Positions 1 to 64,000 of a stretch of DNA of 64,000 nucleotides are shown here, piece by piece. The position numbers were made by a program, and so were the translations under genes. The notes below the pieces were generated by a model that saw only the letters and a program-made list of their open reading frames with translations, was not told the DNA's origin and did not search any database. The stretch lies in the NCBI RefSeq assembly GCF_014126825.1, contig NZ_CP059900.1:806001-870000 (forward strand). The letters run 5' to 3'. Source of the stretch: Tomitella gaofuii (GTDB lineage Bacteria > Actinomycetota > Actinomycetes > Mycobacteriales > Mycobacteriaceae). Numbering within the stretch: the first letter of the stretch is position 1; each line of letters opens with the position of its first letter.

Positions 1-1
1 G

Positions 2-688
2 GGACGCGAATGGGTGGATCCGTACGCGGAGCTCCACGATGTCGCCGTACCTGCCGGAACTGCGGAACCCGCCGACGCCGCCCTCCGCACCGAACGGTTC
101 GTCGCGGACGCCGCCGCGGCGCTGGAGGCCGTGGGCGACGGGCCGGCGGTGGTGATCGGGCATTCGATGGGGGGACTCCACGCGTGGTGCCTGGCCGCAG
201 CGCGGCCGGACCTGGTCGAAGCGGTCGTCGTCGAGGACATGGCTCCGGACTTCTACGGTTGGACGACCGGCCCGTGGGACGGATGGTTCGGCAGCTGGCC
301 GGAGGAGTTCACGCGTGCGCAGGCGACCGGGATGTTCGGCGAGGTCGCCGGACGGTACTTTCTGGACTCGTTCGACCGCACGGCGCACGGCTGGCGACTG
401 CACGGGCGGATCCCGGTGTGGCAGCGGATCGCCCAGCACTGGGGGACGCGCACCTACTGGCGGCAGTGGTCGCAGGTCCGGTGCCCCGCCCTGCTCATCG
501 AGGCCGAACACACCTTGACGCCGGAAGGGCAGATGCGCCGGATGGCCGTACAGGATCGCGGTCCCGGCGTCGCGACCCGGTATGTGCGCGTCGCGGATGC
601 GGGGCATCTGGTCCAGTCCGACGCGCCCGACGAGTACCGCGGCGCGGTGGAGGCGTTCCTGTCCGAGCTGGGAGGCCCCCCGCGGTGA
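2..688 (+). CDS. alpha/beta hydrolase (5' end outside window)
   Basis: C-terminal part of an alpha/beta-hydrolase-fold enzyme; substrate unknown. The frame is open to the first base of the window, so the true start lies upstream. The nucleophile elbow GHSMGG is clear around base 155, and a late Asp-Ala-Gly-His segment near base 600 suits the catalytic histidine. Hydrolases of this type sit beside mutY and carbonic anhydrase in M. tuberculosis (Rv3591c), which supports homology but not a substrate. It converges on mutY across a 16-base gap. An oxidoreductase or haloperoxidase label within the same fold cannot be excluded. Confidence 0.85.
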   Translation, partial: GREWVDPYAELHDVAVPAGTAEPADAALRTERFVADAAAALEAVGDGPAVVIGHSMGGLHAWCLAAARPDLVEAVVVEDMAPDFYGWTTGPWDGWFGSWPEEFTRAQATGMFGEVAGRYFLDSFDRTAHGWRLHGRIPVWQRIAQHWGTRTYWRQWSQVRCPALLIEAEHTLTPEGQMRRMAVQDRGPGVATRYVRVADAGHLVQSDAPDEYRGAVEAFLSELGGPPR

Positions 689-704
689 GCCTTTCGGCGC
701 CTCG

Positions 705-1598
705 TCAGTGCTCGCCGGGCAGCGCGAACATGCCGTCGGAGGTCTGCTCGATGAGCCCGTCTGCGAGCAGCGTGCCCAGTGCGCGGTCGCGCTGGGCGGG
801 TTCGCGGGTCCACGCCGCGTCCAGCCGTGCGCGTGCGACCGGACCGCGTGCCGCGCGCAGTACGGCCATCAGCCGGCCACGCGCCTGCCGGTCGGTGCCC
901 TCGAACTTCTGCGTGGCACGTCTGGGCCCCTCGTATGTGGGGAAACCCAGTGAGCGCCAACGACATTCGGTTAAGGGGCAGGTGTCGCAGCCGGGGGTGC
1001 GTGCGGTGCAGACGAGCGCGCCGAACTCCATGAGCGCGGCCGACAGGCGTGCCGCCGCCGCGGGGGCCGCCGGGAGCATCGCGTCGACGTCCTCCAAGTC
1101 GCGGCGGGTGGACGGCGGACCGGGGTCGCCGCGGCCGTGGACCGTCCGTGCGACGACCCGCCGCACGTTGATGTCGACCACCGGCACGCGCTGGCCGTAG
1201 GCGAAGCAGGCGATGGCGCGGGCGGTGTAGGCGCCGATGCCCGGAAGACCGAGCAACGTGTCGACGTCGCCGGGCACCGTGTCACCGTGCTCGCGCGCGA
1301 GGATGCCGGCGCACTCGTGCAGACGCAGCGCCCGGCGCGGGTATCCCAGGCTCCCCCACTCGCGCAGCACCTCGCCCGCGGTGGCCGCGGCCATGGCCGA
1401 CGGGGCGGGCCAGCGCCGCGCCCACCGTTCCCATACGGGGAGCACGCGCGCGACCGGGGTCTGCTGCAGCATCACCTCGGACAGCAGGATCCGCCATGCG
1501 TCGGTCCCCGTGCGGCGCCAGGGCAGATCGCGCCCGCGGGCGGCGTACCAGCCGGCCAGCTCGCCGGCGGGACCGCGCCCGTCCGTCGCCGTGTCCAT
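705..1598 (-). CDS. mutY: A/G-specific adenine DNA glycosylase MutY
   Basis: Base-excision-repair glycosylase that removes adenine mispaired with 8-oxoguanine. The protein is 297 aa. Visible features are the catalytic Glu41 in LLSEVMLQQT, the helix-hairpin-helix LPGIGAYTA (118-126), Asp142 in VVDIN, and a C-terminal Cys cluster of the [4Fe-4S] type (CTARTPGC, then CDTC, then PLTEC). The last Cys spacing looks one residue shorter than in E. coli MutY. The C-terminal Nudix-like domain is short, as in mycobacteria. The ATG start has a GGAGG site 8 bases upstream. It is divergent from the carbonic anhydrase gene. Confidence 0.95.
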   Translation of the reverse strand: MDTATDGRGPAGELAGWYAARGRDLPWRRTGTDAWRILLSEVMLQQTPVARVLPVWERWARRWPAPSAMAAATAGEVLREWGSLGYPRRALRLHECAGILAREHGDTVPGDVDTLLGLPGIGAYTARAIACFAYGQRVPVVDINVRRVVARTVHGRGDPGPPSTRRDLEDVDAMLPAAPAAAARLSAALMEFGALVCTARTPGCDTCPLTECRWRSLGFPTYEGPRRATQKFEGTDRQARGRLMAVLRAARGPVARARLDAAWTREPAQRDRALGTLLADGLIEQTSDGMFALPGEH

Positions 1599-1726
1599 CG
1601 GCGGCCTCCTCCCGTCGCTGCATCGGTGACTGTACTGGTCAGTAGCAATTTCGATGCGTTCCGTCGAAACCTCGAAAGTCGGGGGGTCGACGAATTGACG
1701 ACTTTTCGCAGGTACATACTGAACCC

Positions 1727-2353
1727 ATGCCGAATTCGAATCCTGTCTCTGCCTGGAACGCCCTCAAGGAGGGTAACCGTCGTTTCGTGGAAGGTAAGCC
1801 CCTGCACCCGTCCCAGGGTGTGGATCGACGCGAGGAGCTCGTGGCCGCGCAGCATCCGACGGCGGTGATCTTCGGGTGCGGCGATTCGCGCGTGGCCGCG
1901 GAGATCACCTTCGATCAGGGCCTCGGAGACGTCTTCGTGGTCCGGACAGCGGGGCATGTCCTGGACGATTCGGTGCTCGGCTCGATCGAGTTCGCCACCG
2001 AGTTGCTCGAGGTCCCCCTCGTCATCGTGCTGGGACACGACAATTGCGGGGGCCTCGGTGCGACGCTCGACGCGCTCGACAACGGCAACATCCCCTCCGG
2101 CTTCATTCGCAGCATCGTCGAGCGGGTCGCCCCGTCGGTGCTCCAGGGGCGGCGTGAGGGGCTCTCCACCTTCGACGAGCTGCTGGGCAAACACGTCATG
2201 GAGACGGCCCACCTGCTCACCGAGCGCTCGCAGCTCATCGCCCAGCGGGTCGAGGAGGGCAAGTGCGCCATCGTCGGCCTCACCTACACCCTGTCGGACG
2301 GACACATGGAGCTTCGGGGCGTCATCGGCGACGTGGGCGAGCAGGTGGCCTGA
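1727..2353 (+). CDS. canB: beta-class carbonic anhydrase
   Basis: Zinc enzyme interconverting CO2 and bicarbonate; homologue of M. tuberculosis CanB (Rv3588c). The protein is 208 aa. Zinc and catalytic residues are visible: Cys51 and Asp53-Arg55 in GCGDSR, and His104 and Cys107 in GHDNCGG. No Shine-Dalgarno sequence precedes the ATG. A -10-like CATACT at 1715-1720 ends six bases before it, so the mRNA may be leaderless. The next gene follows in the same direction after 63 bases. Confidence 0.95.
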   Translation: MPNSNPVSAWNALKEGNRRFVEGKPLHPSQGVDRREELVAAQHPTAVIFGCGDSRVAAEITFDQGLGDVFVVRTAGHVLDDSVLGSIEFATELLEVPLVIVLGHDNCGGLGATLDALDNGNIPSGFIRSIVERVAPSVLQGRREGLSTFDELLGKHVMETAHLLTERSQLIAQRVEEGKCAIVGLTYTLSDGHMELRGVIGDVGEQVA

Positions 2354-2416
2354 CCGACACCGACACGCCGATCGAGGTGCACCCCGTCGCCGCGATCCTC
2401 GCCTACCGTTGACGGC

Positions 2417-3136
2417 GTGTGGGAACCGGAGGGGCCGCTGCCCCAGCAGATCTACCGGCGGCGACGCTTCGCCGCGGTGGGCGTCGCGCTGGTCGTGCTC
2501 ATCGTGGTCGTCATCCTCGTCGCCGTGTCCTGCGGCGGCGGGTCCGACGAGCCGTCCGCGGCCGCCGTGGTGAAGACCTCCGACTCGCCGGAGGCTCCCG
2601 CCACCGCCGAGTCCGGAACGGCCACCCCGACGGGGACCGCGACGTCGTCCGGAACCGCCGTTTCCGGCACCGCGGCGCCGGGCGAGGCGCCGCAGCCGGC
2701 CGGCGCCGCCCAGGCCGAAGGCCAGGAGACGACGGTGCCCGGTGGGCAATGCGCGGATTCGTCCATCGGGCTCACCGTGGCCCCGGATAAGCCCAACTAC
2801 ACGGTCGGCGAATCGGTCACGTTCATCTCGACGGTCACGAACATCGGCTCGGTGCCGTGCGTGCGCGACCTGAGCGGGCCGATGATCGTCAACACCGTGG
2901 AAGCCGTCGACGGCGGCCAGGTCTGGTCCAACGCGGACTGTTTCCCCGGCACCGGCAGCGACATCCGCACGCTCGAACCGGGGGAGCAGGCGCAGTTCAA
3001 GATGGTGTGGGCGGGGACCACGTCGAGCCAGGGGTGCACGCCCGCGGACCGGAAGCCGGTGCCGCCGGGCGTCTACGCGGTGACCACCCACCTGGGGTCG
3101 CTCGCCGGCAAGCCCGTGCCGTTCAACATCCACTGA
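2417..3136 (+). CDS. single-pass membrane protein with extracellular Cys-containing domain
   Basis: Unknown function; positional counterpart of M. tuberculosis Rv3587c. The protein is 239 aa: a short basic N-terminus (YRRRR), one membrane helix at about residues 19-38, a low-complexity Ser/Thr/Ala/Pro linker at about 45-110, then a compact domain with four cysteines (beginning near GGQC) that resembles an immunoglobulin-like or DUF4232-type fold. It is probably anchored with the C-terminus outside. The GTG start follows a TACCGT hexamer (2404-2409) by seven bases with no Shine-Dalgarno sequence, so it may be leaderless. It converges on disA. Confidence 0.75.
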   Translation: MWEPEGPLPQQIYRRRRFAAVGVALVVLIVVVILVAVSCGGGSDEPSAAAVVKTSDSPEAPATAESGTATPTGTATSSGTAVSGTAAPGEAPQPAGAAQAEGQETTVPGGQCADSSIGLTVAPDKPNYTVGESVTFISTVTNIGSVPCVRDLSGPMIVNTVEAVDGGQVWSNADCFPGTGSDIRTLEPGEQAQFKMVWAGTTSSQGCTPADRKPVPPGVYAVTTHLGSLAGKPVPFNIH

Positions 3137-3168
3137 CCCGCGCACCCGGTATTCAGAAGGGGCGCAGA

Positions 3169-4260
3169 TCACCCCAGTCGTTCGGCGATGCCGGCCTCGG
3201 CGAGGCGCGACAGTCCCTCGCGGATGTGGCGTGACCACATCGGCGTGATCCCGTCGACCGATTGCAGGTCTGCGGCGGTGGCCGCGAGGAGCTCGTGCAG
3301 CGTGCCGAACGCATCGACCAGCTTGTCCACCTGGGTGAACTGCAACCGGGGGATCCGGGTGAGCAGCCGGTAGCCGCGCGGCATGATCGGCGAGTCGAGC
3401 GACTCGATCGTCGGCGTGTAGCCGAACGCCCGCGCCAACGTGGTCAGGTCCAGCAGGTCGGCGCCGGTGAGCTGGTCGATCGCCTCGAGGGCGGTGCGGA
3501 TCCGGCTGCTGTCCGGGAGGGTGCCCCCGGGGAGATAGTCGCGCACCAGCAGCTCCCGGCCCGCGTCCCGATTGCCCACCAGCTCCTCGAGCTGCAGCGC
3601 CAGCTGACGCCCGTCCGTGCCGAGCTCGACGACGTGCTTCTCCAGCTCGGTGGACTGCCGCCGGACCATCTCCAGGCGCTGGACCACCGTCATCGCGTCG
3701 CGCAGCGTGACGAAGTCCTCGATCTCGATCACCGACAGCTGGCGGTCCACCTCGTCGAGCCTGCTCCGGTAGCGCTCGAGCGTGGCCACGGCCTGGTTGG
3801 CGCGCGACAAGATGGTGCCCGAATCCTCGATGAGGTGCCGGTGCCCGCCCACGTACACGCTGACGATGCTCATGGACTGGCTGACGGACACCACCGGATG
3901 GCCGGTCTGGATGGCGGTGCGCTCGGCGGCGCGGTGGCGGGTGCCCGATTCCTCCGTGGGCAGGTTGGCGTCCGGCATCAACTGCACGTTGGCCCGCAGG
4001 ATCCGCGTGCAATCGGTGGACAGGACGACGGCGCCGTCCATCTTCGACAACTCGCGCATGCGGGTGGGCGCGAAGGCCACGTCGAGCTCGAATCCGCCGT
4101 CGCAGATGCTCTCCACGAGCGGGTCGTAGCCCAGCAGGATCAGGGCGCCCGTGTGGCCGCGCAGGATCCGTTCGAGACCGTCGCGGAGGGCTGTGCCGGG
4201 TGCCAGGCGGGCGACGGTGTCGCGCAGGCTCGCCGTTTGGCGCCGCTCTTCGATGGGCAC
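3169..4260 (-). CDS. disA: DNA integrity scanning diadenylate cyclase DisA
   Basis: Makes cyclic di-AMP from two ATP and scans DNA for recombination intermediates. The protein is 363 aa, close to the usual 357. The DAC domain shows the DGA motif (75-77) and RHR motif (108-110); the central helical spine and the C-terminal HhH DNA-binding domain follow. I chose GTG at 4260 because homology starts with PIEER and an AAAGG-containing stretch lies upstream; the longer open frame to 4443 is low-complexity. In mycobacteria disA is adjacent and co-oriented with radA. Here an opposite-strand thioesterase gene sits between them, so disA must have its own promoter in 4261-4458. Confidence 0.95.
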
Positions 4261-4458
4261 GTTCCCCGCCTTTCTCCCGGCCTGCGACTCTCCGGCCCGC
4301 GACTTCCCACCTGCGACAGGCTCCCGGAAGCGACACGGCCGGTCTGTGCACGCGGCCCGGCGTCCGCACGCGGAACCGTACCGGGAAGATGTGTGCCGGC
4401 GCACGATCCGTGGAGGCGCCCGGCGGGTCGCGTCACGCCGCAATTAGATTACCTGCCC

Positions 4459-4977
4459 ATGAGCAGCAACTGGACGGTACCCGGGGAGGCCGCGCCGCCG
4501 GAGCGGCATCCCGAAGCGCCGGCACCCGGTGAACCCATCCCGGAGCACTGGCACGGATGCTTCGGCTGCCGCGGCACCGGCGACGGCGGACTGGGTCTCG
4601 ACGTGTCCGCGGGCACGGGCGCGGAGGTGACCGGCAGGATCGTCGTCGACCCGGCCTTCGAGGGCGGTCCGGGGGTGATCCACGGCGGCGTACTGTCGTC
4701 GGTGTTCGACGAGGTGATGGGCTTCTCGGCGAAGCTGCTCGCAGTCGAGGTGGTGACAGCGCACCTGGAGGTGGACTTCGCGAGTCCGGTTCCCGTGGGG
4801 TCGGACCTGACGGTGCGGGCACGCGTGGACGGGGTGCTGGGCCGCAAGCTGTACGCGTCCGCGGAGGTGTATGTGGACGGGGCCGAGACGCCCGCCGGCA
4901 GCGCACAGGCTCTGTTCATCACGATCGACCAGGCCGTGCACTTCCGCGACCTGGTGGGGAACTCCACCCGCATCTGA
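4459..4977 (+). CDS. hotdog-fold PaaI-type thioesterase
   Basis: Probable acyl-CoA thioesterase of 172 aa with one 4HBT/PaaI hotdog domain at about 50-165, recognisable from IHGGVLSSVFDEVMG. The N-terminus carries a CFGC pair seen in many actinobacterial members. Substrate unknown. The ATG is eight bases after TAGATT (4445-4450) and has no Shine-Dalgarno sequence, suggesting a leaderless transcript. It lies between disA and radA on the opposite strand, and its stop is 9 bases from the radA stop. Confidence 0.85.
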   Translation: MSSNWTVPGEAAPPERHPEAPAPGEPIPEHWHGCFGCRGTGDGGLGLDVSAGTGAEVTGRIVVDPAFEGGPGVIHGGVLSSVFDEVMGFSAKLLAVEVVTAHLEVDFASPVPVGSDLTVRARVDGVLGRKLYASAEVYVDGAETPAGSAQALFITIDQAVHFRDLVGNSTRI

Positions 4978-4986
4978 CGGTGCGCA

Positions 4987-6369
4987 CTACGTGCGCAGCC
5001 CCGACTCGAGCGCCGCGGACAGGTCCGAGACCTCGACGGCCCGCGTCGCTGCGGGCAGTCGGCCGCTGTCCGGCGGGACGAGCGCCGTGGGGAACCCCAG
5101 TCGCGCGGCCTCGGCGATACGCCGCCCCGCCCCCGTCACGCGCCGTACCTCTCCGGCCAGGCCCAGCTCGCCGATCGCGACCGTGCCGTCCCGGACCGGG
5201 CGGCCCGAGACGGCCGACGCGACGGCCAGGGCCAGCGCCAGGTCCGATGCGGGCTCGGTGACCCGCATGCCGCCCACGGTGGCCACGTAGACGTCGTTCT
5301 TGCCGATCTTGAGCCCGGCGTGCCGTTCGAGCACGGCGAGGACCATCGCCACCCGGGACGAGTCGAGTCCGCTCACGGCCCTGCGCGGCGACGGCAGAGC
5401 CGATTCGACGACCAGCGCCTGCAACTCGCCGAGCAATGGGCGCTTGCCGTCCATCGTCACGGTGACCGCGGTGCCGGGCACCGTGCCGTCGCGGTGATGC
5501 AGAAAGAGGCCCGAGGGGTCGGCGATGCCGGCGATGCCGTCGTCCCGCATCTCGAAACAGCCGACCTCGTCCGCCGCGCCGAAGCGGTTCTTCACGCCGC
5601 GCACCATCCGCAGCGTCGAGTTCTTGTCGCCCTCGAAGTGCAGGACCACGTCGACCAGATGCTCCAACGTGCGCGGACCGGCCACGGCGCCGTCCTTGGT
5701 GACGTGCCCCACCAGCAGCACGGCGATCCCGCGGGCTTTCGCCAGCGCGGTGAGTGCGGCGGTCACGGCGCGCACCTGCGTGGTGCCGCCGGTGACGCCG
5801 TCCGCGTCGTGCGCGAGCATTGTCTGCACCGAGTCCACCACCAGGAGTGAGGGCGCGGTGGCATCGACGTGGCCGACGACCGTGGCGAGATCGGACTCGG
5901 CGGCCAGCAGGACGTCCTCGTGGACGGTGCCGGTGCGCTCGGCTCGGAGCCGCACCTGGCCTGCAGACTCCTCGCCGGTGACGTACAGCGCACGGCCGCG
6001 GCCGCCGAGGGCCCAACGGTGGACGACCTCCAGGAGCAGAGTGGATTTGCCGGCTCCCGGTTCGCCTGCGAGCAGCACCACGGCTCCCGGCACGATGCCG
6101 CCGCCGAGGACCCTGTCGAGTTCGTCGACGCCGGTGGGCACGGCCCGCGTGGTGGTGGCGTCGACGGTGGTCAGCGGCACTGCGGGCGAGGAGGGCAGAA
6201 GTGCGACGGGCATGCGGGTGGCGCCGCGGTCCGGCCCGCCGCCGACCGCGGCGAGCTCCGCGCGCTCGTGGAGGCTGCCCCAGCTGCCGCAGCCGGGGCA
6301 GCGACCGGCCCACTTCGGCGTCGAATGGCTGCATTCGTTGCAGCGGAACGAGACTCTGGTCTTTGCCAC
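4987..6369 (-). CDS. radA: DNA repair protein RadA
   Basis: RecA-like ATPase that promotes branch migration in recombinational repair. The protein is 460 aa from GTG 6369: a zinc finger (Cys10, Cys13, Cys24, Cys27), Walker [10 protein letters not shown] (102-110), the RadA-specific KNRFG motif, and a C-terminal Lon-protease-like domain. The family N-terminus (VAKTR...RCNEC) fits GTG 6369; an in-frame ATG at 6381 is the alternative. DisA binds RadA in other bacteria and is inhibited by it, so proximity to disA is functional, although the two genes are not contiguous here. Confidence 0.95.
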
Positions 6370-6450
6370 GTCTCGAAGCATAGGGCGGGGCCCCGACAGG
6401 AGTGGCAGGAGTGGCACGTCGGGGCGCGGGGCGTGGGGGGAAACGAAGAA

Positions 6451-6481
6451 CCCCGGGCTCCTCGATGTGAGGGGCCCGGGG
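6451..6481 (-). terminator. terminator downstream of lpqE-like gene
   Basis: Inverted repeat with 13-base arms (6451-6463 and 6469-6481, one mismatch) and a 5-base loop. Read on the minus strand it is followed by TTCTTCGTTT, a T-rich tail, so it fits intrinsic termination of the lipoprotein gene before radA. Confidence 0.8.
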
Positions 6482-6511
6482 CAGTGTGCACGCGGCCGGC
6501 GCCGCGATCGC

Positions 6512-7246
6512 TCAGTGTCCTTCGGAGCGTTCGCCTTCCCAGTGCTGGGGGACGGTGACGGGGACCTCTGTCGTGAGTGGTGCCGTGCCGTCGAAGGTGA
6601 AGGTGACCTCCACGTTCGTGCCGGGGCGGTGCGTGCCCTCGAGGGTCACCGGCCGGAGCTTGATCGCGGTGAGATCCTCGAGCGGGTCGGCGGCCGCGTC
6701 CACGGCGGCGCCGGACGCGCCGCCCACCGGAACGCAGAGGTGCTCGTCGGACGTCGTTGCGGCCTCGGTGCCCGTCTGCGTCGCCGCGGCGGTGGTGGAG
6801 GGGCCCTCGGCGGCCACCGCATCGGCCTCGCCGAGCTGTTGCGAGGTCGCGGTGGTGAGGGCGCTGGAGCCGCAGAGGGTCACAGGCTGCTGCTCGATCG
6901 TCACGGGCGTGCCGTCGACGGTGATCTGCTCGAGCGGGAAGTCGGTGGTGGGGCTGGCGTTGGACGCCGTGAAGGTCAGGTGGAACGGGTTGTAGTCCTT
7001 CAGCGCCTTCTCGGTGGCGAGCACCAGCTGGATGTCGTTGAGCGAGATCGTGCCGTCGGCGGACTGGACGTGGGAGCCGGTGACGGCCGGGACCTGCTCG
7101 GAGGTCTGTGCGATCTGTCCGGCGCTGCAGGCGGACAGGCCCAGGGCGGCGGCCGCGGCGAAGGCGACCACGGCTGCCCCGCGGCGGCCGAGCGGTCGGC
7201 GGATCCCCGCCTGGTTGCGGGGAGTCGACGCATTTGAGGCTGTCAC
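6512..7246 (-). CDS. LpqE-like secreted lipoprotein
   Basis: Cell-envelope lipoprotein of unknown role; positional match to M. tuberculosis LpqE (Rv3584). The protein is 244 aa. A signal peptide with RRPLGRR, a hydrophobic run and the lipobox LSAC leads to a mature domain rich in Thr/Ala, with two further cysteines that could pair. The fold resembles copper-chaperone-like or DUF461-type domains, but no metal motif is certain. The start is GTG 7246, eight bases after a good GGAGG; the open frame continues upstream without coding character. Confidence 0.8.
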
Positions 7247-9424
<2,178 letters not shown>

Positions 9425-9476
9425 CGGCGCGGGGCGACTGCACCGAAACCAACCATCACCAGTAGGATCGATGCCT

Positions 9477-10898
9477 GTGACGCTGCACCTTTACGACACC
9501 GAGACACGGGAACTGCGCCCGTTCGCCCCGCTCGTGCCCGGGGTGGCCTCGATCTACCTGTGCGGCGCCACCGTCCAGGGAGAGCCGCACATCGGGCACG
9601 TGCGCAGCGGCGTGGCGTTCGACGTACTGCGCCGCTGGCTGCTGGCGCAGGGGCTGGACGTGCACTTCATCCGCAACGTCACCGACATCGACGACAAGAT
9701 CCTGCGCAAGGCCGACGAGGCCGGCCGGCCCTGGTGGGAGTGGGCCGCCACATACGAACGCGCATTCACGGACGCGTACCGCCGGCTCAATGTGCTGCCG
9801 CCGTCCGCGGAGCCGCGGGCCACGGGGCACATCACCGAGATGGTGGATCTCATGCAACGGCTGTTCGACGCCGGGTGCGCATACGCCGAGGGCGGCGACG
9901 TGTATTTCGACGTGCGCAGCTTCCCCGGCTACGGCCGGCTGTCCGGCCACCGGCTCGAGGACGTGCACCAGGGCGAGAGCGCGGGCGAGCACAAGCGCGA
10001 TCCGCGGGACTTCACGCTGTGGAAGGCGGAGAAGCCGGGCGAGCCGTCCTGGCCCACGCCGTGGGGGCGGGGCCGGCCGGGATGGCATCTCGAATGCTCG
10101 GCGATGGCCACCGCGTACCTGGGCGCGTCGTTCGACATCCACTGCGGCGGAATGGACCTGGCGTTCCCGCATCATGAGAACGAGCGCGCGCAGAGCCGGG
10201 GCGCCGGCGACGGCTTCGCCCGCACCTGGCTGCACAACGGCTGGGTGACCATGGGCGGCGAGAAGATGAGCAAGTCGCTGGGCAACGTCCTGTCCATCCC
10301 GAACGTGCTCGCCCAGGTGCGGCCGCAGGAGCTGCGCTACTACCTGGGCAGCGCACACTACCGTTCGATGCTCGAGTACTCCGAGTCCGCGCTGCAGGAC
10401 GCCGTCGCCGCGTACCGGAAGATCGAGGCCTTCGTGCGGCGCGTCGACGATCGGGTGGGGCCGGTGGGCGTGGGCGAGTGGCCCGCGGAGTTCGCCGGAG
10501 CGCTCGACGACGACCTCGGAGTGCCCGCGGCGCTCGCCGTGCTGCACGGCACCGTCACCGAGGGGAACCGCGCCCTGGAGGCGGGAGAGCATGCGGCGGC
10601 CGCGGAGTGCGCCTCCGCGGTGCGCGCGATGACCGGAATCCTGGGCGTCGACCCGCTCGATGAGCACTGGTCCGCGGACGGCGCGGGCACGGACGCCGGG
10701 CCCGCCACCGCCGCGCTGGATGCGCTCATCGTCGAGCAGCTGAAGATCCGCACTCGCGCGCGCGCAGAGAAGGATTGGGCCGTGGCGGACGAGGTGCGCG
10801 ACCGCCTTGCGGCCGCCGGCATCGAAGTCACGGACACCCCGGAGGGGCCCGAATGGGCGCTGCGCGCGGACGGCGCCGACCCGCGGGGCGTGTCATGA
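9477..10898 (+). CDS. cysS: cysteine--tRNA ligase
   Basis: Class I aminoacyl-tRNA synthetase charging tRNA-Cys. The protein is about 473 aa with the HIGH-type motif PHIGH, the zinc-binding Cys (LCGATVQG) and HCGGMDL/HHENE residues, and KMSKS ([10 protein letters not shown]). MshC, the mycothiol ligase, is a close paralogue, but the length and full C-terminal anticodon domain favour CysS. GTG 9477 matches the family start VTLHLYDT and sits eight bases after TAGGAT (9463-9468), suggesting a leaderless mRNA. ATG 9471 is the alternative. Confidence 0.95.
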
Positions 10899-10964
10899 CG
10901 AATGACGTGCGCACGTACGACGCAGGCGCAGATTCGGATCGCACCACACCGGAGGGCTTGAACA

Positions 10965-11954
10965 GTGGCAGGTAACTCTTCCCGGCGCGGCGCGATCCGC
11001 AAGTCCGGCACGAAGAAGGGGCAGGTGTCGGGTTCCGGCGGCAAGGGCCGACGGAGCCTGCGCGGGCGTGGGGCGACGCCGCCGAAGGAGATGCGGCCGT
11101 ACCACCCCGCCGCCAAGAAGGCTGCGAAGGCGGCCAAGACCGCGGGGACGGCGCCCGGGGGCGCACAGCCGGCACGGCGGCAGTCCGGCGGTGCGCGCCG
11201 GGGCGACGCCGCGCACGAGAACGTGCTCGGCCGCAACCCGGTGCTCGAGTGCCTGCGGCAGCGGGTGCCCGCCACGACGCTGTTCGTGGCCGTGGGGACC
11301 GAGAACGACGAGCGCCTCACCGAGGCCGTGCAGCTGGCGGCCGAGGCCGGGATCTCCATCCAGGAGGTGCCGCGCACCGACCTCGACCGGATGTCCACCG
11401 GCGGCGTGCACCAGGGAGTGGCGCTGCAGATCCCGCCGTTCCGCTATGCGCACCCCGACGAGCTGCTCGACCACGCCCGGGGCAGCGGGCGGCCGCCGCT
11501 CATCGTCGCGCTCGACAACATCACCGACCCGCGCAACCTCGGCGCGGTGATCCGGTCGGTCGCCGCGTTCGGCGGCGACGGCGTGCTGATCCCCGAACGG
11601 CGCAGCGCGTCGGTCACCGCCGTCGCCTGGCGCACCAGCGCGGGCGCGGCCGCGCGGGTCCCGGTCGCCAAGGCCACCAACATGACCCGCACCCTCAAGT
11701 CGTGGCAGAAGGCCGGCTTTCAGGTCGCCGGGCTCGACGCGGGCGGCGAGACGTCCATCGACGACCTCGACGTGGCGGTCGATCCGCTCGTGCTCGTCGT
11801 CGGGTCGGAGGGCAAGGGGCTCTCGCGGCTGGTGCGGGAGACCTGCGACCGCGTCGTCAACGTCCCCATGGCCGGCGAGATGGAGTCGCTCAACGCCTCC
11901 GTCGCCGCCGGCGTGGTGCTCGCCGAGGTCGCGCGGCAGCGCCGGGCGCAGTGA
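10965..11954 (+). CDS. rlmB: 23S rRNA (guanosine-2'-O-)-methyltransferase RlmB-type (SpoU/TrmH family)
   Basis: SAM-dependent rRNA ribose methylase of the SPOUT class. The protein is 329 aa. A basic, Lys/Gly/Ala-rich N-terminal tail of about 85 residues is typical of mycobacterial homologues (Rv3579c). It is followed by the substrate-binding domain (VLGRNPVLE) and the knotted catalytic domain with [25 protein letters not shown] and [16 protein letters not shown]. The start is GTG 10965. It follows cysS by 66 bases, and the carD-ispDF-cysS-rlmB order is conserved in mycobacteria. Confidence 0.93.
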
Positions 11955-11993
11955 GCCGCCTGCGGTGAACCCCCTGCCGTGAACAACCGGGCC

Positions 11994-12017
11994 CGCTGAC
12001 CCCCACACGGGTCAGCG
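11994..12017. terminator. bidirectional terminator between rlmB and acyl-CoA dehydrogenase
   Basis: Perfect 9-bp stem (CGCTGACCC at 11994-12002, GGGTCAGCG at 12009-12017) with a 6-base loop between two convergent genes. It includes the stop codon of the minus-strand gene. There is no T-run. Confidence 0.5.
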
Positions 12018-14108
12018 CTGGCGCACCGGATCGGTGCCCGGGCCGTCGAGCATGGCCGAGTCGAGCAGGATGCGCGGAATCCCGAACGCCGCCACCAGGG
12101 TGAGCGCGTGCGGCCGCAGCCGGGTGCACAGCTCGCCCACGTGCCGGGTGACGGCCTTCGCGCGCTCTGTGGACAGGCGGCCGTGCTCCATGAACCAGGC
12201 CTTGTCCTCCTCGATCGAGTGCAGCGCGTAAAGCGTGCAGACGTCCTCGAGCAGGTCGCGCGCCGGGCCTTCGGGGCACTCGTCGATGCCCGCGAGGAAC
12301 GCCTCGAGCACCACGCGCTCGATGTGCACGCGTCCCGCGCGCAGCACGTGGTCCTGGACGGAGTTGAACGCCTCGAACTCCGCGAGCGGATCCTCGCCGT
12401 CCGCGCCCGGCGCGCCACGGCGCAGGCGGCGCGCCGCGGTCTCCAGCACGTGCTGCTCACGGTCCTCGAACATGCGCAGCTGCACCGACCTCTCGGCGAG
12501 GTCGCCCTCCTCGAGGGTCTCGTCGGACCGGTCGAGGATCCGCTGGATGATCTGGCGCGCGGCCGTCCGCTCGCGCACGGTGTCCGCCACGGTCTCGGCG
12601 ACGAACCGCATCCACCCCACGGCGCCGAACTCGGACACCTCGTCGGCGTAGCTGGTGAGCAGCTCCTTGGCCACGAGCTGGGTGAGGACGGTGTTGTCGC
12701 CTTCGAAGGTGGTGAACACGTCGGAGTCGGCCTTGAGCCCGGTCAGATGGTTCTCCGCCATGTACCCGGCCCCGCCGCACGCCTCGCGGCACTCCTGGAT
12801 GACGCGGGTGGCGTGCCAGGTCTGCGCCGCCTTGAGCCCGGCGGCGCGGCTCTCCAGCTCGCGCTGCTCGTGCCGGTCGGGATCCTGCGCCACCTGCAGG
12901 TCGTGCATCTTCGAGACCAGCTCGTTCTGGGCGAACCCCAGGGCGAAGCTCCGCGCGAGCAGCGGAAGCAGGCGGCGCTGATGCTGCAGGTAGTCCATGA
13001 GCAGCACCTCGCCGGTGCGGCGGGGGCCACCGCCGTCGGGGGCCGCGGCGTCGCCGGAGTCGCCGCCGGGCACGCTGAACTGGCGCCGCTGCTCGGCGTA
13101 GCGCACCGCGATCTCGAGGGCCACGCGTGCCGCCGAGCCGGCCGATCCGCCGACGCTGACGCGGCCCCGGATCAAAGTGCCCAGCATGGTGAAGAATCGT
13201 CGGCTGCGGCTGTCGATCGGCGAGGTGTACCGCCCGTCGGCGTCGATGTCCCCGTACCGGTTCAGCAGGTTCGTACGGGGCACGCGCACACGGTCGAAGG
13301 CGACGCGGCCGTTGTCCACACCGCGCAGCCCGCCCTTGAGCCCGTCGTCGGCGGTCGTCACACCCGGCAGCGGGCCGCCGTCGTCGTCGCGGATGGGAAC
13401 CAGGACGCAGTGCACGCCGTGATCGAGCGGCGCGCCGTCGGCGTCATGGGTGATGAGCTGGGCGAACACGGCTGCCATGCGGGCATGCAGCGCCGCCCCG
13501 CCGATGTACTCCTTGACGGCGGACGGCGTCGGCGTGTGGACGATGATCTCGTCGGTGTCCGGGTCGAAGGTGGCCGTCGTCTCCAGGTTCTGCACGTCGG
13601 AGCCGTGACCGATCTCGGTCATGGCGAAACAGCCGAGCAGGTCCAGGTTGATCAGTGGCGCGATGTACTCGCGGTGGTGCCGCTGCGTGCCCAGGTTCTC
13701 GACCGCCCCGCCGAACAGCCCCCACTGCACGCCGGCCTTCACCATCAGCGACAGGTTGGCCTGGGCGAGCATTTCGATGCCGGTCACGGCCCCGCCGGGA
13801 TCCCCGGTGCCGCCGGCCTCCACCCCGAAGCCGCTGGCCGGCCAGTCGGTGCGGGCGAGCCGGTGCATCTGGTCGAGCGCGCGCTGTCGCGACGCGGCGA
13901 GGTCCAGCGACGGGTCGTCGAGGAACGCGGCGTCGTCGAGCAGGGCGCGCGAGGTCTCGCGGACGTGCGCCCAGCGGCCGTCGAGCACGGTGCGGATCTG
14001 CGCCGCGATCTCGGCGTCGGCCGCCGGGGCGGCGCCGTCGGCCGCGGCCGAGGCGGAAGGGGCGGGCGCATTGTGCGGGTTTCGCGTGCCGACCGGGGTG
14101 TCTGCCAT
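12012..14108 (-). CDS. acyl-CoA dehydrogenase/oxidase family flavoprotein
   Basis: FAD-dependent enzyme expected to introduce a 2,3-double bond into an acyl-CoA. At 698 aa it is much longer than typical 380-aa dehydrogenases and nearer the acyl-CoA oxidase type, with an extra C-terminal helical domain. The flavin-site segment FAMTEIGHGSDVQNLETTA is the clearest motif; IQECREACGGAGYMAEN holds the catalytic-region Gly-Gly, and TTFEGDNTVL is typical of oxidase-like members. The N-terminal 35 residues are Ala/Pro low complexity. It stands alone, convergent with rlmB, so substrate and electron acceptor cannot be read from context. Confidence 0.85.
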   Translation of the reverse strand: MADTPVGTRNPHNAPAPSASAAADGAAPAADAEIAAQIRTVLDGRWAHVRETSRALLDDAAFLDDPSLDLAASRQRALDQMHRLARTDWPASGFGVEAGGTGDPGGAVTGIEMLAQANLSLMVKAGVQWGLFGGAVENLGTQRHHREYIAPLINLDLLGCFAMTEIGHGSDVQNLETTATFDPDTDEIIVHTPTPSAVKEYIGGAALHARMAAVFAQLITHDADGAPLDHGVHCVLVPIRDDDGGPLPGVTTADDGLKGGLRGVDNGRVAFDRVRVPRTNLLNRYGDIDADGRYTSPIDSRSRRFFTMLGTLIRGRVSVGGSAGSAARVALEIAVRYAEQRRQFSVPGGDSGDAAAPDGGGPRRTGEVLLMDYLQHQRRLLPLLARSFALGFAQNELVSKMHDLQVAQDPDRHEQRELESRAAGLKAAQTWHATRVIQECREACGGAGYMAENHLTGLKADSDVFTTFEGDNTVLTQLVAKELLTSYADEVSEFGAVGWMRFVAETVADTVRERTAARQIIQRILDRSDETLEEGDLAERSVQLRMFEDREQHVLETAARRLRRGAPGADGEDPLAEFEAFNSVQDHVLRAGRVHIERVVLEAFLAGIDECPEGPARDLLEDVCTLYALHSIEEDKAWFMEHGRLSTERAKAVTRHVGELCTRLRPHALTLVAAFGIPRILLDSAMLDGPGTDPVRQR

Positions 14109-14363
14109 GCCACGACGCTAACCGGACACGCGGGTTCGTGCATGCACGGTGGCTCCGGTGCCGTCCGGTCGGGGCGGGTGGCCGGGCGTGGGGCGGATGG
14201 TGCGCGCAGAGCGGAAACGGTGGCGTGCGGCGCGGCGATGGTGTTGCATGAGTGACATGGGCAACAGGCGGCGGCGTGGCGGAACAGCAACGGCGATCTC
14301 CGGGACGGCGCTGTCCGGGGGAGCCGCGCACCGGGCGGTGGCGGCGGTGCCGCGGCGTTCGCG

Positions 14364-14675
14364 ATGGCGTGCGGCGCGGCGCTGGCCTGGGCACCCGCCG
14401 CGGCCGCGGATCCGCCCCCCATGACCCCGCTGCCCGGCGCCGGCCATGAGTTGCAGGTGCACGGGATCGCGACCATCGATGACGTGCTCCACACCGACAA
14501 AGACGTGATCCTCGGCGGCGGCGACGTGCGCGCGACGACGATCGACGGCGTCCACTACCACTACTACCGGGTCGTGAACGGCGTCCGGCAGGCGATGGTG
14601 CGGAGCCCGGAGCTCTGCCTGCCGCAGATCCCGTGCCACGCAGTCATCTTCGACGACCTGAGCCCCGTGTATTGA
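14364..14675 (+). CDS. small secreted protein, possibly frameshifted signal peptide
   Basis: Not recognised. From ATG 14364 it is 103 aa: a hydrophobic Ala-rich stretch ending in APAAAADPPP (a plausible signal peptidase site near residue 15), then an approximately 80-residue domain containing IDGVHYHYYRVVNGVRQ and two cysteines (ELCLPQIPC) that may pair. The signal peptide lacks a basic start. A good one (NRRRRGG plus hydrophobic residues) begins at ATG 14248 or 14257 in a different frame, so a one-base error in the G-rich run at 14310-14345 may have shortened the gene. Confidence 0.55.
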   Translation: MACGAALAWAPAAAADPPPMTPLPGAGHELQVHGIATIDDVLHTDKDVILGGGDVRATTIDGVHYHYYRVVNGVRQAMVRSPELCLPQIPCHAVIFDDLSPVY

Positions 14676-14753
14676 TCGCGGCGGGCGGTGACGGCCGGCA
14701 CTCCACTACACCCTGTCGTTGACGGCGGCGCGCAGGCTGGGACACTTGTGGTC

Positions 14754-16138
14754 GTGAGTGCATCGAAATCCCGGGCCGGCGGCGCCGAGGGCGGCACGTC
14801 GGGCCCGCGTCCCACCGCAGATCCCGACACCGCCGCGCACGCGCATTCGGAAGCGCTTTTCGCCCGCGCCTCCGCGGTGACGCCGGGCGGGGTCAACTCG
14901 CCCGTCCGCGCGTTCGGCTCGGTCGGCGGCACCCCGCCGTTCATCCGCTCGGCCCGCGGGTGCCGGTTGACGGACGAGGACGGCAACAGCTACGTCGACC
15001 TGGTCGGTTCATGGGGGCCGATGATCCTGGGCCACGCGCACCCGCGGGTGGTCGAGGCCGTGCAGGAGGCCGCGGCGTCCGGGCTGTCCTTCGGCGCGCC
15101 CACCGAGCGCGAGGTCGAACTGGCGGAGGAGATCGCCGCCCGCATCGACCCGGTGGAAGCGGTGCGGCTGGTCAACTCCGGCACCGAGGCGACGATGTCG
15201 GCGGTCCGCCTGGCGCGGGGCTTCACGGGTCGCGGCAAGATCGTGAAGTTCTCCGGCTGCTATCACGGCCACGTCGACGCGTTGCTGGCCGACGCCGGGT
15301 CGGGGGTGGCCACCTTCGGCCTGCCGACCTCGCCGGGCGTCACGGGCGCCCAGGCCGAGGACACGATCGTCGTCCCCTACAACGATCTCGCGGCCGTCGA
15401 GCGCGTGTTCGCCGAGTTGCCGGGGCAGATCGCCTGCGTGATCACCGAGGCGGCGGCGGGAAACATGGGCACCGTGCCGCCCGTCCCGGGATTCAACGAG
15501 GGGCTGCGCCGCCTGTGCACGGCGGACGGCGCGCTGCTGATCATGGACGAGGTGATGACCGGATTCCGCGCCACGGCCACCGGTTGGTACGGAATCGACG
15601 GCGTGCGCGGCGACCTCATGACGTTCGGCAAGGTCATCAGCGGCGGGCTTCCGGCCGCGGCGTTCGGGGGGCGCGCAGACGTGATGGCCCACCCTGGCGC
15701 CGCAGGGCCCGGTGTATCAGGCGGGCACGCTGTCCGGCAATCCGGTGGCGACGGCGGCCGGCCTGGCCACGCTCCGCGCGGCCGACGACCGGCGTCTACC
15801 AGGCGTTGGAGCGCAACGCGCGGACACTGCGTACGATTTTGAGCGACGCCCTCACCGTCGCCGGGGTGCCGCATCAGGTGCAGCACGCGGGAACGATGGT
15901 GGGGTTGTTCTTCGCGCCCGAGCGGGTGGACGATTTCGCCGGCGCGAAGAGTTCCCAGACGTGGCGGTACCCCGCGTTCTTCCACGCGCTGCTCGACCAC
16001 GGCGTGTACGCGCCGGCCAGTGCCTTCGAGACCTGGTTCGTGTCCGCCGCGCTGGACGGCGACGCGTTCGAGACCATCTCCGCGGCGGCGACGGCGGCGG
16101 CGCAGGCGGCCGCGCAGGCACAGGAAGGCGAGCAGTGA
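14754..16138 (+). pseudogene. hemL: hemL, glutamate-1-semialdehyde 2,1-aminomutase, two +1 frameshifts
   Basis: PLP enzyme forming 5-aminolevulinate in the C5 heme pathway. The first part reads normally: [25 protein letters not shown], and the PLP lysine in TFGKVISGG. The reading then shifts at 15692-15694 (CACCCTGG where CACCTGG would continue MAHLAP...[11 protein letters not shown]) and again at about 15790 (GACCGGCG for GACGGCG, before VYQALERNA). Both look like one extra C. Removing them gives about 460 aa, matching the M. tuberculosis length of 462. As this enzyme is normally essential, sequencing or assembly error is more likely than real decay. GTG 14748 is an alternative start. Confidence 0.9.
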
Positions 16139-16827
16139 CCGACGAACGTGGAGAACCGACCACCGCCGCGCCCGGCAGCGGTGCAGGCGCCCCGGATGCC
16201 ACGCGCACGGTCGTGCATTTTCTGCGTCACGGCGAGGTGCACAACCCCACGGGGATCCTGTACGGGCGGCTGCCCGAGTTCCGGCTGTCGCTCAACGGCC
16301 AGGCACAGGCGCGGGCCGTGGCGGATGCGCTGGCCGACCACGACATCACCTACGTGGTGGCGTCGCCTCTGCAGCGGGCGCAGGAGACCGCCGCCCCCAT
16401 CGCCGCCGCGCACGATCTCACCGTGGCCACCGACGAGCACCTCATCGAGGCCGACAACGCCTTCGAGGGACTGCGGGTGGCCGTGGGCGACGGCGCCCTG
16501 CGTCGGCCGCGGCACTGGCCGAAGCTGCGCGACCCGTTCACCCCGTCGTGGGGCGAGCCGTACCTGCAGATCGCGCACCGGATGCTCGCCGCGGCCAACG
16601 CGGCCCGCGTCGAGGCCCGCGGTCATGAGGCGGTGTGCGTCAGCCACCAGCTTCCGGTGTGGACGCTGCGGCGGTTCCTCCAGGGCGATCGGCTCTGGCA
16701 CGATCCGCGCCGCCGCCAGTGCGGGCTCGCCTCGCTGACCAGCCTGGTCTTCGAGGGCGATCACTTGGTGGACATCGTCTATTCGGAACCCGCCGGCGCC
16801 TCCGACCCGCGGGTGACGGGGGCATGA
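16135..16827 (+). CDS. histidine phosphatase family (phosphoglycerate-mutase-like) protein
   Basis: Branch-1 histidine phosphatase of 230 aa, counterpart of Rv0525. It shows the catalytic FLRHGEVHN (RHG motif) near residue 30, the second-site [11 protein letters not shown], and the late VSHQLP histidine. The natural substrate is unknown, and true glycolytic mutase activity is not implied. GTG 16135 overlaps the hemL stop by 4 bases, and its own stop overlaps the next ATG by 4 bases, placing it in a hemL to ccsB operon. Confidence 0.87.
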
Positions 16828-17453
16828 CGGTCCGCGCCGCGCGCCCGCGGCGCCGGCAGGCCGCTGCCGCGGCGGCGATGCTCGCGGCCGCGGTGTTGGT
16901 GCTCACCGGCTGCTCCACGGGGTCGGACGCGGTGGCGCAGGGCGGCTCGTTCCAGTTCGTCTCCCCGGGCGGTCAGACGGAGATCTTCTACGATCCTCCG
17001 TCCGCGCGCGGCACGATCGGCGACATCTCCGGGCCTTCGCTGATGGACGACGACGCCACCCTCAGCCTGGACGACTACGCAGGCAAGGTGGTCGTGCTCA
17101 ACGTGTGGGGCCAGTGGTGCGGTCCGTGCCGCGCCGAGGTGCCCGCGCTGGAGTCCGTCTACGAGGCGACACGCGACCAGGGGGTGCAGTTCCTCGGCAT
17201 CGACGTGCGCGACTACAACAAGGACAAGGCGCAGCACTTCTTCCGCGCCAACGATGTGAGCTATCCGTCGATCTACGATCCGCCCATGCGCACGCTGGGC
17301 GCGCTCGGGAACTTCCCCGCCAACGTCGTCCCCTCGACGCTGGTCCTCGACCGTGAACACCGGGTGGCGGCGGTGTTCCTCAAGGCCCTCACCGCCGAGG
17401 AGCTGCAGCCCGTGGTGGAGCGGATCGCGGCGGAACAACCGGCGGCGCCATGA
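16824..17453 (+). CDS. resA: ResA-like thioredoxin lipoprotein (cytochrome c maturation)
   Basis: Extracytoplasmic thiol-disulfide oxidoreductase that reduces apocytochrome c cysteines before heme attachment. The protein is 209 aa. A twin-Arg-rich basic start and hydrophobic segment end in the lipobox VLTGC. A TlpA/AhpC-TSA thioredoxin domain follows with the active site WCGPC (in [11 protein letters not shown]) and the cis-Pro near NVVPSTL. It is coupled by 4-base overlaps to both neighbours. It probably receives electrons from CcdA, encoded next. Confidence 0.93.
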
Positions 17454-18274
17454 CCGGCCCACTGTTGCTCGCCGCGGGCGTCGAGGACAACGCCTTCTAC
17501 ACCGCGGCGTCCAGCGGCCCGCTCCTGCTGGCGCTGGCCGCCTGCCTGCTGGCCGGGCTGGTGTCGTTCGCCTCGCCGTGCGTCGTGCCGCTGGTGCCCG
17601 GATACCTGTCCTACCTGGCGGGCGTCGCGGGGGCGGAGACGCCGGCGGTGACGGTGGCCGAGGCGCGCTCGGGTGCGCGCAGGGCCGGCCGGATGCGCGT
17701 CGCGGGCGCGGCGGCGATGTTCGTCACGGGGTTCACCGTGGTGTTCGTGCTGCTCACCGCCACCGTCTTCGGCGCGATCACCGTGCTCGGCGAGAACCGG
17801 CAGCTGATCGAACGTATCGGCGGCGTCGTCACCATTGCGATGGGGCTCGTGTTTCTCGGGTTCTTCCCGCTGCTGCAGCGGGATACGCGGCACGTGCCGA
17901 CCCGGCTGACATCGTTGGTGGGCGCGCCGCTGCTGGGGGCGGTCTTCGCCCTGGGCTGGACGCCGTGCTTGGGACCCACGCTCACCGGAGTGATCTCGGT
18001 GGCGGCGGGCACGGAGGGCACCACCGCGGTGCGCGGCGTGGTGCTCATCGTCGCCTACTGCATCGGGCTGGGGCTGCCGTTCGTCGTGTTGGCGTTCGGC
18101 TCGGCGGCCGCATTGCGCGGCGTGGGCTTCCTGCGCCGCCACGCGCGCGCCATCCAGGTGTTCGGCGGGATCATGATGATCGCCGTCGGCGTCGCGCTGG
18201 TGACGGGCCTGTGGGGCGAGTTCGTCGGGTGGATCCAGGCCGCATTCGTCTCCGACACGGTCCTGCCGATCTGA
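17450..18274 (+). CDS. ccdA: cytochrome c biogenesis protein CcdA
   Basis: Membrane electron carrier moving reducing equivalents from cytoplasmic thioredoxin to ResA. The protein is 274 aa with about six membrane helices. The paired redox cysteines are in FASPCVVPLVPGY (first helix) and GWTPCLGPTL (fourth helix). ATG 17450 overlaps the resA stop. The order hemL-phosphatase-resA-ccdA-resB-ccsB matches M. tuberculosis Rv0524-Rv0529. Confidence 0.95.
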   Translation: MTGPLLLAAGVEDNAFYTAASSGPLLLALAACLLAGLVSFASPCVVPLVPGYLSYLAGVAGAETPAVTVAEARSGARRAGRMRVAGAAAMFVTGFTVVFVLLTATVFGAITVLGENRQLIERIGGVVTIAMGLVFLGFFPLLQRDTRHVPTRLTSLVGAPLLGAVFALGWTPCLGPTLTGVISVAAGTEGTTAVRGVVLIVAYCIGLGLPFVVLAFGSAAALRGVGFLRRHARAIQVFGGIMMIAVGVALVTGLWGEFVGWIQAAFVSDTVLPI

Positions 18275-18300
18275 GGGGCGCCGGTGCAGCGGATACGAAC

Positions 18301-18316
18301 CCGCCCTGCAGGGCGG
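18301..18316. repeat. perfect 16-bp palindrome upstream of resB
   Basis: CCGCCCTGCAGGGCGG reads the same on both strands and lies between ccdA and resB, 53 bases before the resB start. It could be an operator, a processing site or a weak hairpin; it lacks a loop and T-run, so a terminator is less likely. Confidence 0.45.
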
Positions 18317-18353
18317 CCATGGATGAAGGAGGACCAGCGGTGAGGGAGTTGCA

Positions 18354-20108
18354 GTGAGCACGTCGACGCAGCCGCAGCCGCAATCGCAGCCGCAGCCCCC
18401 GACTCCGCCGCAGGAACCGACGCGGCGGCCCGGCGGCGGGCGCGGCCCGCTGCGCCGCGTGTTCGCGGTCCTGCGCAACCTGTGGCGGTCGCTGACGAGC
18501 ATGCGCACCGCGCTGGTGCTCCTGTTCCTGCTGGCGTTGGCCGCGATACCCGGGGCGCTGGTCCCGCAGCGCAGCCTGAACGCGCAGAAGGTCGACGAGT
18601 ACATCGCCGACCACGAGATCATCGGCCCACTGTTCGACAAGCTCGAGGTCTACAACGTCTTCGGCAGCTTCTGGTTCACGGCCATCTACGTGCTGCTGTT
18701 CATCTCGCTGGTCGGGTGCATCACGCCCCGCGTCGGCGCACACGCGAAGGCGCTGCGCACCGCGCCGGTGCGCGCCCCGCGGCGATTGTCGCGCCTGCCC
18801 CACCACGCGTCCGGGGAGATCGACGGCGACGTGGACGAGGCGGCGGCCACCGTTCGCGGAATGCTGCGCGGCTGGCGGACCGAGACGCGCGAGGAGTCGC
18901 GCGGCGGCGTCCGCTCGGTGACGGTGTCCGCAGAGCGCGGCTACCTTCGCGAGGTCGGCAACCTGGTCTTCCACCTCTCCCTCGTGGGCCTGCTCGTCGC
19001 CATCGCGATGGGCAAGATCTACGGCTACGAGGGGAACCGGATCGTCATCGCCGACAACGGCCAGTACGGCTTCTGCAACACCACCCCGGCCGCGTACGAC
19101 TCGTTCCGGGCGGGGCTCGATATCGATGGCACGGGGCTTTCCGGATTCTGCGTCCGCGTCGACGACTTCACCGCCGACTACCTGCCCAACGGCCAGGCGG
19201 AGATGTTCACCTCGAACATCCAATACCAGACCGAGGCGCAGGTGGCCGCCGGCTCCGACGAATGGCAGGACTACCGGCTCCAGGTGAATGAGCCGCTGCG
19301 CATCGACGGCGACCGCGTCTACCTGCAGGGGCACGGGTTCGCGCCGACGTTCACCGTCACCTTCCCGGGCGGCGAGTCCAACACACAGACGCTGCAGTTC
19401 GCCCCGGAGGACGCCACCACGTTCCTCAGCGCGGGCGCGATGACGTTCGATCCGCCGGCCGGGATGTATGCGAGCCCCGACGAGGCACGGCAGAATCAGA
19501 TCGCGATCCAGGGGCTGTTCGCCCCCACGGCGCGCTTCACCGGCGAAAACGGCACCTTGATGACGTCCGTCAACGCGGAGATGCTCAACCCGGCCGTCGC
19601 CATCGACGTGTTCAAGGGCGACACCGGCATCGACAGCGGGCTGTCCACGTCGATCTTCCGGCTCAACCAGTCGATGATCGACCAGGGGCGGCTGGTCAAG
19701 AAGGACCGCGTCAACCTCATGCCCGGCGAGTCGACGACCCTCGACGACGGGACCGTCATCCGCTTCGACGGCGCGGAAGAGTTCATCAACGTGCAGGTGT
19801 CGCACGACCCCGCGCAGACGTGGGTGCTCGTGTTCGCCGTGATGATGATCGGTGGACTGCTGGTGTCACTGCTGATCAAGCGGCGCCGCGTGTGGGCGCG
19901 CATGTCGCCCGCGCCGGATGCGGCGGCGGCCGGTGATGGACCCGCACCGCCGCTGCGACGTACTGTAGTAGAGCTTGGCGGTCTGGCCCGGACCGATCAC
20001 GCAGGCTGGGGCGGCGAATTCACCCGACTGTCCGAGCGGCTCTTCGCCGAGCCCGCGGACGGCAACGGCGGCACAGCGCGCGCCGCAGCGGAAGGGACGC
20101 AGGAGTAG
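18354..20108 (+). CDS. resB: cytochrome c biogenesis protein ResB
   Basis: System II cytochrome c synthase subunit; with CcsB it exports heme and ligates it to apocytochrome c outside the membrane. The protein is 584 aa. A Pro/Gln-rich N-terminal tail (about 30 residues) precedes two hydrophobic segments, another near residue 205, a large extracytoplasmic domain and a last helix near residue 490. The start is GTG 18354. A very strong AAGGAGGA upstream serves not this start but GTG 18340, which opens a five-codon frame ending in the TGA that overlaps GTG 18354. Confidence 0.93.
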   Translation: MSTSTQPQPQSQPQPPTPPQEPTRRPGGGRGPLRRVFAVLRNLWRSLTSMRTALVLLFLLALAAIPGALVPQRSLNAQKVDEYIADHEIIGPLFDKLEVYNVFGSFWFTAIYVLLFISLVGCITPRVGAHAKALRTAPVRAPRRLSRLPHHASGEIDGDVDEAAATVRGMLRGWRTETREESRGGVRSVTVSAERGYLREVGNLVFHLSLVGLLVAIAMGKIYGYEGNRIVIADNGQYGFCNTTPAAYDSFRAGLDIDGTGLSGFCVRVDDFTADYLPNGQAEMFTSNIQYQTEAQVAAGSDEWQDYRLQVNEPLRIDGDRVYLQGHGFAPTFTVTFPGGESNTQTLQFAPEDATTFLSAGAMTFDPPAGMYASPDEARQNQIAIQGLFAPTARFTGENGTLMTSVNAEMLNPAVAIDVFKGDTGIDSGLSTSIFRLNQSMIDQGRLVKKDRVNLMPGESTTLDDGTVIRFDGAEEFINVQVSHDPAQTWVLVFAVMMIGGLLVSLLIKRRRVWARMSPAPDAAAAGDGPAPPLRRTVVELGGLARTDHAGWGGEFTRLSERLFAEPADGNGGTARAAAEGTQE

Positions 20109-20111
20109 AGG

Positions 20112-21128
20112 ATGCCCGTCAACGAGAATCTTGCACAGTACAGCGACTTCGCATTCAAGTCCGCATTCGTCATCTACGTGTTGGCCGTGTTGCTGATCAT
20201 GGCCTCGTATGCGTCGATGCGCACCAAGGCCGTCACGGCGAAGGATCGTGCACGTGAACTGGTGGGCGTCGCCGCGGGGGAGGGCGACTCCGTGCCGGCG
20301 GGGCCGGGCGGCGGCACCGGCACCGACCCGGACCAGCCCTCGGGTGCGCGAGGAGCGGCCCGCCCGCTCCAAGAACGCCTGGCGAACATGGGCTTCTCGC
20401 TCACGGTGCTGGGGGTTCTGCTGCACCTGGCGAGCATGGTGTTGCGGGGATTCGCGACCGAACGCATGCCGCTGGGCAACATGTACGAGTTCGTATCGAT
20501 GGCCTGCCTCGTCGGCGCCGCCGTCGCGGTATGCACGCTGCGCGCGCAGAGCAAGCGACCGTTGCTGGCCTTCGTGCTGGTGCCCGTCGTCATCCTGATG
20601 TTCGTCGCGGGCACGGTGCTCTACGCCACGGCCGCACCGGTGGTGCCGGCCCTGCAGTCCTACTGGTTGCCGATCCACGTGACGATCATCTGCATCGGCA
20701 GCGGCATCTTCCTCGTTTCCGGCGTTGCCAGCATGCTGTTCTTGTTCCGCATCCGGTTCCCCAAGGGCGAAGAGGCCGACACCCGCGCGGGACGTTTCGC
20801 GGCCAAGCTGCCCGACGCGCAGTACCTCGACCGGCTGGCCTACAAGACAGTGGTCTTCGGATTCCCGATCTTCGGCATCGGTGTCATCTGCGGGGCCATC
20901 TGGGCCGAGGCCGCGTGGGGCAGGTTCTGGGGTTGGGACCCCAAGGAGACGGTCTCGTTCATCGCATGGATCGTCTACGCCGCGTACCTGCACGCGCGCG
21001 CCACCGCAGGCTGGCGGGACACGAAGGCGGCGTGGATCAACGTCGCCGGGTTCGTGGCGATGCTGTTCAACCTGTTCATCATCAACATGGTGGTGTCGGG
21101 CCTGCACTCGTACGCCGGGCTGACCTGA
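20112..21128 (+). CDS. ccsB: cytochrome c biogenesis protein CcsB (CcsA/ResC type)
   Basis: Heme-handling subunit of System II. The protein is 338 aa with about eight membrane helices and the heme-binding tryptophan-rich motif FWGWDPKETVSF, flanked by conserved His residues (LHLASM, LPIHVTI, YLHARA). A hydrophilic cytoplasmic segment rich in Gly/Asp occupies about 50-85. It starts three bases after resB and ends the operon at a strong terminator. Confidence 0.95.
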   Translation: MPVNENLAQYSDFAFKSAFVIYVLAVLLIMASYASMRTKAVTAKDRARELVGVAAGEGDSVPAGPGGGTGTDPDQPSGARGAARPLQERLANMGFSLTVLGVLLHLASMVLRGFATERMPLGNMYEFVSMACLVGAAVAVCTLRAQSKRPLLAFVLVPVVILMFVAGTVLYATAAPVVPALQSYWLPIHVTIICIGSGIFLVSGVASMLFLFRIRFPKGEEADTRAGRFAAKLPDAQYLDRLAYKTVVFGFPIFGIGVICGAIWAEAAWGRFWGWDPKETVSFIAWIVYAAYLHARATAGWRDTKAAWINVAGFVAMLFNLFIINMVVSGLHSYAGLT

Positions 21129-21140
21129 CGTCGAGGCATA

Positions 21141-21186
21141 CGAAGGGAGTGGGGCCGCAGCGCACGCCGCGGCCCCACTCCCTTCG
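21141..21186 (+). terminator. strong intrinsic terminator after ccsB
   Basis: Perfect 18-bp stem (21141-21158 with 21169-21186) and a 10-base loop, 12 bases after the ccsB stop. There is no real T-run, as is common in actinobacteria. It may also serve the small minus-strand gene that ends at 21217. Confidence 0.85.
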
Positions 21187-21216
21187 TCGCAAGTGGTCCT
21201 GTGTCCGTCTCTCCGG

Positions 21217-21381
21217 TCAGTCTTCCCTGTCGGAAGGGTCGGGGCGGACGTTGAGGCCGCGGAGGAACTCGGGGTCGTCGTCGGGGGCGGGGCCGCGGCG
21301 CGGGGTGAGGTCGGGGGCGAACGCGCGCCACCCCAGGACCACCAGCGTCGCGAGCCCGATCGCGGCCAGCACGTAGATCAC
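21217..21381 (-). CDS. 54-residue single-helix membrane protein
   Basis: Not recognised at family level. From GTG 21381 it encodes 54 aa: one membrane helix at about 2-20 (IYVLAAIGLATLVVLGW), then a basic and Pro/Asp-rich cytoplasmic tail ending DPSDRED. The start is well supported by GAGGAGGG eight bases upstream. M. tuberculosis has a small gene (Rv0530A) in the same interval, so it may be a conserved small protein. It is divergent from the DUF4229 gene. Confidence 0.65.
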   Translation of the reverse strand: MIYVLAAIGLATLVVLGWRAFAPDLTPRRGPAPDDDPEFLRGLNVRPDPSDRED

Positions 21382-21547
21382 GTCCGACTCCCTCCTCGTT
21401 GCGCCCGTTTCGGCATGACCATGAGCGTATCGGGGTGTCGGCGCCGCCGCCATAACGCCGGTCACCGGCGGCGGTGCGCGTGCCGCCGGGGTCACAATCG
21501 TCTCCGCCGTCGCCGGGCCGGGCGCGCGCGGCAGGTAGCCTGGGGGT

Positions 21548-21895
21548 GTGAGTGACGATGTGAACCGCGTCCGCGGCACCGGCGATGCCCGGCCGGTGGA
21601 AACCCAGCCGTCGGCGAAGAAGAGCCTGGCGAAGAACCTCGTGTTCTACACGCTTGCGCGGCTGGCACTGTTCGCCGCACTCACCGCGATCATCATGGTC
21701 ATCGGGAGCATCGCGGTGGACGAGTTCCCGCTGCTGCTCGCGATGGTCCTCGCCCTGCTCGTGTCGCTGCCGCTGTCGATGGTGCTGTTCAAGTCGATGC
21801 GGATGGCGGTCAACAAGGACATCGCCGCCGTCGACGCGACGCGCAGGGCGCACCGGGAGAACCTCGAGGCGAAGCTCCGCGGCGAGGTCGAGTGA
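21548..21895 (+). CDS. DUF4229-type small membrane protein
   Basis: 115 aa, function unknown, positional counterpart of Rv0531. It has two membrane helices (about 38-55 and 60-78) between a hydrophilic N-terminus and a basic C-terminal tail ([21 protein letters not shown]) likely to form a coil in the cytoplasm. The GTG start follows TAGCCT (21536-21541) by six bases with no Shine-Dalgarno sequence, a leaderless arrangement. Its stop overlaps the next GTG by 4 bases. Confidence 0.75.
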
Positions 21896-23004
21896 GCGCG
21901 TCCCGCACCGCCCCGGCCGACCGCGCCTGGTGCGACAACGCCGTCCGGCTCATCGGCGCGGATGCGCGCCGCAGTTCCGATACGCACCTGCTGCGCTATC
22001 CGCTGGCCGCCTCCTGGGCGGGGGCGACGGCGGAGCGCGGCGGCATCCAGTTGTATCTCAAGGACGAATCCACACACATCACGGGCAGCCTCAAGCACAG
22101 GCTGGCGCGGTCGCTGTTTCTGCACGCGCTCTGCAACGGGTGGATCGGGCCGGAGACGACGGTGATCGAGGCGTCGTCGGGGTCCACTGCGGTGAGCGAA
22201 GCGTACTTCGCCAAGCTGCTGGGGCTCGACTTCGTGGCGGTCATCCCGCGCAGCACCAGCACGGCCAAGATCGGGTTGATCGAGAGCGCGGGCGGGCGGT
22301 GCCACTTCGTGACCGATCCGGGCGCGATCTACGACGAATCGCGGCGGCTGGCGGCCGAGACCGGCGGCCACTACCTGGACCAGTTCACCAACGCCGAACG
22401 GGCCACGGATTGGCGCGGCAACAACAACATCGCCGAATCGATCTTCGAGCAGATGTCCGATGAGGACAGCCCGATCCCGGCCTGGGTGGTGGTGGGCGCG
22501 GGGACCGGCGGCACCAGCGCGACGATCGGCCGTTTCATCCGGTACCGGCGGCACGCGACGCGGCTGTGCGTCGTCGATCCGGAAGGGTCGGTGTTCCACG
22601 ACGCCTGGCGTACCGGCGACCGCGGGGTGACGGCTGCGCGCGGCTCGCGGATCGAGGGGATCGGCCGGCCGCGGGTGGAGCCGTCGTTCATCCCGTCCGT
22701 GGTGGACGAGATGATCCGGGTCCCTGACGCCGGGTCGATCGCCGCGGCGCGCCACGGGTCCGCGGCCATGGGGCGCAGGCTGGGCGGGTCGACCGGAACG
22801 AACCTGTGGGGGGCGTTCGAGCTGATCTCCCGCATGGTCGACGAGGGCCGCTCGGGCAGCGTCGTCACGCTCCTGTGCGACGGCGGCGAACGCTACGCCG
22901 ACACCTATTACGACGACGTCTGGGTCGCCGGTCAGGGCATCGGGCTCTCGGACGCGGAGGGGGTGCTCGACGAGTTCTCCGCCACGGGCCGCTGGCGGGG
23001 CTGA
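21892..23004 (+). CDS. PLP-dependent cysteine synthase-family protein, Cds1-like
   Basis: 370-aa fold-type II PLP enzyme. The PLP lysine is in GSLKHRLAR, and phosphate-binding Gly-rich segments are [10 protein letters not shown] and [12 protein letters not shown]. It resembles the actinobacterial group that includes M. tuberculosis Cds1 (Rv3684), an L-cysteine desulfhydrase releasing H2S, more than CysK or CysM. It is coupled by a GTGA overlap to the DUF4229 gene. Its 3' end overlaps the convergent acyltransferase gene by 73 bases. The reaction (synthesis or breakdown of cysteine) is not decided by sequence. Confidence 0.85.
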
Positions 23005-24242
23005 CCGGGGTCGTGCGACGCTGAGGCTCCGGCGGCGGCCGAGGCGTCGCCGCTCCGCGTCGACCGGCGCGCGCCGCGCGGCTGGGTGAGGCGCGCGAGT
23101 AGCCAGGCGAGCGGGATCGTGACCACCACCGTCGCCTCGGTGAGAACGGATATCGACCCGTGGAACGGGCGGTAGCCGAGCGCGTCCATCAGCAGCTCCA
23201 TCACCAGCAGGTGGAGCAGGTAGAACTCGTAGGAGATCCCGCCGAGCCACACCACCGGCCGCCACGCGAGCGCACGCGCGAACAGCGTGGGGCGCGCGCC
23301 TCCGCGGGCCAGCGTCAGTGGTGCGAGGACTCCCAGCGTGCACACGGTGTACAGGAGGTTCTTGGCGATCGACTGCCCGGTGCCCACGGGCATGATCGTG
23401 GCCTCACCGGCGATCGGGGTGCAGGCGACGACGAACGCGGCCGCGGCGACCGCGAGGCATGCGACGGTGAACAGCCGCGGCCGGCGGGGGAACCCGCGGC
23501 GCCGCAGTGCGGGCTCCGCCACCGCGAGCATCATCCCCGCGGTGAACCAGATGAGGAAGCTGGGGAGCCACAACCGTGCCGTGAGATCCACCCGCGCCGA
23601 GGCGAGGCCCGGCAGCCGGTAGAACAGATCCGTGTGGGTGGCCCAGATCCACAGCGGCGACAGCACGGCGACGGCGGCGAGGGTCAGCAATGCGCATGCC
23701 ATTCCGCCCCTGCTCCGCAGCGCTCGCGCCACGGCAAGGCCGATCAGCGGCAGCACGAGGTAGAAGCTCACCTCCACGGCGATGCTCCACAACTGGGTCA
23801 GCGAATCGTGGAGGTGCCCGTAGCCGTAGATCTGGGTGAACGTCATGTTGCGCAGGAATCCGTCCCACCCGCGCCCGAACGGGCCGGAATCGCGCAGCAG
23901 GTAGACGGCGTACACGACGACCACGATGGCCCAGTAGGCCGGGAGGATCCGCCGCGCCCGCGCGCGCAGATACCGGGTGAGGGACGGTCCCTTCGCCGCG
24001 GCGGCACCGGCGAGCCCGGCGCGAACCCAGGGTCGGATCAGCAGATAGCCGGACAGCGCGAAGAAGAACGGTACGCTCACCTCGAGCCGCGCGCCGAAGC
24101 GGCCGAACGCGTCGTCGGTGTAGTTTCCGGTCCAGAAGAAGGCGTGCGACACGAGCACCATCAGGCACGCGACGGCGCGCAGCCCCGTCAGCGCCGCCAC
24201 GCGGTGGCGGGATCCCGGTGCGGACGTCGCGGGACGGTTCAC
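22932..24242 (-). CDS. acyltransferase 3 family membrane protein
   Basis: 436 aa with about ten membrane helices, of the family that O-acetylates or O-succinylates surface glycans. The family start is clear: [20 protein letters not shown], with the catalytic His in the first helix, then [13 protein letters not shown]. The C-terminal tail of about 40 residues is Ser/Ala/Pro-rich. GTG 24242 overlaps the stop of the upstream membrane gene by 4 bases, so the two are co-translated. A role in modifying an arabinogalactan, lipoglycan or exopolysaccharide is inference. Confidence 0.87.
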
Positions 24243-26158
24243 GGGTGCGGACGCGCGTCGTCGTCGGTCGTGTCGTTCCCGGCGCCCGCGCGGGACCCGG
24301 CGTCCGGGGACTGCGCGGGGACCACGGAGCCGAACGGTCCGCCCCCGAAACACAGGTTCAGATCGGGGGTCACGGCGGATATGTCGACGGCCGCGCCGCC
24401 GCCCGTCAGACGGACGTACGCCGTGCCGAGACCGCTGCGGACAGGCACCGTGACGGGGGCGCCGCCGGGCATCGAGACCTCGATCGTCCCGTCGCGGTTG
24501 CTCAGATAGTTGAGCTGCGCCGTCCACACCCAGGGGATCACGGGCTGGGACAGTGCGATGGCGCCGTCGATCCCGGGGGCCACGGCGACGGCGTCCCCGG
24601 TGACGCGCGTGCCGCAGCCGGGCGCCAGGCCTTCGGTGAGCGCGCGGATCCAGGAGACCTCGGCCGGGATCAGGTGTCCGTCGTCGTCGAGCATCGTCAA
24701 CGAGGGGGTGGAATCGGCGAACGCGGGTCGTTCACGCAACGGGCCGAACACGGCGCTGGACTGGTTGTAGGGCGCCGCGACCGGCAGCAGCACCCAGATC
24801 GACACCGGCTGCGACAGCAACGGCACGTCCTGGTGTGCTGCGAGCGCGGCCGTGGCGTTGTGGACATAGTCCACCGTGGGGTTGTCCCGCCACCGTTGTT
24901 CGAAGGTGTATGTGGACCACAGGCTGCCGGCGAGGAACGCGGCGGCGACCACCGCGGTGATCGCCGGCCGTGTCCGCACGGACAGGATCGGCCGGAACGC
25001 CGGGTGCGTGGCGCGGCGAGGTGCCTGATCGATGATGGCGAGTGCGAGGGCGACGATCACCGAGGTGTCCGCGACGTAGCGGAGCGTCTGGGCGATCTCG
25101 ACCGCGGTGCCCTCGCCGCCGCGGGTGAGGACCATCGCGAGTTGCGAGGCCAGCGCATAGGCGGCCACGGCCGGCCACACCCATCCGATGCGCCGCCGGC
25201 GCAGGTGATTGCCCACGACGACGGCGGCTATGAGGAGCCACGCGCCGACCACCAGCACGACGGGCGGTGTGGCCCAGGGCGGGCTCGGCGGCCAGCGGTC
25301 CCAGCTCCACGGGCCGCCGAACAGCGCCGGAAGCAGCCCGAGCGAGGTGCCGTGGTGCAGCAGCGCGGCCGCGTCGTCGAGACGGTCGGTGCGCAGCGGC
25401 GACGCGACGTGGGAGAAGTAGACCGCCGCCCAGCCGGCGAGGATCACCGCGGCGCCGACCCACAGGGACGCGCACGCGCGCACGGTGGAGCGGATCGGTC
25501 GGCGGTCGCCGGCCGTGTGCGCCAACAGCGCCACCACGACGAACGCGACGAACGGGATGACCACAGACTTTTCGTAGAACGCGAGTGCGAGGACAAGAGT
25601 GCCGGCCCCCGTCACCGCGTGCCGGAGACGCCCCGTGCGGTACAGCAGGATCGCTTCGGCCGTCACCAGGGCCAGCCCCGCCTGCAACGGGAGCTGGTTG
25701 AGCCCGTTCGCCCACCAGGCGAACGACGGCAGAGTGAGGGGCGAGAACAGGTAGAGCGCCAGCGGAATGAGCAGCGTGGGCCGGCCGCCGAGGATCACGC
25801 GGAGGACGCGGAGGACGGCCAGGGAGGCCAGGGCCTGCAGTACGACCAGGCTGATCGCGGGGAGCGTCCAGTGCAACGGGGCGATCTTGGTGAGGATCCC
25901 CGCCACGAGGAAGGCGCCGGGCATGAGGTGCCCGTCGTGGTCGTAGAGCAGGAAGTCGGCGGACAGCAACGGATGCTCGCCGGCGCGCGCGACGAGGATC
26001 AGGTCGTCCCAGTAGAAGTAGCCGCGGGCGGCCACGACGCCGCGGACCACCAGCTGCGCGGCGATGAGCGCCAGCGCGGCCACGAGCACACGTCGGCCGG
26101 TGAAGGCGCGGTGCGCTTCCGCGCGGGGCGCGGGTGGTCGTTCGGTCGCGATGGTCAC
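24239..26158 (-). CDS. large polytopic membrane protein, GT-C glycosyltransferase-like
   Basis: 639 aa. About 10-11 membrane helices cover residues 25-420, and a soluble extracytoplasmic C-terminal domain follows. The first outer loop contains YFYWDDLILV, an Asp-Asp placed as in GT-C (dolichol/polyprenyl-phosphate sugar-dependent) glycosyltransferases; YDHDGHLMPGAF follows. I infer a glycosyltransferase acting outside the membrane, but the donor and acceptor are unknown. It is the first gene of a two-gene unit with the acyltransferase. GTG 26158 lies 30 bases from the operator dyads of the divergent HTH gene, so it may share that control. Confidence 0.65.
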   Translation of the reverse strand: MTIATERPPAPRAEAHRAFTGRRVLVAALALIAAQLVVRGVVAARGYFYWDDLILVARAGEHPLLSADFLLYDHDGHLMPGAFLVAGILTKIAPLHWTLPAISLVVLQALASLAVLRVLRVILGGRPTLLIPLALYLFSPLTLPSFAWWANGLNQLPLQAGLALVTAEAILLYRTGRLRHAVTGAGTLVLALAFYEKSVVIPFVAFVVVALLAHTAGDRRPIRSTVRACASLWVGAAVILAGWAAVYFSHVASPLRTDRLDDAAALLHHGTSLGLLPALFGGPWSWDRWPPSPPWATPPVVLVVGAWLLIAAVVVGNHLRRRRIGWVWPAVAAYALASQLAMVLTRGGEGTAVEIAQTLRYVADTSVIVALALAIIDQAPRRATHPAFRPILSVRTRPAITAVVAAAFLAGSLWSTYTFEQRWRDNPTVDYVHNATAALAAHQDVPLLSQPVSIWVLLPVAAPYNQSSAVFGPLRERPAFADSTPSLTMLDDDGHLIPAEVSWIRALTEGLAPGCGTRVTGDAVAVAPGIDGAIALSQPVIPWVWTAQLNYLSNRDGTIEVSMPGGAPVTVPVRSGLGTAYVRLTGGGAAVDISAVTPDLNLCFGGGPFGSVVPAQSPDAGSRAGAGNDTTDDDARPHP

Positions 26159-26187
26159 GGCCCCTCACGATAGAGGAGCGATCGCCG

Positions 26188-26234
26188 TGTCAATGAATAT
26201 TGACAGATTGGCGATGTCAACATATATTGACGGC
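26188..26234 (+). promoter_or_regulatory. consensus leaderless promoter covered by two operator dyads
   Basis: Two near-identical dyads: TGTCAATGAATATTGACA (26188-26205) and TGTCAACATATATTGACG (26215-26232), with centres 27 bases apart. TTGACA at 26200-26205 and TATATT at 26223-26228 are separated by 17 bases, a near-ideal housekeeping promoter lying inside the dyads. Transcription would start at about 26235, the A of the ATG, giving a leaderless message. A repressor on the dyads would block both hexamers. The symmetric layout also allows a weaker minus-strand promoter towards the GT-C-like gene. Confidence 0.75.
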
Positions 26235-26537
26235 ATGGATGCGGGATCGACGATCGGCGGAGCCGCCGGGGCGGCGCGGGATGACGGAGACGCGACGAAG
26301 GCCGGCGAGGACGCGGGTTCGGAGGACACCGCCGCGCTCGTCCGGGGCGCCGCTGCTGCGGACCCGGCCGTCGGGCTCGTGGCCGTGCGCGCGCTGCGGC
26401 GTCTCACCGAGCGGCTCGAGAGCCTGCAGGTGGATGCGGCCCGCAGGCAGGGCTGGTCCTGGCAGGCGATAGCCGACCTTCTCCAGGTCAGCCGTCAAGC
26501 GGTGCACCAGAAGCACGGTCGGCGCACGCGCCGATGA
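26235..26537 (+). CDS. small HTH DNA-binding protein
   Basis: 100 aa. The first 40 residues are Gly/Ala/Asp-rich. The rest is a helical domain: AVRALRRLTERLESLQVDAAR, then a helix-turn-helix QGWSWQAIADLLQVSRQAVHQKHG near the C-terminus, of the sigma-70 region 4/AsnC-like kind. The ATG sits at the predicted transcription start, with no Shine-Dalgarno sequence. Such proteins occur next to Clp N-domain proteins in other actinobacteria. Binding to the dyads upstream, and hence autoregulation, is inference. The ClpC2-like gene follows after 60 bases. Confidence 0.8.
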   Translation: MDAGSTIGGAAGAARDDGDATKAGEDAGSEDTAALVRGAAAADPAVGLVAVRALRRLTERLESLQVDAARRQGWSWQAIADLLQVSRQAVHQKHGRRTRR

Positions 26538-26597
26538 TGCGGCCCGCCCGGGACGTATCCGGCAGCGCACTGTACGAATCAGACTACGGAGGACACG

Positions 26598-27329
26598 ATG
26601 TTCGAAAGATTTGCGCGAGACGCGCGCCGCATAGTCATAGTGGCGCAGGAAGAGGCGATCGACTTGGGAAGCGCCCAGGTGGACCCTCGGCACTATCTGC
26701 TCGCGATGCTGCTCGCGGCGGAACCGCCCGTGCGGAGAGTGCTCGAGGACGCGGGATTCACGGTGGAGCAGGTGCGCGACGATATCCGTACGGCCGACGC
26801 GGCTGTGCACGACGCGGCGCAGGACCGGCCGGGGACGGTGCTGAACGCCGAGGACGTGGATGCGCTCCGCTCGATCGGAATCGATCTGGACGCGGTGCGT
26901 GAAAGCATCGAGGCGCAGTTCGGACCGGAAGCACTCTCCGGCGAGGTCGACACCGATGATCCGGCGCCTGACACGGGCATGCGGGACGAACAGCGTCCGT
27001 CGGAACGCGGACGGGGGAGGCCCGGCGATCGACGGCACCCCGACGGCGATCGCGGCCACGGCCACGGCGGGCCGCACGGTCGTCGGGGCAGGGGCCGGCG
27101 CGGCGGCGGGCGGTTCGGCAGGGTCCGTCTGGACGCGGACGCGAAGAAATCTCTGCAATCGGGGTTGGGTCACGCCGTCCGTGAGCGGGCGGGGGAGATC
27201 ACCGGCGCCTACCTGCTGTTGGGGGTGCTGTCCGGCGCGTCAGGGCCTACCAAGCGGCTCATCGAGACCCGCACGACGACGGAAGCGCTGGCCGACCGCG
27301 TGAAAACCTCGATGGGTTCCGCCGCGTGA
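26598..27329 (+). CDS. ClpC2-like protein: two Clp N-domain repeats, no ATPase
   Basis: 243 aa. Residues 1-115 form one Clp N-terminal repeat pair (MFERFARDARRIVIVAQEEA, then a second half at 85-115). A Gly/Arg/His-rich linker runs from about 120 to 175. A second Clp N-like repeat covers 177-240 (DADAKKSLQSGLGHAVRE). No AAA+ module is present, so it cannot unfold substrates. M. tuberculosis ClpC2 (Rv2667) has this architecture, and ClpC2 proteins can bind ClpC1 N-domain ligands such as cyclomarin. The start has GGAGGACACG upstream. It is probably co-transcribed with the HTH gene. Confidence 0.85.
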   Translation: MFERFARDARRIVIVAQEEAIDLGSAQVDPRHYLLAMLLAAEPPVRRVLEDAGFTVEQVRDDIRTADAAVHDAAQDRPGTVLNAEDVDALRSIGIDLDAVRESIEAQFGPEALSGEVDTDDPAPDTGMRDEQRPSERGRGRPGDRRHPDGDRGHGHGGPHGRRGRGRRGGGRFGRVRLDADAKKSLQSGLGHAVRERAGEITGAYLLLGVLSGASGPTKRLIETRTTTEALADRVKTSMGSAA

Positions 27330-27366
27330 TGGTGGCGGGTGGCCGCGACGATGGCACGATGGTCGG

Positions 27367-27750
27367 ATGATCAGCTTCGGAGTACGCCTCGTCAGCAACG
27401 CGGTCGCCATCTGGGTGGCCACGTACCTGCTGGCCGGGATCTCTCTCGACACGGACCAGCACGACACCGGGGCGACCATCCTGGTGTTCCTCGGGGTGGC
27501 ACTGGTCTTCACTGTGGTCAACCTCATCATCAAGCCGATCGTCATGGTGCTGTCCCTGCCACTGCTGATCCTCACCCTGGGGATCTTCTATTTCGTGGTG
27601 AACGCGCTGATGCTCATGTTCACCGCGTGGCTCTCGCAGGAGTTCGGCTGGGGTTTCGAGGTCGGCGGCTTCGGCACCGCATTGCTGGGCGCCATCGTGA
27701 TCTCGATCGTCAACATGATCCTGTCGGTGCTGATCCCCGATCGGCGATGA
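27367..27750 (+). CDS. YvlD-type membrane protein (phage holin superfamily IV)
   Basis: 127 aa with four membrane helices, of the family often labelled mycobacterial-phage holin or YvlD (PF04020-like): VNLIIKPIVMVLSLPLLILTLGIFYFVVNALML is the signature region. The role is unknown; Bacillus relatives belong to envelope-stress operons, and this is not evidence of a prophage. There is no Shine-Dalgarno sequence, and CACGAT ends six bases before the ATG, so it may be leaderless. It converges on menA. Confidence 0.85.
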   Translation: MISFGVRLVSNAVAIWVATYLLAGISLDTDQHDTGATILVFLGVALVFTVVNLIIKPIVMVLSLPLLILTLGIFYFVVNALMLMFTAWLSQEFGWGFEVGGFGTALLGAIVISIVNMILSVLIPDRR

Positions 27751-27765
27751 AGCGGGCCGCGTGGG

Positions 27766-28635
27766 CTATGTCAGCCCGAGCGCGAGGCCCGTGGCGACCG
27801 ACCAGGCCAGCATCGCCAGCCCGGTATCGCGCAGCGCTGGGATGAGCGCCATTCCGTCGGCGCCGGTGCGCACCGGGGCGGCGGCTCGTGCGGCGAGGGG
27901 CAGCGCGACGAGCCCGACCAGGACCCACGGGCTGCGGAACGCGAGCGCGATGGTGGCCGCGAAGGGCACGGACATGAGGGTCAAGAAAAGCACGCGCGTC
28001 CGGGCGTCGCCCAGGGTGACGGCGAGTGTCGTCTTGCCGGTTTCGCCGTCGGAGTCGATGTCGCGGAGATTGTTGGTGACGAGCACGGCGCTCGAGAAGC
28101 AGCCCACCGCGACCGCGCAAGCGATTCCGGCCCAGTCGATGCGGCCGGCCTGGACGAACTGGGTACCGAGCACCGCGACCAGTCCGAAGAACACGAACAC
28201 CGCGATCTCGCCGAATCCGGCGTACCCATAGGGCTTGGAGCCGCCGGTGTAGAACCAGGCGCCGAGCACGCACAGGACGCCGACGATGATCAGCCACCAC
28301 GCGCTGACGAGCGAGAGGGCGACGCCGGCGACGCCCGCGACGCCGAAGCATGCGAACGCGGCGCGCTTCACGGCCCCCGGGCGGGCAGCGCCGGAGCCGA
28401 CGAGGCGCATGGGGCCGACGCGCTCGTCGTCGGTGCCGCGGATGCCGTCGGAGTAGTCGTTGGCGAAGTTGACGCCGATGATCAGCGCGACCGCGACGAC
28501 GAGCGCCAACAGTGCCTTCCACCACACGAATCCGTCGAGGGAGGCGGCAGCCCCGGTGCCGGCGAAGACGGGTGCGACAGCGTTGGGCAGAGTTTTGGGG
28601 CGTGCGCCCTCTATCCAGTCGGCGATGGTGGCCAT
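27766..28635 (-). CDS. menA: 1,4-dihydroxy-2-naphthoate polyprenyltransferase MenA
   Basis: UbiA-family membrane prenyltransferase joining a polyprenyl diphosphate to DHNA to give demethylmenaquinone. The protein is 289 aa with about eight helices. The first Asp-rich site is [15 protein letters not shown]; the second is [18 protein letters not shown]. The start region [23 protein letters not shown] is typical. The polyprenyl donor could come from the HepT-like synthase at 51897. Confidence 0.96.
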
Positions 28636-28687
28636 GGTGTGGAGTCTTTCAGCACGGCGCGTCGGGGCCGCCGTCGGTGTGCGGATG

Positions 28688-29245
28688 TCATCTGCGCCGC
28701 GGCATGGCGGGCATCGGCAGCGGCTCGACGGGGGGCACGCCGCGCGCCTCGGCGAACAGCCGCGAGAAGAAGCTCTCCAGCGCGGGGAGCTCGTCGTCGG
28801 TGATGTGCCGGGTGAAGTGCCGGCGGATCCCCTCGCGATGGACGCGGGACGCCTCCCGGAGGCGTGCGCGGCCGGTGTCGGTGAGCGAGACCCGGACCCC
28901 GCGGCGGTCGGAGCTCACGCGCACGCGTGCGACGAGGCCCGCGGACTCGAGCTTGTCGACCACGCGCGTGAGCCCGCTCGTGGTCACCAGCACGCCCTCG
29001 GCCAGTTCCCCCATGCGCATGGAGTTGTCCTCGCTGTCCCGCAGGCGCAGCAGGACATCATATTGCGCGAGGGTCAGGCCCGCCTTCTCCGCGAGTTCCT
29101 CACCCAGGTCCTGGACGATGGTGCTGTGTGCGAACAGCATGTTGCGCCACACGCGCAGCGAGCGTGCGTCGGGGATCGACGGATCGGCGACGGCGGCCGT
29201 CGCGGCGGCGGGGGGCGCATCCTGATCGAGGGGGGCGTCGGGCAC
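28688..29245 (-). CDS. MarR-family transcriptional regulator
   Basis: 185-aa winged-helix regulator. A Pro/Ala-rich N-terminal tail of about 25 residues precedes the MarR core: [44 protein letters not shown] (recognition helix), then the wing [23 protein letters not shown] 29245 has GAGGA nine bases upstream; the open frame upstream is not coding-like. It is divergent from the large SARP gene across a region with an unusually AT-rich patch (29370-29412) that may hold its operator. Ligand unknown. Confidence 0.87.
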
Positions 29246-29369
29246 GGGGTAGGTCCTCAGGGCTGGTCGGCGGCCGGGTTCGGCCGACGGGGCGGAATCG
29301 TACGGTGGTTCTTCCGCAAGCGGGGGGTCGGGGCGGGCGCCGCGCCCGGCGGGAAGCCGCACGGAAGCA

Positions 29370-29455
29370 ACAGTACTTGCTTTCACAACAATCGTACCTG
29401 CGAAAGTATCGGCGTGCCCGGGAGATGCGTCCCCGGGGGGCCGGCCGCATACGAT
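29370..29455. promoter_or_regulatory. divergent promoter region marR / SARP
   Basis: A locally AT-rich stretch (29370-29412) in very GC-rich surroundings contains the imperfect direct repeat GTACTTGC / GTACCTGC. On the plus strand TACGAT at 29450-29455 is a fair -10 that overlaps ATG 29454, which favours GTG 29466 as the true, leaderless start of the SARP gene. Confidence 0.45.
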
Positions 29456-32400
29456 GGGCGCTGTCGTGGCGGATAACGGGATTGCACAGGCGGAGGCGGC
29501 GTGGGCCGCGGGCACGGTCGTGGCCGTCCTCGGTCCGGTGTCGGTGCTGCGGGACGGCGCGCTGATGCCCGTGCCAGGCCGTCGCCCGCGAACGCTCGTC
29601 GCGGCGTTGGCCCTCGACGCCGGCCGGTTCATCAGCGCCGCATCGCTGATCGACGAGGTCTGGGGTGATGCGTTGCCCCGGGATCCGATGAATGCGCTGC
29701 ACACTCAATTGTCCCGGCTGCGGGCACTGCTCCCGGACGGAGCCCTGGAACAGGGGCCGGCCGGATATCGGCTGGCGCTGGCCCGCAGCGAGGTGGACCT
29801 GTCGGCGGCGGAGGACGGGATCGGCCACGCCGAGGCCGCGGCGCGGCGGGGCGAGGCGTCGCCGGCCCTCGCGCTGCTGGACCTGGTCACCGCGCCGATG
29901 CGCGGCGTGCCGGGGGACGACCTGCCGGACGGCCCGGTGCGTGACGCACTGCGCGCGAGCGCATTCCGGATGCAGGAACGCGCGGAGGCGGTGTATGTCG
30001 ACGGGGCGATGGCGGCCGGCAGGTACGCGGATGCATTGCCGCTGCTGCGTGCGCTCTGCGAGCGCCGGCCGATGGACGAACCCACGCACGCGAAGCTCAT
30101 GCGGGTGCTTGCGGAGACGGGGCGCGGCAACGAGGCGGTCGCGCTGTACGCGCAGCTCCGCTCGAGGCTGGCGGACGGGCTCGGCACCGACCCGTCCGAG
30201 GAGTTGAGCGCCGTGCACGTGGCGATCCTGCGCGGCGAACTGGGCGGTATGCCGGCCGAGGGCGGTGACGACGATGCGTCGGCGACGGCCACCGCGCCGT
30301 GGTCGATCGGGCTGCGCGCGGAGCCGAACGCGCTCATCGGACGCGACGCGGATCTGGCAGCGGTGCATGCGCTGCTCGAATCGTCGCGCGTCGTCACGAT
30401 CCTGGGCCCCGGCGGCACCGGGAAGACCCGGCTGGCCAACAGGGCGGGCGCGACGCACGCGGAGCACGGCCGGGTGGCGCTGGTGGAATTGGTCGGCGTG
30501 CGCAGCGGCGAGGACGTGGCGGCCGCCGTCGCCGGCACGCTGGGTCTGGGCGACGCGGACCGGTTGATGATGGAACCGGTGACACGTCGGCAGTCGCGTG
30601 CGTCGGCGGACCCGCGGGACAGGCTGAAGCAGTCCTTGGCGTCCACTCCCACGCTGCTGATCCTGGACAACTGCGAACAGGTCGTCGGCGCCTGCGCGGA
30701 CCTCGTCGCGGATCTCATCGCGTCGTGTCGCCGCCTGACCGTCCTGACGACGAGCCGCATCCCGCTCATGATCGCCGCGGAGTGGACGTATCCGCTGGCC
30801 CCATTGTCGGTGGCGCCTGCGGGCCCCGGTGGCGGGGGCCCCGTGAACGGGGGCTCGCCGGCGACGGAGTTGTTCGCGGCGCGGGCGCGCGCGGTGCGGC
30901 CCTCGGTGCGCCTCGACGACGCGGCGGTGGCGCGGTTGTGCTCCGCCCTGGACGGGCTGCCGCTGGCGATCGAACTCGCGGCGGCGCGCGTCCGCACCAT
31001 GAGCGTGGAGCAGATCAACGCACGCCTCATCGACCGGTTCGCTCTGCTCAACACCGGCGATCGGGCGGCGCCGCACCGTCACCGCACCCTGCACGCGGTG
31101 ATCGACTGGAGCTGGAACCTCCTCGACGCCCGCGAGCAGGACGCGATGCGCCGGCTCTGCTATTTCCCCGGAGGTTTCGGGATCGATGCCGCGCGCCGGG
31201 TGATAGGAGGCCGGGACGGTGGTGGCACGGCGACGGGAGGACCGGACGCCGCGGTGGACGATGCGATCACGGGGCTGGTCGAGCAGTCCATGCTCGAGGT
31301 CGCCGAGGTGGACGAGCCGTCGGGGCTGCGTCATCACATGTTGGAGACCGTGCGCGAGTTCGGATTGCAGCGGCTCGAATCCCGGCCCGGGGAACGTGAC
31401 GATGTGGAGGAGCTCTTCTGCGAGTGGGCCGCGGAAGCGTCCACGCGGATCACCGAACAGATCCTCCGCGGAGGCACCGCCGAGTCCATGATCGAGATCG
31501 AGGTCGAGCACGAGAACCTCGTATTCGTTCTGCGCGCGGCCCTGGAATCGGGGCGGACCGCGGTGGTGCTGCCGGTGTTCACCGTGCTGTCGGTCTTCTG
31601 GTCCATCCGGGGCTCCCACCCGGAGGCGGCCCTGTGGAGCGAGCGCGTGCAGGCGCACTGGAATGCGCTCGAGGCCCGCGCCCAGGACGCGGGCCGCGAG
31701 CGGACGGCGTGGGCCCACGACGCGGCGATCGACACCGACGTGCTGTACCTGGCGCTGCTCATCGTCATCGGCTACCAGCTTTTCCTCAACGACCGCCGCG
31801 CGATCGCGCGGACGCGTGGCCGCATCCGGACACTGCTGCGTACCCGGCCGCCGTCGAGTGCGGAGGCCGGGTACCTCGCACGGCTGGCGACGGTGACGCG
31901 GCCGACGCGGCTCGGGCGGATGTTCGCGCGCGGAGCGCGCTCGGGCGAGTCGGGTGTACAGGCCCTCGCCCGTTCCTTCCGCGCCAATGCGCACGAGAAC
32001 GCGGGACGCTGGACCGCGGCCCGGCGCGACGCGTCAGCGGCCCTGGACCTGGCGCGTCAGCGGGGCGACCGGTGGAGCGAGGGGATGGCCGCGCAGATGC
32101 TCGGCCAGTTGTCGGGGCAGGCCGGCCGTCACCGTGACGCGGTGGACTACTACCGGCTGGCCGCGAAGGTCCTGTGGGAGGTGCATGCTTACGAGGAGAG
32201 CATCCAGATGCGCGGGTTCATCGCGGCCGCCCTGGTCGGTGCGGGGCAGCCGGAGGCCGGGCGCCGCGAGGCCCTCGCCGCGCGCGGAGCGGGCGAGGTG
32301 GTCGGGGCGGCGGCGCCGGGCGGGCGCCACCCTGACGCGCAGTACCGCGCGGCGATCGCGGCGGCCCTGGCGGAGGCGGACCTGGCGGATGGCGATGTGG

Positions 32401-32924
32401 ACGGCGGTCTGCGCCGGTACCGGGAGGCCGTGGAGGACGGCATCGGCGTGCACGGCACCGAGCGGTCGGCGGCTGTCGACCCGTACATGGGTCTGCTCAT
32501 CGCGGCGGCCACCTGCGCGCATGCCGCCGGGGGGCACGCGGCGGCCGCCTGCGAGTTCGCGCGGCTCCTGGCGCGCGGGGTAGTGCCCCGGCTCACCTCC
32601 GGCATCGCGGGATCACGGGAGTCGGTGGTGGATCTGCCCGTCACCGCGGCGGTCTTGCTGGCGATGACCGTGGCGGAGTTCGTCGGCGGTGTCGGTACGG
32701 AAGCTCCTGCCAGGTTCGCCCGAGAGCTGGCACTCGCCGAGCGGGCGCACGCGCGGCAGGACTATCCGTCGATGAGCATCGGCCGGTGGACGGACGCGGC
32801 CCGGCACGCCGCCGGTGATACGGAGGTGGAGGCGGCACAGCGGCGTGCCGCGGGGCTGGTGGGTCCGGCGCTGGTCCGGGAGCTTCTCGCCGCACTGAGC
32901 CGCGACCGGCCCGCGCTCGGATGA
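29454..32924 (+). CDS. SARP/AfsR-type regulator: DNA-binding + BTAD + NTPase + TPR
   Basis: 1156-aa transcription regulator. Order: winged-helix OmpR-like DNA-binding domain (about 25-100, FISAASLIDEVWG), bacterial transcriptional activation domain (about 105-260), STAND/NB-ARC-type NTPase with Walker A GPGGTGKT near 316-324 and Walker B LLILDNCE near 400, the LPLAIELAAARVR segment, then TPR-like helices to the end. No LuxR-type HTH is present. SARP regulators usually activate secondary metabolism or stress genes, but no biosynthetic cluster is visible nearby. GTG 29466 may be the true start, because a -10-like TACGAT overlaps ATG 29454. Confidence 0.87.
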   Translation: MGAVVADNGIAQAEAAWAAGTVVAVLGPVSVLRDGALMPVPGRRPRTLVAALALDAGRFISAASLIDEVWGDALPRDPMNALHTQLSRLRALLPDGALEQGPAGYRLALARSEVDLSAAEDGIGHAEAAARRGEASPALALLDLVTAPMRGVPGDDLPDGPVRDALRASAFRMQERAEAVYVDGAMAAGRYADALPLLRALCERRPMDEPTHAKLMRVLAETGRGNEAVALYAQLRSRLADGLGTDPSEELSAVHVAILRGELGGMPAEGGDDDASATATAPWSIGLRAEPNALIGRDADLAAVHALLESSRVVTILGPGGTGKTRLANRAGATHAEHGRVALVELVGVRSGEDVAAAVAGTLGLGDADRLMMEPVTRRQSRASADPRDRLKQSLASTPTLLILDNCEQVVGACADLVADLIASCRRLTVLTTSRIPLMIAAEWTYPLAPLSVAPAGPGGGGPVNGGSPATELFAARARAVRPSVRLDDAAVARLCSALDGLPLAIELAAARVRTMSVEQINARLIDRFALLNTGDRAAPHRHRTLHAVIDWSWNLLDAREQDAMRRLCYFPGGFGIDAARRVIGGRDGGGTATGGPDAAVDDAITGLVEQSMLEVAEVDEPSGLRHHMLETVREFGLQRLESRPGERDDVEELFCEWAAEASTRITEQILRGGTAESMIEIEVEHENLVFVLRAALESGRTAVVLPVFTVLSVFWSIRGSHPEAALWSERVQAHWNALEARAQDAGRERTAWAHDAAIDTDVLYLALLIVIGYQLFLNDRRAIARTRGRIRTLLRTRPPSSAEAGYLARLATVTRPTRLGRMFARGARSGESGVQALARSFRANAHENAGRWTAARRDASAALDLARQRGDRWSEGMAAQMLGQLSGQAGRHRDAVDYYRLAAKVLWEVHAYEESIQMRGFIAAALVGAGQPEAGRREALAARGAGEVVGAAAPGGRHPDAQYRAAIAAALAEADLADGDVDGGLRRYREAVEDGIGVHGTERSAAVDPYMGLLIAAATCAHAAGGHAAAACEFARLLARGVVPRLTSGIAGSRESVVDLPVTAAVLLAMTVAEFVGGVGTEAPARFARELALAERAHARQDYPSMSIGRWTDAARHAAGDTEVEAAQRRAAGLVGPALVRELLAALSRDRPALG

Positions 32925-32966
32925 GCACGGGCCGGCCGCGTTCGGAGGTCGCTCCCGACGGAACCG

Positions 32967-33824
32967 TCAGGCCTTGCGCATGTAGGCGCGCACGGTGATC
33001 GGCGCCATGACGAGCACCACGACGGCGGCGGCGATGAGTGTCCAGGCCACCTCCATGCCCACGTGCCCGTTGTTGGCGAGCTCCCGGACGGCGCTCACCA
33101 GGTGCGAGACCGGGTTGATCTTGACGAAGCCCTGCAGCCAGCCGGGCATGGTCTCGACCGGGACGAACGCGTTGGACATGAACGTGAGGGGGAACAGCAC
33201 GATCATCGACACGCCCTGCACCGTCGACGCCTTGTTCATCACCACGCCCATGAACGCGAAGATCCAGCTGATGGCCCAGGCGCACACGATCACGAGGACG
33301 CCCGCCGCGATGACGCCGAGCACGCTGCCGCCGGGGCGGTAGCCCATGATCAGGCCCACGATGAACGTGATCACGGTGGCCAGCGTGTAGCGCACGACGT
33401 CGGCCGAGAGCGCCCCGGACAGCGGCGCGATGCGTGCGATCGGCAGCGATTTGAACCGGTCGAACACGCCCTTGTCCATGTCCTCGCGCAGCTGCGTCCC
33501 GGTGACGATGGACGCGGTGATCACCGTCTGCACCAGGATGCCGGGGATCACCAGCGGGAGGTAGTCGTCGACGGCGCCGGAGATCGCCCCGCCGAAGATG
33601 TAGGTGAACATCAGCGTGAAGATGACCGGCTGGACCACAACGTCGAAGAACTGCTCCGGGTTGTGCTTGAACTTGAGCAGCCCGCGGTAGGCCATGGTGC
33701 GGGTGTGCGAGAGCGTCTGTCGCAGGCTCACGGTGTTGGAGGCTTCCGCCGCCCGGCGCGGCACCGAATGCGTGGCGGGGCCGGCGGACTGCGGCGGGGC
33801 GGGGCTGGTGGTCGTGGTGGTCAT
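32967..33824 (-). CDS. ABC-2 type export permease, DrrB-like
   Basis: 285 aa with six membrane helices in an ABC-2 fold. The leading GPATHSVPRRAAEASNTVSL and the motif MAYRGLLKFKHNPEQFFDVVVQPVIFTLMF are typical of daunorubicin-resistance DrrB and mycobacterial PDIM-exporter relatives. With the ATPase it should export a lipid or drug, or provide self-resistance; the substrate is unknown. Its start overlaps the ATPase stop by 4 bases. Third gene of the tetR-drrA-drrB unit. Confidence 0.9.
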   Translation of the reverse strand: MTTTTTSPAPPQSAGPATHSVPRRAAEASNTVSLRQTLSHTRTMAYRGLLKFKHNPEQFFDVVVQPVIFTLMFTYIFGGAISGAVDDYLPLVIPGILVQTVITASIVTGTQLREDMDKGVFDRFKSLPIARIAPLSGALSADVVRYTLATVITFIVGLIMGYRPGGSVLGVIAAGVLVIVCAWAISWIFAFMGVVMNKASTVQGVSMIVLFPLTFMSNAFVPVETMPGWLQGFVKINPVSHLVSAVRELANNGHVGMEVAWTLIAAAVVVLVMAPITVRAYMRKA

Positions 33825-34864
33825 GCTGCGTCCCCGTTCTGTGCGGATCCGGCGTCGGCGGTGCCGGGGGTGGCGCCATCGGAGTCGGCAGGCGTGCCGG
33901 TGATGGTGAGGAACACCTCGTCGAGGCTGGGCTTCTGCACCGTCAGTTCGGCGGTGGTGATGCCGTGCTCGCGCAGGTGGATGAGCAGTTCAGGTGTCTG
34001 TCCCGGGTCGATCATCGGGGCCGTGAGCCGGCCCGACTCGGCGGTGACGCCCACGGGCGTGTCCAGGGCCTCGGAGATGATCGCCCGCGCGCGGTCGCTC
34101 TGCGCCGGGTCGGCGAGGGTGATCTGCAGCGACGAGCCGCCGATCGACGCTTTGAGATCGTCCGCGGTGCCGTCGGCCACCACCCGGCCGTGGTCGATGA
34201 CGGCGATGCGGTCCGCGAGCTGGTCGGCCTCGTCCAGGTACTGGGTGGTGAGCAGCACCGTGGATCCGCCGGCGACGAGCCCGCGGATGGTCTCCCACAT
34301 CTGGGTGCGCGCGTGCGGGTCCAGGCCGGTCGTGGGCTCGTCCAGGTAGAGCAGCGGCGGCGCGGAGATGAGGCTGGCCGCCAGGTCGAGCCGGCGGCGC
34401 ATGCCCCCGGAGAAGTTCTTCAGCGGCCGTGCCGCGGCCTCCACCAGATTGAACTCCTCGAGCAGCTCGGCAGCGCGTCGACGGGCGTCCCGGCGGCTCA
34501 GGCCCAGCAGCCGCGAGAAGACGACGAGGTTCTCGGTGGCGGACAGGTCCTCGTCCACCGACGCGTACTGACCGGTGACGCCGATGAGCGAGCGCACCGC
34601 GGTCGGTGCGCGGCGCACGTCGTGCCCGAAGATCCGGGCCTCGCCGGAGGTGGCGCGCAGGAGCGTGGCGAGCATGCGGATGGTGGTCGTCTTGCCGGCG
34701 CCGTTGGGGCCGAGGACCCCGTAGACGGTGCCGGTGGGAACGGTGAGGCTGACGCCGTCGACCGCGCGGAATCCGCCGAACTCCTTGACCAGGTCGACGG
34801 CCTCGATGGCCGGCGTGCTTGCGGTGGCGGCGGACTGCGGGTCCGCCAGTGCTGTTGCTGTCAT
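33821..34864 (-). CDS. ABC transporter ATP-binding protein, DrrA-like
   Basis: 347 aa. Walker A GPNGAGKTT, Q-loop VTGQYASVDEDLS, signature SGGMRRRLDLAASL, Walker B LLYLDEPTTGLD, and a C-terminal DUF4162-type domain with IRGLVAGG...LLTTQYLDEADQLAD preceding it. It powers the adjacent permease. It is 79 bases downstream of the TetR gene, in a gap containing repeated 13-base motifs, so control by that repressor is likely. Confidence 0.93.
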   Translation of the reverse strand: MTATALADPQSAATASTPAIEAVDLVKEFGGFRAVDGVSLTVPTGTVYGVLGPNGAGKTTTIRMLATLLRATSGEARIFGHDVRRAPTAVRSLIGVTGQYASVDEDLSATENLVVFSRLLGLSRRDARRRAAELLEEFNLVEAAARPLKNFSGGMRRRLDLAASLISAPPLLYLDEPTTGLDPHARTQMWETIRGLVAGGSTVLLTTQYLDEADQLADRIAVIDHGRVVADGTADDLKASIGGSSLQITLADPAQSDRARAIISEALDTPVGVTAESGRLTAPMIDPGQTPELLIHLREHGITTAELTVQKPSLDEVFLTITGTPADSDGATPGTADAGSAQNGDAA

Positions 34865-34881
34865 GCCGACCAGCGTGGGGG

Positions 34882-34926
34882 CGCCCGCTTGCAGAACCCT
34901 TGCACGCCGTGTCCGCCCGCTTGCAG
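34882..34926. repeat. direct 13-bp repeat in tetR-drrA gap
   Basis: CGCCCGCTTGCAG occurs at 34882-34894 and exactly again at 34914-34926, 32 bases apart. A third partial copy of its core (CTTGCA) lies between them. It sits just upstream of the drrA-like start on the minus strand. The repeated spacing suggests a regulator-binding site, most simply for the TetR protein, but this is inference. Confidence 0.5.
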
Positions 34927-34943
34927 GCGTCGTGCGGCGCCGT

Positions 34944-35552
34944 TCATCCGCGGTCGAGGATGCCGCGCAGCAGCAGGTCGATCATGCGCTTCGCCGACTG
35001 CGCGGCGTCGTCCGCGTCGCGCAGGCACACGGCGAAGATCGCGGCGCCGGCGACGGCGTCGATGATCGTGTCGACGTCGAGGCCCGGGCGGGCCGCGCCC
35101 GCGGCGGCGGCCTCGTCGAGCAGTCGGCCGAGCGCCGCACGCAGCGGGTCGAGTTGCTCGATGACCAGACGCCTGTGCAGCTCCGGGTCGGATCGGGTCT
35201 CGGCGATCAGCCCCGGCACGCCCGCGCGCGCCGCGGGGGCGCCGAACAGCCCGTATGCGCCGGAGACGAGCGTGGAGACCGCGCCGATCAGGTCGTCCGC
35301 GGGAAGGTCGCCGGGGTCGACGGACGGGTAGACGGCGTCGTGGATGATCTGGGCCCTCGAGCTCCATCGCCGGTTGATGGCGGGGCGGCCGACCCCGGAG
35401 CGCGTGGCGATCGCGTCGATGCTCGTGCGGTTGTATCCGCGTTCCTCGAGCAGTGCGCGGGCGGCGTGCACTGCGGCGGCGTCGATGTCGGGATTGCGCT
35501 GTGTCCCCGCCCGGTGCGGCCTTCCGTGCACCGGGCCGCCGACGTATTCCAT
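34944..35552 (-). CDS. TetR-family transcriptional regulator
   Basis: About 203 aa. The N-terminal HTH reads AARALLEERGYNRTSIDAIATRSGVGRPAINRRW; note Asn in place of the usual Tyr in the recognition helix. The C-terminal ligand domain (LIAETRSDPELHRRL) is of the TetR_C_11-like type. I chose ATG 35552 because GGAG lies five bases upstream; in-frame ATG 35579 and GTG 35597 would extend it. First gene of the unit with the DrrAB-like exporter, and its likely repressor. Confidence 0.85.
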   Translation of the reverse strand: MEYVGGPVHGRPHRAGTQRNPDIDAAAVHAARALLEERGYNRTSIDAIATRSGVGRPAINRRWSSRAQIIHDAVYPSVDPGDLPADDLIGAVSTLVSGAYGLFGAPAARAGVPGLIAETRSDPELHRRLVIEQLDPLRAALGRLLDEAAAAGAARPGLDVDTIIDAVAGAAIFAVCLRDADDAAQSAKRMIDLLLRGILDRG

Positions 35553-35916
35553 CCGCTCCACGTCCTGGTCACCCCTCATTTGTGATCCACTGCACATCGC
35601 ATTCTGTGTCGTTACAGTGTGTCATTACTGCGTGGGGATTGCGATGCGACGAGGTATTCGAAGGGTGCGGATGCCGGACGGCGCATCGGACACGGGAACG
35701 GGTTTCACCGGGGTCGCACTGCCGTCGGAGTCCCGGTCGGACTCGGGCGACCTCGTAGGCCGCTTCCGGCGTCGGCCGTCGGCGCCGACGCGCGGCCGGA
35801 GGCGGGGAGGGGTACTCCGCCGCGCCGACGGGACGCGGACCGGCGAGGACGCCGCGCGGCTGTGGCACGAACCGGAGCGCGCGCCGGATCCTCCCGGATT
35901 CTGCCTGGTCCCGCGT
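35553..35916. other. 364-base gap between tetR and menE
   Basis: No convincing gene; open frames here lack family resemblance and have shadow-like Arg/Pro composition. The part nearest tetR (35580-35640) is comparatively AT-rich and probably carries its promoter. It includes direct repeats TGTGTCGTTAC (35605-35615) and TGTGTCATTAC (35618-35628), which may be operator half-sites. Confidence 0.4.
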
Positions 35917-37119
35917 TCAGCCGCCGGTCAACCGGGCAAGCAGCGCCCGCCGATCCACCTTGCCGATCCCGCGCAGGGGCAGTGCGTCCACCACGAACAT
36001 CTCGCGCGGGGCAGCGCGGGGGCCGAGTTCCTGCGCGACGGCGGAGCGCAGCGATTCCAGCGTGGGGGCCCCGGCGGCTCCGGGGGCGTCCGCCGCGGCG
36101 TCCCGAACGACGGCGACGGCGACCCGCCGGCCGAGCCGGTCGTCGGGCAGCCCGACCACCGCGCACGCGCGTACGCCCGGCACCCGCTCGAGCACGGCCT
36201 CGACCACCTGCGGCACGACGGTGAGCCCGCCGGTCGTGATCGCCTCGTCCAGCCGGCCCGTCACCGTGAGCACGTCGCCGTCGAACTCCCCGGCATCATC
36301 GGTGCGGAACCAGCCGGGCTCGGAGAACGCGGGATGGCCCGGCGCGCCCAGGTAGCCGGCGGCCACCACCGGCCCGCCCAGCACGATCCGGGAGGTGCCC
36401 GGCTCGATCCGCACGCGCACCCCGTCCAGCGGCACGCCGTCGTAGACGCACCCGCCGCACGTTTCGCTCATCCCGTAGGTGCGCACCAACGCCAGTCCGG
36501 CCGCTGCGGCGCGCTCACGCAGCGCGCCCGGTGTCGCGGCGCCGCCGACGAGGATCGCGTCGAAGGTGCGCAGGGCGTCCACAGCGCCCGGGTCGTCGAG
36601 GGCCTTGACGAGCTGGGTGGGCACCAGCGACGTGTAGCGGCGGCCGGCGGGCATGCGTCGGGTCGCCGCGACGAGGTCCTCCGGGGCGAAGCCGCGTGTG
36701 ACGTCGACGATCACCGGTTCCGTGCCGGCGACGACCGAGCGCACCAGGATCTGCATCCCCGCGATGTGGTGCGGGGGCAGCGGCAGGAGCCAGGTTCCCG
36801 GCCCGCCGAGCCTGTCCTGTGTGGCGCGCGCACCGGCGACGAGCGCGGAGCCGGTGAGCAGTGCGCCTTTGGGAGTGCCGGTCGTGCCCGAGGTGGCGAC
36901 GATCATGGCCACCGCCTCGTCGACGACGGAACCGGGCGGTAGCGCGTCGGTGAGGCGGCCGGCTTCGCGCGGGTCGTCGGCGGGGACCGGCAGAAGGGCG
37001 TCACCGTCGCCGTCGAGGGCCCGGGCGATGCGGGGCAGCAGTGCGGCCGCCCGCGCGGTGGGCGGGACGGTCAACGCGGCGAGCCGGCGGCCTGCCGACG
37101 CCGGGCGCGGTTCGGTCAT
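35917..37119 (-). CDS. menE: o-succinylbenzoate--CoA ligase MenE
   Basis: ANL-superfamily enzyme activating o-succinylbenzoate with ATP and CoA in menaquinone synthesis. The protein is 400 aa, compact as in mycobacterial MenE (Rv0542c). It shows the P-loop ATSGTTGTPKGA, the A5 segment TYGMSETCGGCVYDG, the hinge TGRLDEAITTGG and the C-terminal catalytic Lys in GIGKVDR. ATG 37119 was chosen over the longer frame, whose first 106 residues are Arg/Ser-rich shadow. It follows the DUF3349 gene by 7 bases. Confidence 0.95.
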   Translation of the reverse strand: MTEPRPASAGRRLAALTVPPTARAAALLPRIARALDGDGDALLPVPADDPREAGRLTDALPPGSVVDEAVAMIVATSGTTGTPKGALLTGSALVAGARATQDRLGGPGTWLLPLPPHHIAGMQILVRSVVAGTEPVIVDVTRGFAPEDLVAATRRMPAGRRYTSLVPTQLVKALDDPGAVDALRTFDAILVGGAATPGALRERAAAAGLALVRTYGMSETCGGCVYDGVPLDGVRVRIEPGTSRIVLGGPVVAAGYLGAPGHPAFSEPGWFRTDDAGEFDGDVLTVTGRLDEAITTGGLTVVPQVVEAVLERVPGVRACAVVGLPDDRLGRRVAVAVVRDAAADAPGAAGAPTLESLRSAVAQELGPRAAPREMFVVDALPLRGIGKVDRRALLARLTGG

Positions 37120-37126
37120 CGGCAGG

Positions 37127-37480
37127 TCAGCGGTCGCGCCGGGAGTGCTGTTCGTGCGGGGTCGAGTGCTGGTCCCGCGGCGACCAGTGCATGTGCGCCA
37201 GGGGCCAGCCGCCCTCGACCAGGTGTGCGCGCACCCGGTTGACGTCGCGCTCCGCCGGCATCTCGTTGGTGATCTTCGTGATGAGCACCTGGATGTCCGC
37301 CTTGGTGACGGGAAGGTCCCCGCGGGACACGAGCTCGTCCGCCACCATCGCGACCTCGTCGTGTGTGAGGCGGCGTTCGAGCAGGGCGAGCAGCGGGATG
37401 TAGTCCTGCTCGGGGACGCCCTCGGGGTAGCCGGCACGCAGCCAGTCGACCACGGCTCCGACGATCGGAGGAAAACTCAT
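37127..37480 (-). CDS. DUF3349 protein, copy 2
   Basis: 117 aa; small helical protein of unknown function, homologous to M. tuberculosis Rv0543c, which is also next to menE. Core: VVDWLRAGYPEGVPEQDYIPLLALLERRLTHDEV, ending VEGGWPLA, plus a 20-residue His/Arg/Ser tail. ATG 37480 overlaps the upstream paralogue's stop by 4 bases. The two copies share the same LRAGYP-GVP-DY-PLLA pattern, so they arose by tandem duplication. Confidence 0.88.
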   Translation of the reverse strand: MSFPPIVGAVVDWLRAGYPEGVPEQDYIPLLALLERRLTHDEVAMVADELVSRGDLPVTKADIQVLITKITNEMPAERDVNRVRAHLVEGGWPLAHMHWSPRDQHSTPHEQHSRRDR

Positions 37481-37899
37481 GCGCCTTCCTCCTGGGCCGG
37501 AACAGGCTCCTCAGCGGGTCGAGGTTCCTCGGCGGGCGCGGGCGCCTGAGCGGGCTCGGCGTCCTGTGCGGCGCCGGTGCTCCGGAGCCACTCGGGGGCG
37601 TCGTCGATGCTCTCCGGGTCGGCCAGCGGCCACCCGCCCGCGGCGAGCCGCACCGCGACGCGCTTGACGTCGTCTTCGAGCGGAGACTCGCTGGTGAGTC
37701 GGACGATGGTGTCCTCGATCTCCGAGACCTCGATGGGGGTCTCCACGTCCTCGATGAGGGCGTCGACCACTTCGCGGATCTCCTCGTCGGTGAGCTTGTG
37801 CTGCAGCACCGCGAGCAACGGGAAATAGTCTTTGGGCGGCACACCGTCCGGGTACCCGGCGCGCAGCCATCCGGTCACGGCGGCTATCAGCGGGTGCAC
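37477..37899 (-). CDS. DUF3349 protein, copy 1
   Basis: 140 aa. Core VTGWLRAGYPDGVPPKDYFPLLAVLQHKLTDEEI, ending AAGGWPLADPESIDDAPEWLR. A C-terminal tail of about 35 residues rich in Pro/Glu/Ala (PAPAEEPRPAEE) is absent from the paralogue. GTG 37899 follows a strong AAGGAGGG by about seven bases. Function unknown; linkage to menE is conserved in mycobacteria. The divergent tails suggest the copies have separated in role or partner. Confidence 0.86.
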   Translation of the reverse strand: MHPLIAAVTGWLRAGYPDGVPPKDYFPLLAVLQHKLTDEEIREVVDALIEDVETPIEVSEIEDTIVRLTSESPLEDDVKRVAVRLAAGGWPLADPESIDDAPEWLRSTGAAQDAEPAQAPAPAEEPRPAEEPVPAQEEGA

Positions 37900-37918
37900 A
37901 CGCCCTCCTTCGGCTCGG

Positions 37919-38176
37919 TCAGTGCCCACCGGTGATGATGATCGCCGCGATGCCGGCCGTCACCGCGCAGACGACCAGGGCGAAGCAGGCGTAGGCGGCG
38001 GCCCGGCGGGCGGGCGAGGGGGCGGCGGTGGTGGGCTCGCCATTCTCGTCGACGCCTAGCGCACCACCGTAGAGGAACTTCAGTCCGACGGCGAATACGG
38101 CGGGGATGCCGGCCCCCAGGAGCAGGCCCACGGCGATGACCTGCCAGAGCGAGTTGAGGGTGTTGGTGAGGCTCAT
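37919..38176 (-). CDS. small two-helix membrane protein (Rv0544c-like)
   Basis: 85 aa with two membrane helices (about 8-33 and 62-84) joined by a loop containing [19 protein letters not shown] 38176 overlaps the pitA stop by 4 bases, with GGGAG upstream. M. tuberculosis has a small membrane gene, Rv0544c, between pitA and the menE region, so it is probably the same. Close coupling suggests a link with the phosphate transporter, but no activity is known. Confidence 0.8.
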   Translation of the reverse strand: MSLTNTLNSLWQVIAVGLLLGAGIPAVFAVGLKFLYGGALGVDENGEPTTAAPSPARRAAAYACFALVVCAVTAGIAAIIITGGH

Positions 38177-39438
38177 CGTGCGGCTCCCTTGAAGCGTCGC
38201 GAACCATCGCCGACGGTCGCATGCGCCGTGGGCGGCGGCTCGTGCGCGGTGTCGAGCGGGGCGGCGCCGTGCGCCGCGGCGGAGGCGTCGGGCGAACCGG
38301 CCGGCGCGGTGTCGGCGGCCCAGTCTGCGTTGACGTTCTCGGCGTTGACGGCCTGGCGGCGGGAACGGTTCCACATCCACCCGGCCATGGCGAGCAGGAT
38401 GGCGAACACGACGATGACGCCCGTGGCACCGCCGATGTAGTGGGCGAGGGCCCAGCAGGCGGCACCGACGAGGCCGGCCGCCGGCAGCGTGATGACCCAG
38501 GCGATGGCCATGCGCCCGGCGACGGCCCAGCGCACCTCCGCCCCCTTGCGACCCAGGCCCGTGCCCATGATCGAGCCTGTGGCCACGTGGGTGGTCGACA
38601 GCGGCAACCCCAGGTGGCTGGACGTGAGGATGATGGCGGCCGACGAGGAGTCCGCCGCCATGCCCTGCGGGGAATCGATCTCCACCAGGCCCTTGCCGAG
38701 GGTGCGGATGACGCGCCAGCCGCCGAAGTACGTGCCCGCGGCGATGGCGATGGCGCACGCGGCCTTGACCCAGAAGGGCATCGGGTCGTCCGCGTTGATG
38801 GCGCCGTGGGCGACCAGCGCCAGGAAGATCACGCCCATCGTCTTCTGCGCGTCGTTGGTGCCGTGCGCCAGGGAGATCATCGACGCGGAGCCGATCTGGC
38901 CCCAGCGGAACCCGCGGCCGCGCTTCTCGGCGGGGACGCCGGAGGTGATCTTGTAGATCAGGCGCGTGCCCACTGTGGATACGAGGCCGGCCACGACCGG
39001 CGCGAGCAGCGCGGGGAGGACGACGCGGCCGAGGACGCCGCCCCACTCGACGCCGGAGGTGCCGAGCGCGGCCAGCGCGGCGCCGATGAGCCCGCCGAAC
39101 AGCGCGTGCGAGGAACTCGACGGCAGGCCGAACAGCCAGGTGGCCAGGTTCCAGATGATCCCGCCCACGAGGCCGGCGAACACGATGAACAGCAGCGCCT
39201 CGCCCTGGACCGCGTCGAGGGAGACGATGCCCTTGGCGACGGTGGCGGCCACGGCGACGGAGAGGAACGCGCCGAGCAGGTTCAGGGTGGCGGAGAGTGC
39301 GACGGCGACCTTGGGTCGGAGCGCACCGGTGGCGATGGAGGGTGCCATCGCATTGCCGGTGTCATGGAAGCCGTTCGTGAAGTCGAACGCCAGCGCGGTG
39401 ACGATCACGATCGTGAGTACGAGCAACTCTGCAGTCAC
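38173..39438 (-). CDS. pitA: low-affinity inorganic phosphate transporter PitA
   Basis: PiT-family phosphate/cation symporter of 421 aa with about ten helices. The two inverted PiT signature segments are present: FDFTNGFHDTGNAMAPSIATGAL near the N-terminus and ISLAHGTNDAQKTMGV in the middle. The C-terminal 70 residues are hydrophilic and probably cytoplasmic. Counterpart of Rv0545c. It heads a minus-strand run through the small membrane protein and DUF3349 genes to menE. Confidence 0.95.
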   Translation of the reverse strand: MTAELLVLTIVIVTALAFDFTNGFHDTGNAMAPSIATGALRPKVAVALSATLNLLGAFLSVAVAATVAKGIVSLDAVQGEALLFIVFAGLVGGIIWNLATWLFGLPSSSSHALFGGLIGAALAALGTSGVEWGGVLGRVVLPALLAPVVAGLVSTVGTRLIYKITSGVPAEKRGRGFRWGQIGSASMISLAHGTNDAQKTMGVIFLALVAHGAINADDPMPFWVKAACAIAIAAGTYFGGWRVIRTLGKGLVEIDSPQGMAADSSSAAIILTSSHLGLPLSTTHVATGSIMGTGLGRKGAEVRWAVAGRMAIAWVITLPAAGLVGAACWALAHYIGGATGVIVVFAILLAMAGWMWNRSRRQAVNAENVNADWAADTAPAGSPDASAAAHGAAPLDTAHEPPPTAHATVGDGSRRFKGAAR

Positions 39439-39587
39439 AGGCCTGAGTGTGTGGCTCCCCGGCGAAAATGTCTAACCTGCGAATCTCGCTGACCTGGGAG
39501 TTGTGGATCGGGTCGGCGAAAGTTCACCCAGAGTTCACCTGAACGGCCCCTGCGCTTTGCGTTGGCCGCGGGTGGATGTCTGCACCG

Positions 39588-40598
39588 TCACATCCGTGCA
39601 GGCCGCGGCGCGTTTCCCGGGGGCTTCGCATCGCCGTCCCACTCATCACCCGCTGCGCCGCCCTGGCCCGCGTACCGGACGGCGGCGCGGACGAGGCCGG
39701 TCAGCTCGCTGAGAGGCACCGTGGAGATGCGCCCCTCCGACCTGTCGCTCGTGCCGCGCAGCACCAGCGTGCGCGGGCCCGTCTCGACCTCCGTGAGGCG
39801 CAGGTTCCACGGGAGTTCCGGCACGGTCAGCGTGCGCACCCGCAGCCCGGGGATCTGCCGCGCCCGTCCCCGCACGCGGGGACGGCTGCTCAGCGCCAGC
39901 CGTGACACCCGCAACTCGGTGGGGGAGAACTGCAGGTCTCCGTCCGCCACCCGGGGGACCACGATGACGTGGCCGAGGCGTTGCGCGCGGCTCCACGACG
40001 CCCGCATGACGCCGCCCGCGTCTATGTCGATGGTCAGGTCCGGCAGCTGGGTGCGCACGAGCCGCCGCAGCTCGTGCGAGGACAAGCGCAGCTCAACGTC
40101 GATGGTGCCGAACACCAGTGCGGGGGAATACGCGGTGCGCAGCTGGATGTCGCGGCAGTCCACCTCGGCGTGGTCGACGTGCACCTGCAGGTCGGGCCGG
40201 GCGGCGTCACCGGCGGCCGGATCGGCCGGGTTCCTGACCCATTGCAGGTCGGCGGCCGTCGCGCGGATGCGTGCGAATTGGCCGCGCGCCAGGCCGAGGG
40301 AATCGACCTCGGTGTCCAACGCGGTGGGCGTGAGCGTGAGCAAGCCGGCGCCGGCCCGCATGCGCACGCGCTTGTCCAGGAACTGGTCGGCGACGGTGCG
40401 CATCGCGTTCTGGAGGAACTGCGCGGGCGTGAGCGGGACGCTGCTGCTCATCGGGTTGGTGAGCGCCGCGCCGATGTCCGAGCCGAACAGAGACCTGCTC
40501 ACACCCAGCCCCATGCCGACGCCGGTGTCGATGACGCGCTCCACGTCGCGCAGGCGCCGCTGCCAGCCGATGTTGAACGGGTCGAACGGGTCGATCAT
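39588..40598 (-). CDS. DUF2993-like (LmeA-type) protein
   Basis: 336 aa, soluble, with no clear signal peptide from ATG 40598. It opens MIDPFDPFNIGWQRRLRDVERVIDTG. The central part alternates beta strands and short helices, with LRLSSHELRRLVRTQLPDLTIDIDAGG, like the lipid-binding DUF2993 proteins (LmeA in mycobacteria), but the match is not strong. Function unknown. No good Shine-Dalgarno sequence is seen, so the start is uncertain. Confidence 0.6.
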   Translation of the reverse strand: MIDPFDPFNIGWQRRLRDVERVIDTGVGMGLGVSRSLFGSDIGAALTNPMSSSVPLTPAQFLQNAMRTVADQFLDKRVRMRAGAGLLTLTPTALDTEVDSLGLARGQFARIRATAADLQWVRNPADPAAGDAARPDLQVHVDHAEVDCRDIQLRTAYSPALVFGTIDVELRLSSHELRRLVRTQLPDLTIDIDAGGVMRASWSRAQRLGHVIVVPRVADGDLQFSPTELRVSRLALSSRPRVRGRARQIPGLRVRTLTVPELPWNLRLTEVETGPRTLVLRGTSDRSEGRISTVPLSELTGLVRAAVRYAGQGGAAGDEWDGDAKPPGNAPRPARM

Positions 40599-40821
40599 CG
40601 GACTCGGCCGTCCGCGGGGTGGGTTTCGCTCAAGGTGTTCCCGCTCATGGTGCTTCTCCGTGGCTCGGGCGCGGCTGCGGCGCGGGATCGGGATCCGGTG
40701 GGGCTGCGCAGGGGCGGTCTGCTCGGGGTCCACCCAGATTAGTCGCCGTCGGGGTCGGCGTCGCCGTTCCGCTGCGCGGGCGGGGGAACGAGGACGAAGG
40801 TAGACTGTGCACAGAGGGTCC

Positions 40822-40849
40822 GAGGGTGCCGGACTGAGGGTGCCGGACT
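40822..40849. repeat. perfect tandem repeat, 2 x 14 bp
   Basis: GAGGGTGCCGGACT occurs twice without a gap (40822-40835, 40836-40849) and then runs into the ribosome binding site of the 32-residue reading frame at 40863. A TAGACT hexamer (40801-40806) upstream may be its -10. Confidence 0.7.
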
Positions 40850-40862
40850 GGGAGGTGCCGTT

Positions 40863-40961
40863 GTGAACACGTACGTGCTGCTCGGAATCGCCACCGTCGC
40901 GTACTGGATCAGCGGTTGGGACAACCTGAGCCGGACGATCGCACACTTCGTCACGGGGTGA
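40863..40961 (+). CDS. 32-residue hydrophobic small protein
   Basis: Not recognised. GTG 40863 has a strong GGAGG seven bases upstream and opens 32 codons: a hydrophobic half (YVLLGIATVAYWISGW) that could span or lie on the membrane, then DNLSRTIAHFVTG. A 7-bp stem hairpin followed by TTCTGT comes eight bases after the stop. The combination of a possible -10 (TAGACT), strong ribosome site, membrane-type composition and terminator supports a real small gene, though homologues are needed to prove it. Confidence 0.55.
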   Translation: MNTYVLLGIATVAYWISGWDNLSRTIAHFVTG

Positions 40962-40968
40962 GGGCGGG

Positions 40969-40984
40969 CCCCGCCACGGCGGGG
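40969..40984 (+). terminator. hairpin after the 32-residue gene
   Basis: Arms CCCCGCC (40969-40975) and GGCGGGG (40978-40984), followed by TTCTGT. It lies between two convergent genes and could end transcription of the small gene. Confidence 0.5.
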
Positions 40985-41019
40985 TTCTGTGCACGGCCGC
41001 GCCGTGACGGGTCGGCCCG

Positions 41020-41910
<891 letters not shown>

Positions 41911-41961
41911 GCCCTGAGGATAGGCCGACGCCGCGGAAGCCCGTCCGGTTAGCGTGCAGGC

Positions 41962-42621
41962 ATGGAAGAGATGACGCGCGCCACCGGCGCCGATGACGCT
42001 GTGCGGGACGACGGCGATGCGCCGCGGGGCGGGTTCCCCGTGTTCAGCGCGGCGCCCGAGGACGGCGGGCCGCACTTCGGCCGGTTCGTCGCCGCGATGC
42101 GCGACCTGCAGGACCTCGCTGTGTCCGCCGCCCCGGAACCGGAGGTGTTCGGCGCGGCGGCGGACAAGGCGGAGGAGCTCGCGGCGATGCTGCGCCCGTA
42201 CGCCGCGGAGGAGGGGAGGTCGCCGGCCAACCGTGCGATCGGGCTGCCCGGCCGCGGCAGCCTGCTCATGCTGCCGTGGACGCTCACCGGGCTCGAACCC
42301 GGGCGCGTCACGGCGTCCGGGGTGTTCCGCCGCTACCACCTGGGCGGCAACGGGGCGGCCCACGGCGGCGTGCTGCCGTTGCTGTTCGACGACGTGTTCG
42401 GCATGGTGACGCACGCGCAGGGGCAGCCGGTCTCGCGCACCGCCTACCTCACCGTCAACTACCGGAACGTCACGCCGCTGGACAAGGAACTCACGGTGGA
42501 GGCGACGGTGGACTCGGTCGACGGCCGCAAAACGTACGTCTCCGGCAGGCTGTGGGACGGCGAAACGCTGCTGGCCGACGCGGACGCGCTGATGGTGCGC
42601 CTGCGGCCGTGGCAGCCGTGA
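41962..42621 (+). CDS. hotdog-fold thioesterase, candidate DHNA-CoA thioesterase
   Basis: 219 aa with a C-terminal PaaI-type hotdog domain (about 110-215, NGAAHGGVLPLLFDDVFGM) and an N-terminal helical extension of about 90 residues. It is placed between menB, whose product is DHNA-CoA, and menC. Hydrolysis of DHNA-CoA is the step otherwise missing here, so a MenI-like role is a reasonable inference but unproven. The ATG follows TAGCGT (41950-41955) by six bases and may be leaderless. Confidence 0.8.
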   Translation: MEEMTRATGADDAVRDDGDAPRGGFPVFSAAPEDGGPHFGRFVAAMRDLQDLAVSAAPEPEVFGAAADKAEELAAMLRPYAAEEGRSPANRAIGLPGRGSLLMLPWTLTGLEPGRVTASGVFRRYHLGGNGAAHGGVLPLLFDDVFGMVTHAQGQPVSRTAYLTVNYRNVTPLDKELTVEATVDSVDGRKTYVSGRLWDGETLLADADALMVRLRPWQP

Positions 42622-42655
42622 GGAGTCGGCAGCCGTGAGGAATCGGCGGCCGTGC
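42611..42655. repeat. tandem 17-bp repeat at the thioesterase stop
   Basis: GGCAGCCGTGAGGAGTC (42611-42627) is followed directly by a one-mismatch copy (42628-42644) and a third, degraded start (GGCGGCCGTG). The first copy contains the TGA stop of the thioesterase. This is probably local slippage. Confidence 0.6.
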
Positions 42656-42687
42656 GGCGCGGCCACGAGGCGGCGGGGGATGGACCG

Positions 42688-43707
42688 GTGAGCACAGTGC
42701 CGTCGTTGGACGCGGTGCGTGACGGCGCGGCGGTGGTGTCGCTGCCGATGACCGTGCGCTTCCGCGGCATCACCGAGCGCGAGGTGATGCTGATCCGCGG
42801 CCCGCAAGGCTGGGGCGAGTTCGGCCCGTTCCCCGAGTACGCGGACGGGGAGGCCTCGGCGTGGCTGGCGTCCGCTATCGAATCCGCCTGGCGGCCGTGG
42901 CCGCGGCCGCTGCGCCCGGTGGTGCCGGTCAACGCGACGGTTCCGGCGGTGCCCGCGGCGCGGGTGCCCGAGGTGCTGGCGGCGTTCCCGGGTGCGGGCA
43001 CGGCGAAGGTCAAGGTGGCCGAGCGGGGGCAGACCCTGGCAGACGACCTCGCGCGGGTGGCGGCGGTCCGCGAGCGGGTCCCCGTGGTGCGCGTGGACGC
43101 CAACGGCGGCTGGTCGGTGGCGGAGGCCGAACGCGCGTTGCGGGCGCTGAGCGCGGACGGGCCCCTCGAGTACGCGGAACAGCCGTGCGGCACCGTGGGC
43201 GAGCTGGTGGAACTGCGCGCCCGCGGCACGGGCGTGCCCATCGCCGCCGACGAATCGATACGCAAGGTCGACGACCCGCTGCGCGTGGTGCGCGCCGGGG
43301 GAGCGGACATCGCCGTGGTGAAGGCGGCCCCGCTCGGCGGCATCCGGCGCCTGCTGGCCGTCGCCGGACAGGTGGGGGTGCCGGTCGTGGTCTCCAGCGC
43401 CATCGACTCCGCGGTGGGGATCGGCGCCGGCCTCGCCGCGGCCGCGGCCCTGCCGGAGCTGGCGCACGCCTGCGGGCTCGGCACGGGTGGGCTGTTGGCG
43501 GAGGACGTGGCCCCGCCCCGGACTCTGGTGGCGGACGGTGCCGGGGGCCTCGGCCTCCCCACGGGCAGGACCGAACCCGACGCGGACCGGCTGCGCGCGC
43601 TGGCCGCGCCCGCGGAGCGCCGCCGCTGGTGGTTCGACCGGCTCGCACGCTGTCACGCGCTGTTGGAGGATGCCGCCGGAGGTGGCGTGGTGATGGGCCG
43701 CACTTGA
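42688..43707 (+). CDS. menC: o-succinylbenzoate synthase MenC
   Basis: Enolase-superfamily dehydratase forming o-succinylbenzoate. The protein is 339 aa. Catalytic lysine pair in TAKVKVAERG, metal ligands in VRVDANGGW, YAEQPC and IAADESIRK, and the second catalytic Lys in VVKAAPLGGI. GTG 42688 has GGGGGA upstream and fits homology better than the longer frame from 42652. Same direction as the thioesterase gene, 66 bases apart. Confidence 0.94.
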   Translation: MSTVPSLDAVRDGAAVVSLPMTVRFRGITEREVMLIRGPQGWGEFGPFPEYADGEASAWLASAIESAWRPWPRPLRPVVPVNATVPAVPAARVPEVLAAFPGAGTAKVKVAERGQTLADDLARVAAVRERVPVVRVDANGGWSVAEAERALRALSADGPLEYAEQPCGTVGELVELRARGTGVPIAADESIRKVDDPLRVVRAGGADIAVVKAAPLGGIRRLLAVAGQVGVPVVVSSAIDSAVGIGAGLAAAAALPELAHACGLGTGGLLAEDVAPPRTLVADGAGGLGLPTGRTEPDADRLRALAAPAERRRWWFDRLARCHALLEDAAGGGVVMGRT

Positions 43708-43793
43708 CACTCCGTGAGTGATGCACAAGGCTTACTCGCCGGTAAGGATGCTGGCGGGTGCCGGCGCCGACGGTCGTAGTGGGAGGGCATCGC

Positions 43794-45428
43794 GTGGGCA
43801 TCGACGGCTTCGCAACGGGTGGGGGGACGCGGCGGGCACGCCCGTCGGCCGGCGGTGCGCGGCGGCGATGGCGCCGGTCGGCGCTCTGCCTCGCCGCGGC
43901 GGCGATCGTGCCCGCCGCGGCCGCGCCCGCGGTCGCCGGTGCGCAGCCGGCGGGGCCCGCGCAGTCGGTGGGCGACGCGGGCGTGGCGGCGCTGCAGGAT
44001 CTGTCGCGTTTCCAGGAGCGCACGGGCTCGTCCGACCTCGCCGCGGTCGACGGGATCTCGGGGTCCACCGCAATGCCCGGCGTCGAGGGGTCGCTGGGCA
44101 CTGCGGGGTCGATGGACCTGTACGGATCCGCCAACACGGCGGATACGCGGGTGCTCGGCGTGGGGTCCACGGACCCGGCGACGGCGCCGACGGGCTCGAC
44201 GCTGTCGGACTCGCCCGCAGGACAGGAGATCGCGACGTTCTACCGCCCGCCCGCGGACCTGCCGGGCACGCCCGGGCGCATCATCCGCTCGGAGCCGTCG
44301 CACCTGGCCTGGTCGGTCCCGGGCGCCGACGGACCGTATCCGGGCGTCGCCACCCGCATCATGTACTCGTCGCAGGACACGCACGGCGCGCCGAACGCCG
44401 TCACCGGCACCTTCTTCGCGGCCCGGGCGCCCTGGACGGGCCCCGGCGAACGGCCGCTCATCGTCATCGCTCCCGGCACCCAGGGGCAGGGCGACGCGTG
44501 CGCGCCGTCCAAGCTGATCAATTCGCTCGCCTCGGGCTCGGCGCAGTCCGGGCCGCTGCTGGAGTACGAGATGATCCCGGTCTCGATCTGGCTGGCCAAG
44601 GGCGCGAACGTGGTGATGACCGACTATGAGGGGCTGGGCACCCCGGGCATGCACACCTACGTCAACCGGGTCTCGGAGGCGCACGCCGTCATCGACGCCG
44701 CGCGCGCCGCGGGCGCTCTCGCGGGCTCCGGCGTGACGGACTCGACCCCGATCGGGATCTACGGCTACTCGCAGGGCGGCGGCGCCGCGGCGGCCGCGGC
44801 CGAGCTGCTGGGCACCTACGGTGCCGACATCGCGCCGCGGGTGGCCGGAGTGGTCGCGGGGGCCCCGCCGGCCGATCTGGCCGCGACGCTCCGGCAGGTC
44901 GACGGCACCTCGCTGGCCGGCGTCATCGGCTACGCCCTGAACTCGATGCGCACCGCGTATCCGGACGTTGTCCAGCCGGTGCTCGACGCCGAGATCAACG
45001 ATCGCGGCCGCCGGATGCTCGACGCGGTGGCACAGCAGTGCGTCGGCGAGACCGCAGCCCAGTTCGGCTTCGCCGACACCGCCGCGTTCACTCGCAGCGG
45101 CGAGTCGGTATCGCAGATCGTCGCGCGATACCCCGAGGTGGAGGCGGTGCTGGAGGAGAACCGCATCGGCCGGATCAAGCCGGACGCGCCGGTGCTGGTG
45201 CTCAGCGGCAACAACGACGACATCGTCCCGCACGGCCAGGCCGAGCAGCTGGCGTCGGACTGGTGCGCGCTGGGCGGGGACGTGCGCTTCGACACCTTCG
45301 TGGAGCCGTCCATCCTCGACGGCGCGGGGCTGGGGCACGTCGTCCCCATGCTCGGCGGCACGCCGGCCTTCGTCGACTGGCTCGATGCGCGGTTCGCCGG
45401 CGAGCCGATGGAGGGCACCTGCGGCTGA
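43794..45428 (+). CDS. secreted lipase/esterase, LIP family
   Basis: 544-aa extracellular alpha/beta hydrolase resembling secretory lipases (PF03583-type). A long signal peptide (RRWRRSALCLAAAAIVPAAAAPAVAGAQ) leads to a linker and the catalytic domain with IGIYGYSQGGGAAAAAAE (nucleophile Ser), PVLVLSGNNDDIVPHGQA (acid) and GLGHVVPM (His). The cysteines DACAPS, QQCVGE, DWCALG and GTCG probably pair. GTG 43794 follows GGGAGGG by six to seven bases. It has no evident link to menaquinone; it is an insertion in the men region. Confidence 0.85.
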   Translation: MGIDGFATGGGTRRARPSAGGARRRWRRSALCLAAAAIVPAAAAPAVAGAQPAGPAQSVGDAGVAALQDLSRFQERTGSSDLAAVDGISGSTAMPGVEGSLGTAGSMDLYGSANTADTRVLGVGSTDPATAPTGSTLSDSPAGQEIATFYRPPADLPGTPGRIIRSEPSHLAWSVPGADGPYPGVATRIMYSSQDTHGAPNAVTGTFFAARAPWTGPGERPLIVIAPGTQGQGDACAPSKLINSLASGSAQSGPLLEYEMIPVSIWLAKGANVVMTDYEGLGTPGMHTYVNRVSEAHAVIDAARAAGALAGSGVTDSTPIGIYGYSQGGGAAAAAAELLGTYGADIAPRVAGVVAGAPPADLAATLRQVDGTSLAGVIGYALNSMRTAYPDVVQPVLDAEINDRGRRMLDAVAQQCVGETAAQFGFADTAAFTRSGESVSQIVARYPEVEAVLEENRIGRIKPDAPVLVLSGNNDDIVPHGQAEQLASDWCALGGDVRFDTFVEPSILDGAGLGHVVPMLGGTPAFVDWLDARFAGEPMEGTCG

Positions 45429-45510
45429 CGCGGGACGGCCGACCGCATGCGCGGCCGTGATTTTGCACGGTCGCCGGGGTCACCGCTAGGACGAGTGAAC
45501 CTGTTCTAGT

Positions 45511-45516
45511 TATGAT
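45511..45516 (+). promoter_or_regulatory. probable -10 of the fprB-like gene
   Basis: TATGAT lies in the most AT-rich part of the 225-base gap before the reductase gene, which would give a 5' leader of about 130 bases. No good -35 is visible. Confidence 0.4.
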
Positions 45517-45653
45517 GGTGGCAACGTCGCGGCGCACGGGTTTGGGATGCAAGCCGGGGTGCGCCGGAAGATACTGTGCCGAGCGGGCGGTGGATCCGGC
45601 TGCGCGGCGCGCGCGGCGGTCGCTGCGCAGGGAACGCGAACGTGAGGACAGTC

Positions 45654-47348
45654 ATGACTTATGTGATCACTCAAGCGTGTTGCAACGACACGGCGTGCGT
45701 CGACGTCTGCCCCGTCGACTGCATCCGCCCCACCGCGGACGACGAGCTGTTCGCCACTACCGAGCAGCTGTACATCGAGCCCACCACGTGCATCGACTGC
45801 GGCGCGTGCGTGGACGCCTGCCCGGTGGACGCGATCTTCCCGGAGGATCAGCTCAGCGAGGAGAACGCCAAGTACACGCAGATCAACGCCGAGTACTTCG
45901 ACAAGCATCCGCTGGTGGTGGATTGGGACTCGTTCGTCCCGCCGTCGCCGATCGTCGTCCCCAAGGACCAGGCGCCGCTGCGTGTCGCGGTGGTGGGTGC
46001 GGGTCCCGCCGCCACGTACGCGGCCGAGGCCGTGGTCACCCAGGGCGGCCGTTCGGTGGAGGTCGACATCTTCGACTGCCTCCCGTCCCCGTGGGGTCTC
46101 GCCCGCGCAGGGGTGGCGCCCGACCACCAGGGCACCCGCATCATCACGGACACGTTCGAGACGATCGTGCGCAAGCCGGCGATCGCCGCCCACCTGGGCG
46201 TGGAGGTGGGCACCCACATCAGCCACGAGGAGCTGTTGGCCCATCACCACGCGGTGATCTACGCCGTGGGGGCGTCCACCGACCGGCACTTGGGCGTCCC
46301 GGGCGAGGACCTGCCGGGCAGCGTGTCCGCCACCGACTTCGTGGCCTGGTACAACGGTCATCCCGACCACGCCGGCGACGTCTACGACCTCTCCGGCGAG
46401 CGGGCGGTGGTGATCGGCAACGGCAACGTGGCCCTCGACGTGGCACGGGTGCTGGTGACGTCCCCCGACGAGCTGGCCAAGACCGACATCGCGGACCACG
46501 CCCTGGCCGCGCTACGGCAGAGCAACATCCGTGAGGTCGTCGTGCTCGGGCGGCGCGGGCCGGTGCAGGCGGCGTTCACGAGCAAGGAGCTGATGGGGCT
46601 CGACGACGTGCCCGGCGTGGATATCGTGGTGGACCCGGCCGACCTCGAGCTGGACGAGCACAGCGCCGCGTTCCTCGCCTCCGACGAGTGCCCGTTCCCC
46701 GTGCCCCGCAAGATCGAGTGGCTGCGCGAGTACGCCTCGCGCACCCACGACCCGGCGCGCAAACGCATCGTGCTGCGGTTCCTCGGCTCGCCGGAATCAC
46801 TCGACGGCGACGGGCGCGTCGAGCGCGTCAACGTGGTGCGCAACGAGCTGGTGGCAGACGAATCCGGCCGCCTTCGCGCGCAGGCCACCGACGCGACGTC
46901 CGCCCTCGAAACAGGCCTTGTGCTGCGGTCCATCGGCTATCGGGGCACCCCGGTCGCGGGCCTGCCGTTCGACGAGCGCCGGGGCGTGATCCCCAATGAG
47001 GCCGGCCGGGTGGTCGACCCGGACCGCGACGGCCCCGTCGAGGGGGTGTACGTGACCGGGTGGATCAAGCGCGGGCCCACCGGCACGCTCGGCACCAACA
47101 AGAAGTGCGCCGGGGAGACGGTGGAGAAGCTTGCCGAGGACGTCAAGGCGGGGCTGTCGGGGCGCCCCGTGGAGAGCCGCGAGGCGCTGGACAAGCTTCT
47201 CGCCGGCCGCTGCCCGGACGCAGTCGGGTTCGACGAGTGGCGGCTGCTGGACCAGGCGGAGACGGCGGCGGGCAAGGAGTCGGGCCGGCCGCGCGTCAAG
47301 GTGACGGACGTGCAGGTGATGATCGACATCGAGAAGGGCCGCAGCTGA
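45654..47348 (+). CDS. fprB: ferredoxin--NADP+ reductase with N-terminal ferredoxin domain (FprB-type)
   Basis: 564 aa. Residues 1-85 form a 7Fe/8Fe-type ferredoxin (cysteines in [19 protein letters not shown] and [17 protein letters not shown]). The rest is an adrenodoxin-reductase-like flavoprotein with the FAD site [15 protein letters not shown], the NADP site [13 protein letters not shown], and [16 protein letters not shown]. It should pass electrons between NADPH and an iron-sulfur partner, possibly through its own clusters. In M. tuberculosis fprB is elsewhere; here it precedes menD, so it might feed MenJ. ATG 45654 has GAGGA upstream. Confidence 0.92.
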
Positions 47349-47434
47349 TCCGCGCCGGAGTCGTCGGTGATCCGCGTGATATGCCGGGGGCTCCGGGCGC
47401 GTCCGCCCGGCGTCCGCGTGGGACCCTGGAGCAT

Positions 47435-49105
47435 GTGAATCCGTCCACGGCGCAGGCAGCCGTCATCGTCGACGAGCTGGTGCGCGGCGGCGTGCGCGAC
47501 ATCGTGCTCTGCCCCGGCTCCCGCAACGCGCCGCTCTCGTTCGCGCTGTACAGGGCGGCGACGGCGGGGCGCGTGCGGCTGCACGTGCGCATCGACGAGC
47601 GCACCGCAGGGTTTCTGGCCGTGGGCATCGCGGTGGCGTCGGGGCGTCCTGCAGTGGTCGTGATGACCTCCGGCACGGCCGTCGCCAACCTGGGGCCGGC
47701 GGTGCTGGAGGCCAACTACGCGCGCGTTCCGCTGGTGGTGCTCAGCGCCAACCGGCCGTACGAGCTTCTGGGCAGCGGAGCCAATCAGACGGTGGAGCAG
47801 TTCGGGCTGTTCGGCACGCAGGTGCGGGCGGCGATCAGTATCGGACTCGCCGAGCCGGAGACCTCCGAAGATGCCGTGTCCCGGCAGAACGCGGCGTGGC
47901 GCACCGTGGTGTGCCGGGTGCTCGCAGAGGCCTCGGGAACCCGATCGCGGCTGGCCGGTCCGGTGCAGTTCGACGTGCCGCTGCGTGAGCCCCTGGTGCC
48001 GGAGGACGGCTGGGCGGGCGGCGCGACGGAAGGCCGTGCCGATGCCGCCGCCACGCACCCCGGCCGCGCGGACGGCGCACCGTGGACGCGCGTCCCCACT
48101 GCGGCGATCGAAGTGCGTGTGCCGCTGGACCTCACCGTGAACACCGTCGTCATCGCGGGCCATGGCGCGGGGCGCTATCCCGAGCTGGACGGTCTGCCCA
48201 CCATCGCCGAGCCCACGTCGCGGCAGCGGGGCGTGCCCACGCATCCGTGGGCGCTGCTGTCCGTCCGTCCGCGGCAGGCCGTGATCCTCGGCCGGCCCAC
48301 GCTGCACCGGCCGGTGTCGGCGCTGCTGGCGCGGCCGGACGTCGACGTCATCGCGCTGACCACGGGCCCGCGCTGGCCTGACGTGTCGGGGAACGTGGTG
48401 CTCACGGGCACGGCGCCGGAGACGGCGGGCGCCCCGTCCGAGGAATGGCTGCAGGCGTGCGCTGCGGCCGACCGGGGCGCGCGTGCCGCCGTCGACGAGG
48501 GTCTGGACGGGAACGTTCCGGCGACCGGTCTCCACGTGGCGCGCGCGGTGCTGCGGGGCCTGCGCGCCGGCGACCAGCTGGTGCTGGGCGCGTCGAACCC
48601 GGTGCGCGACGCCTCGTTGGCCGCGCGCATCCCCGACGGGGTGGCGGTGCGGTCCAACAGGGGCGTCGCAGGCATCGACGGAACGGTGTCGACGGCCGTC
48701 GGATCCGCCGTGGCCCACCCGGGGCGCACGGTGGCGCTGATGGGCGACCTCACTTTCCTGCACGACGCGAACGGACTGCTCATCGGGCGCGCGGAGCCGC
48801 GGCCGGCGGATCTCACGATCATCGTGGCCAACGATGCGGGGGGCGGGATCTTCGCCCTGCTCGAGCAGGGCGACACCCGCTACACGGACGCGTTCGAGCG
48901 GGTGTTCGGCACGCCCCACGAGGCCGACCTGGCCGCGCTGTGCGCCGCCCACGGCGTGGCGCACCGCAAGGCCGACCCGGAGCAGTTGACCGCGATCCTC
49001 ACCGATGCCGGCCGGCGGCCCGCCGGCATCGAGGTGATCGAGGTGACCACCCACCGCGAGGGGCTGCGGCGGCTGCACGACGACATGCGCGGCCGGGTGT
49101 CGTGA
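47435..49105 (+). CDS. menD: SEPHCHC synthase MenD
   Basis: Thiamine-diphosphate enzyme condensing isochorismate with 2-oxoglutarate, the first committed step of menaquinone synthesis. The protein is 556 aa. N-terminal [15 protein letters not shown], the catalytic-Glu region [17 protein letters not shown], and the ThDP/Mg site [16 protein letters not shown] are clear. GTG 47435 fits homology ([10 protein letters not shown]). It is 4-base coupled to the DUF3592 gene and starts 86 bases after fprB. Confidence 0.96.
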
Positions 49106-49569
49106 CGGGTCCGGTCGCGCCGGCGATGCGCCTGCCGAAGGTCACGCACCGCGTGGGCCGGCGGATCGTGCTCGTCATCGCGACGATGGTGACGGTGCTG
49201 GGCATCGTGCTGCTGCTGGCGTGCTGGCGCACAGACCGGGCGATCGAAGCGGATATGGGCACGGCCTCGGCCGAGGTCCTCTCCGCCGGGCACCTGCGAT
49301 CGTCGATCAGCTTCGCCACCCCCGACGGCGTCACGCACAATCCCCCGACCGGAGTCCTGTATCCGACCGGCTTGACGCAGGGGCAGTTCATCGAGGTGGA
49401 GTACGACAGGGGAGACCCCGACATCGTCCGGGTGAAGGGGCGCGACGCCGCCGTCGCCGTGGTGCCGGTCGGATCGGTGGTGCTGGGCACGTGGATAGCG
49501 GCCGGCGCGGCGCTGCTGGTGCTGCGCTTGCGGTCCCGGCGGCAGGCGCAGGTAGCGTCACACGGGTGA
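49102..49569 (+). CDS. DUF3592 membrane protein
   Basis: 155 aa, counterpart of Rv0556: two membrane helices (about 21-41 and 122-140) flank an outer domain with [19 protein letters not shown] and [19 protein letters not shown], typical of DUF3592. Function unknown. It overlaps both menD and the methyltransferase gene by 4 bases, so its translation is tied to menaquinone enzymes. Confidence 0.85.
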
Positions 49570-50255
49570 ACAGGGCATCACTGCAGAAGGACCCCCGCGA
49601 GGTCGCGTCGATGTTCGACGGCGTGGCCCGCCGGTACGACGTGACCAACACCGTGTTGTCATTCGGCCAGGACCGGTCGTGGCGGCGGGCGACCCGGCGC
49701 GCGCTGGACTTGCGGCCCGGCGAACGGGTGCTCGATCTCGCCGCCGGCACCGCGGTGTCGACGGTGGAGCTCGCCCGGTCCGGAGCGTGGTGCGCGGCCA
49801 CGGACTTCTCGCAGGGCATGCTCGCCGCCGGACGCGGGCGGGCGGTGCCCAAGGTGGCGGGCGATGCGTTGCACCTGCCCTACGCCGACGCCTCGTTCGA
49901 CGCGGTCACGATCTCCTTCGGGCTCCGCAACGTCGCCGACACCGACGCCGCGCTCGCCGAGATGGCGCGCGTGACCCGCCCGGGCGGGCGGCTCGTGGTG
50001 TGCGAGTTCTCGACGCCGGTGTTCGGCCCGTTCCGCACCGTCTACATGGAATACCTGATGAAGGCGTTGCCGCAGGTCGCGGAGTCCGTCTCCTCCAACC
50101 CCGAGGCGTACGTGTACCTGGCGGAGTCGATCCGCGCGTGGCCCGATCAGCACGGTCTCGCCGAGCGCATCGACGCGGCCGGCTGGTCGGGCACCGAGTG
50201 GCGCAACCTCACCGGGGGCATCACCGCGCTGCACCGGGCGGTGCGCCGGGCGTGA
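49566..50255 (+). CDS. ubiE: demethylmenaquinone methyltransferase
   Basis: SAM-dependent C-methylation of demethylmenaquinone to menaquinone (called menG or ubiE; Rv0558 in M. tuberculosis). The protein is 229 aa. Signature 1 ([20 protein letters not shown]), SAM motif [16 protein letters not shown], and signature 2 region [15 protein letters not shown] with [18 protein letters not shown] 49566 overlaps the DUF3592 stop. Confidence 0.96.
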
Positions 50256-50261
50256 GCCCGA

Positions 50262-50277
50262 CCCCCGCGCGCGGGGG
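50262..50277. terminator. short GC hairpin between ubiE and menJ
   Basis: CCCCCGC (50262-50268) pairs with GCGGGGG (50271-50277) in the 61-base gap between these convergent genes. More C/G-rich pairing follows. There is no T-run, so termination is only probable. Confidence 0.4.
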
Positions 50278-50316
50278 CCGGGGGCCCGGCGGGGCAGCCT
50301 TCGGTCGGCGACGCGC

Positions 50317-51624
50317 TCAGTCGGCGAAAGGCGCGCGCTGATCCGTGCGCAGCGATGCGCGTCCGGCGGCGCGCCACGCCCGGGCGACGACATCGGCGTC
50401 CTCGTCGGTCACCAGGTTGCCCATCACCCGGACCGCCACCTCCATCAGGCGCCGCGAGCGCATCGCGACGGGCCCGCCCGCGGGCAGCACCCGGGGCACC
50501 GTGAGCAGCCCTGCGAGGCGGCGGGCGACGGAGAACGCGTCGCCGTAGTGCGCGGAGAGCAGTGTCGGCCAGGACCGCGTCAGCCCGCTGCCCGGGCCGT
50601 CGCCGCTCAACAGCTCCACCAACAGCCGGCCGCCCTCGAGTCCGTAGTCGATGCCCTCGCCGTTGAGCGGGTTCACACAGGCCGCGGCGTCGCCTACCAG
50701 CGCCCAGTTGGGGCCCGCCACGCCGGAGACCGCGCCCCCCATGGGCAGCAGTGCCGACGCCGGCGCCGCGGGGTCGCCGTGCAGGTCCCAGTCGTCGCGC
50801 CGGCACCGCACGTAGTGGTCCAGCAGCGGCCGGAGTGCCCCCTTCGCGGGGCGGGCGGCGGTGGCGAGGGTGCCGACGCCGATGTTGACGCGCCCGTCGC
50901 CGAGCGGGAACAGCCAGCCGTAGCCGGAGAGCAGGGCGCCGTCCGGATCGCGCAGTTCGAGGTGCGACGAGATCCACGGATCATCGTGCCGACCGGAACC
51001 GATGTAGGCGCGGGCGGCCACGCCGTACGCGGTCTCGCGGTGCCAGCGCCGGCCCAGCATCCGGCCGACCGGCGAGCGCACGCCGTCGGCGACGATCAGG
51101 GTGCGGCAGCGCACGTCGACCCCGTCCGTCCGCTCCCGGCCCCGCTCGTCGTCCCGGACCCGGACGGAACGGACGCGACCGTCCGGCGCGCGGTCGACGC
51201 CGATGATGCGCGCGCCGCCGAGCATCCGCGCGCCGGCGTCGACCGCGCCCGCGCGGATCCGGTCGTCGAGGACCGAGCGGGGGACCGCGCTGCCCTCGGC
51301 GGGGAACGCGCCGCCGGGCCACGGCATCTCGAGCTGACGGCCGAAGCCCTTGAGCCGCAGGCCCTTGTTGACGGCCTGCGTGCGGGCCCAGCCGCCCAGG
51401 CCGAGCCGGTCGAGCTCGCCCAGCGCGCGGGGGGTGAGGCCGTCGCCGCAGGTCTTGTCGCGGGGGAAGCGGGCGGCGTCGAGCAGCAGCACATCGTGCC
51501 CGGCGCGCGCGGCCCACGTGGCGGCCGCGGAACCCGCGGGGCCCGCACCGACGACGAGCACCTCCGCCTCTGCGGGGATGCGGGATGTCGGAAGCCGGTC
51601 GTCCCGGCGGGCGGTGGTGTGCAC
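50317..51624 (-). CDS. menJ: menaquinone reductase MenJ (geranylgeranyl reductase family)
   Basis: FAD enzyme that saturates one isoprene unit of the menaquinone side chain in mycobacteria (Rv0561c). The protein is 435 aa. FAD motif VLVVGAGPAGSAAATWAARAG, the family segment FPRDKTCGDGLTPRAL, and the second FAD motif ALVGDAAACVNPLNGEGIDYGLE. GTG 51624 follows AAGATGG. It converges on ubiE and is divergent from the polyprenyl synthase gene, the same arrangement as M. tuberculosis. The physiological reductant is not known from the sequence. Confidence 0.93.
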   Translation of the reverse strand: MHTTARRDDRLPTSRIPAEAEVLVVGAGPAGSAAATWAARAGHDVLLLDAARFPRDKTCGDGLTPRALGELDRLGLGGWARTQAVNKGLRLKGFGRQLEMPWPGGAFPAEGSAVPRSVLDDRIRAGAVDAGARMLGGARIIGVDRAPDGRVRSVRVRDDERGRERTDGVDVRCRTLIVADGVRSPVGRMLGRRWHRETAYGVAARAYIGSGRHDDPWISSHLELRDPDGALLSGYGWLFPLGDGRVNIGVGTLATAARPAKGALRPLLDHYVRCRRDDWDLHGDPAAPASALLPMGGAVSGVAGPNWALVGDAAACVNPLNGEGIDYGLEGGRLLVELLSGDGPGSGLTRSWPTLLSAHYGDAFSVARRLAGLLTVPRVLPAGGPVAMRSRRLMEVAVRVMGNLVTDEDADVVARAWRAAGRASLRTDQRAPFAD

Positions 51625-51896
51625 ACGACCATCTTGGCAGCCGCGGCCGGCCGGCCGCCGCGGCCCGACCCCGACCGCACGGAGCGCGGCCTCGGCGCGG
51701 CGGGTATGCGACGCTACTATGCAACGGCGCTGCCGCGATCGGCGTCCCGGTCCCGGCGGGACCGGGACGGACGGCGGGCGGCGCGCAACCGGCCGTGGCA
51801 GCGCACCGCTGTACCCGGCGGGACCGGGCGTACCGGGTACGGTCACCTGGGGCGGTCTGCGCCCGACGACATCGAGACAGGACAGGTATCAGGATC

Positions 51897-52910
51897 GTGA
51901 GCACGGATGCGTCCACGGACACCATCGTCGCCGGTGTGGATCTGGGTGATCCGGACTTCGCCGCGCGGATCCGCGCCCGGATGGCGGAGTCGGAGGAGCT
52001 GCTCATCGGCGAGCTCTCCGTCGGCGAGGACTTCCTCACCGAACCCGTGCTGCACCTGGCCTCCGCGGGCGGCAAACGATTCCGCCCGCTGTTCACGCTC
52101 CTGAGCAGCGAGTTCGGTCCCGACCCTGACAACGCGGACGTCATCACCTCGGCCGTTGTGCTCGAGTTGGTCCATCTGGCCACGCTGTATCACGACGACG
52201 TCATGGACGAGGCGGCGATGCGGCGCGGTGCGGAGAGCGCGAACTCCAAGTGGTCCAACTCGGTCGCGATCCTGTCCGGGGACTACCTGTTCGCGCAGGC
52301 ATCCCGGCTGGTGTCCACTCTGGGGCCGTCGGCGGTGGAGATGATCGCGCTCACTTTCGCCGAGCTCGTCACCGGGCAGATGCGCGAGACCGTCGGTGCC
52401 CGCCGGGCCGACCCCGTGCGCCACTATCTCGACGTCATCGGGGAGAAGACGGGGTCGCTGATCGCCGCCGCCGGCACCTTCGGCGGCAGGTTCTCGCGGG
52501 CGGAAGACGAGAGGTGCGCGACGCTGCACCGGCTGGGCGCGGCCGTCGGCATGGCGTTCCAGATCTCCGACGACATCATCGACATCACCTCCGCGTCCGA
52601 CCAGTCCGGCAAGACGCCGGGGACCGACCTGCGGGAGGGCGTGCACACCCTCCCGGTCCTGTACGCATTGGCCGGCGACGGCCCGGACGCCGCGCGCCTG
52701 CGCGTGCTCCTGGACGGGCCCGTCGTCGACGATGCGACGCTGACGGAGGCCCTCGAGCTCCTCGCCGCATCGGATGGCATGTCGCGGGCGAAGGCCACGC
52801 TCGCCGACTACGCCCGGCAGGCGCGCGAGGAGCTGGCGACGCTGCCGGATGGACCCGCCAACCGGGCGCTGTCGTCGCTGGTGGAGTACACCATCGCGCG
52901 CGTCGGCTAG
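51897..52910 (+). CDS. long-chain polyprenyl diphosphate synthase (GrcC/HepT type)
   Basis: trans-prenyltransferase of 337 aa, counterpart of GrcC1 (Rv0562), expected to make the menaquinone side chain. First Asp-rich motif DDVMD (100-104), second DDIID (225-229), and GGKRFRP for diphosphate binding. The residues four and five before the first motif are small (Ala, Thr), consistent with a long product, but length cannot be fixed from this. GTG 51897 was chosen for the family-like start. Confidence 0.92.
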
Positions 52911-52992
52911 GTCGCGCACGTCACCGGTGGCGCCGGGAACCGTCCCGCCGCGGGAGGCGTTGAACGGGTGGAAGGCTGCGAAAGGGCAGAAC

Positions 52993-53859
52993 GTGCACTC
53001 TCACTCGAACGGTCTCAAGACCGCGCTGCTGCTGGGCGGGATGTCCGCGCTGATCGTCGTCATCGGGGGGCTGTTCGGCCGGACCGCGCTCATCATCGCG
53101 ATCGTGCTCGCGGTGGGGATGAACGCGTACGTGTACTTCAACAGCGCCAAACTCGCGCTGCGGTCGATGCACGCCTACCCCGTCACCGAGGTGGAACAGC
53201 CCGGGATGTACCGGATCGTGCGCGAGCTCGCCACACGGGCGCACAAGCCCATGCCGCGGTTGTACGTCAGCCCCACCAATGCGCCCAACGCCTTCGCGAC
53301 GGGCCGCAACCCGCAGAACGCGGCGGTGTGCTGCACGCAGGGGATCCTCGAGCTGCTCGACGAGAGGGAGCTGCGCGGGGTGCTGGGGCACGAGCTGTCG
53401 CACGTGTACAACCGCGATATCCTCATCTCCTCGGTGGCGGGCGCGCTCGCCGCGGTGGTGACGGGCCTGGCGAACATGGCGATGTTCGCCGGGTTGTTCG
53501 GCGGCCGCGGCGACGAACGTTCGAACCCGCTGGCGCTGCTGCTGGTGGCCATGCTGGGCCCCGTGGCGGCCGGGCTGATCAAGATGGCGGTGTCCCGGTC
53601 CCGGGAGTATCAGGCGGACGAGTCCGGCGCGGAACTCTCCGGCGACCCGCTGGCGCTCGCATCCGCGCTGCGCAAGCTGGAGTACGGGACGCAGGCCGCG
53701 CCGTTGCCGCCCGACCCCAAACTGGCCTCGCAGTCGCACATGATGATCGCGAACCCGTTCCGCGCCGGCGACCGCATGCAGCACATGTTCTCGACGCATC
53801 CGCCGATGGCCGACCGCATCCGCCGTCTCGAGGCGATGGCCGGCGGACCGGGTGCCTGA
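52993..53859 (+). CDS. htpX: membrane zinc protease HtpX
   Basis: Membrane protein quality-control metalloprotease of 288 aa, as in Rv0563. Two N-terminal helices (about 8-48), the zinc site HELSH (133-137), two more helices, and the third ligand in [18 protein letters not shown] 52993 starts [15 protein letters not shown], the conserved N-terminus, with AAAGGGCAG upstream. Confidence 0.96.
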
Positions 53860-53961
53860 TCGCCGCACCCGTGCGCGTGGGGGTGTGCGGGACAGCGCCT
53901 TTCACCAGTGACTATGCCGATGCGGCCTGAATAAGACGGCGCGCGCTCCTACGATGCGGGC

Positions 53962-54531
53962 ATGACCTCATCGGATGTGACAGGGAGTGCGCAGGCGTCG
54001 GCCGATCCGGTCGACACGCGGCTGATGCTCGCCGGCGGCTGCGAGGAGGCTGCGGCCGTCCTCGGCGTCGCCGTGTCCACTGGTGCCACTTTGCCGTTCA
54101 GCGTGGTCAGGCTGCTTGCGCGGGTGCAGAACGACCTCTACGACATCTCCGCGCGGGTGCGCGCGGTGGCGCGCGGAGACGATCCGCCCGTGGAGCTCAG
54201 CGACGTCTACGTCGACCGTGTGGACCGTGCCGTCGAGCATTACGAGGCGATGCTCGCGCCGGCCGTCGTCGCGGCATTGCCGGGCGGCACGCACACGGGT
54301 GCGTCGTTGCATCACGCGCGCACAGTCGTGTTCCGGGCGGAACGCGCCGCCCGCGCCGTCGGCGCCGATCCGCTGATCATCCGCTATCTCGTGGCGCTGG
54401 AGGTCCTCGTCGTCGTCCTCGCCCGGCTGGCGAACGCCGAGCACGGTGACACCGACTGGCAGCCGGGACTTTCCGGACGGCTCGACGAGGTCGAACTCTG
54501 GGAGCCGCTCCCCGAGGGCTGGGGGCCCTGA
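53962..54531 (+). CDS. PduO-like cobalamin adenosyltransferase fold, ATP-site N-terminus missing
   Basis: 189 aa. The helical core resembles PduO-type ATP:cob(I)alamin adenosyltransferases: LLARVQNDLYDISARVRAV, SLHHARTVVFRAERAARAVG and YLVALEVLVVVLARLANAEHG. The usual N-terminal segment with TRTGD-GTT and the GAVDELN-type helix is not recognisable; the protein begins DTRLMLAGGCEEAAAVLG. The arginine-glutamate pair (RAER) is kept. It may be an inactive or repurposed corrinoid-binding protein. The ATG follows TACGAT (53950-53955) by six bases with no Shine-Dalgarno sequence. Confidence 0.65.
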   Translation: MTSSDVTGSAQASADPVDTRLMLAGGCEEAAAVLGVAVSTGATLPFSVVRLLARVQNDLYDISARVRAVARGDDPPVELSDVYVDRVDRAVEHYEAMLAPAVVAALPGGTHTGASLHHARTVVFRAERAARAVGADPLIIRYLVALEVLVVVLARLANAEHGDTDWQPGLSGRLDEVELWEPLPEGWGP

Positions 54532-54588
54532 ACAGTCGAGAAGGACCAGCGGGAACCCGCCCGGAACAGCGACGCGTGAGAGGGGATC

Positions 54589-56409
54589 ATGAGTTCAAGC
54601 ACCGAGGAAGGCTCCGCGATCGATGAGCCGACGCAGGCACGAGAGCCGCGGAACCCGTTCAGTTCCAAGGGGCCCAAGGCCATCGACCCGGTCGTGTTCT
54701 GGATCGCGCTGGGGCTGATCCTCGTCTTCGTCGTCCTCGGCGCCGTCTTCCCCGACGAGACGGGCCGCGTCGCGGGCACGGCGCTCGACTGGGTCATCGC
54801 GAACCTGGGATGGGCGTTCATCCTGGCGGTGGCAGGATTCGTCACCTTCACGCTGTGGCTGGCGCTGAGCCGGTACGGCCGCATCCCGTTGGGCCAGGCG
54901 GGGGACAAGCCCCAGTTCTCCAACGTCTCGTGGATCGCCTTGATGTTCGCCGCGGGCATGGGCGTGGGGCTGGTGTTCTGGGGCGTGGCGGAGCCCATCA
55001 CCCACATGATGGAGCCCCCGCCGGACTCCGGAGTGGAGGCCGGCACCCGCGGCGCCGCACGCGTGGCCATGCAATATTCGTTCTTCCACTGGGGGATCCA
55101 ACCCTGGGCGATCTACGGCGTCGTCGGGCTGGCGCTGGCGTACTCCACCTACCGCAAGGGCCGGGGCAATCTGCTGTCCGCGCCGTTCACCCCGCTGATC
55201 GGCGACCCGGAGAACGCCGCCGGCCGGGTGATCAACATCTTCGCGATCGTCGTGACGAAGTTCGGCTCGGCGACCTCCCTGGGCCTGGCGGGCCTGGAGA
55301 TCGCGGCGGGCCTGTCCTATGTCTTCGGCCTCGACGCCAGCAACAATGTCGCAGTCATCTCGATCCTCATCCTCACCGTGGTCTTCGTCATCACCGCGGT
55401 GTCCGGCGTGGAGAAGGGGATGAAGCACGCCAGCAACATCAACCTGGTCCTTGCTTTCGCTTTGATGATGTTCGTCCTGATCGCCGGCCCCACGGTGTTC
55501 ATCTTCGACATCTTCGGGCGCTCGTTCGGCGACTACCTGTGGAACTACATCCCGATGACCTTCCACACCGCGGGGTTCGGCAGTGAGGCGCTCAACGGGT
55601 GGCTCTCCAGCTGGACGATCTTCTACTGGGCCTGGTGGGTGTCCTGGGCACTGCACGTGGGGACGTTCCTGGCGCGGGTGTCCAAGGGGCGCACGATCCG
55701 GGAGTTCGTCGCCGGCGTGGTGATCGTTCCGGCGCTCGGCGGGATGGTGTGGTTCGCGGTCTTCGGCGGCGCCGGGCTGAAATCGCAGCTCACCGAAAGA
55801 AACGACCTGTGGCGGGTGATGCAGGAGACCAACGCCGACGGCGGGTCCGGCCCCGCGGCGGCCCTGTTCTCCTTGCTGCAGGAGTACCCCTGGTTCTCCG
55901 TCATCGGCACGCTGGCGATCATCCTCGTCGCCATCTTCTTCATCACCGCGGCGGACACGGGTGCGATGGTGCTCGGAATGCTGTCCTCGCGCGGTATCCC
56001 CGAGCCGCGACACGTGATCAGCGTCATCTGGGGCGCGATGAGCGCCGCCGTCGCCATCGTCCTGCTCTACGTCGGCGGTCTCGACGCGATCGAAACCTTC
56101 GTGATCCTGGCGGCGTCACCGTTCATGCTGCTGATGATCGGGATGGCGGTGAGCTTCTACCTGGATCTGCGGCACGATCCGCTGCGCACGCAGATCGCCC
56201 CGCCCGTGCGCAAACACGCGCCCGACCCCGTCGACACGTCGATCGAGGAACGCCGACGGGAACGGGCGGAGGCGAAGAGGCGGGGCGGCGCGGAGGACTC
56301 CGCTACGTCGGGGACCGCGGCCGAGGAGATCGCGGGCGGGGCCCTGCTCGGCGACCCGCAGACGGTGGACGACCGCACCGAAGGAAGGGGCGGACCCGAC
56401 TCGCGGTGA
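54589..56409 (+). CDS. BCCT-family betaine/carnitine/choline transporter
   Basis: 606 aa with 12 membrane helices; secondary transporter for compatible solutes such as glycine betaine. The family signature around WWVSWALHVGTFLARVSKGRTIREF and the substrate-site segment MGVGLVFWGVAEPITHM are clear. The N-terminal 35 residues are hydrophilic, and the C-terminal tail of about 65 residues is charged, as in osmosensing members. Substrate not determined. The ATG has GAGAGGGG upstream. It ends at a strong hairpin before yajQ. Confidence 0.92.
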   Translation: MSSSTEEGSAIDEPTQAREPRNPFSSKGPKAIDPVVFWIALGLILVFVVLGAVFPDETGRVAGTALDWVIANLGWAFILAVAGFVTFTLWLALSRYGRIPLGQAGDKPQFSNVSWIALMFAAGMGVGLVFWGVAEPITHMMEPPPDSGVEAGTRGAARVAMQYSFFHWGIQPWAIYGVVGLALAYSTYRKGRGNLLSAPFTPLIGDPENAAGRVINIFAIVVTKFGSATSLGLAGLEIAAGLSYVFGLDASNNVAVISILILTVVFVITAVSGVEKGMKHASNINLVLAFALMMFVLIAGPTVFIFDIFGRSFGDYLWNYIPMTFHTAGFGSEALNGWLSSWTIFYWAWWVSWALHVGTFLARVSKGRTIREFVAGVVIVPALGGMVWFAVFGGAGLKSQLTERNDLWRVMQETNADGGSGPAAALFSLLQEYPWFSVIGTLAIILVAIFFITAADTGAMVLGMLSSRGIPEPRHVISVIWGAMSAAVAIVLLYVGGLDAIETFVILAASPFMLLMIGMAVSFYLDLRHDPLRTQIAPPVRKHAPDPVDTSIEERRRERAEAKRRGGAEDSATSGTAAEEIAGGALLGDPQTVDDRTEGRGGPDSR

Positions 56410-56418
56410 ACGGTGCGC

Positions 56419-56446
56419 CGATCGTCGCCCGTCCGGGCGACGATCG
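56419..56446. terminator. bidirectional terminator between BCCT gene and yajQ
   Basis: Perfect 13-bp inverted repeat CGATCGTCGCCCG / CGGGCGACGATCG (56419-56431, 56434-56446) with a tiny loop, between convergent genes. Confidence 0.75.
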
Positions 56447-56450
56447 GGCG

Positions 56451-56942
56451 TCACCGGTAGTTGACGAACTGCAGCGCGATGTCGAAGTCGCTCGACTTGA
56501 GCAACGTGATCGTCGCCTGCAGGTCATCGCGCTTCTTGCTGGACACGCGCAGTTCATCACCCTGGATCTGCGCCTTGACGCCCTTGGGGCCCTCGTCCCG
56601 GATCTTCTTGGAGATCTTCTTGGCCTTGTCCTGGTCGATTCCCTGCACCAGCGAGCCTGTGATCTTGAACGCTTTCCCGGAGGCCTGGGGTTCGCCGGCG
56701 TCGAAGGCCTTCAGCGAGATGTCGCGCCGGATCAGTTTCTCTTTGAACACGTCGAGCGCCGCCTTGACCCGTTCCTCGGCCTCTGCGGACAGCACGACCG
56801 TCTCCTCGCCGGACCATTCGATGCGGGCTCCGGTGCCGCGGAAGTCATAGCGATTGGCCAGCTCTTTCGCCGCCTGGTTCAGCGCGTTGTCCACCTCCTG
56901 GCGGTCGACCTTGCTCACGACGTCGAAAGACGAATCTGCCAC
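56451..56942 (-). CDS. yajQ: YajQ-family nucleotide-binding protein
   Basis: 163 aa, DUF520 family (Rv0566c). Some members bind cyclic di-GMP or nucleic acids; the activity of this one is unknown. Start [37 protein letters not shown] and end [15 protein letters not shown] are characteristic. GTG 56942 is the start. Confidence 0.93.
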
Positions 56943-57109
56943 CGGTTCTTCTCCTCGGGTCGGGGTGATGCGCCGGCCGCCGTACGCGCCGGCTCCCGAC
57001 AGACGTTATCGCCGGGGACGGCTCGTTGGCCAGCCGATTTGCATGTTCCCGGATGCGTGCGTGTAGTGTGCCTATCGCGCCCGGCGGTCGTTTCCGCCGG
57101 GAGACGCAC

Positions 57110-57192
57110 GGCAGGTTGCCCGAGCGGCCAATGGGAGCGGACTGTAAATCCGCCGGCTTACGCCTACGTAGGTTCGAATCCTACACCTGCCA
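57110..57192 (+). tRNA. tRNA-Tyr (GTA)
   Basis: 83 bases with a long variable arm. Acceptor GGCAGGT pairs with ACCTGCC, and the anticodon loop CTGTAAA gives GTA. CCA is not encoded in full. It is followed by a strong terminator, so it is a single-gene unit. Confidence 0.95.
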
Positions 57193-57198
57193 CACTCA

Positions 57199-57239
57199 CG
57201 CGAATGCCCCTGTTTCCTTGTGGAACAGGGGCATTCGCG
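57199..57239 (+). terminator. terminator after tRNA-Tyr
   Basis: 16-bp perfect stem (57199-57214 with 57224-57239), extended by a G-T and a C-G pair, followed by TTTCC. It lies seven bases after the tRNA. Confidence 0.85.
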
Positions 57240-57472
57240 TTTCCGGGCCGGTCTGCCGACGACCCGGAGCCCGGCCGCGGTGGAGCGCATGGAGGGCCGT
57301 CGGCCGGCGATTTTGCGATGCGGGGCGGCTGTGTGTACTCTCGTGAAGGCTTGACCGCGAGGAGGTGGTCGGTGCACGCCTGATGGTGTGTGTCGGCATG
57401 GCTTGTACTCCACTCCGATGCACTTTTCAGCGCATCGGATGGACCGGCTACACTTTCCCGTGGCGAAGACAC

Positions 57473-57545
57473 GCCCCCTTAGCTCAGTCGGTAGAGCGTT
57501 TCCATGGTAAGGAAAAGGTCGACGGTTCGATTCCGTCAGGGGGCT
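57473..57545 (+). tRNA. tRNA-Thr (GGT)
   Basis: 73 bases. Acceptor GCCCCCT pairs with AGGGGGC; anticodon stem TTTCC/GGAAA encloses loop ATGGTAA, anticodon GGT. TACACT (57449-57454) upstream is a likely -10 for this tRNA, tRNA-Met and rpmG. Confidence 0.95.
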
Positions 57546-57592
57546 CGCGCGGGTGGACGGCTTGGCGGAATGTCCAGGGCGTCGCCCAGCAA

Positions 57593-57665
57593 GGCGGTGT
57601 AGCTCAGTCGGTAGAGCAAGCGGCTCATAATCGCTGTGTCGCCGGTTCAAGTCCGGCCACCGCTA
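57593..57665 (+). tRNA. tRNA-Met (CAT), elongator type
   Basis: 73 bases. Acceptor GGCGGTG pairs with CACCGCT (last pair G-T), anticodon loop CTCATAA, anticodon CAT. The first acceptor position is paired, unlike initiator tRNA, so it is an elongator. Located 47 bases after tRNA-Thr. Confidence 0.94.
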
Positions 57666-57763
57666 CCGAAATGGAAGTCCCGCGGCCGATGGCCGTCGGC
57701 TTAGTACCCCTGGGGCGCGGCTGACAGAGCCCACCCACAGACCGACCCGAAGGAAGGCATCTC

Positions 57764-57928
57764 GTGGCTGCCACCGACGTCCGTCCCAAGATCACGCTGG
57801 CCTGCGAGGTTTGCAAGCACCGCAACTACATCACCCGCAAGAACCGTCGGAACAATCCCGACCGTCTTGAGATGAAGAAGTTCTGCCCCAACTGCGGCAG
57901 CCACCAGGTCCACCGCGAGACCCGCTGA
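57764..57928 (+). CDS. rpmG: 50S ribosomal protein L33
   Basis: 54-aa ribosomal protein. Zinc-ribbon cysteines are kept in CEVCKHRNY and CPNCGSH, so this is the zinc-containing (C+) paralogue. GTG 57764 has AAGGAAGG upstream. The order tRNA-Thr, tRNA-Met, rpmG, hadA, hadB is as in mycobacteria. Confidence 0.96.
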
Positions 57929-58077
57929 GCTCGCAGTCGGTCCGGGCCGACACGCAAGCGCGGCAGTGACTTCGGTCGCTGCCGCGCCTTGTCATGTGCG
58001 GACCGGGCGCTGCCGGGCGGCGGCCGGCTCCGGAACGTCCGCGGCCGGGGACCAGCACGCACAAGAAGGGGAGAGCG

Positions 58078-58569
58078 ATGCCACTGCCACCGGGCTTCGA
58101 CGACACGCACTACCACGTCGACGACATCTATCAGGTCGCCCGCGACAAAGTGCGCGAGTTCGCGCTCGCGGTCAAGAGCGAGCACCCTGCCCATCACGAT
58201 GAGCGGGTGGCGCGGGATCTCGGATACTCCGGGCTGGTGGCGCCGCCGACATTCTTCGCGATCTTCGGGGCGCTGGCGCAGCGCCGGCTCCTCGAGCTGG
58301 GTGGCCTGGACCTGACCCGGGTGATGCAGACCGACCAGCGTGCGGAGTTCCACAAGCCGCTGGTGGTCGGTGCGCACCTGAGTTGCGAGGTGTCCGTGGA
58401 CTCGGTACGCGCGATGGCGGGCGCCGACATCATCGTGACCAAGAACGTCGTCGCCGACGCGGACGGTGAGCCGGTGCTGACGACCTATACGACAGTCGTG
58501 CACCGGGAGCTCGCCGCCGACGACGAGGGCGCGAACGACGAGATCATGGAGGCGGTTCGAGCGCTATGA
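58078..58569 (+). CDS. hadA: (3R)-hydroxyacyl-ACP dehydratase subunit HadA
   Basis: Non-catalytic, substrate-binding hotdog subunit of the FAS-II dehydratase used for mycolic acid elongation. The protein is 163 aa (M. tuberculosis 158). It shows YQVARDKVREFALAV, LVAPPTFFAIF and QRAEFHKPLVVG, the family signature. ATG 58078 has AAGGGGAG upstream. It overlaps hadB by 4 bases, so they are made together as HadAB. Confidence 0.93.
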   Translation: MPLPPGFDDTHYHVDDIYQVARDKVREFALAVKSEHPAHHDERVARDLGYSGLVAPPTFFAIFGALAQRRLLELGGLDLTRVMQTDQRAEFHKPLVVGAHLSCEVSVDSVRAMAGADIIVTKNVVADADGEPVLTTYTTVVHRELAADDEGANDEIMEAVRAL

Positions 58570-59060
58570 CCGGAACCGAACGCCAGGGGGGCGCGCACGA
58601 GGCGTCCGAGGCGGAGCAGATGACGGTCCGTGTCGGTCGCCGGGACTTCGACTCGGTCGCTGTGGGGGACGCCCTCACACCGCGCACGGTGTCCGTCGGC
58701 CGGGCCGACCTGGTGCGGTACGCGGGGGTGTCCGGCGACCTCAACCCGCTGCATTGGGATGACGCCATCGCGGCGAGGCTGGGACTCGACAGCGTGGTCG
58801 CCCACGGGATGTTCACGATGGGGGTCGGCGCCGGCTACATCTGCGATTGGGTGGGGGACCCGGGTGCGATGCTCGACGTCAGCGTCCGATTCACGAGCCC
58901 GGTTCTGGTTCCGCCGTTCCCCGCGCGCGCGGAGGTGGAGCTCACCGGCAAGGTCAAGTCGGCAGACCCGGCGGCTCGCACGGTCGTCGTCGCGCTGCAA
59001 GCGAAGTCCGGTGGGAAGAAGGTGTTCGGGCGGGCTACGGCTACAGTGCAACTCGCCTGA
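58566..59060 (+). CDS. hadB: (3R)-hydroxyacyl-ACP dehydratase subunit HadB
   Basis: Catalytic hotdog (MaoC-like) subunit of HadAB. The protein is 164 aa with a 20-residue N-terminal extension compared with mycobacterial HadB. Catalytic Asp58 and His63 lie in YAGVSGDLNPLHWDD, followed by VVAHGMFTMG. Start ATG 58566 overlaps hadA; ATG 58620 is the alternative. In mycobacteria hadC follows immediately; here the next feature is tRNA-Trp, so no hadC is present in this cluster. Confidence 0.93.
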   Translation: MTGTERQGGAHEASEAEQMTVRVGRRDFDSVAVGDALTPRTVSVGRADLVRYAGVSGDLNPLHWDDAIAARLGLDSVVAHGMFTMGVGAGYICDWVGDPGAMLDVSVRFTSPVLVPPFPARAEVELTGKVKSADPAARTVVVALQAKSGGKKVFGRATATVQLA

Positions 59061-59305
59061 GGCTGCGCCTCGTTTGCGGTCCGCCGGGGTGCATGCAGTA
59101 CACTAGGACTTCTGCGAGGGTGCGAAGCCTCACGGTGTTCCCCCGCGGCCGTCAGCGCTGCGTCGGGCGGCCCGGTTTTCCGTCGGGTCGCGGGGCCGGT
59201 AGGGTCGCGGGTACCGCATACAGTGTCTGTCGTGCGGGCAGGATCATGCGTGGGGCTTGTCCACGCAGTGGGTCGGTGACGGAGCATTCTTCCGGGGCCG
59301 GCCAA
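59061..59305 (+). promoter_or_regulatory. promoter region of tRNA-Trp/secE/nusG
   Basis: 245 bases without a gene. TACACT at 59099-59104 is a good -10, with a weak TTGCGG about 19 bases upstream. Transcription from it would read tRNA-Trp, secE and nusG. No trace of hadC is seen. Confidence 0.45.
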
Positions 59306-59378
<73 letters not shown>

Positions 59379-59424
59379 CCCACGATCGCCGAACACTTCG
59401 GTGCCGGTCAAGGAGAGGAATGCG

Positions 59425-59754
59425 GTGAGCGACGAGCAGGACATGGCTTCCGGCGGCGCTCGGCCTACCGGGAAACGCGGCCGTGCCGATGCCGTCACCA
59501 CCGTGCCACGTCCCAAGGTCCGCAAAAGGCCGGCCTCAGAGGGGGGCGAGTCGCGGGGCAGCCGTAATCCGTTCTCCCTGATGCTCCGGTTCCTGCGTGA
59601 AGTCGTCGCGGAGATGAAGAAGGTCATCTGGCCGACCAAGCAGGAATGGTTCACCTACACGGTCGTCGTCCTGGTGTTCATCGTGGCCCTGATCGGACTC
59701 ACCACCGGACTCGACATCGGCTTCGGCAAGGCCGTATCCGTGGTGTTCGGCTGA
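59425..59754 (+). CDS. secE: preprotein translocase subunit SecE
   Basis: Small essential subunit of the SecYEG channel, 109 aa. A hydrophilic, basic N-terminal tail of about 45 residues precedes the conserved amphipathic segment FLREVVAEMKKVIWPTKQEW and a single membrane helix. GTG 59425 has AAGGAGAGG six bases upstream. Confidence 0.95.
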   Translation: MSDEQDMASGGARPTGKRGRADAVTTVPRPKVRKRPASEGGESRGSRNPFSLMLRFLREVVAEMKKVIWPTKQEWFTYTVVVLVFIVALIGLTTGLDIGFGKAVSVVFG

Positions 59755-59925
59755 ATCAGTAGTGTTCGGCGGAGAGGATCCACCGGTACGGTGGGGCGGG
59801 GCGTCCTGGGCGAGGATGTGGACGCGCCGGCGGATCAGAGCAGGTCGCTGACAGCGTCGGGCGGGGCGGAATCGCGCCCGCCCTTCAGAACGCAGGTGAC
59901 GAGACTGAAAGAAAGCGAGTGCCCA

Positions 59926-60873
59926 GTGAGCACCCACGAAAGCGATGCCGAGCAGTCGGACGTCGAACTTCCCGGCGTGCCGGCCGACGATGCAACGGCG
60001 GCCGCGGAGGTCGACGCGCCGGGTGCTCCTGATACCGACGACAGCGCCTCGGCGCCCGGCGAGGCCGCCTCGCTGTTCTCGGACGGCACCGCCGCCGCGG
60101 CCCCCGCGGACGAGCAGGCCGTGGCCGCGGGGGAGGACGAGGTGACCGGGGACGTCGTCGTCGACACCACGGAGACCGGCGCTGCGGAGACCGACACCGC
60201 AGAGGACGGCGCTGCGGAGACCGGCACCGCGGAGGACGGCGGCGAGGAGCCGCAGATCGACCCGGAGCGCGAGCTGCGCAGGGAGCTGCGCCGCCTCGAG
60301 GGCGACTGGTACGTCATCCATTCCTACGCGGGCTACGAGAACAAGGTGAAGACCAACCTCGAGACTCGCGTGCAGAACCTCGATGTGGGCGACTACATCT
60401 TCCAGGTGGAGGTTCCCACCGAGCAGGTCACCGAGATCAAGAACGGCCAGCCCAAGCAGGTCAACCGGAAGATCCTGCCCGGCTACATCCTCGTCCGGAT
60501 GGAACTCAACGACGAGTCGTGGGGCGCCGTGCGCAACACCCCCGGCGTGACCGGCTTCGTGGGCGCCACCTCGAAGCCGTCCCCGTTGAGCCTGAAGGAC
60601 GTCGTCAAGTTCCTGCTGCCCCAGGGCGAGAAGAAGAAGTCCGGGGCAGGCAAGGTGTCGGCGTCGGCCGCCGGCGAGTCGGCCGCGAGGCCGGCCGTCG
60701 AGGTCGATTTCGAGATCGGCGAGTCCGTGACGATCATGGACGGGGCCTTCGCGACGCTGCCCGCCAGCATCAGCGAGGTCAACGTCGAACAGCAGAAGCT
60801 GAAGGTCCTGGTGTCCATCTTCGGTCGTGAGACGCCGGTGGAACTGAACTTCGGGCAGGTCTCGAAGATCTGA
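59926..60873 (+). CDS. nusG: transcription termination/antitermination factor NusG, long acidic N-terminus
   Basis: NusG binds RNA polymerase and links it to Rho or the ribosome. The protein is 315 aa against about 238 in M. tuberculosis. Residues 1-120 form a low-complexity Ala/Asp/Glu/Thr tail with a tandem repeat ([20 protein letters not shown]). The NGN domain follows ([34 protein letters not shown]), then the KOW domain ([18 protein letters not shown]). GTG 59926 is the likely start. Confidence 0.94.
60178..60237 (+). repeat. tandem 30-bp repeat inside nusG
   Basis: Two 30-base units (60178-60207, 60208-60237) differing at a few positions encode [10 protein letters not shown] and [10 protein letters not shown] in the acidic N-terminal tail. 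The repeat keeps the frame. Confidence 0.75.
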
Positions 60874-60938
60874 CCGGGCCCTTCACGCATCGATGACAGC
60901 CCCGGCCGCAAGCCGGGGGCAGTGATAGGAAACGAAAG

Positions 60939-61373
60939 ATGCCCCCCAAGAAGAAGAAGCTCGCTGGGCTCATCAAGCTCCAGATCCAGGCAGGCCAGGC
61001 CAACCCGGCCCCGCCCGTCGGTCCGGCGCTCGGTCAGCACGGCGTCAACATCATGGAGTTCTGCAAGGCCTACAACGCCGCGACGGAATCGCAGCGCGGC
61101 AATGTGGTGCCGGTGGAGATCTCCGTCTACGAGGACCGCTCCTTCGACTTCAAGTTGAAGACGCCTCCGGCGGCGAAGCTGCTGCTCAAGGCGGCCAACG
61201 TGGCCAAGGGTTCCGGCGAGCCGCACAAGAACAAAGTCGGTTCGGTCACCATGGACCAGGTCAAGGAGATCGCCAAGACCAAGGAGCCGGACCTCAACTC
61301 CAACGACATCGATGCCGCCGCGAAGACCATCGCCGGCACCGCCCGTTCCATGGGTATCGAGGTGAAGGGCTGA
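60939..61373 (+). CDS. rplK: 50S ribosomal protein L11
   Basis: 144-aa ribosomal protein of the GTPase-associated centre. N-terminal [41 protein letters not shown] is diagnostic. AGGAAACGAAAG precedes the ATG. It follows nusG by 65 bases. Confidence 0.98.
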
Positions 61374-61485
61374 CCCGTTCCCGGCGGCCGTGCGCCCCGG
61401 GGGACGCGATCCCCGTTCGATACCGGAACCGTGGGAGGGCCGGCCAGGCCCGTCACCACGACTGACCTCAAAGGACAGCACACTC

Positions 61486-62199
61486 ATGGCAAAGCGCAGC
61501 AAGGCGTACCTCGCCGCGGCGGAGAAGATCGACGCGGCGAACCTCTACACCCCCCTTCAGGCCGTCGGACTGGCCAAGGAGACCTCCTCGTCGAAGATGG
61601 ACGCGACGGTGGAGGTCGCGATGCGGCTCGGCGTGGACCCCCGCAAGGCGGACCAGATGGTGCGCGGCACCGTCAACCTCCCGCACGGCACGGGCAAGAC
61701 CGCCCGCGTCATCGTCTTCGCGGCGGGCGCGAAGGCCACTGAGGCCGAGGAGGCCGGCGCCGACGCGGTCGGCGCCGAGGATCTCATCGAGCGCATCCAG
61801 GGCGGCTGGCTCGACTTCGACGCGGCGATCGCCACGCCCGACCAGATGGCGAAGGTCGGCCGCATTGCGCGCGTCCTGGGCCCGCGCGGCCTGATGCCGA
61901 ACCCCAAGACCGGTACGGTGACCAACGACGTCGCGAAGGCCGTGGCCGACATCAAGGGCGGCAAGATCAACTTCCGCGTGGACAAGCAGGCGAACCTGCA
62001 CGTCGTGATCGGCAAGGCGTCCTTCGAGCCGAACCAGCTCGTGGAGAACTACGGTGCCGCCATCGATGAGGTGCTGCGGGTCAAGCCGTCCTCGGCGAAG
62101 GGGCGCTACATCAAGAAGGTCACGATCGCGACGACCACCGGACCGGGCATCCCGGTGGACCCGACGCGCACCACGCGGCTTCTCGACGACAGCGAGTAG
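61486..62199 (+). CDS. rplA: 50S ribosomal protein L1
   Basis: 237-aa L1-stalk protein that can also repress its own operon by binding the mRNA. It shows [16 protein letters not shown] and the L1 signature [22 protein letters not shown] 61486 was chosen, with AAAGGACAG upstream. 112 bases separate it from rplK; no obvious hairpin is seen there. Confidence 0.98.
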
Positions 62200-62248
62200 A
62201 GGTACGCACAAGGCTCAGCGGCGGGATCGCCGACCGCCGACCGGCACG

Positions 62249-62282
62249 AGGGCCGGCCGCTCCCCACGGGGCGGCCGGCCCT
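62249..62282 (+). terminator. terminator after rplA
   Basis: Perfect 12-bp GC-rich stem AGGGCCGGCCGC / GCGGCCGGCCCT (62249-62260, 62271-62282) with a 10-base loop, 49 bases after rplA. There is no T-run. Confidence 0.7.
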
Positions 62283-62332
62283 CTGCGTTGACACCGGCAG
62301 GGGGTGGTGTGGTGCGCTTCGTCGGCGTCGGG

Positions 62333-62338
62333 TAGTCT
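62333..62338 (+). promoter_or_regulatory. probable -10 of rplJL
   Basis: TAGTCT lies just before the structured leader. TTGACA at 62288-62293 is too far upstream to pair with it. The promoter is tentative. Confidence 0.35.
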
Positions 62339-62370
62339 TCTCGCAGAAGTTCGACTCGATCGAAGTTCTA

Positions 62371-62466
62371 CCGAAGACCGTTGGACACCGTCTGCTTCGC
62401 GCAGGCGGACGAAGGTCCGGGAGCGACCCGGCGGCCCACGCAGGAGAACGAGGTTGGGGAATGCAC
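62371..62466 (+). ncRNA. ribosomal protein L10 leader (cis-regulatory RNA)
   Basis: Segment from CCGAAGACCGTTGG through GCGCAGGCGGACGAAGGTCC to ACGCAGGAGAACGAGG resembles the actinobacterial L10 leader, to which the L10(L12)4 complex binds to repress rplJL. It stands about 105-200 bases upstream of rplJ, the expected place. A UUCG-capped hairpin (62467-62484) follows. Boundaries are approximate, and the fold was not computed. Confidence 0.65.
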
Positions 62467-62572
62467 GGGCGCCTTCGGGTGCCCCGACGCGGTTCCCCTC
62501 ACACGCCCCGTGCGCCCTGCGCCGGGGCGTCAGTCGTCTCCGGGCACACGAGTGCAAGAAAGGAGGCGAAGC

Positions 62573-63106
62573 ATGGCCAAGCCGGAGAAGGTCACCGCGG
62601 TTGCGGAGATCGCCGAACGTTTCCGGGAATCGCACGCGGCCGTCGTGACGGAATACCGTGGACTCTCGGTCCCCGCACTGATGGAGCTGCGTCGCGCACT
62701 CGGTTCGGACGTCACCTACTCGATCGCCAAGAACACGCTGGTCAAGCGTGCTGCGGCGGAGGCCGGTGTCGAGGGGCTGGACGACCTGTTCGTCGGTCCC
62801 ACGGCGATTGCCTTCGTCAGGGGAGAGGCCGTGGACGCGGCCAAGGCGATCAAGAAGTTCTCCAAGGACCACAAGTCGCTGGTCATCAAGGGGGGCTACC
62901 TCGACGGCGCCACGCTGAGCGTGGATGAGGTCGAGAAGTTCGCTGATCTCGAATCGCGCGACGTCCTGCTGGCGAAGCTCGCAGGCGCGATGAAGGGCAA
63001 CCTCACCAAGGCCGCCGGGCTGTTCAACGCCCCGGCCTCCCAGGTTGCGCGCCTGGGTGCGGCGCTGCAGGACAAGAAGGCCGCGGAGGGCGACGCCGCC
63101 GCGTGA
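62573..63106 (+). CDS. rplJ: 50S ribosomal protein L10
   Basis: 177-aa stalk-base protein that carries the L7/L12 dimers and represses its own mRNA. It shows [20 protein letters not shown] and [16 protein letters not shown] 62573 has an ideal AAAGGAGG upstream. It forms an operon with rplL. Confidence 0.97.
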
Positions 63107-63211
63107 TCCGCGCACGCGGGCCACGTACACACCGATGCGCACGCGCGTGCGCACCCCACCTCGTCCGACACGCGGCGGGTGGGGACCAGACTGACAGGAA
63201 GGACCGCCACC

Positions 63212-63601
63212 ATGGCGAAGCTCAGCACTGAAGAACTGCTCGACGCTTTCAAGGAGCTCACCCTCCTCGAGCTCTCCGAGTTCGTGAAGGCCTTCGAGGA
63301 GACCTTCGAGGTCACCGCGGCCGCCCCGGTCGCCGTCGCAGCCCCGGGTGCCGCCCCGGCCGGCGGGGATGACGCCGCCGCCGAGCAGGACGAGTTCGAC
63401 GTCGTGCTCGAGTCGGCTGGCGACAAGAAGATCCAGGTCATCAAGGTCGTCCGCGAGGTCGTCTCCGGGCTGGGCCTGAAGGAGGCCAAGGACCTCGTCG
63501 AGAGCGCCCCCAAGGCGATCCTGGAGAAGGTCGACAAGGAGGCCGCCGACGCGGCGAAGGCCAAGTTCGAAGAGGCCGGCGCCAAGGTCACCGTCAAGTA
63601 G
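63212..63601 (+). CDS. rplL: 50S ribosomal protein L7/L12
   Basis: 129-aa stalk protein recruiting translation factors. N-terminal dimerisation part ([30 protein letters not shown]), an Ala/Pro hinge, and C-terminal domain with [29 protein letters not shown] 63212 follows AGGAAGGA. The last gene in the window; a strong terminator follows. Confidence 0.98.
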
Positions 63602-63668
63602 GACTGCGGGCCGCACGGCCGGTGCCCGGTACGGAAGGTCACGAATTCGTATCGGTTTGCATGCATGA

Positions 63669-63708
63669 AGGTGGACCACCCCACGGGGTGGTCCACCTTT
63701 GCTTTTGC
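63669..63708 (+). terminator. intrinsic terminator after rplL
   Basis: 15-bp stem (63669-63683 with 63686-63700), loop AC or CACG, followed by TGCTTTTG. This is one of the most canonical terminators in the window. Confidence 0.9.
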
Positions 63709-64000
63709 CGCGCAGGATGTCGCTGCGGCGGCGCGGAGGGAGGCGCAGAGTCGCTCTCTCTGTGACCGGGAAGTGGGCCCCGCGGTGTGATGTGTGGTGG
63801 AATACATCCTGTCCGGGCCGAGGTCCAGCACTCCCCGTAGGCGGTGTCGGGGCACCGACGGGGCCGGCCGGTCCTTCGGCGCCACGCGGGGTGGGCCCGC
63901 GGGCGGCGCGTGCGACAGGACATGGTGGCGAACGGAGGATCTCTTCCCCCATCGCCTACTGACCCGTCAGTAGCCCGGTGGACGGCGGGGATGACCTATG
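63709..64000. other. gene-free right end, probable rpoB upstream region
   Basis: No supported gene. By synteny rpoB should follow rplL, so this is likely its long upstream region. It contains the perfect dyad at 63956-63973; a GGAGGATC at 63934-63941 is not followed by a convincing start. Confidence 0.4.
63956..63973. promoter_or_regulatory. perfect 18-bp dyad, possible operator
   Basis: CTACTGACCCGTCAGTAG has perfect 8-base arms with a 2-base centre. Length and symmetry suit a TetR- or GntR-type operator. It lies at the edge, so the gene it controls is not visible. Confidence 0.5.

Follow-up and report, generated by a model that had tools for sequence, protein, structure and literature searches.

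Natural antibiotics act on ClpC1, and one counter-measure already described is ClpC2. A paper by Hoi in Cell (2023) is said to have named a ClpC3; PDB chain 8b9o, considered here as ClpC3, was rejected given that its title is that of the C-terminal domain of M. smegmatis ClpC2. Taylor et al. 2023 describe ClpC2 (Rv2667 type) as an N-domain that dimerises, followed by a C-domain that resembles the ClpC1 NTD and binds cyclomarin A; the cyclomarin contacts in ClpC1 are given there as F2, F80 and E89 (PMC10030653). ClpC2 represses its own expression through the sequence CGTCAAC-n5-GTTGACG, which is often doubled and lies over the -35 and -10 elements of a leaderless promoter; cyclomarin A lifts this autorepression, and ClpC2 then acts as a sponge (PMC10030653). 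Contact with DNA was assigned to the C-terminal domain, as the R185A/R189A mutant showed weakened binding in EMSA, and the terms "helix-turn-helix" and "HTH" are absent from the main text of that paper (PMC10030653). Of three ClpC1 ligands tested, only a cyclomarin analogue is reported to raise ClpC2 (PMC12913811). Another described relative is RelI (Rv2664, of the RelS-RelI system); it is described as partly resembling ClpC2, within an HTH region, and it has been proposed that some RelI-like antitoxins have arisen from ClpC2 (PMC13284704).

The locus described here lies in a 64,000-nucleotide stretch of the genome of Tomitella gaofuii (contig NZ_CP059900.1, positions 806,001 to 870,000), referred to as the window; its features are collected in Table 1. 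In common with fused ClpC2 (PDB 8ADA/8AD9), it encodes an HTH-like domain and a ClpC1-NTD-like Clp_N module with no AAA+ module, and, as judged for the window from its sequence, two GTCAAC-type dyads cover the -35 and -10 of a leaderless promoter, with the start codon just behind the dyad. The differences are that the window has two ORFs with a separate stop and start whereas ClpC2 is one chain, that the operator spacer is 4 at the window and 5 in the CGTCAAC-n5-GTTGACG of ClpC2, and that the Clp_N protein of the window carries an additional half-repeat motif. We consider it probable that this locus is a two-gene, split counterpart of ClpC2 that works in the four steps proposed below. Operator-wrapped leaderless autorepression coupled to a ligand sponge is known from fused ClpC2; the split lineage with a spacer of 4 is new. 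The initial annotation had regarded the locus as an undescribed system, which goes too far, the promoter logic and the sponge idea having already been published for the fused protein (PMC10030653). For the split HTH/Clp_N pair itself, no paper was found among the titles and the opening parts of abstracts of the open-licence literature.

Table 1. Features of the split HTH/Clp_N locus, in window coordinates.
Feature	Position	Strand	Remarks
Operator 1, TGTCAATGAATATTGACA	26188-26205		Core spacer 4; -35 inside right half
-35 element, TTGACA	26200-26205	+	Promoter-pattern scan
Operator 2, TGTCAACATATATTGACG	26215-26232		Core spacer 4; -10 at centre
-10 element, TATATT	26223-26228	+	17 nt from -35
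Small HTH gene, 100 aa	26235-26537	+	Leaderless by prediction; core residues 35-96
Clp_N (ClpC1-NTD-like) gene, 243 aa, without AAA+ module	26598-27329	+	Pfam, model, structure matches
Clp_N repeat 1	26598-26822	+	Residues 1-75; helices 7-22, 30-40, 45-51, 56-75; F2 kept
Extra half-repeat, motif ALRSIGIDLDAVRESI	26847-26921	+	Residues 84-108
G/R/H-rich linker, low confidence, probably disordered	26934-27122	+	Residues 113-175
Clp_N repeat 2, diverged	27126-27323	+	Residues 177-242; F80, E89, R93 = L, Q, G
Possible third operon gene, 4-TM protein, PF04020	27367-27750	+	37 nt after Clp_N gene

The two operators are 18-bp dyads of the form GTCAAY-N4-RTTGAC, arranged as a direct repeat with a spacing of 27 nt around a near-consensus leaderless promoter. 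The combination TTGACA-17-TATATT agrees with the consensus at 11 of 12 positions, and it was the sole promoter-like match on either strand between 26100 and 27500, where shuffled sequences lead one to expect 0.1. The ATG of the HTH gene stands 6 nt past the -10 element, so that the start codon coincides with the transcription start expected from the sequence. A scan of the whole window for the dyad pattern with up to 2 mismatches gave four matches, all of which are these two sites on both strands (in shuffled sequence the mean was 0.69, and four matches came up once in 100 rounds), and the exact core GTCAAYNNNNRTTGAC is present at these two sites only in the 4,353,844-bp genome, in which the reversed-pattern control gave 0 matches. 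The gap of 76 nt between the divergent GT-C-like gene and the HTH gene is, when the first base of the ATG is included, 51% A+T, versus 29% in the window. The dyads, the -35/-10 pair and the position of the ATG, all of which had been pointed out in the initial annotation, are thus borne out by the sequence, the promoter scan and the genome-wide core search; the finding is real, and only the extent given to it has to be corrected, since it was made to start at 26159, whereas the first operator begins at 26188.

The product of the small HTH gene matches Pfam HTH_23 with E=7.5e-5 and 22.9 bits, under the family cut-off of 24.6. The predicted structure of its core shows a long helix followed by the HTH with a mean pLDDT of 93.9, and 23 of the 62 core columns are invariant among 18 relatives. 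A Foldseek search of the PDB with this model gave no match under E=0.001; at the profile level, comparison by hhalign of the core with the N-domain in 30 proteins of the fused ClpC2 type reached a probability of 96.9%, with E=1.8e-10 over 45 columns. A longer version of the HTH protein (157 aa, starting at 26064) was dropped, because relatives have an in-frame start just behind operator 2.

Compared with PDB sequences, the HTH profile has its top match in RelI (9sdc, E=1e-4), a small HTH protein and a distant kin of the one in the window. From this match, and from the ClpC2 origin that has been proposed for some RelI-like antitoxins (PMC13284704), a toxin-antitoxin system might be envisaged in which Clp_N acts as the toxin and the HTH protein as an antitoxin of the RelI type. 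We regard this as extremely unlikely: the partner of RelI is an RNase toxin and that of the window HTH protein is a Clp_N protein, which matches binding domains only and no nuclease or other enzyme family. No RelE-superfamily toxin gene lies beside the window HTH gene, whose downstream neighbours match Clp_N and PF04020, and a PADLOC search gave no match.

Pairing of the two genes was assessed by an HMM scan that asked for a Clp_N match on the same strand and no more than 400 nt from the HTH core. Clp_N follows the HTH gene in each of the 80 named loci; of 40 loci sampled along the ranked list for the class, 35 have this order, the five exceptions being L157, L162, L164, L165 and L166; in the opposite direction, the 18 relatives that were retrieved through Clp_N all have the HTH gene upstream. 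The named hosts include Tomitella, Gordonia, Williamsia, Mycolicibacterium, Nocardia, Rhodococcus, Actinomadura, Streptomyces, Streptosporangium, Jiangella and Isoptericola. The nearest named match, from Tomitella cavernea, is 97% identical over the HTH core, and a same-genus genome has a nearly identical locus to that of T. cavernea. In the phylum sample, the HTH profile was found with E<=1e-10 in 38 of 197 genomes, and 25 genomes with an HTH match lie outside the class Actinomycetes; among 12 loci from 12 genomes of other classes, the pair was present in 12 and spacer-4 operators in 10.

In this broad set of hosts the HTH and Clp_N sequences occupy separate frames or ORFs in 133 of 138 loci examined, a count in which one place appears twice (L016/L048). 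This result bears on the idea that a sequencing error or a recent frameshift has cut a fused clpC2 into these two ORFs, to which it could be added that in the window both frames are in the same phase and 60 nt apart, and that clpC1 of the same assembly looks frameshifted. Nevertheless, the probability of such an origin is practically negligible, and a sequencing error as the source of the split pair is refuted by the separate ORFs, by an intact fused clpC2 elsewhere in the genome and by the trees. The fused gene of this genome has a 255-aa frame and is preceded by two spacer-5 dyads, which are the only exact spacer-5 sites of the genome. In the HTH tree (43 split and 15 of the 30 fused proteins, 62 columns), split and fused sequences are fully apart with a support of 100/100; in the Clp_N tree (36 split, 15 fused and 4 ClpC1), support is 100/100 for the fused sequences and as low as 77/14 for the split ones. 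It is likely from these trees that the split sequences share one origin.

Another characteristic feature of the split pairs is the spacer of their operators. An exact operator was found in 60 of the 80 named loci, and all 103 matches have a spacer of 4, with none at 0-3 or 5-10; in 100 rounds of dinucleotide shuffling, spacer 4 was obtained in 0 loci. Among the other 20 named loci, 15 have a site with one mismatch, always with spacer 4 although 2-7 were allowed, and L049, L054, L077, L084 and L118 have no operator even with one mismatch. The dyads are therefore conserved upstream of homologous pairs, and the earlier view, that the HTH and Clp_N genes form an autoregulated operon whose leaderless promoter is wrapped by operators, is supported by the sequences of these loci. 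Exact operators were also found in 23 of the 31 loci of the class sample that were examined in this regard, all of those listed having spacer 4. In all 43 named loci with two operators, an in-frame start codon is located 2-4 nt behind operator 2, and in 39 of them the -10 position reads TAnnnT. By contrast with spacer 4 at the split pairs, operators were found at 27 of 29 fused clpC2 loci, and all 51 exact matches there have a spacer of 5.

The two spacers were also compared in 22 genomes, comprising 20 that have both systems and two congeners (G003 and G004) in which the fused gene was not located. Of the 48 exact spacer-4 sites in these genomes, 39 are at split pairs; of the 65 exact spacer-5 sites, 36 are at fused genes that were located and 3 belong to the two congeners, and the other 26 lie in different places, many as single sites in genus g55. 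When positions were compared by hand, the located fused genes were free of spacer-4 sites and the split pairs of spacer-5 sites. The reversed-pattern control gave 5 forward sites with spacer 4 and 3 with spacer 5. A single exact site is no proof of a target, because exact sites also occur away from split pairs and fused genes. With a stricter directional pattern of two operators and a start codon 2-4 nt behind them (1-4 nt for spacer 5), 103 of 393 class genomes were positive for spacer 4 and 88 of 393 for spacer 5, the reversed control giving 0 among the entries listed. The spacer rule offers a simple predictive handle to find and distinguish split and fused circuits, and also possible extra targets.

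The Clp_N protein matches PF02861 with E=1.7e-13, a single stretch being recognised; its divergent second repeat is visible in the predicted model. This model (mean pLDDT 78) shows repeat 1 with four helices, two further helices at 84-92 and 97-108, the linker, and repeat 2 with four helices; its closest structural matches are ClpC1 N-domains, and the Clp_N of the split pair is homologous to the N-domains of ClpC1 and ClpC2. It shares the Clp_N double repeat with the ClpC1 N-terminal domain; on the other hand, it lacks the AAA+ modules of ClpC1 and ClpB, no AAA+ family matching the Clp_N or HTH ORFs at E<=1 in Pfam, and differs from ClpC1 in its extra half-repeat and strongly diverged repeat 2. 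The initial annotation had correctly recognised two repeats and no AAA+ module; the additional two-helix segment and the long G/R/H-rich linker between the repeats were missing from that description. Within the linker, 33 of the 53 residues from 120 to 172 are G, R or H. The extra helix pair bears one of the best-conserved stretches of the family, ALRSIGIDLDAVR, and in a mycobacterial relative this segment aligns with the last helices of ClpC1 repeat 1; it is therefore read as a duplicated half-repeat. Searched as a regular expression, the half-repeat motif was present in 123 of 132 split Clp_N proteins and between the repeats in 0 of 30 fused ClpC2 proteins.

The residues of the ligand pocket reveal that the split family is not uniform. 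At the positions of ClpC1 F2, F80, E89 and R93, the window Clp_N has F, L, Q and G, the alignment being less sure in the diverged repeat 2, so that the cyclomarin contacts F2, F80 and E89 are not kept as a set and only F2 remains. In fused ClpC2 these contacts are mostly kept (F2 in 30/30, F80 in 18/30 with Y in the other 12, and E89 in 28/30). Among split proteins, F2, F80, E89 and R93 are all present in 73 of 100 of the short-linker type, which have at most 215 aa, and in none of the 32 of the long-linker type, for which the alignment of repeat 2 is less sure; the window protein belongs to the latter. Because the cyclomarin pocket is largely lost, the ligand of the window Clp_N is probably not cyclomarin-like. 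A role as a cyclomarin sponge may hold for much of the split family and is weak for the window member, for which it is likelier that the ligand is another one, or that the protein serves only in regulation or as a holdase. Sensing of phospho-arginine, which had been suggested initially, is also doubtful for this member, which has R and A at the positions of ClpC1 E31 and E106, residues that we take to be the phospho-arginine binding sites.

The mechanism that we propose for the split pair consists of four steps. The first has strong support from the sequences: a dimer of the HTH protein would bind both GTCAAY-N4-RTTGAC operators over its own -35 and -10 elements and keep the operon off. In the second step, by analogy with fused ClpC2, free Clp_N would act as a ligand-binding arm that helps the HTH protein to hold the operators, probably by contacting it via the extra half-repeat. 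In the third, a ligand of the ClpC1 N-domain type, either a ClpC-directed peptide or protein or an unfolded protein, would fill Clp_N and repression would drop; both proteins would then build up, and Clp_N would soak up the ligand. In the fourth, the one-base difference in spacer between split (4) and fused (5) operators, a pattern seen in the sequences, would serve to insulate both circuits within one genome. The missing pocket residues of the window Clp_N, which are most of them, count against this explanation, as do the named loci with no exact operator, the class-sample loci in which Clp_N does not follow the HTH gene, the exact sites away from the pairs and the low tree support for the split Clp_N group.

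Which of the two chains reads the operator can be approached through the arginines that were mutated in ClpC2. R185 and R189 correspond to ClpC1 positions 93 and 97, where the window Clp_N has G and R, and yet the operator is kept; it is for this reason that the HTH protein would be the operator reader. Judged from the split pair, the operator is likely to be read by the HTH chain; the ClpC2 paper favours the Clp_N domain, and the effect of R185A/R189A in EMSA counts against a purely HTH-based reading (PMC10030653). The HTH domain and the Clp_N C-domain may both contribute to DNA contact.

The loss of one of these two DNA-contact arginines (G at 93, with R at 97) is also in line with the main rival explanation, in which the HTH protein alone is the autorepressor and Clp_N is a passenger sponge that does not gate it, release being brought about by turnover of the HTH protein (for instance by toxin-hyperactivated ClpC1P) or by titration. 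That HTH and Clp_N are separate chains, and that related HTH proteins exist in settings that lack Clp_N, such as the RelI antitoxin or those encoded ahead of a serine-hydrolase-like gene, would agree with it as well. However, the tight pairing of the genes (80/80, 35/40 and 12/12) and the conserved half-repeat suggest an interaction between the two proteins, and we consider the HTH-only explanation unlikely, albeit with a substantial share of the probability. The HTH and serine-hydrolase-like pairs just mentioned, which come from other actinobacteria (L226, L228 and L232), have in common with the window the double spacer-4 leaderless promoter and a related HTH protein; in place of Clp_N, their effector resembles by eye a beta-lactamase-type hydrolase.

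The neighbourhood of the split pair is less conserved than the pair itself. A homologue of the possible third gene, PF04020, is present in 14 of 97 homologous loci. On the other side, the GT-C-like gene starts at 26158 and diverges from the HTH gene; given the 76-nt gap and the symmetry of the dyads, the operators could serve mainly this gene, or form a shared bidirectional switch, as had been suggested in the initial annotation. Such an arrangement is very unlikely. A GT-C-like neighbour was found in only 4 of the 97 loci, namely in three same-genus genomes and in T. cavernea, which is near-identical to one of these three, yet the operators occur phylum-wide; moreover, the promoter match is on the plus strand only. 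As a general feature, the shared switch was rejected on the count of neighbours.

In the genome of the window there are no further exact operator sites, with spacer 4 or 5, beyond those of the split pair and of fused clpC2. In other genomes, spacer-4 operators precede several types of gene, each of which recurs in two or more genomes: DUF998 membrane proteins (pairs in L223, L224 and L235 and a single site in L205; 46-83% identical), alpha/beta hydrolases (L198 and L227; 62% identical) and ABC transporters (L199 and L233; 72% identical). In genus g39, three genomes have spacer-5 operators ahead of related FAD monooxygenases (L202, L203 and L242; 74-78% identical), which are a possible extra target of fused ClpC2; a methyltransferase was seen behind a spacer-5 pair once (L204). 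The start codon lies just behind the operator in the DUF998 and hydrolase genes and not in the ABC and monooxygenase genes. From their sequences, these genes look like detoxification or efflux functions, which would fit a xenobiotic response. The examined operator places that have no clear target are about as many as those with recurrent targets. Of 20 spacer-4 places picked by eye as lying away from a known HTH gene, 8 turned out to lie before an HTH gene and 5 before a recurrent target, and no clear target follows the other 7 (L222, L229, L231 and L236-L239); of 7 spacer-5 places, 5 precede fused ClpC2-like genes, 1 a monooxygenase and 1 nothing clear (L245). L200, L201 and L206-L209 are single sites, with an HTH-like frame near L200 and no clear target at the others.

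A wider interpretation can be put forward tentatively. The split pair might represent an ancient, phylum-wide xenobiotic switch of Actinomycetota, in which an HTH repressor and a free ClpC-like receptor domain would form a ligand-gated two-protein repressor that a spacer code insulates from fused ClpC2, and whose regulon in some lineages would reach detoxification and membrane genes (DUF998, alpha/beta hydrolase and ABC transporter with spacer 4; FAD monooxygenase with spacer 5). The split pair suggests that the logic of this counter-measure goes further back, and is more widespread, than one would gather from the work on mycobacteria.

Other Clp-related frames were observed in the same genome. 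At L010 (G000:C1:2058000-2061000), a 187-aa frame on the minus strand gives a further stand-alone, weak Clp_N match (E=4.3e-5), and at L012 (G000:C1:1336000-1341500), also on the minus strand, a 900-aa frame that is Clp ATPase-like by eye begins with a Gly-rich part and matches Clp_N once (E=2.5e-7). The clpC1 frame of the assembly, just upstream of the window (L011, G000:C1:800500-806500, positions 1579-4163), is broken into a 428-aa frame with the rest in two other frames; in four same-genus genomes clpC1 has open frames of 855-861 codons, and the breaks are probably assembly indels in an essential gene.
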